Made by a program: the position numbers and the translations under genes. Of a stretch of 64,000 nucleotides of DNA, positions 1-64,000 are shown one piece after another; positions within the stretch are counted from its first letter, which is position 1; each line of letters starts with the position of its first letter. The DNA is from Thermococcus profundus. Lineage in GTDB: Archaea; Methanobacteriota_B; Thermococci; Thermococcales; Thermococcaceae. A model generated the notes under the pieces. That model was not told the DNA's origin. It saw only the letters and a list, made by a program, of their open reading frames with translations, and did no database searches. The stretch spans positions 1,674,001 through 1,738,000 of the forward strand of contig NZ_CP014862.1 in the NCBI RefSeq assembly GCF_002214585.1, in the 5' to 3' direction.

Positions 1-336
1 GAAGACCCTATCAATTGGATAGACCGGGTTGAAGCTCGCAAAGGGATCCTGGAATACGGCCTGAACCTGCTTGTAATAGGACTTGAGGCGTTTCTTGTCG
101 AACTTCATTATGTCCTCCCCTTTGAAGAGTATCCTGCCCGAAGTTGGGGGAAGCAGGCGGAGGATTATCCGCCCAATTGTCGTTTTTCCGCTTCCGCTTT
201 CGCCAACTAAAGATATGATCTCGCCCTCTCGGATGTTAAAGCTCACGTCATCGACCGCCTTAATCTGAAAGCCCCCAATGAGACCGGATTTAAAGATCCG
301 GGTCAAGTGCTCGACCTTGACGAGGGGATCACTCAT
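1..336 (-). CDS. Opp/Dpp-type ABC transporter ATPase, second subunit (partial)
   Basis: The 3' part lies beyond the left edge, so only about 112 N-terminal residues are visible. It would be the second nucleotide-binding subunit of the adjacent oligopeptide-type importer, hydrolysing ATP at the inner membrane face. A Walker A motif (GESGSGKTT) and a Q-loop context (AVFQDPFASFNP) typical of OppF/DppF are visible. The ATG at 336 overlaps the end of the preceding ATPase gene by 8 nt, so the two are translationally coupled. The substrate may be chito- or beta-gluco-oligosaccharides rather than peptides, given the neighbouring GH1 enzyme and deacetylase; that is inference. Confidence 0.9.
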   Translation of the reverse strand, partial: MSDPLVKVEHLTRIFKSGLIGGFQIKAVDDVSFNIREGEIISLVGESGSGKTTIGRIILRLLPPTSGRILFKGEDIMKFDKKRLKSYYKQVQAVFQDPFASFNPVYPIDRVF

Positions 337-1306
337 TCGATTCACCTCCGTGCAGATGACAGGCCACAAGATGACCGTCATCAACGGCGGATAGCTTTGG
401 CTCAACATGCTGGCAGATCTCCATTCCATATGGGCACCTCGGATAGAAACGACAGCCGGATGGGGGGTTAAGAAGGCTTATTGGATAGCCCGGGATTCCC
501 CTCAGCTTTGTTTGCTTGTAATGCACGCCGATCTTTGGAAGGGACTCAAGGAGAAGGGAGGTGTACGGATGCCCCGGAGAGTTGATGATCTCCTCTGTGG
601 GGCCAATTTCAGCCACCTTGCCCGCGTACAGTATCATGACCCTGTCGGCTATCTTGTCAAGCAGGGCTAGATCATGGGTTACGAATATTATTGACTTGAC
701 TATCCCCTCAGCCATGAAGTAGTGAAGGAGCTCAAGAACAACCCTCTGAGTCGTGACGTCGAGCGCCGAGGTGACCTCGTCCGCGATGAGAAGGTCGGGG
801 TTCATAAGGGTCGAGACGACCATCGTGGCCCTCTGCCTCATTCCCCCAGAGAGTTCCACCGGGTACATGTCGGCGACCTTCTCACTGAGCTTCACCATTC
901 TCAGTCTCTCTCTCAGTAGCTTTTCGACTTCCCGCCTGTCCTCAGCGCCGTGCTCCCTCGCGAGATCCCAGACGATATCTTTGATCTTCTTAGTGGGGTT
1001 GAGTGCGTTCATAGCGTACTGGGGGATGATTGAAAGTTCCGTGTACTTTATCCTGCGCTCCTCCTCCTTGCTCAGCTTCATGAGGTCTCTACCCTTGAAA
1101 AGGGCCTCACCGCCCATGTGCACCATCGGGGGCTTTCTCAGGATGAGGGAGTGAACGAGGGTCGATTTTCCGCACCCGCTCTCCCCGGCTATCCCGAAGA
1201 CCTCTCCCTCTTTAACGTCAAAGGACACGCCGTCGACGGCTTTAACGTAACCAACGGGAGTTTTGTAGTAGATTTTAAGGTCTCTCACGTCCAGAATTGC
1301 CGTCAT
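329..1306 (-). CDS. Opp/Dpp-type ABC transporter ATPase, first subunit
   Basis: Nucleotide-binding subunit of the Opp/Dpp importer, 325 aa. Walker A (GESGCGKST) is at residues 41-49, the ABC signature (LSGGMRQR) near 152, and Walker B (LLIADEVTSALD) near 172. The C-terminal extension typical of this subfamily carries four cysteines (GCRFYPRCPYGMEIC, then a fourth about 18 residues later); in some Dpp ATPases equivalent cysteines hold an iron-sulfur cluster. The ATG follows GGGTGGTGA and overlaps the permease gene by 4 nt. It is the fourth gene of a minus-strand operon that starts with the binding protein at 5171. Confidence 0.95.
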   Translation of the reverse strand: MTAILDVRDLKIYYKTPVGYVKAVDGVSFDVKEGEVFGIAGESGCGKSTLVHSLILRKPPMVHMGGEALFKGRDLMKLSKEEERRIKYTELSIIPQYAMNALNPTKKIKDIVWDLAREHGAEDRREVEKLLRERLRMVKLSEKVADMYPVELSGGMRQRATMVVSTLMNPDLLIADEVTSALDVTTQRVVLELLHYFMAEGIVKSIIFVTHDLALLDKIADRVMILYAGKVAEIGPTEEIINSPGHPYTSLLLESLPKIGVHYKQTKLRGIPGYPISLLNPPSGCRFYPRCPYGMEICQHVEPKLSAVDDGHLVACHLHGGESNE

Positions 1307-2247
1307 TCACCACCCCTCCTGAGCCTCGGGTTGAACACTTCCTCCATCCCAAGGTTGACGAAGAACAGTGCCGTGATGATCAGGGTGATAATCAGCCCGG
1401 GCGGTATGAACCACCACCAGTTCCCAAACTGGAGGGCGTTGTAGGCTATCGCCTTCTGCAGTATCGTTCCCAGAGATACCGTTGTAGTGGGTCCTAGGCC
1501 GATGAAGTCAAGGGTCGCGCTGGCCAGTATGGCGCCGCTGAACTGGAGTATTCCTGCCATGAAGACGTAGGATATCATGTTGGGCATTATCTCCCCGAAG
1601 ATTATCTTTAGATCACCCTGGGCGCTCAGCTTTGCGAGGCTTACAAACTCCCTCTCTTTGAGCGAAAGGGTCTGCGCCCTAACGGCCCTCGCAACCCATG
1701 GCCACCCTGTTATCCCTATTATTACCGCCTGAACCTCAGGGCTTCTGGCCGAGAGATAAGCGGCGATTAGAATCAGCAGAATTATCGAGGGTATGACGAG
1801 CATTATGTTTGTGAACATCATGAGCGTCTCGTCCACCCAGCCGCCTTTGTACCCCGCTATGAACCCTATGGTTATTCCGAAGGCCGTACCTATGAGCGCC
1901 GCCAGGAAAGCCACCCAGAGGCTCGTCCTTAAACCAGTGACGAGCTGCGCGTAAACGTCCTTTCCAAAGGCATCGGTGCCCAAAATGTGAGTAACCCGGA
2001 CTTTGTTGCCGAGGTAAGTGGTCAGCGTCTCGTTGCTCATGGGCGGGAGGACTTTGTGGGAGTACGTCGCTATTTTAACCGTGGTGTTTGGGATTCTCTC
2101 ATAGTAGAGACCATCCCCGCTGAACGGGGTGAACAGGCCTCCAACCAGGGAGAAAACGATAAAGAACATCAGTACACTGAACCCCAAAACAAACTTCCCG
2201 TTTCTGAACGCTATTTTAACCGTGTCGAGCTTGCTCCTTCTCGCCAT
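1303..2247 (-). CDS. Opp/Dpp-type ABC transporter permease (OppC/DppC-like)
   Basis: Integral membrane permease of 314 aa. It has one N-terminal membrane segment, an extracytoplasmic loop of about 60 residues, then a BPD_transp_1 domain of about five segments. The cytoplasmic EAA-type loop that docks on the ATPase is visible around VSLAKLSAQGDLKIIFGE. The start at 2247 follows GGAGGGTTGAAGT. It pairs with the second permease, ending 3 nt away, to form the channel, and is the third gene of the operon. The length and N-terminal domain match the OppC/DppC half rather than the OppB half. Confidence 0.93.
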   Translation of the reverse strand: MARRSKLDTVKIAFRNGKFVLGFSVLMFFIVFSLVGGLFTPFSGDGLYYERIPNTTVKIATYSHKVLPPMSNETLTTYLGNKVRVTHILGTDAFGKDVYAQLVTGLRTSLWVAFLAALIGTAFGITIGFIAGYKGGWVDETLMMFTNIMLVIPSIILLILIAAYLSARSPEVQAVIIGITGWPWVARAVRAQTLSLKEREFVSLAKLSAQGDLKIIFGEIMPNMISYVFMAGILQFSGAILASATLDFIGLGPTTTVSLGTILQKAIAYNALQFGNWWWFIPPGLIITLIITALFFVNLGMEEVFNPRLRRGGE

Positions 2248-2250
2248 ACT

Positions 2251-3252
2251 TCAACCCTCCGTGTAGCTGGCCCTAACGCGCGGGTCTATGAAGGCGTAGA
2301 TTATGTCTATCATGAAGTTCGCCAGGAGAACCGCTACTACGACCATCAAGAAGGCCCCCTGGAGGAGGAAGTAGTCCTGGCTCAGAGCCGCGTTCATTAT
2401 GAGAACGCCTATTCCCGGGTAGTTGAAGACTATCTCCGTAGCTATCGCCCCAGCCACCATGAGGCCCAGCTGGAGTGCCAATCCCGTTACCTGGGGAAGG
2501 ATGGCGTTCCTGTATGCGTGCTTCGTGAGGAGTTTCTCACTGCCGCCGAGGGCTTCTAGGTAGCGGACGTAGTCCGCCTCAAGTTCGTAGATTATCATAT
2601 TCCTCATTCCTATGGCCCAGCTCCCTATCATAACCGTAAAGAGGCCCAAAAACGGCAGTATCCAATGCTTCAGAAAGTCCACGATGAAGTCGAGTGAAAG
2701 CTCCGGAATCATGCTGGGGCTGTAAGCTCCCTGATAGGGGAGCCAACCCAAACTAACTCCAACCGTGTAAACCAGAATCATGGCAAACCAGAAGTAGGGC
2801 ATACTCGCGAGGAAGTAGAAGGCGGGCATGGCGTACCTGTCGTACTTCTTGTTCTTACCCGCAAGCGCCCCAAGCCAGTTCCCAACCAGCCAGCTCAAGA
2901 GGATTGCTGGCAACAGGATCACGATATCATAAGGAAGGGCATGCTTTATTATATCCCAAACAGGGGCGCGGTAGAGTATACTATACCCCAGATCCCCGTG
3001 AAAGAGACTGGACCAGAAGTTCAGGAACTGCTTCCAGAGAGGCTGATCGAGCCCGTAAAGCCTCTCGTAAAACCTCATCAGGGCATCATTGACGCCGCCC
3101 CCGCTACCGGCCTGGGCCATCATGCCCTCTATCGGATTGCCGGGCATTAACCTGGGGAGCAGCCAGTTAAGAGTGACCGCGAACAGGAAGGTTATCAGGT
3201 ACACAAAGGTTTTGCGCATCAGATACTTCTTGAATCCTTCATTGAACCCCAT
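2251..3252 (-). CDS. Opp/Dpp-type ABC transporter permease (OppB/DppB-like)
   Basis: Permease of about 333 aa with the OppB/DppB layout: an N-terminal segment followed by the conserved LPRLMPGNPIEGMM stretch, then five more membrane segments. I chose the ATG at 3252 (MGFNEGF) because GGAGGG lies 7 nt upstream. The longer open frame starting at 3300 would overlap the end of the binding-protein gene and lacks a ribosome site. The coupling-helix region (EADYVRYLEALGGSEKLL) is intact. It is the second gene of the operon. Confidence 0.93.
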   Translation of the reverse strand: MGFNEGFKKYLMRKTFVYLITFLFAVTLNWLLPRLMPGNPIEGMMAQAGSGGGVNDALMRFYERLYGLDQPLWKQFLNFWSSLFHGDLGYSILYRAPVWDIIKHALPYDIVILLPAILLSWLVGNWLGALAGKNKKYDRYAMPAFYFLASMPYFWFAMILVYTVGVSLGWLPYQGAYSPSMIPELSLDFIVDFLKHWILPFLGLFTVMIGSWAIGMRNMIIYELEADYVRYLEALGGSEKLLTKHAYRNAILPQVTGLALQLGLMVAGAIATEIVFNYPGIGVLIMNAALSQDYFLLQGAFLMVVVAVLLANFMIDIIYAFIDPRVRASYTEG

Positions 3253-3296
3253 AGAACTTCCCTCCGTCAACAACAAACTATAAAATGGAAAAAGAG

Positions 3297-5171
3297 TCAA
3301 CGGCGCCTTCTCAGCAGCAGGGGAACCACTGCAAGGCCAACGATTGCCGCCGGGCCGCAGAGGCTTCCACCCTTCTCCGAAGAGCTTGTGGAGCTGGAAG
3401 CGGGGGGCTTAGTGGTGGTAGTGCTCTTGCTGGGCGTGGTCGTAGTTGGAGCTGTGGTTGTCTCGGTAGCTGGGGCTTTAGCGGGCTTGACGCCGAGGAG
3501 CGCCAGGGCAGTACCCCAGGTGCCGTAGTTCGTCCAGAAGATAGGGACTCCGTAGGGATCCTTCTCGTTTGGCCAGTTGGTCCAGTATTCAGTGTTGGCC
3601 TCATAGAAGAGCGTTGCCATGTAAACCGGAACCGCCGGAACGTCCTGAAGCCATATCTGGCAGAGCTGCTTTATGTACTGGGCCTCCTTGTTCTCATCGG
3701 TGGTCTTTCCGAACTCCTGAAGGATCTGGTCGACATTAGAGTTCTCGTACTTACCGTAGTTGGCGCCGCCGTTCTTTGAAAGAAGCATGTTGAACACGGC
3801 GTAGGCGCTCGGCTGGAAGGTTCCGGACCAGTGGAGTGCGAGATCAAAGTCCCCGCTCTGGAGGCTCTTGACGAAGAAGTTGGTCCAGTCACCCTTCTCT
3901 ATGTCCACCTCTATTCCGAGGGCCTTGAGCTGGTTCGCTATTATCTCACCGGCCTGGAGCCAGTCGTTACAGCCGGCACAGGTGACGAACTTGAGCTTGA
4001 GAGGCTTGCCGTTGTACTCCCTGATGCCATCGCCGTTGGTGTCCTTTATTCCGGCCTCGTCGAGGAGCTTTATGGCATCCTGGATGTCGCCGTACTTCCA
4101 GCCGTACTGGTTGATGAGATCATCTATGCCAACTTTGTTGCCCCACTTGGTAAGGAGACCTGGCCCAAAGGGAACCTGCTTGGGAACGTCGCTTATCGGG
4201 CCCTGGTTAACGATCTGGTACGGGTTGATCGCCATTGCTATCGCCCTTCTGACCTTCGGGTTGTCGAGGGGAGCGTGCTTGGTGTTGAAGTAGAGGAGAA
4301 CGGGGGCAACGGGCGGGAAGTAGGGGTACTTATCAAGCCAGCTCGCCAGGTTGGGGTTCTTCTGCTTGGCCGAGACTATATCAATGTAATAAGTGCCAAC
4401 GTCGAGGTCGCCCTTTATGAACATGTTAGCTGCCTGGTTGTTGTCGGTAACGTAGAGCTGGACTATGTACTTCGGTCCCGGCTTTCCAAAAACTTTAGCA
4501 CCCCACCAGTCGTCGTTCCTCTCCAGAATGGCCTTCTCCTGTCCAACTATCTCCTTGAGCTTGTAGGCGCCAGAACCAACGAGGTACTTCATCTCATCGC
4601 CCGTGAAGGTCATCTTGGGTATCTTCTGGGGGTCTATCTTCTCGAAGATGTGCTTCGGGACTATGAGCGCACCCTGGCCCCAGCCGAAGAACATCTGAAG
4701 CTGCCAGAGCTGGTAGTTGGGAGTCCCATCGAAGATGAACTGAACGGTCCTGTCGTCAACGGCCTTTATCTCCTTCACTCCCAGTTTGGTCCAGTTCCTC
4801 AGACCGATCTTCTGATAGTATTCGTAGGAGAACTTAACGTCCTCTGCGGTAAGCGGTTTGCCGTCCTGCCACTTCAGGCCGGATCTGAGTTTTACCTCAA
4901 AAACTGTGTCGCTAACCCACTTGCCGCTTTCCGCAAGCCATGGTTTTAGCTCTCCCGTCATGAAGTTGAACATGAAGAGGGGTTCAAAAACCAGACCGTC
5001 CATTCCAAGCACCGAACCTCCGGTGAAAGGATTGGCGTTTGTTGGGGGGGCACTATTGGCAGTGTACAGAGTCTCGTTCCTTGGCAGACTCTCTGCCGCC
5101 AAACCGTATCCAGCCCCTAAGAGGCTGGTAAGGAAAATTGCCAGGAGACCCATCGCAACGGCTTTCCTCAT
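3297..5171 (-). CDS. Extracellular substrate-binding protein (SBP_bac_5 family) with CGP-CTERM tail
   Basis: High-affinity binding protein feeding the Opp/Dpp importer, about 624 aa. It has a Sec signal peptide (residues 1 to about 25) without a lipobox cysteine, an SBP_bac_5 domain (peptide/nickel/oligosaccharide class) from about 40 to 560, a Thr/Ser/Pro-rich linker, and a C-terminal CGP-CTERM signal: Cys-Gly-Pro, a hydrophobic stretch, then RRRR. That tail is a Thermococcales surface-anchoring signal whose processing enzyme is unknown. The start is the ATG at 5171 (MRKAVA), preceded by GGTGG; an upstream GTG is less likely. It is first in the operon. Relatives beside GH1 and Dac genes may bind chito- or cello-oligosaccharides; specificity cannot be read from sequence. 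Confidence 0.92.
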   Translation of the reverse strand: MRKAVAMGLLAIFLTSLLGAGYGLAAESLPRNETLYTANSAPPTNANPFTGGSVLGMDGLVFEPLFMFNFMTGELKPWLAESGKWVSDTVFEVKLRSGLKWQDGKPLTAEDVKFSYEYYQKIGLRNWTKLGVKEIKAVDDRTVQFIFDGTPNYQLWQLQMFFGWGQGALIVPKHIFEKIDPQKIPKMTFTGDEMKYLVGSGAYKLKEIVGQEKAILERNDDWWGAKVFGKPGPKYIVQLYVTDNNQAANMFIKGDLDVGTYYIDIVSAKQKNPNLASWLDKYPYFPPVAPVLLYFNTKHAPLDNPKVRRAIAMAINPYQIVNQGPISDVPKQVPFGPGLLTKWGNKVGIDDLINQYGWKYGDIQDAIKLLDEAGIKDTNGDGIREYNGKPLKLKFVTCAGCNDWLQAGEIIANQLKALGIEVDIEKGDWTNFFVKSLQSGDFDLALHWSGTFQPSAYAVFNMLLSKNGGANYGKYENSNVDQILQEFGKTTDENKEAQYIKQLCQIWLQDVPAVPVYMATLFYEANTEYWTNWPNEKDPYGVPIFWTNYGTWGTALALLGVKPAKAPATETTTAPTTTTPSKSTTTTKPPASSSTSSSEKGGSLCGPAAIVGLAVVPLLLRRRR

Positions 5172-5406
5172 AGACACCACCACTTATAAAGTCGGTCAAT
5201 TTTATATTTTATGCCCTATCTATATAAACTTTTCTACATGGGTTTAAGAGGATAATTGCAAAAAGGCCCACATTTCCACACTCAAGTGTTGTCGGCAATC
5301 ATCATTGGAAGCCAAAAATTCCCAGTAAGATGGAATACCAATGTTGCGAAAATTATAAAAGAAGTCGAAGTTATAAAATACAGAGCCAATTAAAAGAGGT
5401 GGAAAT
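5172..5406. promoter_or_regulatory. Divergent promoter region between the Opp operon and the GH1 gene
   Basis: For the minus-strand operon the BRE/TATA-like GAAAAGTTTATATAG is at 5220-5235. For the plus-strand GH1 gene there are two TATA-like boxes, 5353-5360 and 5371-5378; the first is better placed to leave GAGGTGG in the leader. Between them lies a short inverted repeat ACACT-CA-AGTGT (5279-5290), a possible operator. No TATCAC-N5-GTGATA element was seen here, so control by Tgr is not supported. Confidence 0.6.
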
Positions 5407-6861
5407 ATGAAGGAGTTCATGTGGGGCGTTGTGCAGTCAGCTTTTCAGTTTGAGATGGGGGACCCCCTCAGGAGGTTCATGGACACGAGGACCGACTGGT
5501 GGTACTGGGTTCGGGATCCGTTTAACATAAAAAACGACCTCGTGAGCGGTCATCTTCCGGAGAACGGCATTAACAACTACGGCCTCTACGAGATCGACCA
5601 TCAGCTCGCGAAGGACATGGGGTTAAACGCGTACCAGATAACCGTGGAGTGGAGCAGGATTTTTCCATGCCCTACCTACGGCGTTGAGGTCGACTTTGAG
5701 AGGGATTCGTACGGGTTGATAAAGAGAATAAAGATAACCGAGGAAACCCTCCGCGAGCTCGAAGGGCTTGCGAACCTGAGGGAAGTGAAACACTACCGGG
5801 AAGTTCTTGGAAACCTCAAGAAACTCGGATTTTCTACCTTCGTTACCCTCAACCACCAAACCCAGCCAATATGGCTCCACGATCCAATAGAGGTTAGACA
5901 GAACTTTGAGAAAGCAAGGGCAAGGGGATGGGTCGATGAGAAGGCCATAATCGAGTTCGCAAAGTTCGCGGCTTTTGCCGCTTGGAAGTTCGGTGACCTG
6001 GTGGACTTCTGGGCAACTTTCGATGAGCCCATGGTGACGGTTGAGCTCGGCTATCTTGCACCCTACGTGGGGTGGCCACCCGGGATACTGAACCCGAAAG
6101 CCGCCAAGTCAGTGATCATCAACCAGCTCGTTGGGCATGCCAGGGCCTACGACGCCGTCAAGGCGTTCTCGGATAAACCCGTTGGGATAATCCTCAACAT
6201 AATACCCGCGTACCCGCGCGATCCAAACGATCCGAAGGACGTGAAGGCAACCGAAAACTACGACCTGTTCCACAACAGAATATTCCTCGACGGCGTCAAC
6301 GAAGGCAAGGTTGACCTTGAATTCAGCAGGGACTACGTAAAAATCGACCACCTGAAGAGAAACGACTGGATAGGCGATAACTACTACACCAGGGAGGTCA
6401 TCAGGTACACCGAGCCCAAATACGATGAGCTCCCAATAATAAACTTCGTTGGAACGGAAGGGTACGGATACTCCTCCGATCCCAACAGCGTCTCAAAGGA
6501 CAACAACCCAACGAGCGACTTCGGATGGGAGTGCTTCCCGAAGGGAATGTACGACTCAATCATGATTGGAAACGAGTACGGAAAGCCAATTTACATAACC
6601 GAGAACGGCATAGCCGATTCAAGGGACCTTTTAAGGCCGAGATACATTCAGGAGCATGTGAAAAAGATGTTTGAGGCGGTTCAAGCCGGAGCCGATGTAA
6701 GGGGCTATTTCCACTGGGCTCTGACAGATAACTACGAGTGGGCGATGGGTTTTAAAATAAAGTTCGGGCTCTATGAGGTGGATCCAATAAGCAAACAGAG
6801 AATACCAAGACCCAGGAGCATAGAGGCCTACAAGAAAACTGTGCAGGAGGGATTACCTTGA
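5407..6861 (+). CDS. GH1 family beta-glycosidase
   Basis: Intracellular (no signal peptide) retaining beta-glycosidase of 484 aa, the usual size for Thermococcales GH1 enzymes. The nucleophile is Glu399 in ITENG and the acid/base is Glu207 in TFDEP. The GH1 start motif (FMWGVVQSAFQFE) and the WHYHWALTDNYEWA-type C-terminal region (HWALTDNYEWAMGF) are present. The residue before the acid/base is Asp206, where most GH1 enzymes have Asn (TxNEP). The ATG follows GAGGTGGAAAT. It is divergent from the Opp operon and close to the diacetylchitobiose deacetylase, suggesting it trims imported beta-linked oligosaccharides. Glucosidase, mannosidase or glucosaminidase activity cannot be separated by eye. 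Confidence 0.93.
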   Translation: MKEFMWGVVQSAFQFEMGDPLRRFMDTRTDWWYWVRDPFNIKNDLVSGHLPENGINNYGLYEIDHQLAKDMGLNAYQITVEWSRIFPCPTYGVEVDFERDSYGLIKRIKITEETLRELEGLANLREVKHYREVLGNLKKLGFSTFVTLNHQTQPIWLHDPIEVRQNFEKARARGWVDEKAIIEFAKFAAFAAWKFGDLVDFWATFDEPMVTVELGYLAPYVGWPPGILNPKAAKSVIINQLVGHARAYDAVKAFSDKPVGIILNIIPAYPRDPNDPKDVKATENYDLFHNRIFLDGVNEGKVDLEFSRDYVKIDHLKRNDWIGDNYYTREVIRYTEPKYDELPIINFVGTEGYGYSSDPNSVSKDNNPTSDFGWECFPKGMYDSIMIGNEYGKPIYITENGIADSRDLLRPRYIQEHVKKMFEAVQAGADVRGYFHWALTDNYEWAMGFKIKFGLYEVDPISKQRIPRPRSIEAYKKTVQEGLP

Positions 6862-7067
6862 AGACAATAGCCGTTGATGAGAACACCTGGAAGAAGATAA
6901 AGCTCCTCAAGGACAAGCTTGACGCCAGATCCTACGATGAGGTGCTCCAGAAGCTCATAGAAACATGGCATCTGGTCGAGCTGGACAAAAAGGTGGAGGA
7001 CGTAATCGTCGAGGACGATGAAGCCGAGATGCTCCTCAGAGTTATCAAGGAGAGGGATAAACAATGA
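6858..7067 (+). CDS. vapB: VapB-like antitoxin, DUF7557-like small protein
   Basis: A 69-aa protein overlapping the end of the GH1 gene by 4 nt. It starts with TTG at 6858, preceded by GCAGGAGGG. The N-terminal half (KTIAVDENTWKKIKLLKDKL) resembles short archaeal ribbon-helix-helix antitoxins; the second half is acidic and would wrap the toxin. The next gene, a PIN-domain protein, starts inside its stop codon, so the pair looks like a VapBC module co-transcribed with the glycosidase. Confidence 0.75.
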   Translation: MKTIAVDENTWKKIKLLKDKLDARSYDEVLQKLIETWHLVELDKKVEDVIVEDDEAEMLLRVIKERDKQ

Positions 7068-7516
7068 CCCTCCCGGACAGCATCCTCTTTGACGCAACGT
7101 CGATGATAAAGATGCACACGGCGAGCAGGAGAAGGCTCCTTGAAGTAACCCTGGCCAAGTTCAACGTCTTCGTCCCCGTAATTTCAATTTACAAGTACCT
7201 GGTCTCAAAAGCTTACATAAACAGGAAGATAGAGAACGAATTCAAAGTCCTCAAAGAGATCTACTCCGTCCTGCCTCTCACCGATGACATCGTGATCCAC
7301 GGCGCAAAGATAGAGGCCAAACTCCTCAAGAAGGGCCTGAGACTCGAAGTCGATGACATTCTCACCGGTACGTTCGCCATAAAGCATAGAATGCTCCTAG
7401 TGACAGCCGATCCCGAAAGGTACAAAGCCCTCACGGAGTTCGGACTCGATCTGATGGATCTCGACAGATTCCTGAAGGAAGTTGAAAGAATGGTTGAAGA
7501 GGAGCTAAAAGCTTAG
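7064..7516 (+). CDS. vapC: PIN-domain protein, VapC-like toxin with altered active site
   Basis: A 150-aa PIN-fold protein; family members are Mg-dependent RNases. The first acidic residue is Asp10 (LFDATSMIK), the third lies in EVDDILTGTFAI and the fourth in LVTADPERY. At the position of the conserved second acidic residue, in the helix after VISIY, there is Lys44 (codon AAG 7193-7195). Glu would be GAG, one base away. This could reduce or abolish nuclease activity. It overlaps the antitoxin gene by 4 nt and converges with the Dac gene with a 4-nt overlap. Confidence 0.75.
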   Translation: MTLPDSILFDATSMIKMHTASRRRLLEVTLAKFNVFVPVISIYKYLVSKAYINRKIENEFKVLKEIYSVLPLTDDIVIHGAKIEAKLLKKGLRLEVDDILTGTFAIKHRMLLVTADPERYKALTEFGLDLMDLDRFLKEVERMVEEELKA

Positions 7517-8316
7517 ATAAGCTCGGCAAATGGGCAGATATGCAGAAACAGCCCCGGAATAAACCTTATGCCCTCGGCATATTTATGCCCGCTCATTTTT
7601 CCATAGTACAAAGCTATCGTCCTCAGGTAAGGCTCCCACAGCTCCCAAACGTCCTCAGTGAACTGACTCCTGTGCACCCTCACTGCCTCCAGCTTGGTTT
7701 CCATAACGTCCGTTATATCAACGAAATAATTGGGTTTGTGTGTGTAGTAAAAACCAACCGCCGGGAGGCTGTGGGGCTCCAGTCCCGCTATTGAATCCGA
7801 TCTGCTGAAGTTCGGAAGACCGGAGAAGCTGACCGCCTCAAGTCCAAGAAGTCCTGCGTGCCTGTGATCCAGATGGCCTTCGTAGGGCAGCCAGGGGTCG
7901 GGCATCAAAACCATCTCAGGCTTCTCCTTCCTTATCACAGTAACGATCTCCTTTCTGACCTCCCGGGTGTAGGGCAGTTCTGTGTCCCCAAAGTCGAGGG
8001 AGTGTATTTTTTTAACCCCGAGGATCTCGGCGCTCTTCCTCTCCTCCTCAAGCCTGGTCAGGGCGAGTTCGTGCCTCGAAACGGTTTCATCGGTGGTTCC
8101 CATGGAGCCGTCTGTGAGGAGGAGGTAGACAACCTCTATTCCTGAGTCCGTGAGCCTCTTAATCGTGCCCCCTAATCCGATGGCGCAGTCATCGGGGTGA
8201 GGTTCTATGCAGAGGACTTTTTGCACATCCTTGAACGGCTCGTTGATCTTGAAATCGAGCTTGTCCAGCAGAGCTGAAAAAGCCTCGTCAAAGGTCTCAA
8301 ACTCCTCGAACGCCAC
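7513..8316 (-). CDS. dac: Diacetylchitobiose deacetylase, PIG-L/LmbE family
   Basis: Zn-dependent N-deacetylase of about 267 aa. It removes the non-reducing-end acetyl group of diacetylchitobiose (and GlcNAc) in the archaeal chitin pathway, before GlmA-type glucosaminidase acts. The metal motifs are clear: HPDD (about residues 40-43) and EGHLDHRH (about 147-154). The C-terminal ICPFAELI and the overall sequence follow the pattern I recall for Pyrococcus/Thermococcus Dac. The GTG at 8316 has GGGTGA five nt upstream; a GTG at 8325 would add three residues but lies inside that site. TATA-like boxes at 8330-8337 and 8347-8356 suggest its own promoter and a very short leader. Confidence 0.85.
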   Translation of the reverse strand: MAFEEFETFDEAFSALLDKLDFKINEPFKDVQKVLCIEPHPDDCAIGLGGTIKRLTDSGIEVVYLLLTDGSMGTTDETVSRHELALTRLEEERKSAEILGVKKIHSLDFGDTELPYTREVRKEIVTVIRKEKPEMVLMPDPWLPYEGHLDHRHAGLLGLEAVSFSGLPNFSRSDSIAGLEPHSLPAVGFYYTHKPNYFVDITDVMETKLEAVRVHRSQFTEDVWELWEPYLRTIALYYGKMSGHKYAEGIRFIPGLFLHICPFAELI

Positions 8317-8391
8317 TCCAGTCACCCATATTTATAACCAAGCCAGATTTTATAACGATTGTGGTTTATATGAAAGGCAAAAGTTTGATAA

Positions 8392-9477
8392 TTATGGAAG
8401 GGGAACCCTCTCGACCTCGAGCCGGTCCCACGTCGGGTACTCCTCCACTATGAAGAACTTCACATTCCCCTCGATCGCGTCAGCAAGCTCAACAGCTACC
8501 TCCTCCGGCATCTCTATCCTGCCCTTCTCGCGGTTGATGTGAAGCCACTCCCCCGGAACTTCCGCTTCCTCAACGAGGAACTCGTAGAGCTCGTCAAGGT
8601 CATCGTACTCAGCTATGCCGAAGCGGAGCGTCCCCTCCTCGGTTATCTCCATGTAGGGCTTAGCAACGTTCCTCGCCATTCTCCTGAGGCGGTTTTTGAG
8701 CTGGACTGCATCTTTCAGCTTGGCGGTGCACAGGTGGTAGCTCAGAGAGGTGTTTTCCTCGCCCCACTCAAGGAACTCAAGGCCCAGTTCGAGGGAGCCC
8801 TTTATCGCCGAGCTCTCGTCGCTGACCGGCTGAAAGCCCATGTCTAGGAGCGTTTTAAGCGTCATCTCGCTGAACTCCAGCTCGTTCACGTTGAGGAATC
8901 TCGCTCCATGTTTGTCGAGGAACTCCGCGTACCACTTCATTCTCTCCATCTGGCCGGGGATTGAAGGGATTTCTCCCCCAACGTCCCAGTCGAAGTCAAA
9001 GGCATTCTTTATGTTCTCTATTTCAACTTTGAAGAGCTTGGAGTTTGGATTGAAGAGATCCGGATGGAAGCGTATCTCATCGAGTCCGGCGTCGTAGAGC
9101 TTCGAGAGGGCCTTTTCGGTTGCTAAAGCCCCAGTGGTGTAGAGGTGGATGTGGAAGTCCTCCCCAAAGTTCTCCTTGAGGGCTTTTATGTACCCCACGG
9201 TTCTTTCCAATCTCGCTAAAGGATCCCCTCCCGTAACCCCAGCACCTTTGGCTTCCTGTATCATGGCCTCTTCAATGACCTCATCAACGCTTTTAACCGG
9301 TCTCTCGTTGGCGTAAACGACGTCTTCTCTCCTCCAGGGGCTGAGGGGGCAGTAGAAGCAGTCCCTTGGGCACTTTCCTGTAGTGAAAAGAACGAGCTTC
9401 TCACCCCTAACGCAGAGCTGACAGCCTTTAGGAAGTTCTCTCACGGCGTATGAAAAGTACGGCGTCTCCCAGACCAA
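8392..9477 (-). CDS. Radical SAM protein (COG2108-like)
   Basis: About 361 aa with the radical SAM cluster motif CPRDCFYC (CxxxCxxC) near residue 35, preceded by another Cys pair (GCQLC). The GGDP motif ([14 protein letters not shown]) and the following TIM-barrel pattern fit a radical SAM enzyme. The subgroup is widespread in archaea and its substrate is unknown to me. GAGGTGG lies 5 nt before a TTG at 9477, so I prefer that start to the GTG at 9486, which is part of the ribosome site. It is divergent from the RNase P protein gene and shares a two-sided promoter with it. Confidence 0.85.
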
Positions 9478-9510
9478 CAGTCCCACCTCGCTAGCTCAGG
9501 TCGGGGCATG

Positions 9511-9520
9511 GCTTAAAAAG
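9511..9520. promoter_or_regulatory. Two-sided TATA element for the radical SAM and Rnp2 genes
   Basis: GGCTTAAAAAGG reads as a TATA box on plus, about 40 nt before the Rnp2 start, and as CCTTTTTAAGCC on minus, about 35 nt before the radical SAM start. The intergenic space is only about 70 nt and no second box was seen. Confidence 0.5.
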
Positions 9521-9550
9521 GTTGGTGGCCAAATCCGTGGAGGTGTGAAA

Positions 9551-9913
9551 ATGAGGGAGAAGCCGAAGTACCTGCCGCCAACCCTTAGGGACAAGAACAG
9601 ATACATTGCCTTTCAGGTAATCGGAGAGCGCCCCTTCAAGAAGGAGGAGATAAAAAGGGTCATCTGGGATGCCAGCCTCTCAGCCCTCGGCTTTCTAGGC
9701 TCCGCCCGGGCCAAGCCCTGGTTCATAAAGTTCGACGAAAAGAGCCAGACCGGGATAGCAAGGGTCGACAGGAAGTACGTGGAGGAGCTCCGCTTTGCCC
9801 TGACAATGATCACGGAGATAAATGGCTCAAAAGTCATCTTCAGAACCCTTGGAGTCTCTGGAACAATAAAAAGGCTGAAAAAGAAGTTTTTGAAGGAATT
9901 CGGCTGGAGCTAG
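9551..9913 (+). CDS. rnp2: RNase P protein component 2 (Pop5 family)
   Basis: A 120-aa archaeal homolog of eukaryotic Pop5. With Rpp30, Rpp29 and Rpp21 it supports the RNase P RNA in 5' maturation of pre-tRNA. The Pop5 start ([18 protein letters not shown]) and the [14 protein letters not shown] segment are visible, and the length is as expected. The ATG at 9551 follows GGAGGTG by 5 nt. It converges with glycogen synthase; the two stop codons share the palindrome CTAG. Confidence 0.93.
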
Positions 9914-11262
9914 CGGAGGAAGGACATCGCCTTGTCCACACCGTTTTCATAGACCTTCACGTATCTCCTGCAGGCTCTTTCCCAGGTGAAGTCCTCCCTG
10001 GCGTGCCTCTTTCCGTTCTCCCTGAGCCCATTTAGGGTTTCCTCGTCGAGTTCCATGGCGCGTACTATGGCCTTTGCGAGAGAAAAAGCATCTCTGGGTG
10101 GAACGAGAAAACCCGTAGCCCTCTCAGGATCCGCTTCGAGATCTACTACCGTGTCCTTAATCCCCCCAACGGCGCTGCCTATCGGAACCGCCCCGAGACA
10201 CATGGCCTCAAGCTGTACCAATCCAAAAGGTTCGAAGTAGGAAGGGATTATCACGAAGTCCACGGAGCCGTAGAGCTCACGGACGAACTCCCTGGGCAGG
10301 AGTTCGGTTATCACCTTGACGTTCTCCGGGAACTGGCTTTCCATCCGTCTCGCCATGGCTTCAAGCTCGGGATCTCCCTTACCTATGATGATGAAGCGCA
10401 TCTCCCTGAAGGCAGGGTCTTTAGAGAGGAGTTCTACAGCTTTGAGGAGAGTATCCACCCCCTTCTGTGCCCTGTCGAAGCGTCCTATGAACATGAAGGC
10501 CCTGCCGTCGGGGAGGCCGAGCTTTTCCAGAATCCTCTTTCTCCGCTCTTCCCTGGGGAGATCCTTCATCTCCATCAGCTCCTCGTTCCAGAAGGAGCAC
10601 TCTATCCCGTTGAAAACGTGAGTAACCTTGCCCTCGAAGAGGCCGAAGAAGCTCCACTCCTCCCAGAGGTAGCTCCTGCTGACGGTGGTTACGGCATCGG
10701 CTATGTACGCGGCGGTGTGCTCGGGGTCGAGGTCAGGATAAGGCGCGAGTTCGGCGAGGTTTGCCTCGTGGAAGTAGAGAGCCGGGACCTTGGCCCTGTT
10801 GAGCCTGTGTACCGTGAAGACGCTCCTTATCCCAAAGTACTTCTTCAAAAGGCCTAGAGCGAAGACCGTATGCCAGTCGTGGGCGTGAACCACATCGGGC
10901 TTGAAGTCATTGATTATCCTGTTGAGGAGACCAGCGCTGGCCTTTCCAAAGAGAACCGCTTTCCTAAGCATTCCGTCCCAGCCAGGACCGTAAACATCGG
11001 GGTCGCTCAAAACCCCGCCGGAGAGGGAGTAGAGGGTGACACCGTTTTGAGTTCTCTTCCTCACGGTCACCTCAACCCTCTCTCCGAAGGAAGTTATCTC
11101 AAAGGTCTCCGCCGGCTCACCGAGGTTCCGTCCGTGGTCGGGTGTGAAGACAACGACCTCGTGGCCAAGTCTGGCCAGGCCCTCGGCTATGCTTGTTAGA
11201 GCCTCGGCCAGGCCCCCAACTTTGACCGGCAGGTACTCAAAGCCAAGCATCAGAATCCTCAT
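9910..11262 (-). CDS. glgA: Glycogen synthase, GT5 family
   Basis: A 450-aa glycosyltransferase that extends alpha-1,4-glucan from ADP- or UDP-glucose. It starts with the GT5 sugar-nucleotide motif ([12 protein letters not shown], the KxGGL element) and has the GT-B C-terminal motif [13 protein letters not shown]. The length matches short archaeal enzymes such as that of Pyrococcus abyssi. The ATG at 11262 follows GGTGATGCGTA. It lies 53 nt after trmB on the same strand and may be the last gene of the TM operon, the place that malK holds in related species. It would store glucose arriving through the sugar transporters. Confidence 0.92.
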
Positions 11263-11315
11263 TACGCATCACCGATGGGAACTCTCAGGTGGAGGTCTTA
11301 ACCCTTTTGAACCGC

Positions 11316-12338
11316 TCAATCAGAAGCCAGTCCAAACCTCACGTCGGTGCTCTCGTAGTCCTCAACAACCGCGAACATTCCCCCGACTTTAACGACTCCC
11401 CCCTCAGTCTCAATGTGGATGTTGTTCACCGCCTCCTTGAGGGAAAGGGTGTAGCCAACCACCAGTCCCTGCAGTGTCTCGTACTTTCCGGTCTTCAGAT
11501 GCCTCCCCTGAACCACCGCGGTTATCTGACTCTCCTGAAGGTGGCGTCTCACGAAGTCCGCAGCATGAAACATCGCGAAGAACCTGATATCGCTGGGGTT
11601 GTTGAGAACCTCCGCCTCAAGTTCAGACTCCTTGAAGATCTCTATTATAAGGCTGTACTGGGAGAAGATTATCTCCGGATACGTGGATTTGAACGCGGGA
11701 GGGTTCTTGGAGTTGAACGCGACGTTCTGGACGGTTATCACTTCCCTCCCATCGACCATGCCAACTATGTGGTTGAGCTTGTAAAAGCGCCTCAGAAAGA
11801 GGTTGCCCTTTCCCGAGAACATCGAGAGATCGGGGACCCTGTCAGTATAGATAGAGACGGTTACACCCCTCTCGAAAGTGGCCACGAGATCGTCCCTGAT
11901 GCAGTCAAAGAACTCGCTCGGAATGACCACCACCACCTCGTTTCTAGCCGACGAGAGGGACTCCCGAAACATCTCGAGGGCCTCTTTGAAATCCCTGCTC
12001 CTCCATATCGCGGGCCTCTCTTCTTCGGGCTTTACCTCCCTGAGGGCCCGTTCAAACTGCTCCATTATCTCCTCAAGCTCCTTTTTGAACCTCAGAAAGG
12101 CTATCCTGGGTGAGTAGGCGGCATACACTTTCGGGTTCCCCTCAACCTCTGTGACGAACCCCCTCTTCCTCAGGGAGGAGATGGTGTCGTAAACCCTGTT
12201 GTAAGGCACCCCGCTCTTGGAGGAGACCTCCTTCGCTGTGCTGGGGCCGTAGACGAGGAGGGTCCAGTAGGTAAGCGTTTCATACTTCGTGAAGCCTATC
12301 TCACTGAGGGCCTGCGCGAGGTTGGGGGGAATTTCCAT
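11316..12338 (-). CDS. trmB: TrmB, sugar-specific regulator of the trehalose/maltose operon
   Basis: A 340-aa transcriptional regulator with an N-terminal winged helix (residues 1 to about 80; [24 protein letters not shown] is the recognition region) and a C-terminal sugar-binding domain. The sequence follows the Thermococcus litoralis / Pyrococcus furiosus TrmB pattern almost throughout (MEIPP start, [32 protein letters not shown] end). In those species it represses the TM operon, and maltose or trehalose relieves repression. The start is the ATG at 12338 after GGTGATGACG. TATA-like CCTTATAG and CTTTTTAAG sequences just upstream could give it its own promoter besides read-through from treT. 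Confidence 0.93.
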
Positions 12339-12366
12339 CGTCATCACCGGCTATAAGGTAAAAGGC

Positions 12367-13605
12367 TTAAAAAGAGTTTAGGAGGTCGAGGTACCTTTCG
12401 AGGTGCCGCGTTATTATGAAGTTCTCCCTGACCCTCTCCTTGGCCTGCCTTCCCATCTCCTCCGCCACTTCGGGATGCCTGAGGAGATACAGGACCTTTT
12501 CAACGGCTTCCTCCACGCCGTCCACCAGAAAGCCAGTCTTCCCGTCGACTATCTGAAGCTTTATGCCCCCAACGGCCCTCCCTATCACAGGTTTCTCCTT
12601 CCACATGGCCTCGGTGACGGTCAGCCCAAAGCCTTCCCTTATCGACATCTGAAGCACCACGTCGCTGGCCCTCTGGAAGGCGTTGACTTCCCTGGCGTGA
12701 ACCCCGTTGAGGTTTGTCAGGACTTTCACGTCGTAGTCCTCTCCTATCTTCCTCAGGGTCTTCTCGAAGTACACCCAGCCCTCGGGGTCGTCGTGGGCCA
12801 TCACGCCAACTAGGAGCAGCTGAACCTCGGGAACTCTCTCCTTGACCTTTCTGTACACGTCTATAACTTCAAAGACGCCCTTCCATGGGTCAAAGCGGGC
12901 GACCTGGGTCAGTATTGGCCTGTCAGGGTCAACATCGAACCTTTCGAGTGTTTTGAGTATCTCTGTTTCACCCAGCTCCCTGTTCTTCTCGCTCAGCGGG
13001 TCTATAGAGGGAGGCATTATCACAACTTTTTCCATATCAAGGTCTTCCCTGACGTAGTCCTCCATGTGGAATATGTACCGGTCGTACTTAGCGACGAACT
13101 CCCTGAGGAAGCTCCAGAAATCCCCGTTGGGGTCGCTCAGGTCAATGTGGCACCTCCATATCCAGGGCCCTCTCTTCTCGTAGAACTCTATCAGCGGAGC
13201 CGGCTGGGGGTCGTGGACGAGGACGTAGTCGAAGGAGCCGAGGTCAACGTCTTCGGCGTTCTTCCTGTTGGTCTCCAGGTACAGCCTCTTCATCTCCTCC
13301 GTGAGCTTCAGCTCCCTGTTCCCTTGGAGGGCGTTGTGGAAGCTCTTGGTGACGTTGAAGAACTCGTCGCTGCCTTCTATGACGAACCACCGCGCGTCCA
13401 GGCCAGTGTCCCTCATGAGGGGGATGAGGTTGTGGAGTATCTCCGCCACGCCACCGCCAAATGAGGTGGAGTTCACGTTGGCGAAGCTCCTCCCTCTAAG
13501 CCCTTCTGCCTTCTCCCTGATCCGCTCCAGGCTCTCCTCCCCGATTATTTCCCTGTAATCCTCCAGCCTCTTTCCTTCTCCACCGAACTTCTCAACCTCA
13601 AACAT
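12367..13605 (-). CDS. treT: Trehalose glycosyltransferring synthase TreT
   Basis: A 412-aa GT4 enzyme that makes or breaks trehalose reversibly from NDP-glucose and glucose, linking imported trehalose to central metabolism. It matches the Thermococcales TreT pattern: NSTSFGGGVAEILHN near the N-terminus, RFDPWKGVFEVIDVY in the linker, and the EGFGLTVTEAMWKEKP donor-site motif. The ATG at 13605 (MFEVEKF) follows GAGGTGACAGAA; an upstream ATG at 13623 would overlap malG and lacks a site. It is fourth in the operon, 10 nt after malG. Confidence 0.94.
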   Translation of the reverse strand: MFEVEKFGGEGKRLEDYREIIGEESLERIREKAEGLRGRSFANVNSTSFGGGVAEILHNLIPLMRDTGLDARWFVIEGSDEFFNVTKSFHNALQGNRELKLTEEMKRLYLETNRKNAEDVDLGSFDYVLVHDPQPAPLIEFYEKRGPWIWRCHIDLSDPNGDFWSFLREFVAKYDRYIFHMEDYVREDLDMEKVVIMPPSIDPLSEKNRELGETEILKTLERFDVDPDRPILTQVARFDPWKGVFEVIDVYRKVKERVPEVQLLLVGVMAHDDPEGWVYFEKTLRKIGEDYDVKVLTNLNGVHAREVNAFQRASDVVLQMSIREGFGLTVTEAMWKEKPVIGRAVGGIKLQIVDGKTGFLVDGVEEAVEKVLYLLRHPEVAEEMGRQAKERVRENFIITRHLERYLDLLNSF

Positions 13606-13615
13606 TTCTGTCACC

Positions 13616-14452
13616 TCATTCACCTTTCAGGGCTCCAGCGGTGAGTCCGCTGACTATGTACTTCTGGAACACGAGGGCTAGAACAACCAACGGTATGGTG
13701 GATATTGCCGATGCGGCCATTATGTTGCCCCACGGAACCTCTCCGTGAACCCCCTGGAAGAGGGCGATGCCGACGGGCACGGTTCTGGCCCTGTGATCCG
13801 TGGTGAACAGGAGGGCGAACATGAACTCGTTGAAAGCCGCTATGAAGACCAAGAGGGCCGTTGAAAATAAAGCCGGTGCTGAGAGTGGAAGCACAACCTT
13901 GTAAAGGGCCTGGAACCTTGAAGCCCCGTCTATGAGCGCTGCCTCATCGAGATCCTTAGGAAGCTGGGTGAAGTAGCTCAGCAGGATCCAGAGGGCCAGG
14001 GGCATTGTCCAGGCGACGTAGGGGAAGAACAGGGCCTTGTACGTGTTTATCCACCCGAGCCGCTCTATGAACTTGAAGAGGTAGCCGACCAGGCTTATCT
14101 GGGGGAACATTGAAAGTCCCAGGACGAAGATGGGAACTGCGAGCCTTCCCCTGAACCTTATTCTGGAAACTGCGTAGGCTCCAAGAGCCGACACGCTGAC
14201 GGTGACTATAGTTACTAGCGTCGCTATTACCATGCTGTTCCTGAAGTAGTCGAGGAAGTGCAGTGTTGGATCGCCGAGAACCGTCCGATAGTTGTTCACC
14301 GTGAACTCGAAATGGACGTAGGGGGAACCGAGGAATGTGGCGTCCTTCGTAAAGGAGATGACCAGCATCCATATGAACGGAAACAGGCAGAGAAGGACCA
14401 TGAGGACGGCCCCTACGACCGTCAGCGTTTTCTTCAGCTCCTTCTCGTTCAC
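13616..14452 (-). CDS. malG: Trehalose/maltose ABC transporter permease MalG
   Basis: A 278-aa membrane permease with six predicted segments and the MalG-type EAA loop (DLDEAALIDGASRFQALYKVVLPLSAPA), which contacts the MalK ATPase. It has no extra extracytoplasmic domain, unlike the paralog at 23100. It overlaps malF by 4 nt, consistent with translational coupling. Confidence 0.93.
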   Translation of the reverse strand: MNEKELKKTLTVVGAVLMVLLCLFPFIWMLVISFTKDATFLGSPYVHFEFTVNNYRTVLGDPTLHFLDYFRNSMVIATLVTIVTVSVSALGAYAVSRIRFRGRLAVPIFVLGLSMFPQISLVGYLFKFIERLGWINTYKALFFPYVAWTMPLALWILLSYFTQLPKDLDEAALIDGASRFQALYKVVLPLSAPALFSTALLVFIAAFNEFMFALLFTTDHRARTVPVGIALFQGVHGEVPWGNIMAASAISTIPLVVLALVFQKYIVSGLTAGALKGE

Positions 14453-15327
14453 TTCAATCCCTCCTGGAACTTCCCTATTTTGAGGTAAACTATTGTGAAG
14501 CTCAGAACCGTCAAGAAGGTCAGGATCGAAATCGCTGAACCAACCCCGTAGTCGCCGAGGTTGTAGTAGTTAAAGGCCAGGAGGGAAACAGAAGTCGTGG
14601 CTCCTCCGGGACCGCCTCCGGTGAGGACGTAGATTATGTCAAAGACCCTCAGGGCGTCGATAGTTCTCAGCGTCACGGCCACTATCAAAACCGGCCTCAG
14701 GAGGGGAAGCGTTATGTGCCAGAACCTCTGGAACATCGTTGCCCCGTCTATTATGGCCGCCTCGTACGCGTCCTTCGGAATGGCCTGAAGGCCGGCCAGC
14801 AGGAGAAGGGTCATGAAAGGCGTCGTCTTCCAAACATCTGCGAAGACCACCGCGAAGAACGCGCTTATGGGGGTTCCAAACCAGTTAACGGTTCCAAGGC
14901 CCAGATGGGAAAAGATCCAGTTGAAGAGGCCGTAGCTGTAGTTGTACATTAGCTGCCAAGTCCTCGCGGAGATTATAGTCGGAACCGCCCAGGGAATCAG
15001 AACAACGGCCCTCAGGATTCCCCGACCCTTGATCTCCTCGTTCAGGATGAGCGCGAAGACGAGACCCAGAATCGTCTCCAAACTTACACTCACAACCGAG
15101 AACGCAACGGTGACAAAGAAGGAGTGCCAGAACTCCGGCTTCTCAAGCACCGTCACGTAGTTCCTAAGGCCCACGAACTTGAAGCCGGGTATGAAGGTAA
15201 CGTCCCTGTGGAGACTTATCCAGAAGGTCCCAAGAACCGGGATTATGATGAAGAGCACGACGAAGGCCAGCATGGGAGAGAGCATTCCGTAGGCCAGCTT
15301 CTCCTCCCTGTACTCTATTCTGCCCAT
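14449..15327 (-). CDS. malF: Trehalose/maltose ABC transporter permease MalF
   Basis: A 292-aa permease with six segments and the EAA loop DAYEAAIIDGATMFQRFWHITLPLLRP. The ATG at 15327 (MGRIEY) follows GGGTGGTGCGG; a GTG at 15336 is in frame but is part of that site. It lies 60 nt after malE; the gap holds T-rich runs that might reduce read-through, so the binding protein could be made in excess of the channel. Confidence 0.92.
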   Translation of the reverse strand: MGRIEYREEKLAYGMLSPMLAFVVLFIIIPVLGTFWISLHRDVTFIPGFKFVGLRNYVTVLEKPEFWHSFFVTVAFSVVSVSLETILGLVFALILNEEIKGRGILRAVVLIPWAVPTIISARTWQLMYNYSYGLFNWIFSHLGLGTVNWFGTPISAFFAVVFADVWKTTPFMTLLLLAGLQAIPKDAYEAAIIDGATMFQRFWHITLPLLRPVLIVAVTLRTIDALRVFDIIYVLTGGGPGGATTSVSLLAFNYYNLGDYGVGSAISILTFLTVLSFTIVYLKIGKFQEGLK

Positions 15328-15387
15328 CCGCACCACCCTTACGACCAGTGATTCTTAAAGGCCAGACGAAGGAAGAAAAGAAAAGGA

Positions 15388-16857
<1,470 letters not shown>

Positions 16858-16963
16858 CTAAAAACTCCCCCGACGAAAAGAGAAACAACGAGGAAATTCA
16901 AACCAACCCATTGAATTTTTACTTTGAGTACAAAACAAGCCAAGAAAAGGGAAAGAATTTTAG

Positions 16964-17473
16964 TCACTGGGAAGAAGCTTTTTGAGGCTCTTTTTTCACA
17001 TAACCAAAGGCCGCACCCAGTATGAAAGCCAGCCAAGCGAGGATATAGCCTGCATGGGGGGTTAAGGACGCGTTCTCAGAGCTGAGGCTAGGAATGCTGT
17101 ACATTACCAGGGTCAGAATCGTCATCCCGATTATACCCATCACGTGGCCCCATCTGCTCCACAGGCCGATGATCGCACCGAGGAGCACCAGGAATGGCAT
17201 GAGGGCCAGCGCCTCGGATATGAGGATGTAGGTTCTGGCCAGGGGGGTGTAGTTCCCGTCCTCGTCAATCAAGTCCTCGGACTCCGTTCCCTTGGAGAGT
17301 TCACTGGCCACGTGTTCCTGTATGTAGTCCTCGGACATGGCCGCCAGCTCGGGGTACCCAAGCTGCCGGGTTCCTGAGCTGAAGTAGGAGTGGTAGGAGG
17401 TTTGAACCCAGGGAACCGCTATGAAGGTTATGAGAACCATAACCGCGGCTATCGTACTCACGGCCCTGCTCAT
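16964..17473 (-). CDS. Small membrane protein of unknown function
   Basis: A 169-aa protein with an N-terminal membrane segment, an extracytoplasmic stretch of about 60 polar residues (SGTRQLGYPELAAMSEDYIQ region), then three more segments and a short Lys-rich C-terminus. I recognise no family. The ATG follows GGGGTGGTACC. It lies 77 nt downstream of tgr on the same strand, with a weak A-rich TATA-like stretch between, and upstream of the malE promoter. Confidence 0.65.
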   Translation of the reverse strand: MSRAVSTIAAVMVLITFIAVPWVQTSYHSYFSSGTRQLGYPELAAMSEDYIQEHVASELSKGTESEDLIDEDGNYTPLARTYILISEALALMPFLVLLGAIIGLWSRWGHVMGIIGMTILTLVMYSIPSLSSENASLTPHAGYILAWLAFILGAAFGYVKKEPQKASSQ

Positions 17474-17550
17474 GGTACCACCCCAAAAAGAAACATTGAG
17501 GTATTTTTATCTTTTTTGATGCATCGGTGAAAGAAAGTTCAAAAATATAC

Positions 17551-18573
17551 TCAGTCGAGGAGGATGAACTTCTCCCCCTCAACGTCCTCGAAGTAGCTTC
17601 CTATACCGCCGACCTTCAGTTCTTTTCCGTTGTACTTGAAGGTAACGTTGGCGGTGAGCGGCGTGTACTCGTAGTCAACTATATCCCCATCGAGCGTCAC
17701 GGGCTCCTTGGTGTCGATCATCCTGCCGGCTATCTCGGCCTTCCTCGGCAGGCCCGCAAACTTGAGCACCGTGATCAGGGTTCTTATGTTGACTAGGGAC
17801 AGAGGTTTGGGGAGCTCTTCATAGCCGAGGGGTTTTATGACCTCGCTGTTGTCAAAGTATATCGTGTAGAACCAGTGCATATAGTTCTGGATTATCCTGG
17901 GGCTCTTGGCCCAGAATGAATAGAACTTCTCCCTCCTTTTGTCCTGTGGGAGTGCACCGAAGAAGAGCGCGTAGTCTATGTCCCCGATTATCCAGCTGGC
18001 CATGAGCCAGGGGGCGCCCCCGCTCCTAGCGAGTATTATGTTGTCACCGTTGAGCCATTCTGGAACGTCATCGAAGTTGCTCACTATGACGAAGACAACA
18101 TCCTTCCTGCCCTTTATCTCCTTCTTCAGGAGATTGAGGAATTCAAACGGCGTGTTTATTAAAACCTCATGCTTGGCGCTCCTTATGACGTACTCCGCCC
18201 TCTCGAGGGTGTTGTCAAAGCCCTGAATCGTCCATATCTCCGGAAGCTCCTCCCCGTGAACCTCACGGTAGAGGTCAAGGAAAGCCGCTTTGAGGCTCTC
18301 TATGTCCTGAACTATCTCATCCTTCATCTTCTCCAGAACAACCTCGGGGTTGACGGGTTTGTACAGCCTCGGGGAGCCCTGCATAACATCGACGAAGCCC
18401 TTCCTGTGGAGGGAGCTCAGAACGTCGTAAACCCTGGTGTGGGGAATGCCGCTCTCCTTGGTTATATCCGTGGCCTTGCTCGGCCCGAGCTTGAGAAGCG
18501 TTATGTATGCCAAGCTCTCGTACTTCGTGAGCCCGAGCTTTTGAAGTTTTTCTATGATCTCCTCTTCCCTCAT
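17551..18573 (-). CDS. tgr: TrmB-family global sugar regulator Tgr/TrmBL1
   Basis: A 340-aa TrmB paralog. It has an N-terminal winged helix (SKATDITKESGIPHTRVYDVLSSL near residues 33-56) and a C-terminal effector domain ending VKVGGIGSYFEDVEGE. In Thermococcus and Pyrococcus this protein binds TATCAC-N5-GTGATA; it represses glycolytic and maltodextrin genes when the site lies downstream of the TATA box and activates gluconeogenic genes when it lies upstream. Its position beside the maltodextrin locus is conserved in T. kodakarensis. It is divergent from the GH13 gene, with only about 70 nt shared between the starts. Confidence 0.92.
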   Translation of the reverse strand: MREEEIIEKLQKLGLTKYESLAYITLLKLGPSKATDITKESGIPHTRVYDVLSSLHRKGFVDVMQGSPRLYKPVNPEVVLEKMKDEIVQDIESLKAAFLDLYREVHGEELPEIWTIQGFDNTLERAEYVIRSAKHEVLINTPFEFLNLLKKEIKGRKDVVFVIVSNFDDVPEWLNGDNIILARSGGAPWLMASWIIGDIDYALFFGALPQDKRREKFYSFWAKSPRIIQNYMHWFYTIYFDNSEVIKPLGYEELPKPLSLVNIRTLITVLKFAGLPRKAEIAGRMIDTKEPVTLDGDIVDYEYTPLTANVTFKYNGKELKVGGIGSYFEDVEGEKFILLD

Positions 18574-18614
18574 CCTTAGACCCCCAACAAATTTAAGTTC
18601 ACTGCCGGCAGTTT

Positions 18615-18631
18615 ATTCATCACCAGTGATA
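18615..18631. promoter_or_regulatory. Degenerate Tgr-type element between tgr and the GH13 gene
   Basis: The right half-site GTGATA (18626-18631) is perfect and at the correct 5-nt spacing lies ATTCAT, matching only three of six positions of TATCAC. Within it ATCAC-CA-GTGAT is a separate perfect short palindrome. It lies in the gap between divergent tgr and the GH13 gene and could serve both. Confidence 0.4.
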
Positions 18632-18645
18632 CAAGGGTGGTTGAA

Positions 18646-20578
18646 GTGTATAAAACTTTCGGGTTCATTGAGGACGAGACCTTCGGAAGGCTCGCCGAAG
18701 TCGAATTCTCAGTTCCAGCTGGAGACGAAGAATACGCCTACCTCCTCGGCAACTTCAACGCTTTCAACGAGGGAAGCTTCAGGATGAAAAGGACCGGTGA
18801 GCGCTGGACTATCAGAGTTTTCCTCCCGGAAGGACGCTGGAGGTACGCCTTTTCCCTTGGGGGGGGAGTTCACACTCGATCCGGAAAACCCCAGCACCGA
18901 GCTTTACCGGAGGCCCTCCTACAAGTTCGAGAGAGAAGTGAGCGTGGCGGAAATAGCGGGTGAGGAAGATGTTTTCCACAGGTCATCACTTCTCTACCTC
19001 TACCGCTTCGGCGGGAGGATCCATGCCATTCTGCGGGCAAAGGCAGGTTTTATAAAATCCGCCTCTTTCGTGCTTGAAAAACCGAAACGTCTCAAGATAC
19101 CAATGGTGCGTAAGGCAGAGGGGGTTCCCTTCGACTACTTTGAAGCGGTGGTTCACGGTATCGAGGGCGAACTTGAATACAGGTTCATCATAGACAAGGC
19201 CTCGGGGAGTGAGGAACTAGGCCCATTCACTTCATATGCTAGGGAGCTTGAAGCGCCGAACTGGCCCCTTGAGAGCGTCTTCTACCAGATAATGCCGGAC
19301 CGCTTTGCCGGAGGCTTTGAAAAGTCCAACCTCACCCCTGGAGAGAGGTTTCACGGTGGCGACCTGGTAGGGCTGAGAAACCGCATCGACCACCTTCGGG
19401 ATCTAGGGATCAACGCCCTCTACCTCACGCCCATCTTCGAATCGATGACATACCACGGCTACGACATCATCGACTACCACAGCGTAGCCGAGAGATTGGG
19501 GGGAGATAAGGCCTTCGGGGAGCTTCTCGCGTCACTGAATGGGGCAGGCATCCGGCTCGTTCTGGACGGTGTTTTTCACCACACGAGCTTCTTTCACCCC
19601 TGGTTCCAGGACCTAATCAAAAACGGGGAAAAAAGCAGGTACAAGGACTTTTACCGGGTTACGGGCTTCCCTGTCGTTTCTGATGAGTTCATGGAGACCC
19701 TCCTCTCGGACGAACCGTGGGTCGAGAAGTACACCAAGCTGAAGAAGCTGGGGTGGAACTACGAGAGCTTCTTCTCGGTCTGGCTGATGCCTAGGTTGAA
19801 CCACGAGAATCCCGAAGTGAAGAAGTTCGTCACCGAGGTCATGAACTACTGGATTGAAAGGGGTGCAGACGGCTGGAGGCTCGACGTCGCCCACGGTGTT
19901 CCTCCGGATTTCTGGGGGGAAATCCGGAAGGGCCTTCCAAGAGAAGCCTATCTGTTCGGCGAGGTCATGGACGATTCAAGGCTCTATCTCTTCGACAAAT
20001 TCCACGGGGTTATGAACTACGCCCTCTACGATGCCGTGCTGAGGTTCTTCGTTTTTGAGGAGATAACTGCTGAGGAGTTCCTGAACGAACTCGAACTCAT
20101 CAGCGCCCACTACGGCCCGGCGGAGCACTACGCCTACAACTTCCTGGACAACCACGATACGGAGAGGTTCATCGATCTAGTTGGGGGAGATAAGAGGAGA
20201 TACCTGTGCGCCCTCACGTTTCTCCTGACGTATAAGGGGATTCCTTCCATATTCTATGGAGACGAGATTGGGCTCGGGGGATCCGGAGAGGGGATGGGCG
20301 CCGGAAGAACTCCAATGCCCTGGGATAGGAGTAGGTGGGATGAAGAGATCCTAAGGGCCACCAAGGAACTGATCCGGCTCAGGAGATCGAGCAGGGCCCT
20401 TCAGATTGGAGAGTTTCTGCCGATTCATTTCAGAGGCAGGAGCCTAATCTACACCAGGGTTCATCGTGACGAGAAGATCGTTGTCGGAATAAACTGCTCG
20501 TCTAAGGCACTGAAGATCGACCTACCAGGTATAGGAAGGCTAGAGATCGGGCCCTTCTCGTCCAGGGTTATACAGTGA
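18646..20578 (+). CDS. GH13 cyclodextrinase / pullulan hydrolase, frameshifted as given
   Basis: Intracellular alpha-glucan hydrolase of the neopullulanase/cyclomaltodextrinase group. The reading frame breaks in a run of eight G (18859-18866). With seven G it would read through as a 643-aa protein, the normal size. The N-terminal module (about 1-120, AYLLGNFNAFNEGSF) is before the break. After it come GH13 regions I (DGVFHHTS), II (GWRLDVAH, Asp413), III (GEVMDD, Glu439) and IV (FLDNHDTERF, Asp504), numbered with the frame repaired. The GTG at 18646 has GGTGG five nt upstream. No signal peptide. It opens the maltodextrin cluster, divergent from tgr. Sequencing error or a true disruption are both possible. 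Confidence 0.88.
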
Positions 20579-20623
20579 TGCAAATCCAGGGGGCCGGTGG
20601 CTGAAGCTTGCCAGGAAAGCGCA

Positions 20624-20649
20624 AGATATATATATCACCGTCGATGATA
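20624..20649 (+). promoter_or_regulatory. Maltodextrin operon promoter with Tgr operator (TGM)
   Basis: A TATA box (GATATATATA, about 20625-20634) is followed directly by TATCAC-CGTCG-ATGATA (20633-20649), matching 11 of 12 defined bases of the Tgr/TrmBL1 motif. The start codon of the binding protein is 33 nt further on. With the motif downstream of the TATA box, the known rule predicts repression by Tgr and induction by maltodextrins. Confidence 0.8.
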
Positions 20650-20678
20650 CTCTACTGCCAAAACGCGGTGGGTGATGA

Positions 20679-22154
<1,476 letters not shown>

Positions 22155-22158
22155 TCCC

Positions 22159-22171
22159 CTTTTTCCTTTTC
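22159..22171 (+). terminator. T-rich tract between binding protein and permease genes
   Basis: CCTTTTTCCTTTTC immediately after the stop codon resembles archaeal oligo-T terminators. As the permease genes follow within 46 nt, it would more likely act as a partial attenuator that favours the binding protein transcript. Confidence 0.35.
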
Positions 22172-22200
22172 TATAAACCTGAGAAAAAGAGGTGGATAAA

Positions 22201-23100
22201 ATGAAGAAGAGCACCACCGCCGCTCTGATGCTCATAACTCCAGGTATCGTGGCATTCCTGTTTTTCAACATCTACCCCATAGTTTACTCCATCTACATCG
22301 CCTTTACAAACGCCCAGCTGGGCAACTTCCCGGTACAGACACCCAACGCACCCCATCTAAAGTTTGTGGGGCTTGAGAACTTCAGATGGGCCCTCAACGA
22401 CCCGGGCTTCCGCTCGGCGTTCCTCTGGACATGGGTCTTCGTGGCAACGAGCGTTACCCTCAAGGTTCTCGCAGGAATACTGCTGTCCGTCCTATACAAC
22501 AGCAAGTACGTCATCGGCAAGTCCCTCTACAGGGCCCTCCTTATAATCCCCTGGGCGCTCCCGCTTCTGTTCTCGATAACCGTCTGGCGCTTCATGTTTG
22601 ACCCCGTTCTGGGGCCCGTCAACATAATCCTGCGCGATATAGGGGTCTCAAATCCTCCCGACTGGATGAACAACGCCTTCTACGGCTTTATAGCCCTAAA
22701 CATAATCGAAGTCTGGCTGGCGTACCCGTTTATGATGACGGTGATAACGTCGGCCCTCCAGAGCGTTCCGGACATACTGGTGGAGGCCGCCATAATAGAC
22801 GGTGCCAACTACTGGCAGAGGCTCACCAAGGTTGTCATCCCCATAGTCAGCAAGCCCATAGCCTTCTCCACGATACTCACGAGCGCGGCCAGCTTCCAGT
22901 ACTTCATGGTGCCGTTCCTCTACAACGGTTCCCTGTTCCAGGACAGGTTCCTGCTCCTGTACGGCTACCAGAAGGCCTTCGGTGCCTCAATACCGCACTA
23001 CGGTAAGGCAGCCGCGGTTCTGTTCATAGCCACCATAATCCTCGCCATCTACATGTACGTCAGCATGAAGATAACCAAGCTCCAGGAGGGTGCCAGCTGA
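22201..23100 (+). CDS. Maltodextrin ABC transporter permease, MalF-type
   Basis: A 299-aa permease with six membrane segments and the EAA loop DILVEAAIIDGANYWQRLTK. The ATG at 22201 follows AGAGGTGG with 5 nt spacing; a GTG at 22192 lies in the site. It couples to the next permease, whose ATG begins within its TGA (TGATG). Together they form the channel for maltodextrins captured by the upstream lipoprotein. Confidence 0.92.
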   Translation: MKKSTTAALMLITPGIVAFLFFNIYPIVYSIYIAFTNAQLGNFPVQTPNAPHLKFVGLENFRWALNDPGFRSAFLWTWVFVATSVTLKVLAGILLSVLYNSKYVIGKSLYRALLIIPWALPLLFSITVWRFMFDPVLGPVNIILRDIGVSNPPDWMNNAFYGFIALNIIEVWLAYPFMMTVITSALQSVPDILVEAAIIDGANYWQRLTKVVIPIVSKPIAFSTILTSAASFQYFMVPFLYNGSLFQDRFLLLYGYQKAFGASIPHYGKAAAVLFIATIILAIYMYVSMKITKLQEGAS

Positions 23101-24446
23101 TGAAGATCGGAGTTGATTTTAACTTCAAAAACAGGAGGGAAGTCCTTAAGGCCGCAGGAATTACCCTGCTGGCCATACTGGTGATGGCGGTAATACTCTT
23201 CCCGGTCTACTACATGTTCACAATCTCCCTAAAACCGCAGGGAACCATAGCATCCACTTCAATAGACCTGATACCAGACAAGGTGACCCTCGAAAACTAC
23301 AGGGAGATAGTCGTCGGACACAAAGAGGTCACCGTCAAGGGAAAGATCTTCAACATAACGAGTGAGGGGGGAAAACTCATAGGCACGGACTACACGATAG
23401 AGTACACTGGCGGTACCCTCTGGGGCAAGTCCTACATCAACTCCCAGTTCAATCTCAAATACGTGAGCGACATGAAGATCGAGGGGGCCAACAAGACAGT
23501 CCAGAACGGCCAGGAAAGATACGTAAAAGGCAAGTTCGCTTCGATGAACGCCAAAGAGATCGATTCCAGTGTGGGTGTCATCGGCAAAGTGTACCTGAAG
23601 GCCAAGGAGGTCAAGATAACCGTTGAGAATCCCGAGAAGAGCAGGATATCCCTGAAGGGCCTCACAAAGGTAGGAAACAACACCTACATCGGCAGGGACG
23701 TCACCCTCAAGCTCCCAGGAAGGGTCAGGATAGACTCCAAATCCGGGAAGCTCGAAGTCAAGGACTTCTACTTCGTCCTGGTGAACAAAGTCGGCGGACA
23801 GTTCCTCGGCTACCTCAAAAGGAGCCTCATCATAGCCACCCTGACGGTCATACTGACGCTGATCTTCGTCATACCAGCGGCCTACGCGTTCTCAAGGCTC
23901 AAGTTCTTCGGAAGGGAGCACGTGCTGTACTTCTACCTGATGTTCACCCAGGTCTCGGGAGGTCTTGGAATAGCGGGGCTTGTCGCGTTGTACGGAATGC
24001 TCGTCAAGCTCGGCCTCACGGACAATCTCTACGTCCTGCCCTTTATCTACGCCGCCGGAAGCGTTCCCTTCAACACCTGGCTCCTCAAGAGCTACCTCGA
24101 CTCGATAAGCACGGACTTCGACGAGGCGGCCTTAGTAGACGGCGCCAGCTACCTCCAGATCATAAGGCACGTCCTCCTCCCGATGGCCCTGCCGGGTATA
24201 GCCACAGTATCGATCTTCGCCTTCATCGGCGGCTGGACGGAGCTTATCATAGCGAACCTCCTGCTCTCAGAGAAGAACTACCCGCTCACAGTTTGGCTCT
24301 TCAGCATGCTCAACGACCTGAGAAACGTTTCATGGAACCAGTTCTCAGCGGCGGCGCTTCTCTTCGCACTGCCGGTATTCATAATGTTCCTCCTGGCCCA
24401 GAACTACATAAAGAGCGGTCTGACGGTTGGAGGTCTGAAGGAGTGA
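23100..24446 (+). CDS. Maltodextrin ABC transporter permease, MalG-type, with large inserted domain
   Basis: A 448-aa protein, about 170 residues longer than the MalG at 13616. After the first membrane segment (about 15-45) comes an insert of roughly residues 75-235, outside the membrane, rich in beta-type alternation and Lys/Thr/Gly (for example VKGKIFNITSEGGKLIG and KLPGRVRIDSKSGKLEVKDF). Then the five remaining segments and the EAA loop (DFDEAALVDGASYLQIIRHV) follow. The insert is likely a docking or substrate-handling domain for the binding protein; I do not recognise a family for it. Confidence 0.92.
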   Translation: MKIGVDFNFKNRREVLKAAGITLLAILVMAVILFPVYYMFTISLKPQGTIASTSIDLIPDKVTLENYREIVVGHKEVTVKGKIFNITSEGGKLIGTDYTIEYTGGTLWGKSYINSQFNLKYVSDMKIEGANKTVQNGQERYVKGKFASMNAKEIDSSVGVIGKVYLKAKEVKITVENPEKSRISLKGLTKVGNNTYIGRDVTLKLPGRVRIDSKSGKLEVKDFYFVLVNKVGGQFLGYLKRSLIIATLTVILTLIFVIPAAYAFSRLKFFGREHVLYFYLMFTQVSGGLGIAGLVALYGMLVKLGLTDNLYVLPFIYAAGSVPFNTWLLKSYLDSISTDFDEAALVDGASYLQIIRHVLLPMALPGIATVSIFAFIGGWTELIIANLLLSEKNYPLTVWLFSMLNDLRNVSWNQFSAAALLFALPVFIMFLLAQNYIKSGLTVGGLKE

Positions 24447-24494
24447 TTTCGTTGTTTGAATTTCCTACCTTTACATTATCGGAGGTGTAGTGTG

Positions 24495-27400
24495 ATGTTG
24501 AGAGGAAGGATGAAATTCGGCCTTTCCCTGCTCCTGATAGGGTTCATGGCCCTGAGCGTGTTCAGCATGGGCTTCGGCAGGGCCGACGAGAGCGGTCAGC
24601 CGAAGCCACTTAACGTCATAATAGTGTGGCACCAGCACCAGCCATACTACTACGACCCCGTCCTCGGTGTTTACACGAGGCCGTGGGTCAGGCTCCACGC
24701 GGCCAACAACTACTGGAAGATGGCCCACTACCTAAGCGAGTACCCAGAGGTGCACGCCACGATAGACCTCTCGGGCTCCCTCATAGCCCAGCTCGCTGAC
24801 TACATGCACGGCAAGGAGGACATCCTTCAGATAATAAGCTACAAACTCGCAAACGGGGCACCGCTCACCCTCGATGACAAGTGGCAGATGCTCCAGGTTC
24901 CGGGTGGCTTCTTCGACCACACGATCCCCTGGAACGGCGAGCCAGTAACAGATAAGAACGGGAACCCCGCGAGGGACTTCTGGGATCACTACACCGAGCT
25001 CAAAGACAAGCTCATGAACGCAAAGCAGAAGTACGCGAACCTTCCCCTTGACGAGCAGAAGGTTGCGATAACCAACGAGTTCACGGAACAGGACTACATA
25101 GACCTCGCGGTTTATTTCAACCTCGCCTGGATCGACTACGAGTACATAATGGAACACCCCGAACTCAAGGCCATCTACGACAAAGTTGACGAGGGCGGCT
25201 ACACGAGGGACGACCTCAAGACCGTTCTCGATGCCCAGACCTGGCTTCTCAACCACACCTTCGAGGAGCACGAGAAGATAAACTACCTCCTCGGCAACGG
25301 GAACGTTGAGGTTACCGTCGTCCCCTACGCACACCCGATAGGGCCGATACTCAACGACTTCGGCTGGGAGAGCGACTTCGACGCCCACGTCAAGAAGGCC
25401 CATGAGCTCTACAAGGAGTACCTCGGCAACGGAACCGTCACACCCAGGGGCGGCTGGGCGGCCGAGAGCGCCCTCAACGACAAGACCCTTGAGATACTCG
25501 CCAACAACGGCTGGCAGTGGGTCATGACCGACCAGATGGTTCTCCAAAAGATGGGCATTCCGAACACAATTGACAACTACTACCACCCGTGGGTGGCCCA
25601 GTTCGGGGACAAGAAGATCTACCTCTTCCCGAGGAATCACGACCTCAGCGACCGCGTCGGCTTCCGCTACTCTGGAATGAACCAGGAGCAGGCGGTTGAG
25701 GACTTTGTCGGCGAGCTCCTAAAGATCCAGAAGCAGAACTACGACGGTTCCCTCGTCTACGTGGTCACGCTCGACGGTGAGAACCCATGGGAGCACTACC
25801 CCTACGATGGAAAGCTCTTCCTAACCAAGCTCTACGAAAAGCTTACCGAGCTCCAGAAAGAGGGGCTCATAAGGACGGTTACCCCAAGCGAGTATATCCA
25901 GCTCTACGGCGACAAGGCCAACCAGCTCACCCCGAAGAACATGAGGTACCTCGACCTTGCGAGCAACCCTGAAGCCCTCACAAAGGCGCAGAGCCTCAAC
26001 GAGCTCTACGACATGATCGGGGTTGATGGAGAGCACCAGTGGCCCGAATCCAGCTGGATCGACGGAACGCTCTCGACTTGGATAGGCGAGCCCCAGGAGA
26101 GCTACGCCTGGTACTGGCTTTACAAAGCCAGAAAGACCCTGATGGAAAAGAAAGACGCCATGGACATCTCCAGCTGGGAGAACGCCAATGAGTACCTCCT
26201 CCGTGCGGAGGCCAGCGACTGGTTCTGGTGGTACGGCCAGGATCAGGACAGCGGGCAGGACTTCGCCTTCGACCGCTACTTCAAGACATACCTCTACGAG
26301 ATCTACCGCCTCTCCAACGCCACAATTCCGGACTACCTCTACGGCAACTACTTCCCAGACGGCGAGCCCTACGTAAAGCGCGCCCTTGACGGCCTTAAAG
26401 AGGACCAGGTGAACACGTACTCAAGTCTCTCACCAATGGCAAAGAGCGTCAGCGTCTACTTTGACTCAGAGGGACTTCACTTCGTAGTCACCGGAAACCT
26501 GAGCGAGTTCGAGGTCAGCATCTGGGAACCCAACAGACACGTTGGAAACACCTTCACCCTGCTCCAGAACAGGCCCGAGGGGCTCAGGTATACCACCTGG
26601 CCGTACTCAGCGGACAGCGTTGGACTCATGATAACGAAGCACGTTGTCTACGTGAACGGAACCGCAATTCTCTACAACGCCACGGACTACGAGAACAGCG
26701 AGACCCTCGGAAACCTCACCGTTAACGCGGAGAACGGAAGCATCGATGTCGTTGTTCCCTTCGACTACATAGAGAGCCCAAGCGACTTCTACTTCGCGGT
26801 CTCAACCGTCAAGGATGGGAACCTCGAGGTCATAAGCACCCCCGTCGAGCTGAAGCTCCCGGTTCAGGTTAAGGGAGCGGTAATAGCCGACATCAAGGAT
26901 CCCGAAGGGGACGACCACGGGCCGGGAACCTACACTTACCCGACTGACGGAGTATTCAAGCCCGGAGCCTTCGACCTCCTCCGCTTCAGGATGCTCGAGC
27001 AGACCGACGGATACGTGATGGAGTTCTACTTCAAGAACCTCGGCGACAACCCGTGGAACGGACCGAACGGCTTCAGCCTCCAGATCATTGAAGTCTACCT
27101 CGACTTCAAAGAGGGAGGGAACTCCTCAGCAATCAAGATGTTCCCGGACGGGCCAGGAGCGAATGTGAACCTCGATCCCGATCACCCATGGGACGTGGCT
27201 CTGAGAATCGCCGGCTGGGACTACGGGAACATCATTGTCCTGCCAAACGGCACCGCGATACAGGGTGAAATGAAGATCTCAGCTGATCCCACGAAGAACG
27301 CAATAATCGTTAAGGTGCCCAAGAAGTACATCCAGATAAACGAGGACTACGGCCTCTGGGGAGACGTCCTAGTCGGCTCTCAGGATGGTTACGGGCCTGA

Positions 27401-28682
27401 CAAGTGGAGGCCCGTGGCAGTCCAGGCCGAGCAGTGGAAACTCGGAGGCGGAGACGTCGATGCTATCATAAACGGCGTCCAGCCGAGGGTCGTTGACGAA
27501 CTCGTTCCGGCAGGCTTCACGCCCACTCAGGAAGAGCAGCTGAGCAGCTACGATGCAGAAAACGCGGAGAGGGCCACCGTAAAGGCAATCCCCATACTCA
27601 AGACCGGAATAGTGGTCAGGGATCCCGAAGGGGACGACCACGGCCCTGGAACCTACACCTACCCGACCGATCCAGTGTTTGTACCCGGGGCCTTCGACCT
27701 TCTCAAGTTCAAGCTGGTGGACGAAGATGACCACTGGCATATGGAGTTCTATTTCAAGAACCTCGGCGACAATCCATGGAACGGACCCAACGGCTTCAGC
27801 CTCCAGATAATCGAGGCCTACTTTGACTTCAGGGACGGAGGAAACTCTTCAGCGATCAAGATGTTCCCGGACGGGCCGGGAGCGAACGTGAACCTCGATC
27901 CCGACCACCCGTGGGATATCGCCCTCAGAATCGCCGGCTGGGACTACGGAAACCTCATAGTCCTCCCGAACGGCACATCATACCAGGGTGAAATGAAGAT
28001 CTCAGCGGACCCGACGAAGAACGCAATCATGGTGGACCTTCCGAAGAGGTACATGCCGGAACCGGGCAAGTATGGACTCTACGCAGCGGTCCTCACAGGA
28101 TCTCAGGACGGTTACGGGCCGGACAAGTGGAGGCCCGTGGCAGTCCAGGCCGAGCAGTGGAAAGTCGGCGGTGGGGACGTCGATGCCATTATAGCGGGAG
28201 TCGAACCAAGGGTAATGGACCTCCTCGCTCCGGAAGGGTTCACCCCGACCCAGGAGGATCAGCTCCAGAGCTACGACGCAGAAAACGGGCACAGGGCGAC
28301 GGTTCTCATGATACCCCTCATCGAGGGAACGGGAGCCGGAGGAACTACCACCACTACAACCACCCAGACGACTACAACGACAACTACCACCCAGACAACC
28401 ACTACAACCACCACAACTACAACGACCACCACAACAGCCCCAGCCACTACCACTACAACCACCTTCCCCGGAAGCGGAAGCGGGTCGACCACCACAACCG
28501 TATCCACCACAACAACCATCCAGCCCACAACGACGACAACTACAACCACCACAACTACGACGACAACCAGCCCACAGGGCACCACAACGACTTCGAGCAG
28601 CAAGGGCGGCGGAAGAATCTGCGGTCCAGCTGCACTCGTTGGACTGGCGATAATACCCCTCCTCATCAGGAGGAGAGAGTGA
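24495..28682 (+). CDS. apu: Extracellular amylopullulanase, GH57, with duplicated C-terminal modules and CGP-CTERM tail
   Basis: Secreted enzyme of 1395 aa that cuts alpha-1,4 and alpha-1,6 bonds of starch and pullulan. After a signal peptide (to about residue 30) the GH57 domain begins at VIIVWHQHQPYYYD. The nucleophile is Glu324 (GWAAESAL) and the acid/base Asp427 (VVTLDGENPWEHY), 103 residues apart as in the Thermococcus hydrothermalis enzyme. Two glucodextranase-C/DOMON-like modules repeat with a 241-residue period. A long Thr-rich linker and a CGP-CTERM tail (CGPAALVGLAIIPLL then RRRE) follow. The start ATG at 24495 follows GGAGGTG; an upstream frame extension to 24456 has no site. It is in line with the maltodextrin permeases. 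Confidence 0.94.
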   Translation: MLRGRMKFGLSLLLIGFMALSVFSMGFGRADESGQPKPLNVIIVWHQHQPYYYDPVLGVYTRPWVRLHAANNYWKMAHYLSEYPEVHATIDLSGSLIAQLADYMHGKEDILQIISYKLANGAPLTLDDKWQMLQVPGGFFDHTIPWNGEPVTDKNGNPARDFWDHYTELKDKLMNAKQKYANLPLDEQKVAITNEFTEQDYIDLAVYFNLAWIDYEYIMEHPELKAIYDKVDEGGYTRDDLKTVLDAQTWLLNHTFEEHEKINYLLGNGNVEVTVVPYAHPIGPILNDFGWESDFDAHVKKAHELYKEYLGNGTVTPRGGWAAESALNDKTLEILANNGWQWVMTDQMVLQKMGIPNTIDNYYHPWVAQFGDKKIYLFPRNHDLSDRVGFRYSGMNQEQAVEDFVGELLKIQKQNYDGSLVYVVTLDGENPWEHYPYDGKLFLTKLYEKLTELQKEGLIRTVTPSEYIQLYGDKANQLTPKNMRYLDLASNPEALTKAQSLNELYDMIGVDGEHQWPESSWIDGTLSTWIGEPQESYAWYWLYKARKTLMEKKDAMDISSWENANEYLLRAEASDWFWWYGQDQDSGQDFAFDRYFKTYLYEIYRLSNATIPDYLYGNYFPDGEPYVKRALDGLKEDQVNTYSSLSPMAKSVSVYFDSEGLHFVVTGNLSEFEVSIWEPNRHVGNTFTLLQNRPEGLRYTTWPYSADSVGLMITKHVVYVNGTAILYNATDYENSETLGNLTVNAENGSIDVVVPFDYIESPSDFYFAVSTVKDGNLEVISTPVELKLPVQVKGAVIADIKDPEGDDHGPGTYTYPTDGVFKPGAFDLLRFRMLEQTDGYVMEFYFKNLGDNPWNGPNGFSLQIIEVYLDFKEGGNSSAIKMFPDGPGANVNLDPDHPWDVALRIAGWDYGNIIVLPNGTAIQGEMKISADPTKNAIIVKVPKKYIQINEDYGLWGDVLVGSQDGYGPDKWRPVAVQAEQWKLGGGDVDAIINGVQPRVVDELVPAGFTPTQEEQLSSYDAENAERATVKAIPILKTGIVVRDPEGDDHGPGTYTYPTDPVFVPGAFDLLKFKLVDEDDHWHMEFYFKNLGDNPWNGPNGFSLQIIEAYFDFRDGGNSSAIKMFPDGPGANVNLDPDHPWDIALRIAGWDYGNLIVLPNGTSYQGEMKISADPTKNAIMVDLPKRYMPEPGKYGLYAAVLTGSQDGYGPDKWRPVAVQAEQWKVGGGDVDAIIAGVEPRVMDLLAPEGFTPTQEDQLQSYDAENGHRATVLMIPLIEGTGAGGTTTTTTTQTTTTTTTTQTTTTTTTTTTTTTTAPATTTTTTFPGSGSGSTTTTVSTTTTIQPTTTTTTTTTTTTTTSPQGTTTTSSSKGGGRICGPAALVGLAIIPLLIRRRE
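26898..28320 (+). repeat. Tandem duplication inside the amylopullulanase gene
   Basis: Two copies of about 720 bp, starting at 26898 and 27621 (offset 723 bp, 241 codons). Both begin DPEGDDHGPGTYTYPTD and share long identical stretches such as FKNLGDNPWNGPNGFSLQII and the QDGYGPDKWRPVAVQAEQWK segment. The DNA is also highly similar, which suggests recent duplication or ongoing gene conversion. Confidence 0.9.
28341..28605 (+). repeat. ACN-codon low-complexity tract (Thr-rich linker)
   Basis: About 260 bp made mostly of ACC/ACA/ACT/ACG codons, coding for the Thr-rich stalk before the CGP-CTERM tail. A similar tract is at about 20784-21010 in the binding-protein gene, and a shorter one near 3390-3480 (minus). 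Such tracts are prone to slippage and may be O-glycosylated in the protein; the latter is inference. Confidence 0.75.
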
Positions 28683-28683
28683 C

Positions 28684-28699
28684 CCCTTTCCTTTTTATT
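28684..28699 (+). terminator. T-rich tract between apu and malK
   Basis: CCCTTTCCTTTTTATTT directly follows the amylopullulanase stop codon and precedes the malK ribosome site. It may be a partial terminator; malK would still need read-through or a promoter inside apu. Confidence 0.3.
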
Positions 28700-28713
28700 T
28701 GGGAGGTGAGAAA

Positions 28714-29832
<1,119 letters not shown>

Positions 29833-29864
29833 ATGTTTTTAAACTCCCTTCCCCACTTTTTCCC

Positions 29865-30266
29865 ATGGCGATTGAAGACTTCGCGGAGTTTATAGCTTCC
29901 CGAGTTCCGAAGGGAAAAATCGTTGAGCTTGGAATAGGCTTCCAGTTCAAGGTGGCCCTCAGGTTGAAAGAGCTCGGCTACGACGTTCTGGCAGTGGATT
30001 GGAACGAGGAAGCAGTTCACGCCGCCGAAGAGGCCGGGATAAAGGCCGTAAAGGACGACCTCTTCAATCCTAGGGTGGAGCTTTATAGGGGCGCCGTTGC
30101 GCTCTACTCCATCCGGCCAACCCCGGAGATAGTTAAGCCAATACTCGAGCTCGGCGGGAAGCTCGGCCTTCCAGTCTTCATCCTCCCCCTTACGGGAGAC
30201 GTTATGCCGGGGGGAATGAAGCTCCTGAACTTTAAGGGACTGGCAGTATACGCCAAAGGTATTTAA
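29865..30266 (+). CDS. UPF0146 family protein
   Basis: A 133-aa conserved archaeal protein with a short Rossmann-like start (GKIVELGIGFQFKVALRLKELGYDVLAVDWNEEA), reminiscent of a minimal methyltransferase fold but lacking a full SAM-binding and catalytic set. Function unknown. A TATA-like box (TGTTTTTAAAC, about 29834-29844) just upstream suggests its own promoter and a very short or absent leader, as no strong ribosome site precedes the ATG. Confidence 0.8.
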   Translation: MAIEDFAEFIASRVPKGKIVELGIGFQFKVALRLKELGYDVLAVDWNEEAVHAAEEAGIKAVKDDLFNPRVELYRGAVALYSIRPTPEIVKPILELGGKLGLPVFILPLTGDVMPGGMKLLNFKGLAVYAKGI

Positions 30267-30296
30267 GCGCCCGCCGAATTGGTATCGGTGGTGATC

Positions 30297-31688
30297 ATGA
30301 AGCTCTTTGGAACCGCTGGGATCCGCGGGACTCTGTGGAAAAAGGTTACCCCTGACTTGGCCCTCAAGGTCGGAATGGCCGTCGCGACGTATAAGGGCGG
30401 AAAAACAGCCGTGGCTAGGGACGGAAGAACCTCGAGCGTGATGCTCCAGAGCGCCCTCGTCTCGGGACTCCTCGCTTCAGGATCCTCTGTTCTAGATCTC
30501 GGCCTCATCCCAACTCCCACACTCGCGTGGGCCACGAGCAGGAAGGCCAATGCTGGGGTCATGATAACCGCTTCCCACAACCCCCCCACGGACAACGGAA
30601 TAAAGGTCTTCAACGGCGACGGAACCGAGTTCTACATTGAACAGGAGCGCGAGCTGGAGGAGATAATCTTCTCCGGGAGCTTCAAAAAAGCCAGGTGGGA
30701 TGAAATAGGCATGGTCGAGAGTGAAGATGTCAGGGGCGAGTACATCTCAGCCGTGCTCGACTTCGTGAACCACGAGACCGACCTTAAGGTTCTTTACGAC
30801 GGCGCCAACGGTGCAGGGAGCGTTGTGGCGCCTTACCTCCTCAGGGAGATGGGAGCCAAAGTTTTCAGCGTTAACTCACACGTGGACGGCCACTTCCCGG
30901 GAAGGAAGCCCGAGCCTCGCTATGAGAACATAGCCTATCTCGGGAAGCTGGTGAGAAAACTCAATGCTGATTTAGCGATAGCGCAGGACGGGGACGCCGA
31001 CAGAATAGCGGTCTTTGACGAGAAGGGAAACTACGTGGACGAGGACACGTTAATAGCGCTCTTCGCCAAGCTCTACGTTGAGGAACACGGTGGAGGCGTC
31101 GTCGTCACCTCGATAAACACGGGGTCGAGGATAGACGAGGTCGTCGAGAGAGCCGGTGGAAAGGTCTACCGCGTTCCCCTCGGCCAGCCCCACGATGGAA
31201 TAAAGCGCTATGGGGCCATCTTTGCCGCCGAGCCCTGGAAGCTCGTTCACCCAAAGTTCGGACCCTGGATAGACAGCTTCGTGACGATGGGGCTCCTGAT
31301 AAAGCTCATCGACGAGGAGGGAAAGCCCCTCTCGGAGATCATCCGGGAGAACATCCCCACCTATTACCTAGTTAAAAAGAACGTGAAGTGCCCGGACGAA
31401 TTCAAGGGAGAGGTCGTTAAAAAGGCAGGGAGAGCGCTGGAAGAAGCCCTCGGAAGCGAGATTGCGGAGGTGCTGACGATCTCCGGCTACCGCTTCAACT
31501 TAAGGGATCGTTCGTGGGTTCTCGTGAGACCGAGCGGTACAGAACCGAAGATAAGGGTCGTTGTGGAGGCCCCGAACGAGAGGAGGCGCGACGAGCTCTT
31601 CGAGCTTGCCTTCAGAACGGTCTCAAAAATTGTAGAAGACCTGATAAAAAGAAAGGCTAAACGAACCTGGCAGGCCTCAGAGTCCTGA
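30297..31688 (+). CDS. Phosphohexomutase-superfamily enzyme, probable phosphopentomutase
   Basis: A 463-aa enzyme of the alpha-D-phosphohexomutase superfamily. The catalytic phosphoserine is Ser93 in TASHNPP, the metal loop is DGDADR, the sugar loop is in the AAEPWK region and the phosphate loop is RPSGTEPKIRV. The closest relative I recall is the T. kodakarensis gene in the same chromosomal position, reported as a phosphopentomutase; phosphoglucomutase or mannomutase activity is also possible. The ATG at 30297 follows GGTGGTGATC. Its 3' end overlaps the convergent MBL gene by 32 nt. Confidence 0.85.
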   Translation: MKLFGTAGIRGTLWKKVTPDLALKVGMAVATYKGGKTAVARDGRTSSVMLQSALVSGLLASGSSVLDLGLIPTPTLAWATSRKANAGVMITASHNPPTDNGIKVFNGDGTEFYIEQERELEEIIFSGSFKKARWDEIGMVESEDVRGEYISAVLDFVNHETDLKVLYDGANGAGSVVAPYLLREMGAKVFSVNSHVDGHFPGRKPEPRYENIAYLGKLVRKLNADLAIAQDGDADRIAVFDEKGNYVDEDTLIALFAKLYVEEHGGGVVVTSINTGSRIDEVVERAGGKVYRVPLGQPHDGIKRYGAIFAAEPWKLVHPKFGPWIDSFVTMGLLIKLIDEEGKPLSEIIRENIPTYYLVKKNVKCPDEFKGEVVKKAGRALEEALGSEIAEVLTISGYRFNLRDRSWVLVRPSGTEPKIRVVVEAPNERRRDELFELAFRTVSKIVEDLIKRKAKRTWQASES

Positions 31689-32472
31689 CCGCTATCTCAT
31701 TTTTATCGATCATCACACGGAAGCCTTCCTTGGCGATGTAGGTCTTGACTCCGGTGACGTTCTCGAGGTACTTGGCCTCCTTGTAGGGGTTGGCGAAGTG
31801 CATCTTCATGCCTATGTGGTTCATTATCAGGATCTCCGGCTTCTCCTCCATGCTCTTGAGCATTTCAACCGCGTCGTCGGTGCTCATGTGATAGGGAATG
31901 CCCATGTCCCTCGGCCGAGTTATAGCGGCTATGAGAACCCTTGTTCCATCGTGCCACTGCACCAGTTCGTCGAAGTAGGCTGTGTCCGGGATGTAGGAGA
32001 TATCTCCGAAGGCGGTCTTCATCCTGAAGCCTATCGTTGTCGGATCCGAGTGCCTTGCCGGCGTTATCAGGAGCTCCTCATCTCCTAGGCCTATCTTGTT
32101 GCCGGGTTCGGGAGTGTGGACGCTCTCGAGGACGTCAATGTGGTACTTGCTTATGGCCGGTGTGTGATCCTCGTCCCCGTAGACGACGCTCTTCGACGCT
32201 ATTAAAACTCCCCTCTTCTTGAGAGCGCCCCCCGTCATAGCCTCAACCATGATCTCAAGGTCGTTGCAGTGATCGACGTGCCTGTGGGAGACGAAGATAG
32301 CGTCGAGCTTCCTTGGATCGAGCTTGTAGCGCCAGCTCCTGACGAGCGCCCCGGGCCCTGGATCGACGTAGAGGTTCCTGCTGGCCCTGATGTGGAATCC
32401 CCCCGTGGAGCGGAACTGAGTTATTGTGATGAACCGCCCACCCCCGCTCCCGAGGAAGGTTATCTCTATCAA
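31657..32472 (-). CDS. Metallo-beta-lactamase fold hydrolase
   Basis: About 271 aa with the MBL metal motif SHRHVDHCND (HxHxDH), a second His in PARHSDP and an Asp in YIPDTAY. The compact layout resembles RNase Z-like or phosphodiesterase members; the substrate is unknown. I place the start at TTG 32472 (MIEITFLGSGGGRF), 5 nt after GGAGGTG. The longer open frame reaching 32562 would run over the promoter. A TATA box for it (CTTTTATATACC) is at about 32515-32526. Confidence 0.85.
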   Translation of the reverse strand: MIEITFLGSGGGRFITITQFRSTGGFHIRASRNLYVDPGPGALVRSWRYKLDPRKLDAIFVSHRHVDHCNDLEIMVEAMTGGALKKRGVLIASKSVVYGDEDHTPAISKYHIDVLESVHTPEPGNKIGLGDEELLITPARHSDPTTIGFRMKTAFGDISYIPDTAYFDELVQWHDGTRVLIAAITRPRDMGIPYHMSTDDAVEMLKSMEEKPEILIMNHIGMKMHFANPYKEAKYLENVTGVKTYIAKEGFRVMIDKNEIAVRTLRPARFV

Positions 32473-32580
32473 TTCAACACCTCCTTTCCTTCTGCGGACG
32501 GGATAAGTATGAGGTGGGGTATATAAAAGGTTGCCCGCAAAGGGTTTAAGCTTCAACGCCAAGTTTGTTCGGTGGTCCTA
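32473..32580. promoter_or_regulatory. Divergent promoters of the MBL and M20 peptidase genes
   Basis: Minus strand: TTTTATATACC near 32515-32525. Plus strand: GGGTTTAAGC near 32543-32552, about 30 nt before the peptidase start. No operator-like repeat was seen. Confidence 0.5.
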
Positions 32581-33846
32581 ATGGTGGAACTTGAGACTGT
32601 TGTGAGAGAAGTTGGGAAGCTCAGGGACGAGATGGTGAACACCCTCGTCGAACTCATCAAAATCCCCGCGATAAGCCCGGACTACGGCTACGAGGGGGAG
32701 TACGACAAGGCGCAGAAGCTGCTCGAGATAATAAAGGACTGGCCCTTCGACAAGGTCGAGGTCTACGAGGCCCCGGACGAGAGGGCGAAGAACGGCGTGA
32801 GGCCGAGCATTCTGGCCTACTACTACGGCCAGGAGGGGGACAAGAGCCCGCGCCTCTGGATTTTAACCCATATCGACGTCGTCCCGCCCGGAGACCTGAG
32901 CAAGTGGACGGTAACCGAGCCGTTCAAACCCCTTGTCAAGGACGGGAAGGTCTACGGCAGGGGAAGCGAGGACAATGGACAGAGCCTCGTCGCTTCCCTG
33001 TACGCTGTTAAGGCCATGATGAACCTCGGAATCAGGCCGAAGAGGACAGTGATTTTGGCCTTCGTCAGCGATGAGGAGACGGGAAGCCACTACGGCGTTG
33101 AGTGGCTGGTGAAGAACCACCCGGAGCTCTTCAGGAAGGACGACCTCGTTCTGGTTCCGGACGGTGGAAACGAGGACGGAACCTTCATCGAGGTCGCCGA
33201 GAAGAGCATCCTCTGGTTCAAGCTGAAGGTGAAGGGCAAGCAGGTTCACGCGAGCATGCCGGACAAGGGGCTCAACGCCCACCGCGTTGCCCTTGATTTA
33301 GCTTACAACCTGGATAAACTCCTCCACGAGAAGTACGACAAAAGGGACGAGCTCTTCGATCCGCCGGAGAGCACCTTCGAGCCTACGATGGTCAAGAACC
33401 CCGCGGATTCTCCGAACATAGCGCCGGGAGAGCACGAGGTTGTGTTCGACTGCAGGATTCTACCCGATTACAGCCTCGATGATGTGTTAAACGACGTGAA
33501 AGCTCTAGCCGAGGAGGTCAAAGAGAGGCATAAGAAGGAAATCAACGGTAAGGTCCTGCCGGAAGTAGACATCGAAATTCTCCAGCGCGGTGACGCCGCT
33601 CCACCGACCGACCCCAACAGCGAGATAGTGGTTCTCCTGAGGGAGGCGCTGAAGAAGCTGAGGGGCAAAGAGGCGGTAGTTGGAGGAATAGGCGGTGGAA
33701 CCTTCGCGGCCTTCTTCAGGAGGCTTGGGATTCCAGCCGTCGTGTGGGCTACCCTTGATGAGATGGCACATCAGCCCAACGAGTACGCCAAGATAGACAA
33801 CATGGTCGAGGACGCGAAGGTCATGGCGGCCCTTGCTCTCCTCTGA
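32581..33846 (+). CDS. M20 family metallopeptidase / deacylase (dipeptidase-like)
   Basis: A 421-aa cytoplasmic M20 enzyme. Metal ligands are visible in THIDVVPPGD (His and Asp), YGRGSEDNGQ (Asp), SDEETGS (catalytic and metal Glu) and near the C-terminus in MAHQPNEY (His). It has the usual catalytic domain interrupted by a dimerisation lid (about 215-330). The ATG at 32581 follows GGTGGTCCTA. The exact substrate (dipeptide, acetylated amino acid or succinyl compound) cannot be assigned. Confidence 0.88.
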   Translation: MVELETVVREVGKLRDEMVNTLVELIKIPAISPDYGYEGEYDKAQKLLEIIKDWPFDKVEVYEAPDERAKNGVRPSILAYYYGQEGDKSPRLWILTHIDVVPPGDLSKWTVTEPFKPLVKDGKVYGRGSEDNGQSLVASLYAVKAMMNLGIRPKRTVILAFVSDEETGSHYGVEWLVKNHPELFRKDDLVLVPDGGNEDGTFIEVAEKSILWFKLKVKGKQVHASMPDKGLNAHRVALDLAYNLDKLLHEKYDKRDELFDPPESTFEPTMVKNPADSPNIAPGEHEVVFDCRILPDYSLDDVLNDVKALAEEVKERHKKEINGKVLPEVDIEILQRGDAAPPTDPNSEIVVLLREALKKLRGKEAVVGGIGGGTFAAFFRRLGIPAVVWATLDEMAHQPNEYAKIDNMVEDAKVMAALALL

Positions 33847-33967
33847 CTTTCTCTTCTTGCTTTTGTATCCTCCCCATCTAAGCGATGCAACTTCCGACAC
33901 TTCAACTTATTTTGAAGCTGTGGCAAGCTACTTAAGGAATGGTTGAGATATTTACTTGGTGGCTGTG

Positions 33968-35665
33968 ATGCTGAGGAAGAAGGCAATCCTCGTACTCCTT
34001 CTCCTGATCCTTATTTTGAGCAGCGGTTGCGTCTCATCCCCGAGCAATTCTGGGGCATCCTCCACTTCAAGCTCCCCTAACGGGGAAAACTCAAGCTATG
34101 CATCTTCCACCACGAACTCTACGGCCTGGGAGAACACGAGCACGACTTCGACACCCATCGCAAATTCTAGTTACGAGAACGTGAATGACTCTTCGGGATC
34201 ATCTGAAGCCACGATAGCCGTGATAGGGTCCAAACCGAACGAGAAGTCGGAGGATTTGATGTTCTTGGTAGAGGGCTCCACTCGGTCTTTTGGGATGGCC
34301 TTAGAGCCTCTCCAGTCGGAGGTACTTGTGTTTCTCTGGCTGTTGGATCCCAATGGTCCCGTCAATCGGAGTGCCACTTTCAGGCTGATAAACGCCAAAA
34401 CGGGGAAAACGCTCACGGCTAAAAATATCACCTTATTCAAAAATGGAGATTCTAAAGAGGTTTTCGTTAAAATAACGGTTCCCCAACATGGTTACTACAC
34501 AATTGAAGCAACCGTGGGAAACTTGACTCTGAGTGCAAAAACCTCGATTCCACCGACTTCCATAAACAGTTCAATCAACGCCTTCGCCCTCGACCTCTAC
34601 CGCGAGCTGGCAAAAAAGGATGGAAACGTCTTCTTCTCACCCTTCAGCGTTGAAACCGCATTGGCCATGCTCTACGAGGGGGCGAGGGGAAGGACTGCCG
34701 AAGAGATCGCGAACGTTCTTCACCTACCGGAGGACAGGAAGGAAAGGCTGAACAGTTTTAGCTTCTTGATGCATTCGCTGAACTCAAACGACACACCTTA
34801 TATCCTCTCCGCAGCCAACGCCCTCTGGGTTCAGGAGGGTTACCCAATCAAAAAAGATTACGTGGAGACAATAGGGACTTATTATCTCGGCGAGCTCCAC
34901 ATCCTCAACTTCATGGGCAACCCCAAAGAGGCGGGGGAGAGGATAAACCGCTGGGCCGAGGAGAAGACCAACGGCAGGATCAAGAACCTCGTGGAGGGAC
35001 TAAGCCCAAACACCAGACTCGTTTTGACGAACGCGGTTTACTTCAAGGCAAACTGGAGCCACCGTTTTGACCCCGCTAAAACTTACAACGACACCTTCTT
35101 CCTCTCCGAGATGAGAGGGATCGTGGTTTCCTTCATGGAGCAGGTTGGCATCTTCAACTATGATGAGGGGGACTCCTTCCAGGCCCTTGAGATGCCGTAC
35201 GAAGGGGATAGGCTCTCCATGGTGCTCATCCTACCAAAGAAGATTAACGGGCTTGAAGAACTGGAAGCGAACCTGACACCCCAGTTCTTGGAAGGGGTTA
35301 TTAAAAGCCTCAATCCGGAGAAAGTTGAGGTGACGGTTCCAAAGTTCAGGTTTGGGGCTTCTTACAAGCTCAGGGACGTTCTCATGGAAATGGGAATGAA
35401 GAGCGCCTTCACCAACGCCGATTTCTCCGGAATCTCCGATGAGCCTCTGGCTGTTAGCCAGGCAGTTCACAAGAGCTTCATCAGCGTCGCCGAGAACGGA
35501 ACCGAGGCAGCGGCAGCAACGGCCGTTACGCTAACGTTGGCGGCCCCAGTGGAGAGCGAGAAGCCCAAGGTATTCGACGCTAACCATCCGTTCATCTTCC
35601 TCATCTACGATAGGGAAACTGAAACGGTCCTCTTCATGGGAAGGCTCGTGAACCCGAAGGGCTGA
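33968..35665 (+). CDS. Lipoprotein serpin with N-terminal extra domain
   Basis: A 565-aa surface serine-protease inhibitor. Lipobox LSSGC (Cys21), a Ser/Thr/Asn linker to about residue 75, an extra beta-rich domain (about 80-195, ATIAVIGSKPNEKSED onward) and a full serpin domain (about 200-565). The hinge GTEAAAATAV is that of an inhibitory serpin; counting P15 at the Gly puts P1 at Ala in LAAP, suggesting subtilisin- or elastase-like targets. The ATG at 33968 follows TTGGTGG. The paralog at 35899 has only the serpin domain. It may protect the cell from its own or foreign extracellular subtilases. Confidence 0.92.
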   Translation: MLRKKAILVLLLLILILSSGCVSSPSNSGASSTSSSPNGENSSYASSTTNSTAWENTSTTSTPIANSSYENVNDSSGSSEATIAVIGSKPNEKSEDLMFLVEGSTRSFGMALEPLQSEVLVFLWLLDPNGPVNRSATFRLINAKTGKTLTAKNITLFKNGDSKEVFVKITVPQHGYYTIEATVGNLTLSAKTSIPPTSINSSINAFALDLYRELAKKDGNVFFSPFSVETALAMLYEGARGRTAEEIANVLHLPEDRKERLNSFSFLMHSLNSNDTPYILSAANALWVQEGYPIKKDYVETIGTYYLGELHILNFMGNPKEAGERINRWAEEKTNGRIKNLVEGLSPNTRLVLTNAVYFKANWSHRFDPAKTYNDTFFLSEMRGIVVSFMEQVGIFNYDEGDSFQALEMPYEGDRLSMVLILPKKINGLEELEANLTPQFLEGVIKSLNPEKVEVTVPKFRFGASYKLRDVLMEMGMKSAFTNADFSGISDEPLAVSQAVHKSFISVAENGTEAAAATAVTLTLAAPVESEKPKVFDANHPFIFLIYDRETETVLFMGRLVNPKG

Positions 35666-35898
35666 ACTTTTAAACCTCTCCCCAATTTTCCACATTTACT
35701 TGGAGAGATCCCTGCGCCTTTTCAACTCAGCACACGGCAATGGTGATGCTCCGGCGCTTCTTTGATCGCCTCTTTCAATTTACCTCCGCCAGTTTTCTTC
35801 ATCTTTAAGTTAACACTTCAAACGGGATTGAAGCTGTCGAATGGTATTTATACCAACTGCAATCTATTCCTACCGAGGTCAAAACCTAGGTGGTGCCT
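35666..35898. promoter_or_regulatory. Intergenic region upstream of the second serpin
   Basis: 233 bp. A palindromic TATA-like element GGTATTTATACC (about 35844-35855) lies about 45 nt before the second serpin start and is the likely promoter. The rest is AT-richer than the flanking genes; apart from a doubtful 26-codon minus-strand frame nothing is recognised. Confidence 0.45.
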
Positions 35899-37119
35899 AT
35901 GAGAAAGATGCTCTCCATCGTTCTTCTGGCTTTGATAGTACTAGCAGCGGGCTGCACGGAGAAGGCCACGACCAACGTGCAGCTTAGTGGAAACGGCGAA
36001 CTCAAGGTAGCCGCAGGGGAGGACACGTTTGCGGTCGAGTTCTACAAGGAGATCGCGAAAGGAGAAGGGAACGTGCTCTTCTCCCCTTACAGCATCCACA
36101 CAGCCCTAGCCATGACATACGAAGGGGTCAGAGGGAGAACTGCCGGGGAAATGAGGAGCATCCTCCACCTACCGGAGGACAGGAGCGAGAGGCTCTCCGG
36201 GTTCAGGAAGCTCATAACCGACCTCAACCCCCAGAACGGCCCCTACTCCCTGGAGACGGCCAACGCCCTATGGATCCAGAAGGACCACCCGCTGAAGAAA
36301 TCCTATGTTAGCATCATCAAGAAGTACTACCTCGGAACCGCGGAGGAGCTGGACTTCTCGGGTGATCCAGAGAAAGCCGCTGACACCATAAACAGGTGGA
36401 CGGAGGAACATACCCATGGAAAGATAAAAGATCTCGTCTCGCCCGACTCAGTCAGGAACTCAAGGTTCGTTCTAACGAACGCAGTATACATGTCCGGACG
36501 GTGGGTTCACCCCTTCGAGCCGGAGCTCACGGCGAACGAAACGTTCCACACTCCAAGCGGTGACATAACAGTAGAGATGATGCACACCGCGGGGGTTTTC
36601 AACTACACCGAGGTTGGAGGGGTTCAGGTTCTCGAGCTCCCCTACAGGGGAGGAAGGGTGAGCATGGTGGTGTTCCTGCCCAGGGGAGTAGACGGCTACC
36701 GGAAGCTGGACGGCAACATGAGCGTTGATTACATCCTCGATGCCCTCGGCTCCATGAAGCCGGAGAACGTCAGCGTCTCCATCCCCAAGTTCGAGATGAG
36801 TACGGAATACAAGCTTAAGGAGACCCTCAGAAGAATGGGAATGGTTGATGCGTTCACGGAAGGGGCCGACTTCTCGGGAATGAGCGATGAGAGGCTTTTC
36901 ATATCGGACGTTATCCACAAGGCCTACATCAAAGTGGCCGAGAACGGAACAGAGGCGGCAGCGGCAACTGCGGTTATAGGCTACGCCTCCGCACCCGTCA
37001 TTACAAGGGAACCGAAGTTCATCGAGTTCAGGGCGGATCATCCGTTCGCCTTCATAATAGTCGATAAGGAGACCAAGGAGATACTCTTCATGGGAAGGCT
37101 CGTGAATCCCGGGGAGTGA
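35899..37119 (+). CDS. Lipoprotein serpin
   Basis: A 406-aa inhibitory serpin with lipobox LAAGC (Cys19), a short linker and a complete serpin domain (about 42-406). The hinge is GTEAAAATAV as in the upstream paralog, but the reactive loop then differs (IGYASAPVIT); by the same count P1 is Ser. The two proteins therefore probably target different proteases. The ATG at 35899 follows GGTGGTGCCT; the GTG at 35890 is in the site. Tandem duplication with the gene at 33968 is likely. Confidence 0.92.
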   Translation: MRKMLSIVLLALIVLAAGCTEKATTNVQLSGNGELKVAAGEDTFAVEFYKEIAKGEGNVLFSPYSIHTALAMTYEGVRGRTAGEMRSILHLPEDRSERLSGFRKLITDLNPQNGPYSLETANALWIQKDHPLKKSYVSIIKKYYLGTAEELDFSGDPEKAADTINRWTEEHTHGKIKDLVSPDSVRNSRFVLTNAVYMSGRWVHPFEPELTANETFHTPSGDITVEMMHTAGVFNYTEVGGVQVLELPYRGGRVSMVVFLPRGVDGYRKLDGNMSVDYILDALGSMKPENVSVSIPKFEMSTEYKLKETLRRMGMVDAFTEGADFSGMSDERLFISDVIHKAYIKVAENGTEAAAATAVIGYASAPVITREPKFIEFRADHPFAFIIVDKETKEILFMGRLVNPGE

Positions 37120-37148
37120 GCTTTTAAACGCTTTCTCCAATTTTTTCC

Positions 37149-37922
37149 ATGCCCACCTGGAAGGACGGAAAGCTAGGACTGCCGGTTAAAGAGGCCGTCA
37201 AACTCTTTCCCGAGCTGGAGAAATACATTGACGAGCGCGGAAGGCTCGACTTCTCGAACAGGGAAGCCAGGATACTATACAACATGGCTATAGCGAAGGC
37301 CGTCTTTGGGTTGGATATAGAGTATCACCCAAAAGGCCTCGTCACAACCCCCGTTTCGCGCTACCTATTTCTCAAAACGTTCCTTCGCGGCGGTGAGAGA
37401 GTTCTCGAAATAGGAACAGGACACACGGCGATGATGGCCCTGATGGCGGAGAAGCTCTTCAACTGCGACGTTACCGCTACGGAGCTTGATGAAGAGTTCT
37501 TCGAGTATGCGAGGAGGAACATAGAGCGAAACGGTGCTAAGGTTAGGCTCATCAAGAGCAACGGCGGGATTATTAAAGATGTCGTGCCCGAGGGGGAGAG
37601 GTTTGATGTGATCTTTTCCGCTCCTCCCTACTATGAGACTCCAACGAAGGGTGTTTTAACGGAGAGGGAAGGTGTTGGCGGCGGGAAATACGGCGAGAGG
37701 TTTTCGGTAAGGATCATTGAAGAGGCACTCGATTACTTGAATCCAGAAGGTAAAGTTGCCCTTTTTCTTCCCGATAAGGAGCAACTGATAATGGCCGTAG
37801 CAGAAAAAGGTAAAGAGCTCGGCTACTCAGCCAGGGACGTTAAGTTCAAAGTCGGAACGAGGTGGAGGCACAGCCTGATTTTAAAAATCAAAAGCCGGTA
37901 TAACCGGATAATACCGACATGA
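37149..37922 (+). CDS. RlmF/METTL16-like RNA methyltransferase
   Basis: A 257-aa SAM-dependent methyltransferase. Motif I is VLEIGTGHTAMMAL, motif II around ATELDEEFFEYA, and the catalytic NPPY-like motif is FSAPPYYETPTKG, as in the DUF890/RlmF group that methylates adenine N6 in RNA; the target is unknown here. A TATA-like GCTTTTAAACGC lies at about 37121-37132, 20 nt before the ATG, so the mRNA may be leaderless; no ribosome site is visible. Confidence 0.8.
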   Translation: MPTWKDGKLGLPVKEAVKLFPELEKYIDERGRLDFSNREARILYNMAIAKAVFGLDIEYHPKGLVTTPVSRYLFLKTFLRGGERVLEIGTGHTAMMALMAEKLFNCDVTATELDEEFFEYARRNIERNGAKVRLIKSNGGIIKDVVPEGERFDVIFSAPPYYETPTKGVLTEREGVGGGKYGERFSVRIIEEALDYLNPEGKVALFLPDKEQLIMAVAEKGKELGYSARDVKFKVGTRWRHSLILKIKSRYNRIIPT

Positions 37923-37926
37923 AGTA

Positions 37927-37994
37927 CGAACACTAAAATGACCAAAAGTCTTTTATATTTTTGAAGCCCCAATTACGACTAGAAAGAGTGTTCG
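37927..37994 (+). promoter_or_regulatory. Promoter of the orphan ABC operon, flanked by an inverted repeat
   Basis: CGAACACT (37927-37934) and its exact reverse complement AGTGTTCG (37987-37994) lie on either side of a TATA box (CTTTTATATTTTTG, about 37949-37962). The start codon of the first gene is 22 nt after the second arm. Such an arrangement fits two operator half-sites around the promoter, but chance is not excluded for 8-bp arms. Confidence 0.45.
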
Positions 37995-38015
37995 ACATCC
38001 GCGGGTGAGAGCAGT

Positions 38016-38879
38016 ATGAAAACGAGGCTCTTCTTCGTTTTTATTTTGGTGATTTCAATCACATCGGGAACAGTTATGGGCTCCACAAACTTCGATCACC
38101 CTCAAATCGAGGGCAGGGTTACCGTGGTGGCCTTAAATCAGAACGGAAGTGAAGCTTATACCACAGTCCCATTCCTTACGAACTCCTCCGGGGGGAACGT
38201 TGTTTACCAGGGCTGGGTTGAGCTTGTAAGCCTTGAGGATCTGGGGAAAAACGTGAGGATAACAGTACGGTTTGAATTTAACGATTCCCCCTCATACCTC
38301 AAAAACCTGACGGAGCTGGGCCTCCTCACCGATAGGGCCCTTAACAGGACTTTTACCGTAAGCTTTCTTGTGGACAAGCAGAGCAACACCTTCGAAACGG
38401 AAGAGACGAGGGTTTTCTTCCCCTTCCTAATTCTTCAGCGGGACGGTGGAAAGCCCTTCCACAACTTCGAGTTCCTGAGGAGGGAAAAGCAGAACACCGT
38501 GAGGGCGGAACTTGCCAACGGCACCATCGCCACGATCTCCAATGCCGTGGAGCTCTACTCCACAAGAGCGTTCAAGTACGTCTTCTGCTCCGCCAGTATA
38601 GCCACGAAAAACGTTACGTGCGAGAACCCCATCGACCTCAGGTACGCCGAGGTGATGACAAAGTCCCCCTACGTAGTCGGAGCTGACCTTCTTTTCCCCT
38701 CTGATCCCTTCGGCGTCTACCCCGGACCGGTTATGCTGAGCTTTCAGCTGGCCCCTTCCGAGGACGCGCTCAAGGTTTTCGGGGAGAAAGGCGGTGACGA
38801 TCAGAGGCTCTACCTGATGATACCTGCACTGCTCGGCCTTTTAGTTTTGGGGGCGGTTTTGAGGAGGGGGAGGGAATGA
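38016..38879 (+). CDS. Secreted membrane-anchored protein of unknown function (ABC operon gene 1)
   Basis: A 287-aa protein with a signal peptide (1 to about 22), a beta-rich extracytoplasmic domain of about 230 residues containing two Cys (VFCSAS, VTCEN), and a C-terminal membrane segment ending in RRGRE. No family recognised. The ATG follows GGGTGAGAGCAGT and the gene overlaps the next by 4 nt. It heads a four-gene operon with two membrane proteins and an ABC ATPase, so it may be an accessory or cargo-handling part of an exporter. Confidence 0.75.
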   Translation: MKTRLFFVFILVISITSGTVMGSTNFDHPQIEGRVTVVALNQNGSEAYTTVPFLTNSSGGNVVYQGWVELVSLEDLGKNVRITVRFEFNDSPSYLKNLTELGLLTDRALNRTFTVSFLVDKQSNTFETEETRVFFPFLILQRDGGKPFHNFEFLRREKQNTVRAELANGTIATISNAVELYSTRAFKYVFCSASIATKNVTCENPIDLRYAEVMTKSPYVVGADLLFPSDPFGVYPGPVMLSFQLAPSEDALKVFGEKGGDDQRLYLMIPALLGLLVLGAVLRRGRE

Positions 38880-39664
38880 GGTACACGACCCTCGAGATCG
38901 GATCCAGCTGGGGGATCATACTCCTGATGATCCTGGCCCCTTCGATAGTGCTCTACGCCTCCTGGCATGCCTTCCTTGGGCTGGACGTGGGGAACCTCGG
39001 CGGTGCCGAGTTCATGAAAACCGTCCAGAAGAGCGAGGTAAGCGATACAGTTTCTAACTTTGAGAAGATTCTCGAGCCCTTCCTGACCGAAACCCTGAAG
39101 GCCCAGGTCAAGGCATTTGGAAACGGAATCAAAACGATCCTCCTGGGATCGTTCCTCACCCTCTCCACCCTGACATCGATAACGTTCTGCAGGGTGATTG
39201 CAGAGGGCTCGATAATAAACGAAATCGGGCTCCTCAGGAACAAAAGGAGGGTGTTTTTTGAAAGAACGCTCCCGCTGTTCCTCTACGCTGGCCTGGTGTC
39301 CTCACTCCTGAGCCTTGGAGTCTGGATTCTCCTGCCCTTTGCGGGGGTTGAGGCGACTCCAAAACTTTTGGCGTCTCTCTTCCTCTCGACGCTCATGGCT
39401 TCCCTCTGGGGCATATTCCTCACAGCCTTCATAGGAGCCACCCTGAAGGACAACCTCTACCCACTCCTCTCCTCCTTCCTAGTGGCCGGGATCTTCCTCT
39501 TCGCCAGTAACTACGGAGAGATCCTCTTCCCGTTCATCAGGACCTTCGAACTGGTTCTTTCGGGGGGTTACGGTATGAATCTCACCACCATGGTCGGCCT
39601 TTCGATGTTCGCGGTCTCCCCGCTGGCGGCCCTTAAAGCCTTCGAGCGGGGGGAGTACTATTGA
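38876..39664 (+). CDS. Multi-pass membrane protein, ABC-2-type permease-like (gene 2)
   Basis: A 262-aa protein with an N-terminal membrane segment (about 10-32), an extracytoplasmic loop of about 60 residues, then five hydrophobic segments. This topology is that of ABC-2 type export permeases and it is coupled to an ABC ATPase two genes on, but I see no conserved motif that proves membership. The overlap with the preceding gene (ATGA) indicates translational coupling. Confidence 0.75.
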   Translation: MRYTTLEIGSSWGIILLMILAPSIVLYASWHAFLGLDVGNLGGAEFMKTVQKSEVSDTVSNFEKILEPFLTETLKAQVKAFGNGIKTILLGSFLTLSTLTSITFCRVIAEGSIINEIGLLRNKRRVFFERTLPLFLYAGLVSSLLSLGVWILLPFAGVEATPKLLASLFLSTLMASLWGIFLTAFIGATLKDNLYPLLSSFLVAGIFLFASNYGEILFPFIRTFELVLSGGYGMNLTTMVGLSMFAVSPLAALKAFERGEYY

Positions 39665-40065
39665 GGCTCTCCACGGTGTTTGCCCTCTCGGCCATTGCGT
39701 TCATACTCACAACGTCGTTCATTCTTTTAGCCATCTCTCAGAGCGGATCGGAGGTTCGATTTACCTCCTTTGGAAACCCAAAGGAAGGGAGGTATTCCGT
39801 TTTCATGAAGGAGCTGATACTGCCCTTCGCAGGAGCCTACGATGTCCATGGTTCCAACACGACGATTCTGGCCTTCGAAGGAAGCTTCAACGGGACTTTC
39901 AAAACAAGGGGCAGGGGGATAGGAATCGTCTCCGTGCTGAAGGCCGGAAAAGAGGAGGTTGTGCGGATCGTCCCCCGGGTTGAGGTCTCTCCGCTTGGTT
40001 TTGCAGTGCTGGTGCTCGTCGGAGCGGGGTGGATGTATGCTGTTAGAGTGCTCAAACTTGAGTAA
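39661..40065 (+). CDS. Small two-segment membrane protein (gene 3)
   Basis: A 134-aa protein with a membrane segment at about 8-28, an extracytoplasmic domain of about 75 residues and a second segment near 110-130. TTG start at 39661 inside TTGA of the previous stop. No family recognised. Its end overlaps the ATPase gene by 29 nt in another frame. Presumably a subunit of the same complex. Confidence 0.7.
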   Translation: MRLSTVFALSAIAFILTTSFILLAISQSGSEVRFTSFGNPKEGRYSVFMKELILPFAGAYDVHGSNTTILAFEGSFNGTFKTRGRGIGIVSVLKAGKEEVVRIVPRVEVSPLGFAVLVLVGAGWMYAVRVLKLE

Positions 40066-40810
40066 ATCCTACGGCAACGTGAAGGCCCTCGACAAGGTCA
40101 GTTTTACACTGGAGGAGGGGATCTCCTTCATACTGGGACCGAACGGAAGCGGGAAGACGACGTTCATCAAGATAGTCAGCAACATCATCAAACCGGATTC
40201 CGGTGAGATAAGGATACTCGGGAGGGACTACCTCGACCTGTCACCAGGGGAGGTAGGCTTTGCCTTCGAGAAAACCGTTTTCCCGGGCTTTGTGAGGGTT
40301 GAGGACTACCTCCACACGGTTGGGGAGGTAAGGGGAACCGACAACTCCGATGAGATCATCTCGCTCTTCCAGCTCGAGAAGGTAAGAAAGAAGCGGTTTT
40401 CAGAGCTGTCCCAGGGATACAAGAGAAGGTTTCTCGTGGCGAGTGCCTTCGTCGGACTTCCGAAGGTAGTTTTCCTGGACGAGCCCTTCAGCAACGTGGA
40501 CATAACTGCCAGGAAGATAATGATGAAGGTATTTGTGGAACTTAGCCATAGGATTAACGTGATCGTTGTATCCCACGTCTTCACAAATGTTGAAAGGATG
40601 GACAGCCTCGTCCTCCTGAGAAACGGGAAGGTAATCGGAAACCTGCGGGGGAAAGATCTTAAGAGGATGAACGGGTTCAGAGCGAGCTTTGATGACGGGA
40701 GAGTTGTTGTCAACGACGTGGAGGCAATCAACGAGAAGATACTGAGTGGAAGAAGGCTCGTTTCAATAGAGCCCCTTTCCATCGAGTCCTGGCTGATGGA
40801 GAGGTTTTAA
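40037..40810 (+). CDS. ABC transporter ATPase (gene 4 of orphan operon)
   Basis: A 257-aa ATPase with Walker A (GPNGSGKTT), signature (LSQGYKRR) and Walker B (VVFLDEPFSNVD). The LSQGYKRR signature and short C-terminus are typical of ABC-2 exporter ATPases. Start at ATG 40037 (MLLECSNLSKSYG) preceded by GGGGTGG; the frame is open further upstream but only as a shadow of gene 3. It would power export or lipid/peptide handling by the two membrane proteins. Confidence 0.88.
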   Translation: MLLECSNLSKSYGNVKALDKVSFTLEEGISFILGPNGSGKTTFIKIVSNIIKPDSGEIRILGRDYLDLSPGEVGFAFEKTVFPGFVRVEDYLHTVGEVRGTDNSDEIISLFQLEKVRKKRFSELSQGYKRRFLVASAFVGLPKVVFLDEPFSNVDITARKIMMKVFVELSHRINVIVVSHVFTNVERMDSLVLLRNGKVIGNLRGKDLKRMNGFRASFDDGRVVVNDVEAINEKILSGRRLVSIEPLSIESWLMERF

Positions 40811-40998
40811 GCGTTGTTTTACCATATCCCCAGCTCGGGGAGGAGAAGTCCGCCATCGGGCCATTTGGATGACCGAATACAAAAGAATCCTGGCCATCTA
40901 AATGACCACAATAAAAAAGGACAGGGACTCAGACCGTGGGCGTCTCAGCACTCACGCCGGTCTCAGAGGAGGTGCTTTCTCCTCATCGTCCCTCAACT
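40811..40998. other. Convergent intergenic region with short repeat and hairpin
   Basis: 188 bp between converging genes. Two imperfect copies of GGCCATYTRRATGACC start at 40859 and 40892 (period 33 bp). A hairpin can form at 40932-40962 (GACC with GGTC, a GTG bulge, then GGCGT with ACGCC, loop 10 nt). No open reading frame with a ribosome site and no classic C/D box were found. It may be a 3' UTR structure or a small RNA. Confidence 0.4.
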
Positions 40999-42189
40999 TC
41001 ACTTCATATCCTCAACGTAGAGGAAGAGGGCCTTTAAATATTCGGTGTCCTTTGAGGCCATGAGTATTGGATGGTCTGGAGCCTGCGTCCTGTATGGTTC
41101 GAGGAGCTTGAGGAACTTTCCGGCTTTAGCGGCGGCCGCTATTACCATGTCCTTGAAGGCCTGCATGTCGACGTGCTGGGAACAGGAGGCAGTAACCAGT
41201 ATTCCGCCCTCCTTGACCAGCTGAAGGCCAGCGTAGTTCACGTTGAAGTAAGCTCTAAGTCCGCGCTTGAGGTCCTTCTCGTGCTGGACGAAGGCAGGAG
41301 GATCGAGTATAACGATGTCGAACTTCTCACCCTTCTTTATCATCTCCTCCATGACAGGAAAGGCGCTTCCAACGACGTACTTCATCCTATCCTCGACGCC
41401 GTTAAGCTTCGCGTTCTCCTCCACCATGTTGATTGCCCACGGGGATTTGTCAACGGCAACGACCTCCTCTGCTCCAGCGACCGCGGCGTGGATTGCGAAA
41501 CCGCCGGTGTATGTGAAGACATCCAAAACCCTCATGCCAGGTTTTACGTACTTCTCCAGTGCTATCCTGTTCTCCCTCTGGTCGAGGAAGAAGCCCGTCT
41601 TCTGGCCGCGCATGTCAACTATGAACTTCGCCCTGCCCTCCTCGATTATCGTCCGATATTTCTCCTTCCCGAGGAGAACGCGCTCGACCTCTGGGAGGCC
41701 CTCCCTTCTTCTGCTCCTGCCAGTGTTCTTCTCAAAGACGGTCTCGATTTCAGGTTCGGCCTCCATTATGGCCTCGGCGAGGTCGAGCTTGAATCTCTCC
41801 ATCCCCACACTGGAAATCTGAACGGAGGCTATCTCGTTGAAGCGGTCCACTATGAGACCCGGAAGGTAATCAGCTTCGCCGTAGACCATACGGTAAGCTT
41901 TGTCGTAGCCGAGAACCTTCTTCCTGTATTCGTTGGCCTTCCTTATCCTCTCACTGAAGAGCTCCTTGTTCACTTGGGTCTCGCGGTCCTTCGTGATCAG
42001 CCTGACCATTATGTTGGAATTGGGGTTGACGAAGCCCTTCCCGAGGAACTTGCCTCCCCTAGTGTAGACCTCGACTATATCCCCCGGCGAAAACTCCCCC
42101 TCCGTTCTCACCACGCCCTTCTTGAACACGATCATCGCGCCCTTACCTATGGCTCTCGCGGCCTGCGCGTCAACGACTACCCTCGCCAT
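40999..42189 (-). CDS. PUA-domain class I rRNA methyltransferase (RlmI/COG1092-like)
   Basis: A 396-aa SAM-dependent methyltransferase. An N-terminal PUA domain (about 1-75, ARVVVDAQAARAIGKGAMIVFKKG), a middle domain with FIVDMRGQKTGFFLDQRENR, and a Rossmann domain with motif I VLDVFTYTGGFAIHAA, LDPPAF and TASCSQH. The last Cys motif is that of m5C enzymes acting on 23S rRNA. The ATG at 42189 follows GGTGGTGAG. A GC-rich hairpin precedes the ribosome site in the leader. Confidence 0.88.
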   Translation of the reverse strand: MARVVVDAQAARAIGKGAMIVFKKGVVRTEGEFSPGDIVEVYTRGGKFLGKGFVNPNSNIMVRLITKDRETQVNKELFSERIRKANEYRKKVLGYDKAYRMVYGEADYLPGLIVDRFNEIASVQISSVGMERFKLDLAEAIMEAEPEIETVFEKNTGRSRRREGLPEVERVLLGKEKYRTIIEEGRAKFIVDMRGQKTGFFLDQRENRIALEKYVKPGMRVLDVFTYTGGFAIHAAVAGAEEVVAVDKSPWAINMVEENAKLNGVEDRMKYVVGSAFPVMEEMIKKGEKFDIVILDPPAFVQHEKDLKRGLRAYFNVNYAGLQLVKEGGILVTASCSQHVDMQAFKDMVIAAAAKAGKFLKLLEPYRTQAPDHPILMASKDTEYLKALFLYVEDMK

Positions 42190-42201
42190 CTCTCACCACC
42201 G

Positions 42202-42220
42202 CCCCCACTACTCATGGGGG
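42202..42220 (-). promoter_or_regulatory. Leader hairpin of the rRNA methyltransferase gene
   Basis: CCCCCA-N7-TGGGGG, a perfect 6-bp stem with a 7-nt loop, lies between the TATA box (CCTTTTAAACC, about 42221-42231 minus) and the GGTGGTGAG ribosome site. In the mRNA it would sit at the very 5' end. It could modulate translation or mRNA stability. Confidence 0.4.
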
Positions 42221-42338
42221 TTTAAAAGGTTGTCCGGCTTGGAAGTTCGGCAAGATAAGGGAAGGCTTTCAACTATTTCAAGACCGCCCAGCGATAGGTA
42301 TTTAACTTTCAAGAGCGTATATTGTGAAGGGTGATTCT

Positions 42339-42647
42339 ATGCACTTTGAGGTAGTCAAGGAGTTTCTGGAGGACATAGGGGCTGACTGGATAGAACTCGA
42401 GGGGGAGATACACCTCGACCCCGAGGTCTTCTATGAGGTCTGGAAGTATGTAGGACAGCCCGATCTCAAGACCTATGTTGTTGAGGATGAGGTCGTTCAG
42501 CCCGGATCCTACGATCCACCCCAGATGAAGTACACCGACGTTAAGAAGGTCAAGATCAAGAAGGTATATTTTGAAACCCTGGACAACAGGAAGATAGTTA
42601 CGGACTATTCCGAGTTCCAGAGGATTCAAAAGGAGAAAAGCTCCTGA
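42339..42647 (+). CDS. Conserved hypothetical protein, 102 aa
   Basis: Small acidic soluble protein (HFEVVKEFLEDIGADWIELEGEIHLDPEVF start) with alternating acidic and Lys-rich strands. No family recognised. Start at ATG 42339 after GGGTGATTCT; an earlier frame start at 42324 has no site. TATA-like GTATTTAAC at about 42297-42305. It converges with the TctA-like gene 11 nt away. Confidence 0.7.
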   Translation: MHFEVVKEFLEDIGADWIELEGEIHLDPEVFYEVWKYVGQPDLKTYVVEDEVVQPGSYDPPQMKYTDVKKVKIKKVYFETLDNRKIVTDYSEFQRIQKEKSS

Positions 42648-42658
42648 TTTTTCTTCTC

Positions 42659-43783
42659 TCACATTATCAGGATTGGAACCATCAAAACCCCCATGCAGTT
42701 CGTTCTCCTGACCCTCCACGCCCCGGCCAAATAACCGATGCCCGCGGAAGTTAGAAGGACCCACAGGCCGAGCACCCCATCAAAGTATCCAGAGAGGAGA
42801 ACGAGAAACGCCAAAACCAGAGAGTTTGCAAGCCCGTAGTTTATCCTATTCAGGAGGGAGAGATATGGACCCATCAAACGGAGACCAAAGAGAACAGCCA
42901 AAGAGCCCACAAAGAGAGCAGAGATAAGAATGAAGCCAACACTCGGAACTGCAAGACCCTCCCTTTCCATTGCAACAACCACTCCATTTCTGGTCCTCCC
43001 GGTTAAAGTGTAGTTCAGAACACCAAAGAGGAAGTTGGCGGTGTTTATGGAATAAACAGCAGTCAAAAACTTCTTCTCCCCCCTGGAGAAGAGGGTTGCA
43101 ATAGTGGCCCCCATCGAAGCAGTGAAGGCTGGCAAAAGGGAGGAGATCATGCCAAGGAAGGTTCCTATGAAGGAGAAGACCACCAGTTCAGCGACCTCGT
43201 TTCTACCGAGATTCCCTGGTTTCCCCTGCTCTGGCAGACTGATAGAACGTATTCCCATTAGAATAACCGGAATGCCAAACAGGCCCGTGAAGAGGTGGTA
43301 AAAAGGCTCGTGAAGTCGGGATTCCCTCAGAACTTCAACCCCCAGAATTCCGGAGAGCACTATGACGAGGGATGCCTGGACCTTCCTACCCTTTTTCTCG
43401 GTCGCGATCAAAAAGAGGAGGAGAAAGGCCACAGCCGCCTTTCCTAAGGAAGGGGAGTAGTAAGCAGCGAGAAAACGGTAGAGAGGGAACAGGAGGGGAG
43501 TAAAGAGAACGGCCAGAAAACTCGACCAGAGGGCCAGAATTATAACTTCCTTTCCCCTTCCCGCAAGAACCAACTTATGGGCCGGTAGAATCGAGAGGGC
43601 AGTTCCCTCGTCGGGTACCCCAAGAAAGGTCGATGGAAAGGTGTCGAGGAAGGTGTGGGTCAGCCCCATTGCAAAGAGGAGGCAAAAGGAACCGCCCATA
43701 CCCGCCAGTGTGTTCACGTGAATGCCGGGTGTCAGGCCGGTAAAAGTCCCCATCAGAAGGCCTTTCAGCAGTTCCCAGAGCAT
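42659..43783 (-). CDS. TctA-like membrane protein (COG1784)
   Basis: A 374-aa integral membrane protein with about nine to ten hydrophobic segments. The N-terminal LMGTFTGLTPGIHVNTLAG and the FLGVPDEGTALSILPAHKL motif correspond to the repeated GxxPG-type signature of the TctA/DUF112 family; archaeal members lack TctB/TctC partners, as here. It may be a transporter of organic anions, but no substrate is known. The start codon lies 19 nt inside the end of the upstream OB-rich protein gene. Confidence 0.8.
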   Translation of the reverse strand: MLWELLKGLLMGTFTGLTPGIHVNTLAGMGGSFCLLFAMGLTHTFLDTFPSTFLGVPDEGTALSILPAHKLVLAGRGKEVIILALWSSFLAVLFTPLLFPLYRFLAAYYSPSLGKAAVAFLLLFLIATEKKGRKVQASLVIVLSGILGVEVLRESRLHEPFYHLFTGLFGIPVILMGIRSISLPEQGKPGNLGRNEVAELVVFSFIGTFLGMISSLLPAFTASMGATIATLFSRGEKKFLTAVYSINTANFLFGVLNYTLTGRTRNGVVVAMEREGLAVPSVGFILISALFVGSLAVLFGLRLMGPYLSLLNRINYGLANSLVLAFLVLLSGYFDGVLGLWVLLTSAGIGYLAGAWRVRRTNCMGVLMVPILIM

Positions 43784-44952
43784 AAGTCATCCCCGCTTGA
43801 AACTTCAAAGGCGGGCTTCCCGCGGTAGGTTGTGAAGAAGCCGTAGGCGCTTACGTGCTCCCCTTCGCTGACGGTGATCCCGAGGGACTTCGGGAGCTTG
43901 AGGAGAACCCAACAGCTTCCTCTAGTGACGTTGGCCAGCCCAAAGCCGTTTCTGTATACCTTAACCCACTCCACATCCCCGCTTATCCGGGAGAACTTCC
44001 CTTCCACGGGATTGCATATCTCGTTAGGGAGGTTCTCCCTGGGTTCCTCCACCCGACAGTCGAGGCATCTCAGATACGAGCCCGCGTTCAATGCCTTTAT
44101 ATTCAAAAGGTCTCCAGTTCTCGCCGAGATCCCCCTGAGAACAAGTTCGGTACAGTCAAGCCTCAGACCGCCCTTTGTGATTTTGACAACCCGACATTTT
44201 CCCTCCCCAACTTCGCCTATGGTTGATCCGTTTATCGGGACAGGATCGGGAGTACCTAAGACTTCAAAGTCCTCCACGGAATCAACGTAGATGTTTATCC
44301 GTGATGTCAGCCGAACCCTTCCCAGGATCCTGACTCTGAGGCCGGGATCGATGCTAGCCCCATATGGTAGATAGGCGTAGATCCTCTTACCTTCACTCCA
44401 GACCACCGCAAGGTTGTCGGCCCCAAAGTGCCCTAGAACGACACCCTCAATTTGGGCTGGCTTTCCGTCCTTTAATTCCCCGTTGGGTTCTCCAATCACA
44501 TCGTACTCAAGAGGATAGAGCTTTGAACCATACAACACTCCAACAACCCTTATCTTTGATCCCTTTGGGGCGTCTAATGGAGCCGAGAGTTCTGTCCACC
44601 GAGGGGAAAGGACGTAGGCCCTGTCTCCCTTAACCCAGTAGAAGCCCCTCACTGTCTCAGCCCAGGAAGGTGTTGTGTTCACCGGCTCCACTCGATACCC
44701 ACCGGAGACCCTTGACAGGCCACCCTCGCCTACTATCCTTCCCATTATTCGGTAGATCCTCCCGCTCTCAAGTCCTTCCGGAACGAGAACGGTGTCGGTA
44801 CCGTTGTAGAGGATAGAATAGCCAGCATTCGACTTCACGCAGATGCCAAGGAACGTGCCGGTTTCTGGGCTTCCTGGAACAGCGAAGTGCATTGCCACCA
44901 GGGAAGCCAGCACCATCAGAAGTACCAGCGTAGGGAGTTCTGCCCTAACCAT
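43765..44952 (-). CDS. Membrane-anchored protein with predicted tandem OB-like domains
   Basis: A 395-aa protein with an N-terminal signal anchor (about 8-25) and the rest outside the cell. Several stretches repeat the pattern of a small beta barrel: RIYRIMGRIVGEGG (about 67-80), KIRVVGVLYG (about 132), AQIEGVVLGHFG with LRVRILGRV (about 165-215), and HVSAYGFFTTYRGKPAFEV at the end. Six Cys are present. I infer three to four OB-fold-like units; the family is unknown to me. It overlaps the TctA-like gene, suggesting joint function at the membrane. Confidence 0.65.
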   Translation of the reverse strand: MVRAELPTLVLLMVLASLVAMHFAVPGSPETGTFLGICVKSNAGYSILYNGTDTVLVPEGLESGRIYRIMGRIVGEGGLSRVSGGYRVEPVNTTPSWAETVRGFYWVKGDRAYVLSPRWTELSAPLDAPKGSKIRVVGVLYGSKLYPLEYDVIGEPNGELKDGKPAQIEGVVLGHFGADNLAVVWSEGKRIYAYLPYGASIDPGLRVRILGRVRLTSRINIYVDSVEDFEVLGTPDPVPINGSTIGEVGEGKCRVVKITKGGLRLDCTELVLRGISARTGDLLNIKALNAGSYLRCLDCRVEEPRENLPNEICNPVEGKFSRISGDVEWVKVYRNGFGLANVTRGSCWVLLKLPKSLGITVSEGEHVSAYGFFTTYRGKPAFEVSSGDDLCSGNC

Positions 44953-45018
44953 CAGCAGAAGTTATGAAGGACATCCTTAAAAAGCTTACTATGGATGATA
45001 ATGAAAAAACATCCTCCG

Positions 45019-45747
45019 TTAACCCCTTAGTATTATCCCACTTGGCGTTATTTCGTAGGGGAACCATGAGAGGGAGTGGGCGGTCTTCCTCATACCATAA
45101 ACGCGTATGTACCGCCTGAGCGTTCTCCCCTCCTCGAACATCTTCAGTTCGATTATCCCATCGACTATCGCCCTCACCATGGCCTCTACCTCGGGCTTTT
45201 CGACGCCGGTGTTTATCTCTATCATCCAAACCTGCCGGTAGCGGTGGGCTATGTCCTTGAGCTCCTCCAAGAACTTGTAGATATCAACCAGCTCACTCTC
45301 GAAGAAGAGAGGGGTTATGGATGTTATCACTCCAACCATCTGGCCAGTATGGCCGCTAGCAACGAGGCTAGAGGTAGTATCTTTAACAAACTTAGCTATC
45401 TGCGTGGGGTTCGAGGGGTCTATTATAACGTCCTCGGAGAAGGAGAACTTGGGAGCGCTCTTTATCCTGTGGGAGTACGCGTCGACAAGGTAGAGGTACT
45501 CATCCAGTATCGGGGAGAAGTCCCATCCGAAACCCTTTGAGATGTCCAGAAACTCCCTCTTGGGGAGATCCACGAGTATGGCAAGACCGGGCATTCCCCT
45601 AAGTACAACTTGGTTATAAAGAAACTGCATCTGGAAGGTGGTTTTCCCTGACTTGGCGTCACCGATTACGAGTACAACGCTCCCCTCTGGTATTCCCCCC
45701 TGTATGAGGGAATCGATTATCCCGGTCTCAATGCGGTTGACTGCCAA
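45019..45747 (-). CDS. KaiC/RadA-like ATPase, divergent
   Basis: A 242-aa single-domain RecA-superfamily ATPase. Walker A is GDAKSGKTT (near residue 28), and VVLVIG, LAILVDLPKREFLDISKGFGWDF and a C-terminal RYIRVYGMRKTAHSLSW segment follow the KaiC-like pattern. The catalytic Glu pair typical of KaiC after the second strand is replaced (VDLPKR). It lies 20 nt after the other KaiC-like gene. Such pairs in archaea are of unknown role, often linked to signalling or motility. Confidence 0.8.
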   Translation of the reverse strand: MAVNRIETGIIDSLIQGGIPEGSVVLVIGDAKSGKTTFQMQFLYNQVVLRGMPGLAILVDLPKREFLDISKGFGWDFSPILDEYLYLVDAYSHRIKSAPKFSFSEDVIIDPSNPTQIAKFVKDTTSSLVASGHTGQMVGVITSITPLFFESELVDIYKFLEELKDIAHRYRQVWMIEINTGVEKPEVEAMVRAIVDGIIELKMFEEGRTLRRYIRVYGMRKTAHSLSWFPYEITPSGIILRG

Positions 45748-45767
45748 TTCGTATCACCACTCCCACA

Positions 45768-46514
45768 TCAGTATATCTCCCCGCTTGGATAAACCACTAT
45801 TCCATCCTCGGTTATCTCAAATGGGTACTTCTTCATCGAATGTCTCGTTTCTCTCATCTTCCTCACGAGGAGATAGCGCTTGAGCTCTACATCCTTCTCA
45901 ACGAGATCCAGGAGGACGACGCCCCTCGAAACGTACTCCTCAACACCGTACTTGCTTATCCTCCCCCTCTTGGGATCCTCAGCCTCCGTTGTCAGAACGG
46001 AAGTGACGCCCATCTCCAAGAGGATCGTGTTAAGCCGGAGAAGGACCTCCCTGATATCCTTCTCTTCCCGAAGTCTGATTGCTATCGAAGGTATCGAGTC
46101 AACCACAAGTCGTTTGGCGTTTATGTTCTTGACGACACGATAAACGTACCTGAGAAAGCCCTCCACGTTGAGCCCGTCTTCAAGGGCGAACTTTTCTTCG
46201 GAGGGAAGCCCCACGACCGAGCTGACACCGTCGATTATAGCTATCTTCCCCTCCTCCTCGTACTTCCTAAGATCCCATCCAAAGCTCAGCATCTCACGCC
46301 TAAGATCCTGGGCCCGCTCCTCCAGAGTGACTATAACTCCTGGTTCACCGTAAAGTTCCGCACCCTTGTAGACAAACTGCACTGCAAAAGTAGTTTTTCC
46401 AGTTCCCGTTGGGCCTGTGACCAGTACTGTGGTGCCCCTAGGGAACCCGCCGCCTAAAAGGTCATCGAAACCGGGAATGCCGGTCTTTACACGCTCAACT
46501 ACATACCTGTCCAT
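45768..46514 (-). CDS. KaiC-domain ATPase
   Basis: A 248-aa KaiC-like protein with Walker A GPTGTGKTT, the catalytic Glu pair VTLEERAQDLRREM and Walker B RLVVDSIPSIAI, followed by the KaiC C-terminal RKMRETRHSMKKYPFEIT. It appears fully functional as an ATPase, in contrast to its downstream partner. The ATG at 46514 follows AAGGTGATCCAT. A strong promoter (GAAAAGTTTATATG) lies about 80-95 nt upstream. First gene of a two-gene, possibly four-gene, minus-strand unit. Confidence 0.88.
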   Translation of the reverse strand: MDRYVVERVKTGIPGFDDLLGGGFPRGTTVLVTGPTGTGKTTFAVQFVYKGAELYGEPGVIVTLEERAQDLRREMLSFGWDLRKYEEEGKIAIIDGVSSVVGLPSEEKFALEDGLNVEGFLRYVYRVVKNINAKRLVVDSIPSIAIRLREEKDIREVLLRLNTILLEMGVTSVLTTEAEDPKRGRISKYGVEEYVSRGVVLLDLVEKDVELKRYLLVRKMRETRHSMKKYPFEITEDGIVVYPSGEIY

Positions 46515-46594
46515 ATGGATCACCTTCACAGCCCGCAGATTGAAGCCGGCAATAATCCTTTAATTAAACCCTATCACTCTTTCCAGCGGAAGGT

Positions 46595-46609
46595 CATATA
46601 AACTTTTCG
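46595..46609 (-). promoter_or_regulatory. Promoter of the KaiC-like gene pair
   Basis: Minus strand reads CGAAAAGTTTATATG: a BRE-like CGAAAAG followed by TTTATATG. Start codon is 80 nt downstream, leaving a leader of roughly 55 nt. Confidence 0.6.
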
Positions 46610-46619
46610 AGTGGGTACA

Positions 46620-46967
46620 ATCTGCAACGGCTTAATCTTTGATCCCCAAGGCACATTTTTGATGGTTTTCCAGCTTTATACCACTAAAGACCGATTTTTT
46701 TCTGACTTTTAAACCCACCGGGGAATGTGGTGGTGGGATGGGAGCTCAGCGGCTTTATACGATCTTCTAAGCATAAAGGCAATAATCTAACCCCGACGGA
46801 ATACTTTTGAATCTGAACTAACACTTCTTCTTTTACTGCGCCGGGTTACTATCATCACCTTTCAATTGGTTGCATTCTCCCCAAAGTGGGTATATCCAAA
46901 TTCAACAACCAAATCCTAGTTCAGTCCAATAGGAAACCTCCCAGCAGTGGGAGAAGTTTTGAAGTCC
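46620..46967. other. Intergenic region without recognised gene
   Basis: About 350 bp between the KaiC pair promoter and the end of the helicase gene, AT-richer than its surroundings. A perfect hairpin CTCCCA-GCAG-TGGGAG (46938-46953) lies 15 nt beyond the helicase stop. A TATA-like CTTTTAAACC (46707-46716) on plus is not followed by a useful frame. A minus-strand GTGATGA box near 46850 lacks matching D boxes. No CRISPR repeat was found, despite one CTTTCAATTGG that recalls a repeat end. Confidence 0.5.
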
Positions 46968-48932
46968 TTACAACACCAACGACACTCCATCTTTCCTCAT
47001 GAACTCCACAAACCGCCTGTAAGTGGAATGATCCGAAAGCGTCGATGAGTCTCCAACGACTATAAGCTTTCTTTTAGCCCTTGTTAAGGAGACGTTGAGC
47101 CTTCTAAGGTCGGTCAGAAAGCCGAGCTCGCCCCTCTCGTTGGAGCGGACGAAGGACAGGATGATAACTTCCTTCTCCCTTCCCTGGTAGCCGTCGACCG
47201 TTTTGACCTCGACCTCTTCGCCAACCATCGAGCTTATCAAATCCCTCTGGTCGTCGTAGGGAGTTATGACTCCAACCCACTCGGGCTTTACGCCCATTTC
47301 CATTAATTTCCCAACGGCCTCTGCGACGAGCTTCGCCTCAAGCGGGTTCTCCCTGCTGTCGCTTCCGCGCCTCTGCCTCTCGAAGCGGTCTTCCCTCTTT
47401 GAAGTGTCAATGAAGACCAGCACGTTTTCGGGCTTGAGGATAGTATCCCAAAAATCCCCGAACTCGGGTTCTCTAACTCCCAAATCCTCCAGCGTGATGT
47501 TTCTAACGCTCTCGTGGGCCTCTATTTTGCCATCGTAGAACTCCCTGCTCGGGAACTCCATCAGCCTCTCGTTCATCCTGTACTGAATCCTGAGCATCTC
47601 GCTCTTCTCCGGATAGCGCTCTATTAGGCCCTCAAAGAGAGTCTTTGAAAGCTCCCTCGCCTTCTCGCTCAGTATCGTCGGCGGGAGCTGTTTGTGGTCT
47701 CCGGCAAGCACAAACCTTTTCGCCCTGTTTATCGGGATGAGGACACTTGGGATGGTTGCCTGGGTCGCCTCGTCTATCACCGCTATGTCGTATTCGCCGT
47801 AGTCAATAACCTCTAAACCTGCGGATGCATTCGTCGTAAGAACCACGTCCGCTTCTCGAATTATCTCCCTTGCTATCCTCTCCTCAAGCTTCCTGGCATC
47901 GTCAAAGGTCTTCTTGACCTGCTGATTGAGCTTTATCCACTCCGCCATCTCCCTGATTACTCTCGCTGAAATCCCCCTCGTTCCAATTCCTTTGTCAGCC
48001 AGCCTCAAAATCTCCCTGTCACCCAGACCCCTCCTGTATTTTGGGGCCGGCTTGGTGAAGGTGTCCCTCTTCTCCTTGAGGTTTTCGCCGATTACTCTAA
48101 GCTCTCTCAGCTCTCCGTAGAGGTTGTGCTGGGTGATCAGATAGGCGAGCGTCGTCTCGTGGAGCGCCTTGGAGACCCTGCTGGGGTGGCCAACTCTGAC
48201 AACCTTAAGCCCCGAATCAACGAGCCTCTCAACTATGTTGTCAACTGCCACGTTGCTCTCGGCCGTTGCGAGGACCTTGTGTCCCCTCTCAACTTCCTGC
48301 CTTATCAGCTCCACCAGAGTTCTCGTCTTTCCAGTCCCAAAGGGGCCGTGTACGAGGAAGAAGTCCTCACTCCCAAGGGCCTCGGCTATGGCCCGCCTCT
48401 GACTCGCGTTCAGGCTCTTGTCGAAGGGAGTAAAATTGAGGGGTTCGCCCTTCTCAGGTTCTCTCAACCCGAGATACAGCTCAAGGGCCCGCCTTCCGCT
48501 CTCCCTCAGGTTGTTCAAGTTCTCCAGCCAGCGCTTGAAGGTTATATCGTTTGCATAGAGATCCAATCTAACGCCTTTAAGTGCCCACTCCGGGACGGTT
48601 TCGAGGGCCACAGTTAGAAAGCGCTTCCCCTTCTCCACGACGGTTCCAACAAGATCGCTCTTGAGCGGGTCGCGTTTGCTGATTACAACGAGGTCGCCAA
48701 CGCTTATCTCGGTCTTAATCTCCCTATCCCGTCCATATCTCACCAGAAAATAGCCGAGCTCCTCGCCGACTACCTTCCCGTTGAGGCCGAGAACCGCTCT
48801 CCCAACTTTTTCCCTCTCCCTACCGCTGAGGCGCCTCATCTCTAAGCGCATGGCCTCAATCTCGGCCTTCCGCTCCATCTCAATCAAAACCCTCAGGTGA
48901 GAGATGAACTTTGCAAGTTTCTCCGCTTCCAT
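46968..48932 (-). CDS. SF1B helicase, UPF1/IGHMBP2-like
   Basis: A 654-aa superfamily 1 helicase. Motif [15 protein letters not shown] (about 196), motif II DEATQAT (about 390), motif [12 protein letters not shown], motif IV QYRMNE, motif [14 protein letters not shown] and motif [15 protein letters not shown] are all present, as in the Upf1/Dna2/SMUBP-2 group. The N-terminal beta-barrel domain (1B-like, [12 protein letters not shown]) is present, but no nuclease or zinc domain is fused. Probably 5'-3' unwinding of DNA/RNA; cellular role unknown. Confidence 0.92.
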
Positions 48933-48979
48933 TTTTCTCTCCCGGTTTCAAAAAGAGATGTGCCTTAAAAGAGTTGAGG

Positions 48980-49036
48980 GTGGTCAGCCCATGCGAGTTT
49001 CCTCACCGCTCGGACGAAACTTCCCTCATCATCCCG
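48980..49036 (-). ncRNA. C/D-box guide sRNA
   Basis: Minus strand, in order: C box ATGATGA (49032-49026), 12-nt guide GGGAAGTTTCGT, D' box CCGA (49013-49010), GCG, C' box GTGAGGA (49006-49000), 12-nt guide AACTCGCATGGG, D box CTGA (48987-48984). Both guides have exactly the archaeal 12-nt length. The second is complementary to CCAUGCGAGU, which occurs near the 5' end of archaeal 16S rRNA; by the D+5 rule it would direct 2'-O-methylation at the U of CCAU. The first guide pairs imperfectly with GCGAAACCUCC of 16S rRNA. A TATA-like TTTTTAACC (about 49056-49064) is about 25 nt upstream. It would act with L7Ae, Nop5 and fibrillarin. Confidence 0.8.
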
Positions 49037-49064
49037 GGGAGAATAGAATGGAGAGGTTAAAAAG

Positions 49065-49373
49065 CTAAGCCCTCTCCATTGAGAGAACAACGACTATGTC
49101 GCGGTAGAAAGACTTCACTGCCCTTAAGTGCCTCTCCTCAACGATCCCTGCCCTGGAGACGTGCTCGTAGTACCTCTCAAGCTGGTCAAGCAACCACTGA
49201 AGCTCCTCTCTGGCCCTAGGGCTGAAGCCATTGCCCAAAAGCTTGCCCCTCAAAAACGGCATGACCTCAGACGGACGGCCGAGCGCGGCCCAGAAAAGAC
49301 CCTCTTTTAACACATCGAACAAGAGCTCCTCTGAGTTTTCCCTAACGAACGGTTTCTCCCTCCCCCCTTTCAA
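49065..49373 (-). CDS. Conserved hypothetical protein, apparently frameshifted at its start
   Basis: A 102-aa alpha-helical protein as read from a TTG at 49373 that has no good ribosome site. If the G run at 49362-49367 (six on minus) had five, the frame would continue upstream to ATG 49416, preceded by GGTGATGTCC, giving a protein of about 118 aa starting MMGEVEVVRKAPGKLERG. I think that is the true gene. No family recognised; helical segments with ELQWLLDQLERYYEH suggest a small helical bundle. Confidence 0.65.
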   Translation of the reverse strand: MKGGREKPFVRENSEELLFDVLKEGLFWAALGRPSEVMPFLRGKLLGNGFSPRAREELQWLLDQLERYYEHVSRAGIVEERHLRAVKSFYRDIVVVLSMERA

Positions 49374-49553
49374 GCTTTCCAGGGGCTTTTCTTACAACCT
49401 CGACTTCACCCATCATGGACATCACCGCACCGAAATGAGCTTTGTAGTATTTGGCTTTTTCGGGCAGAAAGCTGAAGATGTGGCGAAGGACATTAAAGAA
49501 ACAAGGAAAATTTTGAACATACATCAATCTAAATCGAGATTTTTGACGTTTCA

Positions 49554-49631
49554 TCAGGCAATCAGCAGGACGCTGATGGCCGCGAGTATCGGTGCAGCGT
49601 ATGAGAGCGCTATCAGGAGTTTTTTCTTCAT
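49554..49631 (-). CDS. Very small hydrophobic membrane peptide (25 aa)
   Basis: A 25-codon gene: MKKKLL, then about 18 hydrophobic residues ending in VLLIA. GGTGATCCC precedes the ATG at the usual distance, and a TATA-like AAAGCTTTTAAGC (about 49660-49672) lies upstream, so expression is plausible. It would be a single membrane-spanning peptide. It sits upstream of the small gene at 49065 on the same strand; similarity to known small proteins was not evaluated. Confidence 0.5.
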   Translation of the reverse strand: MKKKLLIALSYAAPILAAISVLLIA

Positions 49632-49731
49632 GGGATCACCATGTACGAATGTATGCATCTGCTTAAAAGCTTTACGTTTGTAAACCTTCCCCGAAAGACC
49701 CAGGGGGTTTGAGTTCCATCCCCCCAAGAGG

Positions 49732-49739
49732 TTTTTAAG
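49732..49739 (+). promoter_or_regulatory. nadB promoter
   Basis: AGGTTTTTAAGC places a TATA box about 35 nt before the nadB start; the transcript would begin near the AGGTGA ribosome site. Confidence 0.5.
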
Positions 49740-49770
49740 CTACCGCGGGTACTCCAACCAGGTGAGATCG

Positions 49771-51171
49771 ATGACATCCATTGGAATCATCGGCGGCGGC
49801 ATTGCTGGACTGACTGCCGCGCTGTCACTGGCGGGGCGCGGCTACGAGGTTACGCTCATCCACACCGGGATAAAGAGTACGAACTCATATCTGGCCCAGG
49901 CGGGTGTTGCCATTCCAGTTCTAGAGGGAGACTCTCCGAGGGCTCACGTCATCGACACGGTAAAAGCCGGCAAGTACCTCAACGACGAGGAAGTTGTCTG
50001 GAGCGTGATATCAAAGGCCAGTGAGGCCTACGGCTTCCTCCTCTCTCTAGGCCTGAAGTTCGAGACCAACGAAACCGAGGGGGGCCATTCCTTTCCAAGG
50101 GTCTTCACGATAAAGAACGAGACGGGAAAGCACCTGACCAAGATACTCTATCTCCACGCGAGGGAAAAAGGGGTCAACTTCATTAGGGGAAGGGCCGAAG
50201 AGCTTGCCGTTAAGCACGGGAAGGCCTACGGTGTTTTCGTGGACGGCGAGTTCCTGAAGTTCGACGCAACGGTAATAGCCTCAGGGGGCTTTACTGGGCT
50301 CTTCAAGTACACCGCGGGTTCTCCAACGAACATTGGAACCCTAATCGGGGATGCGGTGATGAAAGGGGCTTTTGCAAGGGATCTTGAGTTCGTCCAGTTC
50401 CATCCGACAGGTTTCATCGGAAAAGATGGGGTCAAGCTCATCAGCGAGGCCGTGAGAGGAGCCGGTGCGAAGCTCGTAACCGAGGATGGGGAGCGCTTCG
50501 TAAACGAGCTCTCAACGAGGGACATAGTGGCGAGGGCAATATACCTCCAGATGAAGGGAGGGAAGGGGGTCTTCCTCGACGCCACGGGGATTGAGGGCTT
50601 CAAGAAGAGGTTTCCGCAGATCTACGCCTTCCTGGCCAAGGAGGGAATTGATCCAGCGAAGGACTGGATACCAGTGACGCCAATAGCCCACTACACCATC
50701 GGGGGAATATCAGTTGACCTATGGTACAGGACTGGAATTAAAAACCTCTACGCGATAGGAGAGACCGCGAGCAACGGCTTCCATGGGGCAAACAGACTCG
50801 CGAGCAACTCCCTCCTTGAGTGCGTCGTCTCCGGCCTTGAAGTGGCAAGGACGATAGAGAGGGACAGACCGAGGGTCAGGGAGGTAAAGGAGCCCCATTA
50901 TCACGGCTACGAGAATGGGGACGTTGAGTCCATCAGGAGAATCCTGTGGGAGCATGCCGGAATAGTTCGGAACGCGAGAACGCTCAGGGAGGGCCTGAAG
51001 AAGCTGGATGGTGTTGAAGCAGACCCAAGGATGAAGCTCCTCGCGAGGGGGGTCCTGGAGTGCGCGCTGGCAAGGGAGGAGAGCAGAGGGGCACACTACC
51101 GCGAGGATTTTCCGGCGATGAGAAAGGAGTTTGAGAGGCCGAGCTTTTTTGACGGGAAGTGCAGGCTATAA
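49771..51171 (+). CDS. nadB: L-aspartate oxidase
   Basis: A 466-aa FAD enzyme that oxidises L-aspartate to iminoaspartate, the first step of de novo NAD synthesis. FAD-binding GIIGGGIAGLTAAL at the N-terminus; fumarate-reductase-like motifs SYLAQAGVA, HPTGF and HYTIGGISVD; and the GANRLASNSLLE motif near the C-terminus. The length is shorter than the bacterial enzyme (about 540), as usual in Thermococcales. Start ATG 49771 after AGGTGAGATCG. It works with NadA (51934) and NadC (54238) nearby. Confidence 0.93.
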   Translation: MTSIGIIGGGIAGLTAALSLAGRGYEVTLIHTGIKSTNSYLAQAGVAIPVLEGDSPRAHVIDTVKAGKYLNDEEVVWSVISKASEAYGFLLSLGLKFETNETEGGHSFPRVFTIKNETGKHLTKILYLHAREKGVNFIRGRAEELAVKHGKAYGVFVDGEFLKFDATVIASGGFTGLFKYTAGSPTNIGTLIGDAVMKGAFARDLEFVQFHPTGFIGKDGVKLISEAVRGAGAKLVTEDGERFVNELSTRDIVARAIYLQMKGGKGVFLDATGIEGFKKRFPQIYAFLAKEGIDPAKDWIPVTPIAHYTIGGISVDLWYRTGIKNLYAIGETASNGFHGANRLASNSLLECVVSGLEVARTIERDRPRVREVKEPHYHGYENGDVESIRRILWEHAGIVRNARTLREGLKKLDGVEADPRMKLLARGVLECALAREESRGAHYREDFPAMRKEFERPSFFDGKCRL

Positions 51172-51213
51172 CGTTAAATAGGCTCTCATTTAATAATGCT
51201 GTGGGTGGAGCCA

Positions 51214-51417
51214 ATGCCCAAGATCATAGAAGCAATTTATGAAGAAGGAGTTATAAAACCTCTAAAACCCCTCTCGCTGCCCTCAAAAAAGCTCGTGCTC
51301 TACATAGAGGAGAGGAGATTTTCAGACCTTGTGGACGAGCTTGAGCTGGAAGCGCGTGAAGATGTTGAGGAGGGCATCAAAGCCATCCGGAGAGGGGATC
51401 ATGAGAGTGGTTCTTGA
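51214..51417 (+). CDS. vapB: Antitoxin, DUF104/AF2212-like (VapB partner)
   Basis: A 67-aa protein of the DUF104 type: PKIIEAIYEEGVIKPLKPLSL is the family's N-terminal beta hairpin, followed by an acidic helix. The ATG at 51214 follows GGGTGGAGCCA. The last 17 nt overlap the toxin gene, which itself carries a nonsense codon, so this antitoxin may now be without a full partner. Confidence 0.8.
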   Translation: MPKIIEAIYEEGVIKPLKPLSLPSKKLVLYIEERRFSDLVDELELEAREDVEEGIKAIRRGDHESGS

Positions 51418-51871
51418 TACGAGCGTTATAGCAAAGGCTCTGCTGAGACCGCGAAAAAGCCTTCCAAAGGAGATTTTTGAAAGGGAGAGCGAGACCCATA
51501 GAAAATCGAAGCTGATAATACACCTATGCGATTCTCATAACGTAGCTTTACCCAAAGCTGGTCTCGTCGAAGTTGCCAGCGTCTTGAAGAGAAACGGCCA
51601 CGAGAGGGTGATTCCGCAGGTTCTTGAGTCCCTTTCCATCTCCTATGAAGTTCTCTAAGAAGAAGAGTTTTTTGAAGATGCAATTGAAGTCGCATCCAAA
51701 ACCGGTGCAGCCGGCTTTGACTGTTATTTTATGGCCCTGGCTATGGTGAGAGACGCCCTGTTGATAACGGACGACGAGAAAATGGCCCACCACACAAGAT
51801 CACTTGGGATACGAAGCCTCCTCGTTAGAGAACTTAGTGAAGAGGAAATCACCAACTTGCTGTCCCCTTAA
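51401..51871 (+). pseudogene. vapC: VapC-type PIN toxin gene interrupted by a nonsense codon
   Basis: The frame starts MRVVLDTSVIAKALLRP (Asp6 of the PIN active site) and runs to a TAA at 51656-51658. The same frame continues beyond without shift: EEEFFEDAIEVASKTG, then the PIN motifs GFDCYFMALA and LLITDDEKM, ending at TAA 51869-51871. A single base change (for example GAA to TAA) explains it. The first 85 residues lack the third and fourth acidic residues, so the truncated product should be inactive unless the stop is read through. Confidence 0.88.
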
Positions 51872-51933
51872 CCAAAGGTGTCCAAAAACCCTTTTAACGT
51901 TCTCTCCCATGCCCCAAACATAGGGGTGAGAAA

Positions 51934-52842
51934 ATGGAGAGGGAGAAGCTCATCGAGGAGATAAACCGCCTGAAAGAGGAGAGAAAAGCCATAATCATGG
52001 CCCACAACTACCAGCTGCCCGAAGTGCAGGACATAGCCGACTTCCTCGGCGACAGCCTTGAGCTCGCGAGAAAAGCTGTCAACGTCGATGCAGATGTGAT
52101 AGTCTTTGCCGGCGTTGACTTCATGGCCGAGACCGCGAAGATTCTCAATCCAGGTAAAACCGTCCTCCTTCCAACCAGGAGAGCCACCTGCGCGATGGCC
52201 AACATGCTCACAGTTAGGCACATCCTTGAGGCGAAGGAGAAGTATCCCGACGCTCCCGTTGTTCTCTACGTCAACAGCACCGCGGAGGCCAAGGCTCTTG
52301 CTGATGTAACCGTTACCTCAGCCAACGCCGCTAAAATCGTTTCAAAGCTCGATTCAGACGTTGTGATATTCGGCCCGGACAAGAACCTCGGCCATTACGT
52401 CGCCAAAATGACCGGCAAGAAGATAATCCCAGTTCCGCCGAACGGCCACTGCTACGTCCACAGAAAGTTCACGCTGGAGGACGTTGAGAGGGCTAGGCAA
52501 CTCTACCCGAACGCCAAGCTCATGGTTCACCCGGAGTGCGAGCCAGAAGTGCAGGAGCGGGCAGACGTGATAGTTTCAACCGGCGGCATGATCAAGAGGG
52601 CCCCAGAGTGGGACGAGTGGGTAGTCTTCACGGAGAGGGAGATGGTGTACCGCCTCCAGAGGCTCTATCCGAACATAAAGTTCCACCCAGCCAGAGAAGA
52701 TGCAACCTGCATCGGGATGAAGGCGATAACACTCCAGCACGTCTACGAGTCGCTCAGGGACATGAAATACGAGGTGGAAGTGCCGAAAGAAATAGCGGAG
52801 AAGGCGAGAAAAGCCATCGAGCGGATGCTGGAGATGAGCTGA
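51934..52842 (+). CDS. nadA: Quinolinate synthase A
   Basis: A 302-aa [4Fe-4S] enzyme that condenses iminoaspartate with dihydroxyacetone phosphate to quinolinate. The three cluster cysteines are in [18 protein letters not shown] and [26 protein letters not shown] and [11 protein letters not shown] are the family's substrate motifs. Length as in other archaeal NadA. The ATG follows GGGGTGAGAAA. Separated from nadB by the broken toxin locus. Confidence 0.95.
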
Positions 52843-52865
52843 CATCTTTTCATAACCTCTTTTCC

Positions 52866-54107
52866 CTACCTCTTCGGCACGCCCGTCCTCACAGTGTAAT
52901 GCTCCAGCGTAGCCCCCTTCTCAACGAACTCATGGGGCCAGATCTTGACGTTGTACATTCTCACATTGTCTTCGATGACTGCGTTGTCCCCTATGACGGA
53001 GTTCACTATCCTGACGTTGTCCCCGATCTCGACGTGGCGGCCGATTACTGAGTTCATTATTCTAACGTTGTCCCCGAGCTTCACCCTGTCCATGACAACG
53101 GAGTGGAGCACCTCGCAACGTTTGCCCAGCATCGAGTAGTTGTCTATCACGGCATCCTCAAGGGCCGTGCCCCTTCCAATGGAGATGTGCCTCCCAAGGA
53201 GCACTTTCCCCTCCACAAGGAGCTCACCACGCTTTATGCGCTCCTTTATCTTTCGCCTCAGGCTTTCGGACATCTCAGACTTACCCTGCATGTAGACGTC
53301 GCGCGTTATCTCCACTGCCTCCATCTCCCCCGGTGAAAGACGGTGGAGGAGGTACATGGCGGCGTTGAGATAGCGCTCCGGCGTACCTACGTCAAACCAG
53401 TAGCCCTCCATGGGATAGCCGTAAACCGCATAGCCGTGCTCTATGAGGGCTGGAATTACGTCCCCACCAAAGTCCAGTTTCCTGGCTTCCCTCATCTCCC
53501 CGGCCCACTCTTCGTTGAGGAACTCCCAGAAGTTCTCGGAGAGGATGTAGATTCCGGTGTTGGCGAGGTTGCTGGGAGCTTCCTCCGGTTTTGGCTTTTC
53601 CACGAAGTACTCGATTCGATAGTCGTCGTCAATCTTGGCAACACCAAAGCCCGTGACATCGCTGACCGGCTGAAGGGCAATCGTCATAAAGGCGTTCTTT
53701 TTCCTGTGCCACCCGTACATGTCCTGAATGTTGAGCTGGTAGATGTTATCGCCTTGAATAACCACAACCGGCTCATTAATCCCGTAGTAGTTCATCGTGT
53801 ACCAGACTGCGTCCCCGTTGGTAGTGCTCTCGTAGCGCGGCATGTAGCGGATCCTCACTTCCTTCTCCAGCCCGTACTTCTTTTTGAGCCAGTAGCCCTC
53901 GCGGAAGTAGTCGAAGAGCGTCGTGTAGTTCACGTACCCCTTAACGCCCAGGTAGACCTCCTCTATTCCATCCTTGGCCAGGCTGAGAATAGAATGCTCC
54001 AGAATGGGTTTGTTCAGGAGCCTAACGAGCCCCTTAGAAGTCTCTATCGTGAGCGGACGGAGCCTCGTGGCTTCTCCACCAATGGGGATAACGGCCTTTT
54101 TTATCAT
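52866..54107 (-). CDS. Sugar-phosphate nucleotidyltransferase (GDP-mannose pyrophosphorylase-like)
   Basis: A 413-aa enzyme with an N-terminal nucleotidyltransferase domain (KAVIPIGGEATRLRPLT, the GxGxRL-type loop; VIQGDNIY metal Asp) and a C-terminal left-handed beta-helix of hexapeptide repeats (SVIGRHVEIGDNVRIVNSVIGDNAVIEDN). Makes an NDP-sugar from NTP and sugar-1-phosphate; mannose-1-phosphate or glucose-1-phosphate are both possible. Here the usual GGxGTRL has become GGEATRL. ATG 54107 after CGGTGGCCACC. Transcribed against the nad genes. Confidence 0.85.
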   Translation of the reverse strand: MIKKAVIPIGGEATRLRPLTIETSKGLVRLLNKPILEHSILSLAKDGIEEVYLGVKGYVNYTTLFDYFREGYWLKKKYGLEKEVRIRYMPRYESTTNGDAVWYTMNYYGINEPVVVIQGDNIYQLNIQDMYGWHRKKNAFMTIALQPVSDVTGFGVAKIDDDYRIEYFVEKPKPEEAPSNLANTGIYILSENFWEFLNEEWAGEMREARKLDFGGDVIPALIEHGYAVYGYPMEGYWFDVGTPERYLNAAMYLLHRLSPGEMEAVEITRDVYMQGKSEMSESLRRKIKERIKRGELLVEGKVLLGRHISIGRGTALEDAVIDNYSMLGKRCEVLHSVVMDRVKLGDNVRIMNSVIGRHVEIGDNVRIVNSVIGDNAVIEDNVRMYNVKIWPHEFVEKGATLEHYTVRTGVPKR

Positions 54108-54237
54108 GGTGGCCACCGTTTAACTTTGCCATAAGTGAATAAAAAATTATCCCCTGAGGGCAGAGGAATAGCAGTACAGAAAGCAAAATCAGAAAACAAA
54201 ATAAAGGGAAAACCAGAATGGGGGAGAGGTGAAAGCA

Positions 54238-55071
54238 ATGGTTCCGCTCAGCTATCTGCTCCGCTTCATTGAGGAGGATGCACCCTTCGGCGACGTCACG
54301 AGCGAGGCAGTGATCCCGGAGGGGATGGACGCCAAGGCGCTCATCATAGCAAAGCAGGACGGAATCATAGCGGGCGTTGAAGAGGCAAGGGCCCTCTTTG
54401 AGCACTTCGGCGTTAAGGTTGAGGTCCGGAAGAGGGACGGTGAGGAAGTCAAGAAAGGTGAGATCATCCTAGAACTCGAAGGAAACGCCCGCTCCATCCT
54501 CCTAGTGGAGAGGACTGCACTGAACGTCATGGGGAGGATGAGCGGGATTGCAACAGAGGTTAGAAGGCTCACCGAGAAAGTTAGGACCGTCAACCCAAAA
54601 GTCCGTGTGGCTGGAACGAGGAAGACCCTGCTGAAGCCCATTGACAAGCGCGCTCTCCTCATCGGAGGTGGGGAGACCCACCGCTTCTCCCTAAGCGACG
54701 CGATACTCATAAAGGACAACCACCTCGCCCTTGTTTCGCTTGAGGAGGCCGTAAAACGCGCGAAGGCCTTCAGCGTCTATAAGGTCGTGGAGGTGGAAGT
54801 GGAGAGTCTGGAGGATGCCCTAAAGGCCGCCAGAGCCGGCGCCGATGTGATCATGCTCGACAACATGACGCCGGAAGAAATCGGAGAAGTCCTAGAAGCC
54901 CTAGAGAAGGAAGGCCTCCGGGACAGGGTCAAAATCGAGGTCTCGGGCGGGATAACCCCAGAGAACATAACGGAGTACGCCAAACTTGATGTGGACGTCA
55001 TCAGCCTCGGCTACCTAACCCACTCCGTTAAGAACTTCGACGTCAGCCTCGAGGTGATCGGGAGGGTCTAG
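54238..55071 (+). CDS. nadC: Quinolinate phosphoribosyltransferase
   Basis: A 277-aa enzyme that converts quinolinate and PRPP to nicotinate mononucleotide. EDAPFGDVTSEAV at the N-terminus, RTALNVMGRMSGIAT, AGTRKTLL, HRFSLSDAILIKDNH and IEVSGGITPENI are the family's conserved blocks, including the PRPP-binding Arg and Lys residues. Start ATG 54238 after GAGAGGTGAAAGCA. Completes the NAD pathway begun by nadB and nadA. Confidence 0.95.
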   Translation: MVPLSYLLRFIEEDAPFGDVTSEAVIPEGMDAKALIIAKQDGIIAGVEEARALFEHFGVKVEVRKRDGEEVKKGEIILELEGNARSILLVERTALNVMGRMSGIATEVRRLTEKVRTVNPKVRVAGTRKTLLKPIDKRALLIGGGETHRFSLSDAILIKDNHLALVSLEEAVKRAKAFSVYKVVEVEVESLEDALKAARAGADVIMLDNMTPEEIGEVLEALEKEGLRDRVKIEVSGGITPENITEYAKLDVDVISLGYLTHSVKNFDVSLEVIGRV

Positions 55072-55119
55072 AACGGCGCCCGACAGATCTCTTCTTTCTC
55101 CCAATGCCCCAAACGGGAC

Positions 55120-55779
55120 TCAGCCGGCATCACCCGCGCTCTTACCCTCCCCGAGAAGGGACTGGAGAAGGATCGCCATCACCCTGTTGCCGACTGTTTG
55201 AGCGGCTTCGGCTATCTCCTCTTCGTCGGCCGCTCCGGGAGAGGTGTAGAGGTAGAGGGCATAGGCGACCACCCTCGGATCACCCTCCTTCGAAACCTCC
55301 ATGGCTCTGTTCAACATGGGATCGTCCATCAGCCTGTCCGCCAGTCTGCGGAGGGCGCTTTCATCGTTGTTCTCAAGGGCCTCTCTGAGGGGGATGTAAA
55401 AATCCCTAACAACCCTCCTGGCGGCCCTGGCCCGTTCGTCGAGGTCAAAGGTTTCTTCTTCGCTGCCCCTCCTAGAGAGGTAGTAGAAAATGATGAGGAG
55501 CAGGATCCCCACGGTCAGGACTCCGTAGATCATAAGGGAAGCCCCTGATGCAGAGCCAAGAACGCTTCCATAGCGGGATCTCAAGAGGTAGAGGATGAGG
55601 AGGCCCCCAATCACCCACGCCGCGCTCACCCACAGATAGGCACTTACGGGAGAGGACGGCTTTGGAACTGGCCTTTTCTCTTCTGAGAGAGCCCTCTCCT
55701 CGGCTATCTCAATGAGTGCGTTCAGCCTCTTCACGCGCTTGTCTATTTCGTTAAAAACTTCCTTTGGAACCTCCATCAT
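55120..55779 (-). CDS. Membrane protein with cytoplasmic helical domain, unknown
   Basis: A 219-aa protein: an N-terminal helix (VFNEIDKRVKRLNALIEIAEERA), two membrane segments (about 47-66 and 76-98), and a C-terminal helical domain rich in Asp/Glu/Arg (about 110-219). No family recognised. It overlaps the creatininase-family gene by 4 nt at its start, so the two are coupled. Confidence 0.7.
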   Translation of the reverse strand: MMEVPKEVFNEIDKRVKRLNALIEIAEERALSEEKRPVPKPSSPVSAYLWVSAAWVIGGLLILYLLRSRYGSVLGSASGASLMIYGVLTVGILLLIIFYYLSRRGSEEETFDLDERARAARRVVRDFYIPLREALENNDESALRRLADRLMDDPMLNRAMEVSKEGDPRVVAYALYLYTSPGAADEEEIAEAAQTVGNRVMAILLQSLLGEGKSAGDAG

Positions 55780-56492
55780 TCCCCACCGAGGATTATTTCA
55801 GCTATCCTGATGGAGACGGTCTCAAGGATGGCCTCCCCCTTCTCTGCCGTTGCGCCGCTGGGATCATCGTTCACGCCGTCCGGGAAGAGCTCCCTTCCGA
55901 TGTCCTTTCTGATGATCCTGACCTTTTTCTTCACCCTTCTCCCCCTCGCCTCCGCCATCTTCACCAGATCCTCCCTGATGGCCAGCACAACCGAGGTCTC
56001 GTCCTCTCCCGCGTGCCCCTGGCTTGAGCACACGGACAGGATCTCCTCGCGGAAATCCATCCACCAGTTTATCAGGAAAACTTCGAGATCCGGGTAGAGC
56101 TCGGCAACATCCTCCGCAGCTTCGATGAGTGGGTAGATGTTTCCACCGTGCCCGTTGAGCAGTACTATCCTCTCAAAACCCTCCGCCGCCAGCTCGGAGA
56201 GGATGTCCCCCACGTACATTCGGAGGGACTCGGGACGGACGTTGATGGTGCCTGGGTAGGTGTTGAGAACGAAGCTGTGGCCGTACCACACTGGGGGGAG
56301 AACCAGAACCTCAGAACCTTTCTCCTTCACCTTCTCCTCAACCCGCCTGGCCAGTTCCAACGGCGCGAAAACGTCGGTGCCCAGGGGCAGGTGTCTGCCG
56401 TGGGCCTCAACACTTCCAACGGGCAGAATAACGGCCTTTACCTTTCCCTTTATTCTATCGAACTCCGGCCAGGTTAAATCCTCCATCCTCAT
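55776..56492 (-). CDS. Creatininase family amidohydrolase
   Basis: A 238-aa metal-dependent hydrolase. LPVGSVEAHGRHLPLGTD holds the first metal ligands (Glu, His, Asp), LLNGHGGNIY the second His, and HAGEDETSVVLA the final Glu. Family members cut amide bonds in creatinine or remove formyl groups from riboflavin/F420 precursors (ArfB-like). In archaea the latter role is common, but nothing nearby confirms it. The ATG at 56492 follows GGTGATATC; TATA-like TCTTATAGG about 35 nt upstream. Confidence 0.88.
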   Translation of the reverse strand: MRMEDLTWPEFDRIKGKVKAVILPVGSVEAHGRHLPLGTDVFAPLELARRVEEKVKEKGSEVLVLPPVWYGHSFVLNTYPGTINVRPESLRMYVGDILSELAAEGFERIVLLNGHGGNIYPLIEAAEDVAELYPDLEVFLINWWMDFREEILSVCSSQGHAGEDETSVVLAIREDLVKMAEARGRRVKKKVRIIRKDIGRELFPDGVNDDPSGATAEKGEAILETVSIRIAEIILGGE

Positions 56493-56559
56493 GATATCAC
56501 CGGAGGAATTAGGCGGAACTTCCTATAAGAGTTTTCTCCGGTGGACACCAGAGGGAAGA

Positions 56560-57420
56560 TCATTCCCCAGAGCTCAGCATGTAGAAGGGCACGACGCCCA
56601 CCAAGGCAAAGACGTACTGGGTGAGGAACTTATAGGCAAAAGCCACCGTCGCCCCGGCCGGAACGTTTCCAATTGCGAGCATAATCCCGAGTTCGTTGCC
56701 CCCCACTCCCCCAGGAGTGCCCGAGATCCCCCCAATAACCGTGGAATAGGTTACGCCCACAAAGCCCTTCCACAGCGGAATGCTGATCCCAAAGGCCCTG
56801 CCAGTCATTACAAGGGCCAGAGCGAGGAAGAAGGACTGGAAAGGCGCCACCAGAAGGGCCTCCAGGAAGCGGCCTTTCTTAGCCTCCTTCCATCCAAGGT
56901 AGAAGTCGTGAATCCACTCCTCTTTTCCGAGGAGTTTGAAGGGAAGGGCAACGAGAGGGTATAGGGAGTCCTCATGGACGAGGGCCCAAATGAGCACAAG
57001 GAGGCCGGCCAAAAGGGAGTAATCGCCAAACGCGACGGCAACAACGGCCCCGGGCAGTATCTCGAGGGTTGTCACGAGCCCCACGACGCCTATTGACTTC
57101 CACCACTCGGACATAGCGTACTTGGCCTTCACTATACCCCCCAATGTCGAATTTAAGGCCATGGAAACGTAGCTCGACATGAGGTTCAGCAAAACCAGCC
57201 TTCTGAAGCCCACCTCGGAGATGCCCGAGAGCAGGAGGTACCAAACAAAAGTGTAGACCAGAAAGGCCATCACCCCGAAGAAAAGGGAGAGGAGGAGGTA
57301 GGGGAAGCTGACCTCCGACCACTCGATACCCCTGACTTCCCCGGAGATCCTGTAGGCGAGGAACAGACCCAGTGCGAGGGTCACAAAAACGGAGAGGAAC
57401 CTCCGGCGGTTGCGGTTCAC
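56560..57420 (-). CDS. Flippase-like membrane protein (UPF0104 / LPG synthase TM family)
   Basis: A 286-aa protein with seven to eight membrane segments and the family motifs [13 protein letters not shown] and [16 protein letters not shown]. In bacteria the related domain of MprF flips lysyl-lipids; archaeal stand-alone members are of unknown substrate, perhaps lipid-linked sugars. Overlaps the aminopropyltransferase gene by 4 nt, so it is translationally coupled to it. Confidence 0.8.
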
Positions 57421-58286
57421 TCTTTCTCCTCCAGAAGCTTCCTAACGTAGCGCGGCATCTGGAACAGGGTTTCGTGCCTCTCGGGGTCGTAGTACTGAAG
57501 GTCGAGCCCCTTGGCCCTCTCAAGATCCACTTTAGTGAAGTCGATGTCGCCCTTAACGCCCACAAGGAAGCTCCAGGGGGACGCGTAGCCGATGACCGGG
57601 AAGCTGAAGTAGTAGACCCTGTCGAAGACCTTCTTCATGTTCCTGTAGGCGTCAAGGAGCTCGTTCGTGAAGAGGTAGACGCTACCGGCCTGGGTTATGT
57701 AGAGACCCCTCTCGTTGAGCCTCTCGTAGGCGTCGCGGTAGAATTCTTCGGAGAAGAGGAGCTTCGCAGGGCCGACGGGGTCGGTGGAGTCGACTATGAT
57801 GACGTCGAACTTCTCCTCGCTCCCGCGGAGGTACTTGACCCCGTCGCCTATTATCAGCTCAGCCCTCGGTTCCTCCTTCTTGATGAGCCTGTCCAGGAGG
57901 TCTTTGGCAACATCGAGGTAGAGGTAAGATGCCTCAACGACGCCCTCGTCTATCTCAACCATAACTGCCTTCTCAACGGTGTTGTGCCTCAGAACCTCCC
58001 TCAGGGTACCGCCGTCTCCACCGCCGATGACGAGAACCCTCCTAGGGTTCGGGTGGGCGAGCATAACGGGGTGAACGAGCGGCTCATGATAGCTCGCCTC
58101 GCCAACCTCAACCAGCTGAACCGTGCCGTCGAGAACCAGGAGCTTCCCAAAGCCCTCCGTTTCATATATCTCAAGCCTCTGGTAGTCCGTCTGGGTCTCA
58201 AAGAGCCTCCTCTTTACCTTAAAGCCAACGCCGTAGCCCAGGGGGTACCACTCGATAAACGCGTTCTCCTCGCGACTGAAGCCCAT
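57417..58286 (-). CDS. speE: Polyamine aminopropyltransferase (spermidine synthase family)
   Basis: A 289-aa enzyme transferring aminopropyl groups from decarboxylated SAM. Conserved blocks: [27 protein letters not shown], the SAM site [14 protein letters not shown] and the catalytic [10 protein letters not shown]. In Thermococcus the ortholog prefers agmatine, giving N1-aminopropylagmatine. The ATG at 58286 follows AAGGTGATGATC; a longer open frame to 58484 covers the promoter and is not used. Arginine decarboxylase PdaD, the agmatine source, is encoded 0.6 kb away. Confidence 0.92.
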
Positions 58287-58391
58287 GATCATCACCTTAG
58301 GGATAGCTTCGTCGTGGGGTTTTAAACCTAGTGCCCGATCGATGTACATTTGGTAACAAAACTTATAAACGCGGAAAAGTAACCGGTGGCG

Positions 58392-58889
58392 ATGAGCGAG
58401 GCCAGGCTGAGGAAGGAACTCTTTCAGAGGGTCAAAGAGCTTTCGGAGGAGATAAGGGAGGGGCTGAACTACGGGATCCCGCACCTTGTAGGGGAGATCT
58501 CAGCCGGCTCAAACGGGAGCCTTCAGCTGGAGGTAAACGTTGCCCTGTTTTCGAAATCCGCCCACCGGTTCCTCCTCAAAGAGGAGGATTCCCTGCTGTT
58601 CATGCTCCCCCTCGACGATTACAATCCAAGAAGGGTTTTCCTCGAGCTATGGAGCTTCCTGAATGGTAGATCTAAGGGAAACGCTCTCGAACCCGGGACG
58701 AGCATTAAAGGGGTTCTGAAAACTTCCCTTCAGAGGAGGGGCTTCGAGGTCGTGTGGATGAACGTCTCCGGTGATGAATCAGGAGGATACGTGGAGGCAA
58801 TAGCATCAAAGGCGGGGCAGAGGTACAGGATGCTCTTTGAGAGAAAGTCGCCGGACGAGTTCATCCTCGTGGACATGGAGAAGATCTGA
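58392..58889 (+). CDS. Conserved hypothetical protein, 165 aa
   Basis: A soluble mixed alpha/beta protein, starting with a charged helix ([27 protein letters not shown]). No family recognised. Start ATG 58392 after CCGGTGGCG, with a TATA box (AACTTATAAACG) about 30 nt upstream. It lies between the two polyamine genes, on the opposite strand to both; a role in polyamine metabolism is only a guess. Confidence 0.7.
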
Positions 58890-58909
58890 GTGAAGTGGAA
58901 AGAGAAAAG

Positions 58910-59383
58910 TCAGTACGGAAACATCACGACAACGGCAAGAGCAGCAGCAGGCTTGTCCTTCACGGTTATGCTCGCGCTGGCAACTCGGAACTCGGCCAGC
59001 TTCCAGCCGCGCTGGGCGAAGCCTTCCTCGACCATCTTCCTGACCATCTCCTCTGCCTCTTCCTTCGTGCAGTAGCCGGAGTACTCGTATATCAGCCCAC
59101 CCTCGTTGTTCTCGCTGATGCCAACTCCCAAAGCGGCGCTTATGGTCATTCCAGGTTCGTCGCTCTCTATGTGCGCGTAGACCGTTGGGAGGAGCATTCC
59201 TATGGGGACATCGTGGACTTTCTCCATCCACTCTATATGTGCGGGGATGACGCTGCTCAGCTTGACCAGGTTAACGTTGCCTATGCCCAGCTTGAGGAGA
59301 GCGTTATCGAAAGCGTTGAGCTTAGTTCCTCCTTCTGCGGCCGCAGCGCCGATAAAAGCCCTTTTAGGAGTCATCCAGCTCAT
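58910..59383 (-). CDS. pdaD: Pyruvoyl-dependent arginine decarboxylase
   Basis: A 157-aa proenzyme that cleaves itself between Ser43 and Ser44 (LVKLSSVIPAHIEW) to form the pyruvoyl group; it then makes agmatine from arginine for polyamine and, in Thermococcales, agmatidine synthesis. GGTKLNAFDNALL at the N-terminus and GLIYEYSGYC are family motifs. Start ATG 59383 after GGGTGGTTGAG; TATA-like CTTTATAAGTC about 45-55 nt upstream. Functional link to speE at 57417. Confidence 0.94.
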   Translation of the reverse strand: MSWMTPKRAFIGAAAAEGGTKLNAFDNALLKLGIGNVNLVKLSSVIPAHIEWMEKVHDVPIGMLLPTVYAHIESDEPGMTISAALGVGISENNEGGLIYEYSGYCTKEEAEEMVRKMVEEGFAQRGWKLAEFRVASASITVKDKPAAALAVVVMFPY

Positions 59384-59479
59384 CTCAACCACCCATCTCA
59401 CTTCTTAATCAGCCGTTCCTCAACACCCGACTTATAAAGGTTTCGTAAAAGGGAAGGGGCCATCTGAGAGTTTCCCACA

Positions 59480-60616
59480 TCACGTCTTTCTGAAAGAGGC
59501 CGTGTGAACGGCCCTCCCCAAGCTGGCCGATACGAATATACCCAGTATGCTTGCCAGTGAGGCCAGTGCGTACATATGCTCAGACAGCACACCGTACGAG
59601 TAGCCGACTTCCCCAACGAGCAGGCCCAGCACACCGAAGCTCGCTATCCCCGCGGCCCTCGCGAGTGAGGTCTTAACATCACTCTCCCACACCAGGATCA
59701 GGGTAAGGAAGAGCCTGATGACATAGATAACCGCGAAGAAGTAAAGAACCTCCTGGGAAAACTCAGTTTCAAAGTTTATGCCCCTCCACGCAAAGAATAT
59801 TGGTGCGAATATGCCGTAGGTGATCCCAGAGATTATCGTGTGGACTCTCTCATACTGTTTGGTCCCCATCAGGTCGCTGTGGAGCATCAAACCCACGAGG
59901 AAAGCCCCTATGCTGAAGTGAAGTCCGATCTCCTCGCTTATAAGGCCGAGGGACGTGGCGACTATCATAACGACCCCAAAGACCGCCTCGTCGCTTCTCA
60001 GCCTCCTGAGTCGGGTGATTATCCAGAGCTTGTGCTTTATCCCGATCCAGTAGTTGACGCCGAGGACGAGGCCGAGGAAGACGGCGTCCTTAACAACCTC
60101 CAGGGCCAGCTCAAAGTAGCTGAGGTGATGAAGCTCGAAGTTTATCAGGAGGTAGAGGATCACCAGGGCCCCGACCTCACTTATGACGGCGTAGGAGAGG
60201 GCTATGTGGAGGAAATCCGAACCGAAAAACCTCTCCAGTCTTAACACTATGGGGGCCGAGGCGACGGCCAGTATCGACGCCACAATTATGTTGTCCGGCC
60301 CCACATTGTAGTCCGTGAAGGGAAGGGTGAGGAGGAACATAACCACCAGGGTCACGGCATAGATGGGGGCGCTCTTCCTTCCCCCGAGCCTGACCTCCTC
60401 AGGAGTGAGTTCCAGGCCCGCGTAGAGCATGAGGAAGAACACCCCAAGCTCAGCGAGCAGGCTCATATCTTCCTTCGGGAGGTCGTGAAGAACAATGCCT
60501 AGGAAAAGACCTGCGGTGATCTCACCCAGGAATCCGGGATAGTTAAACCTCTCGAAGATCTCGGCGAGAACCCTCGCCACTGCGATTATCACGAATATGT
60601 AGCCTATAACGTCCAT
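59480..60616 (-). CDS. Cation/H+ antiporter, CPA2 family
   Basis: A 378-aa membrane protein with about twelve segments. FLGEITAGLFLGIVLHDL and GVFFLMLYAGLELTPEEV are the N-terminal CPA2 motifs; the later LISEEIGLHFSIGAFLVGLMLHSD holds the second conserved block. No C-terminal RCK domain is attached. Exchanges Na+ or K+ for protons; which cation cannot be told from sequence. Confidence 0.88.
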   Translation of the reverse strand: MDVIGYIFVIIAVARVLAEIFERFNYPGFLGEITAGLFLGIVLHDLPKEDMSLLAELGVFFLMLYAGLELTPEEVRLGGRKSAPIYAVTLVVMFLLTLPFTDYNVGPDNIIVASILAVASAPIVLRLERFFGSDFLHIALSYAVISEVGALVILYLLINFELHHLSYFELALEVVKDAVFLGLVLGVNYWIGIKHKLWIITRLRRLRSDEAVFGVVMIVATSLGLISEEIGLHFSIGAFLVGLMLHSDLMGTKQYERVHTIISGITYGIFAPIFFAWRGINFETEFSQEVLYFFAVIYVIRLFLTLILVWESDVKTSLARAAGIASFGVLGLLVGEVGYSYGVLSEHMYALASLASILGIFVSASLGRAVHTASFRKT

Positions 60617-60661
60617 AGCTCCGCACTCCTCGCGTGCAAAATGTTGGAAACCAAAAAAGGT

Positions 60662-61570
60662 TTACCTCACGATCACGTTGAGCTTCCTTAGGCTTATCTT
60701 GATGCTGTATTCACGTGAGATGTCCCTAATAACCCTTAGGATGGTGTCCCTGGCGTCCGCCTTCAGTTTGTTCTCGTCAACGCCGGAGAAGGAACCGAAG
60801 AGTCCCCCAACCTCCTCCTTCAGGAAAGAGGCCTCTATCTCCACGTAGACGGTAGTATCCTTCACGTCCCAGTTCATCTTCAGCCACTTGAAGGTAACGC
60901 GTGGGATCAGCTTGAGCTCCGTGTGGAGCCTGCTCTTCAGGGCTTCCATTGCGGGCTCTATCCTGCTCCGCAGCAGAGTCTCCTCGCTTTCCCGCTTCTT
61001 CTCCTCGGTCAGGAAGGAGAGATCCTCAATGCCCGCCTGCTTGAGGAGCCTCTCAACTTCCTTCTCAATCTCCTCCCTCTTCTCAAGTATCTGAGCCGCT
61101 TTACCGCTGGTTACCACTGGCCTGGATGGAGCCGCCGCGGCCGTAGGCTTCCTTATGAATTCGACGTCGATCGTGTGAACCGTTATGTATCGGTTAATAG
61201 TCCTTCCAAGTTCTTTCGCGTGCCTCGTTATTATGCTCCTGACGAGCCTCTCGACCTGTTCCTCCGGGAGCGAAGTCTCTACCGCGAGCTTTGCGTTGAT
61301 CTCGAACTCCCTCCTGCCCTTCACGTCAAAGCTCGCCGCCCTCACTATTATCCCTGCCTCCTGAGTCTCACCGACTATGGTTTTGGCCATGGCGCTGAAG
61401 TAGGGCCAGACGTCCTCAAGTACCGCCAGCGTGATCCTGCCCTCCCGGTCAACCTTCCCGACTTTCTTCTTTTCCTTCTCAACGATCTCCTGGGGTGCTA
61501 CCTCCTTCCCATCGAGGATGACCCTTATGTCCCTCAGTATCGGCTTGATATCGGCCACCCTGAGTATCAC
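60662..61570 (-). CDS. Conserved archaeal protein of unknown function (operon gene 2)
   Basis: A 302-aa soluble protein. N-terminal region (MILRVADIKPILRDIRVILDGKEVAPQ), central helix-strand domain, an Ala/Pro linker near 165-175 (KPTAAAAPSRPVV), a Glu/Lys-rich coiled segment (EKREEIEKEVERLLKQAG) and a beta-rich end. GTG start at 61570 overlapping the previous stop by 4 nt. Family not recognised. Its C-terminal part and that of the upstream gene both contain a VYxxx-type beta domain and may be distantly related. Confidence 0.7.
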   Translation of the reverse strand: MILRVADIKPILRDIRVILDGKEVAPQEIVEKEKKKVGKVDREGRITLAVLEDVWPYFSAMAKTIVGETQEAGIIVRAASFDVKGRREFEINAKLAVETSLPEEQVERLVRSIITRHAKELGRTINRYITVHTIDVEFIRKPTAAAAPSRPVVTSGKAAQILEKREEIEKEVERLLKQAGIEDLSFLTEEKKRESEETLLRSRIEPAMEALKSRLHTELKLIPRVTFKWLKMNWDVKDTTVYVEIEASFLKEEVGGLFGSFSGVDENKLKADARDTILRVIRDISREYSIKISLRKLNVIVR

Positions 61571-62310
61571 GGGGCATGCTTGCTTATAGCATGGAGCATT
61601 CTCTTCTCCGCGATCTCCCTCATCTGACCCTCGCTGTGGCCGTAGAGATGGACATCCAGGTAAACAACGCCCTCCGAGAGCTCGCCGGAGAAAACTATTC
61701 TGTTGACCTGAAGGGTGCGTATTCTCTTGGCCTCCGAGAGGAGGTGTTTGGAGTATTCCCTCAGGGCGTTCTCAAGTGCATCCCCACCTGGTATTCTGAT
61801 CTCAATTTCCACTCCACCTTCCCCTGCTGCCTTCTTGGGTCCTGGCTTCTGAACAGGTTTTGGAGAAGGCTTCTGTTCAGGTTCAGGTTTGGGAACGGGT
61901 TTTGTAGCGGAAACGGGTTTAACTGGTTTTCCGCTCAGGAGTTCATCGATCGCTATCTTGGGGGTCTGTCCGTACACCTCAAGGTTATCTGCTATGGACA
62001 GCTTGACGCCGATCTCGTCGAGGGGATAGACGTCCACAACAACCGGGCCCTTCAGAAGTTCGTTGAGCAGGGCAACGGCCTCATCACCGACCACTGGGGT
62101 GTTCGAGTCAACATCCTGCCCCTCGGCGGCGAGAAGCTTTGTCCTGTCAAAGAGCACCGTGAGGTAGTAGCGGGCGCTTCCTTTCTTACCCAAGAGTTTT
62201 ATGAAAACACCGCCGGATTCGGAGGCCGTCTCTTTAATCTCCTGGATGAGCTCCTGGGGGGAGGTGACCACCAAGTTCTCCTTAACCGGCTTAATATCAG
62301 GCAGCTTCAT
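61567..62310 (-). CDS. Conserved archaeal protein of unknown function (operon gene 1)
   Basis: A 247-aa protein with an N-terminal alpha/beta domain (about 1-125, MKLPDIKPVKENLVVTSPQE), a Pro/Lys/Gln-rich repeat linker (PKPEPEQKPSPKPVQKPGPK, about 140-160) and a C-terminal domain (about 165-247). ATG at 62310 follows GGTGAGAAC; the open frame continues upstream but crosses the promoter. A DUF2226-type N-domain is possible but I am not certain. Coupled to the 302-aa gene. Confidence 0.7.
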   Translation of the reverse strand: MKLPDIKPVKENLVVTSPQELIQEIKETASESGGVFIKLLGKKGSARYYLTVLFDRTKLLAAEGQDVDSNTPVVGDEAVALLNELLKGPVVVDVYPLDEIGVKLSIADNLEVYGQTPKIAIDELLSGKPVKPVSATKPVPKPEPEQKPSPKPVQKPGPKKAAGEGGVEIEIRIPGGDALENALREYSKHLLSEAKRIRTLQVNRIVFSGELSEGVVYLDVHLYGHSEGQMREIAEKRMLHAISKHAP

Positions 62311-62342
62311 GTTCTCACCGTCTGATTCCTTATTATGATTTG

Positions 62343-62420
62343 ATCGACACCTATATATATCCGGAGCCCTCAAAGTGGGTAGAGTATCCTTTAGGATTAT
62401 GTGAACGTATCTATTTAAAC
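62343..62420. promoter_or_regulatory. Divergent promoters of the unknown operon and the RCK-DHH gene
   Basis: Minus: GGATATATATAGG (about 62350-62362), about 40-50 nt before the start at 62310. Plus: TCTATTTAAACG (about 62408-62419), about 30 nt before the start at 62444. Confidence 0.5.
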
Positions 62421-62443
62421 GTTGTTGCTCAAAGGTGGTGATC

Positions 62444-63910
62444 ATGAGAATCCTGATCCTCGGCGGGGGGAGCGTAGGAAGACAGATAGCAGAAGCCCTC
62501 AAGGGCGAGTTCGAGATCGTTATAGTCGAAAAGGACGAAATCCGCGCGAGATCCCTGGAGGAAAGCGGATTCAGCGTTGTCCAGGGGGATTTCTCATACA
62601 CAGCAACCCTTCTGAAGGCGGGAATTGAAAGGGCGGACGCCGTCGTTGTAACCACCCACAACCTTGAGACCGTTAAGAAGACCGCGTACATAATCAGAAC
62701 AAACAACAAGGACGTCCCGATAATAGCACTCCTTCCGGATGACATGCCCAAGGAAACCCTCGAGGACATAATCCTGGAGGAGTTCGAAAAGGAGGTGAGG
62801 ATAGACTACGGCATCTACCCGCAGAGAGCTGTAACGGACGCATTCTTAAGGACGCTGCTTCAGCTTGGTGAAAAAAAGAACGCCACCCTTCTTATTAAAA
62901 AGCTCCAGGCGATTAAGGAGAAAACAGAAAACCTGCTCATCCTCACCCACGACAACCCCGATCCCGACGCAATCTCCGCCGCGGTTGCCCTCTCTGCGAT
63001 AGCCCAGAGCGTTGGTTTAAAGCCCACAATAGCCTACGGCGGCGAGATAACCCACCATGAGAACCAGGCCTTTGTCAACCTCCTCGGGGTGACCCTCCGA
63101 AAGGTTTCAAGGGGCTCTTACGAGATAAGGAAGCACAGCACCATAGCCCTGGTCGACACCCAGCCCAACGGAAACCTCACGGTTTTGGAGCCGGAGGACT
63201 ACTCGAAAGTGCAGGTTCTCATAGACCATCACCAGATATTCCAGCACCTCCACGACCTCCTTCCAGATGACGCCTTCGTGGACATAAGGGAGGACGTTAA
63301 GGCCTCTGCTTCCATACTGACCGAGTACCTGAAGGCCACGAACATCGCCCCCTCAGAACGGCTCGCCACCGCGCTGTTCTACGGGATATACACCGACACA
63401 AAGAAGTTCTCCAAGCTCAGCCCCACGGATCTCAAGGCCATTGAGTTCCTGGCAGGGAAGGTCAATCACGAGCTCTTGGATAGAATAGAACACCCTGACA
63501 TCTCAACCGAAACCGCGGAGATACTGGCGAGGGCCATACTCAACAGGAAGGCGTACAAAAACGTCGTCGTCTCCAACGTGGGGTTCATAAGGAACAGGGA
63601 CGCCCTGGCCGAATCCGCCGACTTCCTCCTGAGGCTTGAGGGGATAAGCACGGTACTCGTATTCGGGATCGTCGAAGACTACATCGAGATGTCGGCAAGG
63701 ACGAGGGACGTGCGCGTGAACATAGGGGCGGTTATGAAGGACGCCTTCGGGGACATAGGGAGCGGCGGAGGCCACGCAACTATGGGTGGGGCCAGGATCC
63801 CGCTAGGCCTGTTCAAGCTCGCCAGGGACAAGAACTCCCTCCTAAAGCTGGCCGAGGAAGCGATAACCGAGAAGTTCCTTGAGGCCCTCAAGATAAAGGA
63901 ACAGGGATGA
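62444..63910 (+). CDS. RCK_N (TrkA-N)-DHH-DHHA1 phosphoesterase
   Basis: A 488-aa protein. Residues 1 to about 130 form a TrkA-N/RCK nucleotide-binding domain (LILGGGSVGRQIAEAL; acidic end of strand 2 VIVEKDE). Residues about 160-320 form a DHH domain: LTHDNPDPDAISAA, LVDTQPNG and LIDHHQIF. The C-terminus is DHHA1 with GSGGGHATMGGA. Such enzymes cleave small nucleotides: oligoribonucleotides, PAP or c-di-AMP. The fused NAD/nucleotide sensor suggests allosteric control. ATG 62444 after GGTGGTGATC. Confidence 0.9.
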   Translation: MRILILGGGSVGRQIAEALKGEFEIVIVEKDEIRARSLEESGFSVVQGDFSYTATLLKAGIERADAVVVTTHNLETVKKTAYIIRTNNKDVPIIALLPDDMPKETLEDIILEEFEKEVRIDYGIYPQRAVTDAFLRTLLQLGEKKNATLLIKKLQAIKEKTENLLILTHDNPDPDAISAAVALSAIAQSVGLKPTIAYGGEITHHENQAFVNLLGVTLRKVSRGSYEIRKHSTIALVDTQPNGNLTVLEPEDYSKVQVLIDHHQIFQHLHDLLPDDAFVDIREDVKASASILTEYLKATNIAPSERLATALFYGIYTDTKKFSKLSPTDLKAIEFLAGKVNHELLDRIEHPDISTETAEILARAILNRKAYKNVVVSNVGFIRNRDALAESADFLLRLEGISTVLVFGIVEDYIEMSARTRDVRVNIGAVMKDAFGDIGSGGGHATMGGARIPLGLFKLARDKNSLLKLAEEAITEKFLEALKIKEQG

Positions 63911-64000
63911 GTCTTTGTCCTTCTGGGAAAAGCCTTGTGGGCCCGGCCCATCCCCCGCTTTCATAGAACGCTGGAACACGTACTCCAGCGGGCCGGAGGG
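63911..64000. other. GC-rich window end with hairpin
   Basis: The last 90 bp are GC-richer than other intergenic DNA in the window and hold a perfect stem CGCTGGA-N8-TCCAGCG (63970-63991), and GGGCCCGGCCC upstream of it. It could be part of a structured RNA gene or of a gene continuing beyond the edge; it does not show tRNA arms. Too little is visible to name it. Confidence 0.3.

Follow-up and report, generated by a model that had tools for sequence, protein, structure and literature searches.

A candidate orphan ABC immunity cassette in Thermococcus profundus, with a putative secreted antagonist encoded upstream in its relatives

Lactococcin 972-like products are small beta-sandwich bacteriocins that act on lipid II, a molecule that archaea are not known to have. 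Lantibiotic producers are protected from their own product by LanFEG/LanI immunity, in which an ABC-2-type transporter is combined with a surface-anchored protein. In Streptococcus pneumoniae, the lactococcin 972-like operon scbABC encodes streptococcin B; this secreted bacteriocin needs no dedicated transporter, immunity is presumed to be provided by scbB and scbC, and 27.5% of pneumococcal genomes carry scbBC only (PMC11796350). Among the Thermococcales, the VARTIG islands are variable surface-protein loci for which a role in conflict or self recognition has been proposed, and the phrase "ABC transporter" is absent from the main text of that study (PMC8416519). In the literature searched, antagonistic proteins of the Thermococcales were almost undocumented and no description of the cassette reported here was found; an earlier mention is possible.

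The window analyzed here is a 64,000-nucleotide stretch of the 2.04-Mb genome of Thermococcus profundus (G000). Four open reading frames, P1 to P4, lie on its forward strand within positions 38016 to 40810, with successive overlaps of 4, 4, and 29 nt (Table 1). P4 scored 78.4 bits against Pfam ABC_tran (cut-off 25; E 1e-21), which identifies it as an ABC nucleotide-binding subunit. Its motifs were intact (Walker A GPNGSGKT, signature ELSQGYKRR, LDEPFSNVD, and VSH) and were invariant or nearly so across homologues (alignment A7). P1 contains two invariant cysteines together with NTF and DPFG-like motifs (alignment A4, 19 members), and it is predicted to be a secreted surface protein that is anchored C-terminally and serves as the outer immunity or recognition subunit. 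The P2 family showed four to six hydrophobic segments in hydropathy profiles, and P2 is assigned by context as an ABC-2-like permease. In P3, an outer domain lies between hydrophobic segments at each end, and the C-terminal end of the protein is conserved (RVLKFE-like, alignment A6). P1, P2, and P3 had no match in Pfam or NCBIfam at E ≤ 1, and none of the ABC-2 permease families in these collections was matched by the P2 of the window; ABC2_membrane was weakly matched by one of 17 P2 homologues (E 0.11). A sequence match of P1 to a cytochrome c stretch in the PDB (E 0.0025) was taken as chance. The initial annotation had described a coherent ABC operon, undescribed and with no local cargo, composed of a signal-peptide protein with a C-terminal anchor, an ABC-2-like membrane protein, a small two-segment protein, and an ABC ATPase. 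Its overlapping genes proved to be real, and hydropathy and profile searches agreed with the description of P1, P3, and P4; the second protein is indeed multi-spanning but lacks an ABC-2 family match. P1, P2, and P3 did not fall into any known transporter family, and a known family was recovered for P4 only.

Table 1. Coordinates of the operon, its promoter region, and the flanks of its insertion site in the window
Feature	Positions	Strand	Description	Basis
Left flank, methyltransferase gene	37149..37922	+	In 59 of 61 genomes of the genus	
Inserted block (approximate)	37877..40845	+	Absent from relatives with an empty site	blastn
Left arm CGAACACT	37927..37934	.	Reported inverted repeat, chance level	
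TATA-like box	37951..37962	+	Operon promoter	Sequence
Right arm AGTGTTCG	37987..37994	.	Reported inverted repeat, chance level	
P1	38016..38879	+	287 aa; N-terminal signal-like and C-terminal hydrophobic segments	Hydropathy
P2	38876..39664	+	262 aa; multi-spanning membrane protein	Hydropathy; alignment A5, 17 members
P3	39661..40065	+	134 aa, TTG start; small membrane protein	Alignment A6; hydropathy
P4	40037..40810	+	257 aa; ABC ATPase	Pfam ABC_tran; alignment A7
Right flank, C/D-box sRNA sR43 (RF01128)	40927..40991	-	73.2 bits, gathering 45	Rfam

When 94 Thermococcaceae genomes were searched, P1 and P2 each had matches in 13, and the P1-P4 cassette was found in conserved order at 18 loci in 13 of the 94 genomes, including two Thermococcus metagenome assemblies (L043 and L044). 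Its distribution in the family is sporadic. The cassette was not found outside the Thermococcaceae, and a phylum-wide search with P1 returned family members only, one of them marginal. The 29-nt overlap between P3 and P4 recurs in related loci. A second cassette copy is present in the window genome (C1:76.4-79.4 kb), P2 is split by a frameshift at L139, and one further, fully decayed copy was found in G029. Plasmids and viruses were rejected as reservoirs: P1 was unmatched in the former, and in the latter P0 was unmatched and P4 matched only ATPases 21-37% identical.

The survey of gene order and of small adjacent genes in other genomes revealed a fifth gene, P0, which encodes approximately 175 aa and lies directly upstream of P1 at 10 of the 18 loci, at a distance of 11-45 nt or overlapping it. 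The relatives with this five-gene set are Thermococcus and Pyrococcus species. A TATA-like box lies upstream of P0 in them, and P0 is therefore the first gene of their operon. All ten P0 proteins have a signal-like segment at the N terminus, which is their sole hydrophobic segment (hydropathy). They form two subfamilies (L129, L131, L132, L134, L135, and L136; L122 to L125) that are probably homologous, judging from an hhalign probability of 74% and a cross-match at E 2e-6. P0 is conserved (dN/dS 0.12-0.16). No informative match to it was found in Pfam, NCBIfam, or the PDB, where a sequence match at E 0.042 was taken as chance; the ten proteins matched no relevant family of Pfam or NCBIfam at E ≤ 1, neither the lactococcin 972-like family nor any other bacteriocin family. 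P0 and P1 are not duplicates of each other. Against the PADLOC anti-phage defense profiles, P1 to P3 gave no match, P0 gave one (E 0.023), and P4 gave generic ATPase matches. Structure predictions reached a pLDDT of 34 for P1 and 43 for P0, from alignments of three and one rows, respectively, values too low for the models to be used.

In a profile search of the 94 genomes, all ten intact P0 genes adjoined a cassette and none stood alone. The remaining weak matches spanned only the signal-peptide part, except for a decayed P0 in G029 that lies inside a decayed five-gene cassette. P0 was absent from 8 of the 18 loci (the window, L127, L128, L130, L133, L137, L138, and L139); both cassettes of the window genome are without it. 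If P0 is ancestral, the P1-P4 tree places the P0-less loci in at least seven lineages. The nearest relatives of the window cassette in this tree are P0-bearing cassettes of genus g3, which we take to be Pyrococcus. A deletion scar was observed at L137, where P0 residues 1-15 are fused in frame to the last eight, the middle is deleted, and the remaining operon is intact. P1-P4 without P0 are under purifying selection, with dN/dS values of 0.09-0.28 between L127 and L128, both P0-less, and 0.13-0.39 between the P0-less L130 and L131. The window operon is best read as the remainder of a five-gene set after loss of P0. Its description as an orphan stands for the window genome but not for the family, where relatives carry the fifth gene directly upstream.

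The cassette occupies a site of variable gene content. In G024, G041, and G028 the site is empty, and the methyltransferase gene and the sR43 flank are 7-22 nt apart. By blastn against L228 (G024), window positions 37876 and 40846 correspond to positions 2472 and 2494, 22 nt apart, and in L229 and L226 about 8 nt separate the counterparts of window positions 37883 and 40923. The last approximately ten codons of the methyltransferase gene extend into the inserted block. On the other side, sR43, located between the cassette and an rlmI-like gene, forms the right-hand border of the variable site. Other relatives carry an unrelated gene for an ATPase of approximately 440 aa, or other genes, at the same site, and no integrase gene was seen between the flanks. 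Repeated ATGACC-type half sites (GGCCATTTGGATGACC and GGCCATCTAAATGACC) are present at 40858-40910 of the window; they match the stretch that the same two flanking genes enclose in L228 and are similar to the start region of the approximately 440-aa ATPase gene that relatives carry at this site (L227, L230 to L232, and L234). They are possibly a remnant promoter or operator. In G004, also of genus g3, an intact P1 without remnants of P2-P4 (L126, 7616-8425) was found at the same chromosomal site beside the same methyltransferase.

Our preferred reading, to which we give a probability of about 0.5, is that P0 is a Sec-secreted antagonistic protein, that P1-P4 are its ABC immunity module, and that the cassette in the window is an orphaned immunity locus. 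A weapon-and-immunity pair is suggested because P0 was repeatedly lost and the pump kept. P0 never occurs without its partner and the partner is maintained without P0, as expected if the one is toxic and the other confers immunity to it; a putative effector gene that is never separate from immunity genes, and immunity genes found alone, would place the set in the secreted toxin/immunity class. The reading also draws on the conservation of P0, on the sporadic distribution of the cassette, on the empty site in relatives, and on the comparable asymmetry of the streptococcin B operon. With the help of its signal peptide, P0 would leave the cell through Sec and act outside on competitors, probably related archaea. 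P1, held on the outer side of the cell membrane, may capture P0 or shield its target, and the P2/P3/P4 complex of ABC-2 type may spend ATP on driving P0 out of the membrane or on blocking access to the target. We infer an inhibitory role for P0 and a protective one for P1-P4. Antimicrobial export and immunity had both been listed as options in the initial annotation. Immunity is favored, and an exporter is less likely because P0 brings a Sec-type signal peptide of its own and because loci that lack P0 still retain the cassette. We propose more tentatively that P0 defines a new family of secreted antagonists of hyperthermophilic archaea, with P1-P4 as a new ABC immunity module. Several points argue against the toxin/immunity reading: P0 is larger than typical bacteriocins and is not hypervariable, it matches no bacteriocin family in Pfam or NCBIfam, its two subfamilies are only weakly alike, and the lone P1 of G004 is unexplained if P1 is a transporter partner only. 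If the reading is correct, producers, immune non-producers, and decayed loci coexist among the genomes of this family. These genomes would offer a defined secreted candidate gene, a probable immunity operon, and natural loss mutants, and the candidate could be assayed in genetically accessible hyperthermophiles.

The lactococcin 972-type operon is the nearest functional parallel, in logic and not by homology. As in the cassette, a secreted-protein gene comes first and is followed by membrane and ABC genes, and many genomes, a large minority, keep only the non-bacteriocin genes. In contrast, the lactococcin 972-like operon has three genes and is bacterial, whereas the P0-P4 set has five and is archaeal; no sequence similarity between the two systems was found. 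LanFEG/LanI shares with the cassette an ABC-2-type transporter plus a surface-anchored protein. However, the anchor of P1 is a C-terminal segment, there are no lanthipeptide genes, and P2 and P3 are unmatched. P4 reached 96.4 of the 309.75 bits required by NCBIfam TIGR03740, the ATPase model for lantibiotic immunity of this type, and does not classify as LanFEG. The VARTIG islands are, like the cassette, variable loci in Thermococcales, but they center on a large Ig-domain protein (PMC8416519), whereas no known domain was recognized in P0 or P1.

The main rival casts P0 as a protein of the cell surface or envelope, with P1-P4 as the dedicated machinery for its maturation, anchoring, or release; the P0-less loci would serve a surface protein encoded elsewhere. 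ABC-2 complexes with outer-facing partners do so elsewhere, and the strong conservation of P0 and the large outer domains in P1 and P3 would suit such a machine. It accounts for the exclusive linkage of P0 to P1-P4 but not for retention of the cassette without P0: P0-less cassettes are common and under purifying selection, and neighbor clustering showed no recurrent gene that replaces P0 as an alternative substrate beside them. We regard it as unlikely. Export of a small molecule, lipid, or sugar, with P0 as an optional accessory such as a binding or scavenging protein, appears less probable still. DrrA-like exporters are among the best family matches of P4, and lipid-exporting ABCA proteins are among its many PDB matches, but such matches are generic to ABC ATPases, and no recurrent biosynthetic or modifying gene was found beside the cassette by neighbor clustering. 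Least probable is a resistance or detoxification pump against antimicrobials of neighbors, with P0 as a secreted decoy or sensor, which would fit retention independent of P0 and the two P0-less cassettes of the window genome but leaves the absence of P0 without P1-P4 unexplained and has no recurrent regulator or sensor gene beside the cassette (neighbor clustering).

An inverted repeat flanking the TATA box had also been reported. Both 8-bp arms, CGAACACT and AGTGTTCG, are present with 52 nt between them, and each occurs once in the window. Dinucleotide shuffling of the 93-bp gap produced an equivalent pair in 3.2% of shuffles, and 4.9% of the 93-bp stretches that make up the window contained one; at 12 related loci, both arms were absent from the sequence upstream of the operon. 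The repeat is therefore at chance level and unconserved, and an operator function is not supported.

Positions 12085-15409 of L138 hold a second cassette, alike in logic but unrelated in sequence, which encodes a 137-aa secreted protein, a 342-aa secreted and anchored protein, an ABC-2 permease, and an ATPase; the 342-aa protein has relatives in 55 of 94 genomes, some as tandem arrays. Near the cassette at L129 (11189-12735), a large secreted protein with no Pfam match is encoded together with a small membrane protein. Directly upstream of the P0-P4 cassette of G012 lies another ABC operon with unrecognized membrane proteins (L125, 4054-6563).

Follow-up and report, generated by a model that had tools for sequence, protein, structure and literature searches.

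A box C/D sRNA conserved in Thermococcaceae carries guides complementary to two sites that adjoin in the 16S rRNA fold

Results

On the minus strand of the 64,000 nt stretch of the Thermococcus profundus genome analysed here (the window), a gap separates a small ORF, whose stop codon is at 49065, from a helicase gene starting at 48932. The first-pass annotation had placed a box C/D sRNA with a 16S rRNA guide in this gap, and that observation is confirmed: a box C/D sRNA gene of about 55 nt (48982–49036, minus strand) is recognised from its sequence, its homologues and its conservation, with the ends set from a conserved GG and CC. It consists of box C (ATGATGA, 49026–49032, alignment columns 97–100% identical), the D′ guide (GGGAAGTTTCGT, 12 nt, 49014–49025), box D′ (CCGA, 49010–49013), a 3 nt spacer (GCG, 49007–49009), box C′ (GTGAGGA, 49000–49006), the D guide (AACTCGCATGGG, 12 nt, 48988–48999) and box D (CTGA, 48984–48987), all on the minus strand. 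Box order and guide lengths are thus as originally annotated, with near-consensus box sequences that can be read directly, although boxes D′ and C′ each differ by one letter from the consensus. Among 39 distinct cores from the family, box D is identical in 39/39, while box D′ is CCGA in 29, CTGA in six and CAGA in four; the D′-C′ spacer, which presumably has the length of a K-loop, is equally long in all 39, which were collected by ungapped matching. The GG before box C (49035–49034) can pair with the CC after box D (48983–48982), giving a possible terminal stem of two pairs.

A loose C/D pattern had this locus as its single match in the window, and no match in 200 order-1 Markov windows; this pattern was composed after viewing the sequence, and misses the second box C/D sRNA of the window, Rfam sR43 (RF01128, 40927–40991, minus strand, 73.2 bits against a threshold of 45). 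Conservation is a stronger and independent test. A homologue was detected with a 75 nt query in 86 of 94 Thermococcaceae genomes, including the genome of the window, and in 73 of the 74 good genomes of the family; three genomes have an extra weak, partial match. Of the eight genomes lacking a match, one is 96% complete and the other seven are 53–88% complete. The pattern of box C′, D guide and box D was found in 84/94 Thermococcaceae genomes with one match each, and in none of 21 other genomes of the class, with a reversed control also giving none. We take the family to be Thermococcaceae and its genera to include Thermococcus and Pyrococcus. In the genome taken as T. kodakarensis the 16S rRNA gene is located at 2022864–2024352, in accordance with the published 16S circle at 2022801–2024382 (PMC9014305), and the sRNA copy at 254597–254657 (plus strand); the copy in the P. 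abyssi-like genome is at 473182–473235 (minus strand).

The alignment comprised 99 rows from 74 of the 86 homologue-bearing genomes, some represented twice and one locus at a contig end dropped, which collapse to the 39 distinct cores, or to 67 distinct rows when flanks are included. In these 67 rows the box and guide-core columns are 84–100% identical (mostly 97–100%), the lowest box columns being the second base of box D′ (85%) and the fifth base of box C′ (84%); the exceptions are two toggling positions in the D′ guide and the purine opening box C′ (63%). Flanking columns are mostly 30–80% identical. The boxes are therefore conserved in related genomes, as would be expected from the annotation.

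The downstream helicase carries the Pfam domains AAA_11 and AAA_12, and the upstream 102 aa ORF has no Pfam match. Comparison of 70 loci placed the helicase downstream of the sRNA in 33/41 Thermococcus loci and in 0/29 others, and a homologue of the upstream ORF in 35/41 Thermococcus and 19/29 other loci (partial at one locus, and of undefined position at the contig-end locus), with 0/9 in Pyrococcus; the T. kodakarensis locus has neither neighbour. The sRNA is therefore kept where its neighbours change. A TATA-like element (TTTTTAA, 49057–49063, minus strand) is located directly past the stop codon of the upstream ORF and ends 24 nt before gATGATGA, in agreement with the median spacing of 23 bp between TATA box and start site in T. 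kodakarensis (PMC4247193). Its columns (−30 to −24) are 58–94% identical, with a few C's behind them, and form the exception among the upstream flanks. The annotated TATA-like box is thus present at a distance fitting an archaeal promoter and conserved in place, and from its sequence and position it would act as the sRNA's own promoter.

A terminator-like hairpin was also observed at the end of the upstream ORF (49069–49088, minus strand), with a T-rich tail overlapping the TATA-like element. Another motif, TTTTAAG (48964–48970, minus strand), is located some 32 nt upstream of the helicase start codon. It may be a promoter belonging to the helicase gene itself, in which case the sRNA would not have to be a 5′ leader of the helicase mRNA. 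Elsewhere in the window (51211–51658, plus strand), a gene for an AF2212-like small protein (Pfam PF01954) overlaps a short ORF with MRVVLDTSVIAKALL, which to us resembles the beginning of a PIN protein (the part tested matched nothing in Pfam); the two form a possible VapBC-like pair, and the ORFs flanking it look like nadB (49762–51171) and nadA (51934–52842).

The D guide was annotated as complementary to the 5′ region of 16S rRNA, with the U of CCAU as the methylated nucleotide. Alignment of the guides with rRNA bore this out, with ten Watson-Crick pairs to 16S nt 49–58 in the same genome; in this duplex the fifth guide base counted from box D (N+5) faces U52, the U of CCAU. The pairing was compared in 16 genomes (18 queried, three of these without rRNA, and the window's own genome added), and is present in 16/16, with ten Watson-Crick pairs in 15 and nine plus a G-U pair in one, the N+5 pair being Watson-Crick in all. 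When the 16 genomes are pooled, this site is the best over 16S and 23S rRNA, with its score reached by 0/100 and 2/1500 column permutations, and in a single-genome test 5/300 shuffled guides equalled the D guide. The guide core is 99–100% identical per column, and the duplex has a predicted energy of −18.6 kcal/mol at 37°C in this genome, of which −5.0 is left at 85°C. These complementarities support a D guide that directs 2′-O-methylation of U52. This nucleotide, numbered 64 in the P. abyssi structure, is absent from the 44 modelled P. abyssi 16S modifications, among which only Am373, Cm1376 and ac4Cm250 carry ribose methyls (PMC7005279). With three ribose methyls against 59 C/D sRNA genes in P. 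abyssi (PMC3124441), the list is probably incomplete, and the absence of U52 is weak evidence.

For the D′ guide a second target is predicted, A349, which the first-pass annotation had missed, and which is better backed by outside data than U52. The best rRNA site of this guide is 16S 346–355 (CGAAACCTCC; 345–356 over the 12 nt guide), with exactly one mismatch in 16/16 genomes; A349, equivalent to A352 in T. kodakarensis, is the N+5 base and is located within an unbroken paired stretch, so that the mismatch is not at the predicted methylation site. The core, GGA(AG or GA)TTTCG, is invariant apart from the two-letter toggle, with AG in 16 and GA in 23 distinct cores. The Thermococcus type carries GGAAGTTTCG and other genera carry GGAGATTTCG, each one G-to-A change away from the perfect complement GGAGGTTTCG, and the resulting A-C mismatch falls on C352 for the AG type (4 genomes) or C351 for the GA type (12 genomes). 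No core with zero or two mismatches was found among the 39 distinct cores, representing 74 of the 86 homologue-bearing genomes. The D′ and D sites each rank first in 8/8 genomes ranked, in the case of D′ among about 4500 sites. Other candidate sites for the D′ guide scored worse than its mean of 8.00: 16S 547–556, where seven core bases pair in the non-Thermococcus type (mean 5.55), 16S 1159–1168 (6.00) and the best 23S site (6.40).

The pooled D′ score was reached by 1/100 and 33/1500 permutations, which makes the pairing alone suggestive, and the scoring itself (16 genomes pooled, mismatch allowed) was set after viewing the conserved core and is partly post hoc. A search within the window's own genome gave no D′ target (best score 7.3 against a shuffled mean of 7.8, with 225/300 shuffles as good), because that score demanded an unbroken run, whereas the D′ duplex has at most six consecutive Watson-Crick core pairs, or seven with a flanking pair in one genome. 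Its predicted energy at 37°C is −12.8 kcal/mol here and −11.9 for the P. abyssi duplex, and is close to zero at 85°C; given this weakness, a working D′ guide would function within the sRNP, anchored by the D duplex.

Outside support for A349 comes from the 3.2 Å cryo-EM map of the P. abyssi small subunit, in which the single 2′-O-methyl-A among the 44 modifications of 16S rRNA is Am373, with LC-HRMS confirming the kinds of nucleosides present (Coureux et al. 2020, PMC7005279). Subtracting 12 from the published numbering places 34/34 published ac4C on the middle C of CCG in the P. abyssi-like 16S rRNA of 1497 nt, as opposed to 0 to 3 of 34 for the other shifts between 0 and 21. Am373 then corresponds to A361, the nucleotide that the D′ guide of that genome addresses at N+5, and the equivalent of A349 thus matches the published Am; this match was looked up only after the D′ site had been assigned. 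A review table also lists Am361 of P. abyssi on the same line as human Am484 and yeast Am436 (PMC11542601), but its P. abyssi column may rest on the guide predictions of Gaspin 2000, and was therefore not counted as independent evidence.

The combined evidence makes it likely that both guides of this box C/D sRNA work, one for U52 and the other for A349, and that the sRNA probably has an additional role in joining two 16S strands. It is unlikely that the sRNA guides U52 only, with the D′ guide merely holding the 346–355 strand or targeting elsewhere and another guide placing the methyl on A349. The invariable D′ mismatch and the 33 permutations noted above would fit such a division, and 16/262 double guides in Dennis et al. 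2015 have an unproductive side (PMC4644070). Against it, the mismatch is off the methylation site and N+5 falls exactly on the published Am, and a search for rival guides of perfect complementarity (GGTTTCG with a D-like box) gave 29 places in nine genomes, with one genome lacking any; none of the 16 places inspected had a consensus box C (exact match) within 45 nt upstream. Exact complements of the D′ guide numbered 52 in ten genomes (18 + 34), ten of these being the sRNA itself. Of the remaining 42, sixteen were inspected, which comprise every such place in six of the ten genomes, and of these none was in a tRNA (ARAGORN, bacterial setting) or an Rfam RNA, none was like another, and none represented a non-rRNA target tracking the AG/GA toggle; one locus holds HgcE RNA, but away from the match.

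The reverse assignment, in which only A349 is methylated and the D guide serves as an anchor, would explain why the P. abyssi list (PMC7005279) contains A361/Am373 and not U52, but we consider it improbable, since it is the D guide that forms the stronger duplex (by the 37°C energies, and with ten Watson-Crick pairs), has the nearly invariant core and keeps a Watson-Crick N+5 pair in every genome compared. That the sRNA guides RNA acetylation, instead of or besides methylation, is very improbable: P. abyssi ac4C379 (367 in its own numbering) is inside the D′ target and ac4C53 (41) is 8 nt before the D target, and a role of small RNAs in guiding Nat10 has been suggested (PMC7005279), but the sRNA has standard methylation-guide geometry, and with 34 ac4C sites spread over 16S rRNA, such nearness to guide targets is not unusual. 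A functionless chance string or spacer remnant, which the off-consensus D′ and C′ boxes might suggest, is next to impossible, being already contradicted by conservation in 86/94 genomes far above the flanks, also beside differing neighbours, and by the empty Markov windows.

Discussion

We propose that the sRNA is transcribed from its own promoter and bound by L7Ae, Nop5 and fibrillarin, the genes for fibrillarin and Nop being adjacent in this genome. The D guide would then pair with 16S 49–58 and direct 2′-O-methylation of U52, and the D′ guide would pair with 16S 346–355, tolerating the single A-C mismatch, and direct methylation of A349. In the structure line of the Rfam archaeal 16S model, counted by hand, nt 48–50 and 52–54 pair with 339–344, which we take to be helix 5, and the two targets therefore adjoin in the fold despite a separation of about 290 nt. 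The D guide covers one strand of this long-range helix and the D′ guide is located beside the partner strand, and the sRNP would probably also bring both 16S strands together during 30S assembly. More speculatively, and with a low likelihood, the D′ mismatch may be under selection to make the A349 side the second to pair and the first to be released, which would make the sRNA a timed folding clamp as well as a methylation guide.

Rfam 15 gave no family above threshold at the sRNA in the window, nor at 13 loci scanned among the 70 of relatives. The best match was sR28 (RF01136) with 31.9 bits, below its gathering score of 39; the two agree in box layout and in a portion of the D′ half, whereas the D guide differs in the alignment. 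The sRNA copies may be among the C/D sets published for P. abyssi and T. kodakarensis, with 61 C/D sRNAs given for the latter in PMC9014305 and 54 detected in PMC4247193. Among the circular sRNAs tabulated in PMC9014305 the T. kodakarensis copy is absent, which fits a terminal stem of two pairs, as circular sRNAs mostly have three or more terminal pairs according to that paper. For P. furiosus, RiboMeth-seq data are reportedly deposited (PMC7758197). Literature text searches for ACUCGCAUGG or ACTCGCATGG returned no archaeal paper by title, and a search for snR87 with A436 and 18S returned no match. No occurrence of Am373, Um64, Am361 or Um52 was found either among the papers listed, which is a poor negative since the paper that prints Am373 (PMC7005279) was outside the coverage of the search. 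Systems of this kind are well known, and this is an ordinary RNA type with a target assignment that goes beyond that of the first-pass annotation. Gaspin 2000 reportedly gives guide predictions for archaea, possibly including this P. abyssi site, and the guide for that site may already be in print there.

The locus matters in that the sRNA is the likely guide for a ribose methylation of the P. abyssi 30S subunit which a published table equates with human Am484 and yeast Am436, with a second mark predicted at U52. It offers a clean, family-wide case of a single sRNA that grips a long-range 16S helix from both sides, and the genus is genetically tractable. Almost every genome of the family retains the sRNA, yet it is under every Rfam threshold in the window and at the 13 relatives' loci.

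In comparison with known systems, the sRNA corresponds to the archaeal C/D sRNAs of the Pyrococcus/Thermococcus type, having the same box order, 12 nt guides, 3 nt spacer, N+5 targeting and TATA-like element, with nothing different in kind apart from the D′ and C′ boxes being one letter off consensus. The human SNORD16 (18S Am484) and the yeast guide for Am436 target the equivalent adenosine according to the review table (PMC11542601), and the A349 region resembles, in a visual comparison without gaps, the 18S fragment in PMC5612246; these guides are eukaryotic snoRNAs, and the likeness concerns the target adenosine without a claim of guide homology. A further close parallel is provided by Dennis et al. 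2015, who described sRNAs gripping both sides of a long-range helix and proposed a chaperone role for them (PMC4644070). Their usual demand is nine consecutive Watson-Crick pairs, with a mismatch or G-U pair allowed for some double guides (PMC4644070); the D guide has such a run, and the D′ guide conforms to the relaxed form only. The U52/A349 site pair is in none of the 15 table rows of that study, whose seven species include no Thermococcales (PMC4644070). The targets at 49–58 and 346–355 are, as in that study, more than 100 nt apart yet close in the 16S fold, and in its double guides (Table 3, e.g. N. equitans sR17 and sR15) two guides likewise flank a long-range 16S helix (PMC4644070).
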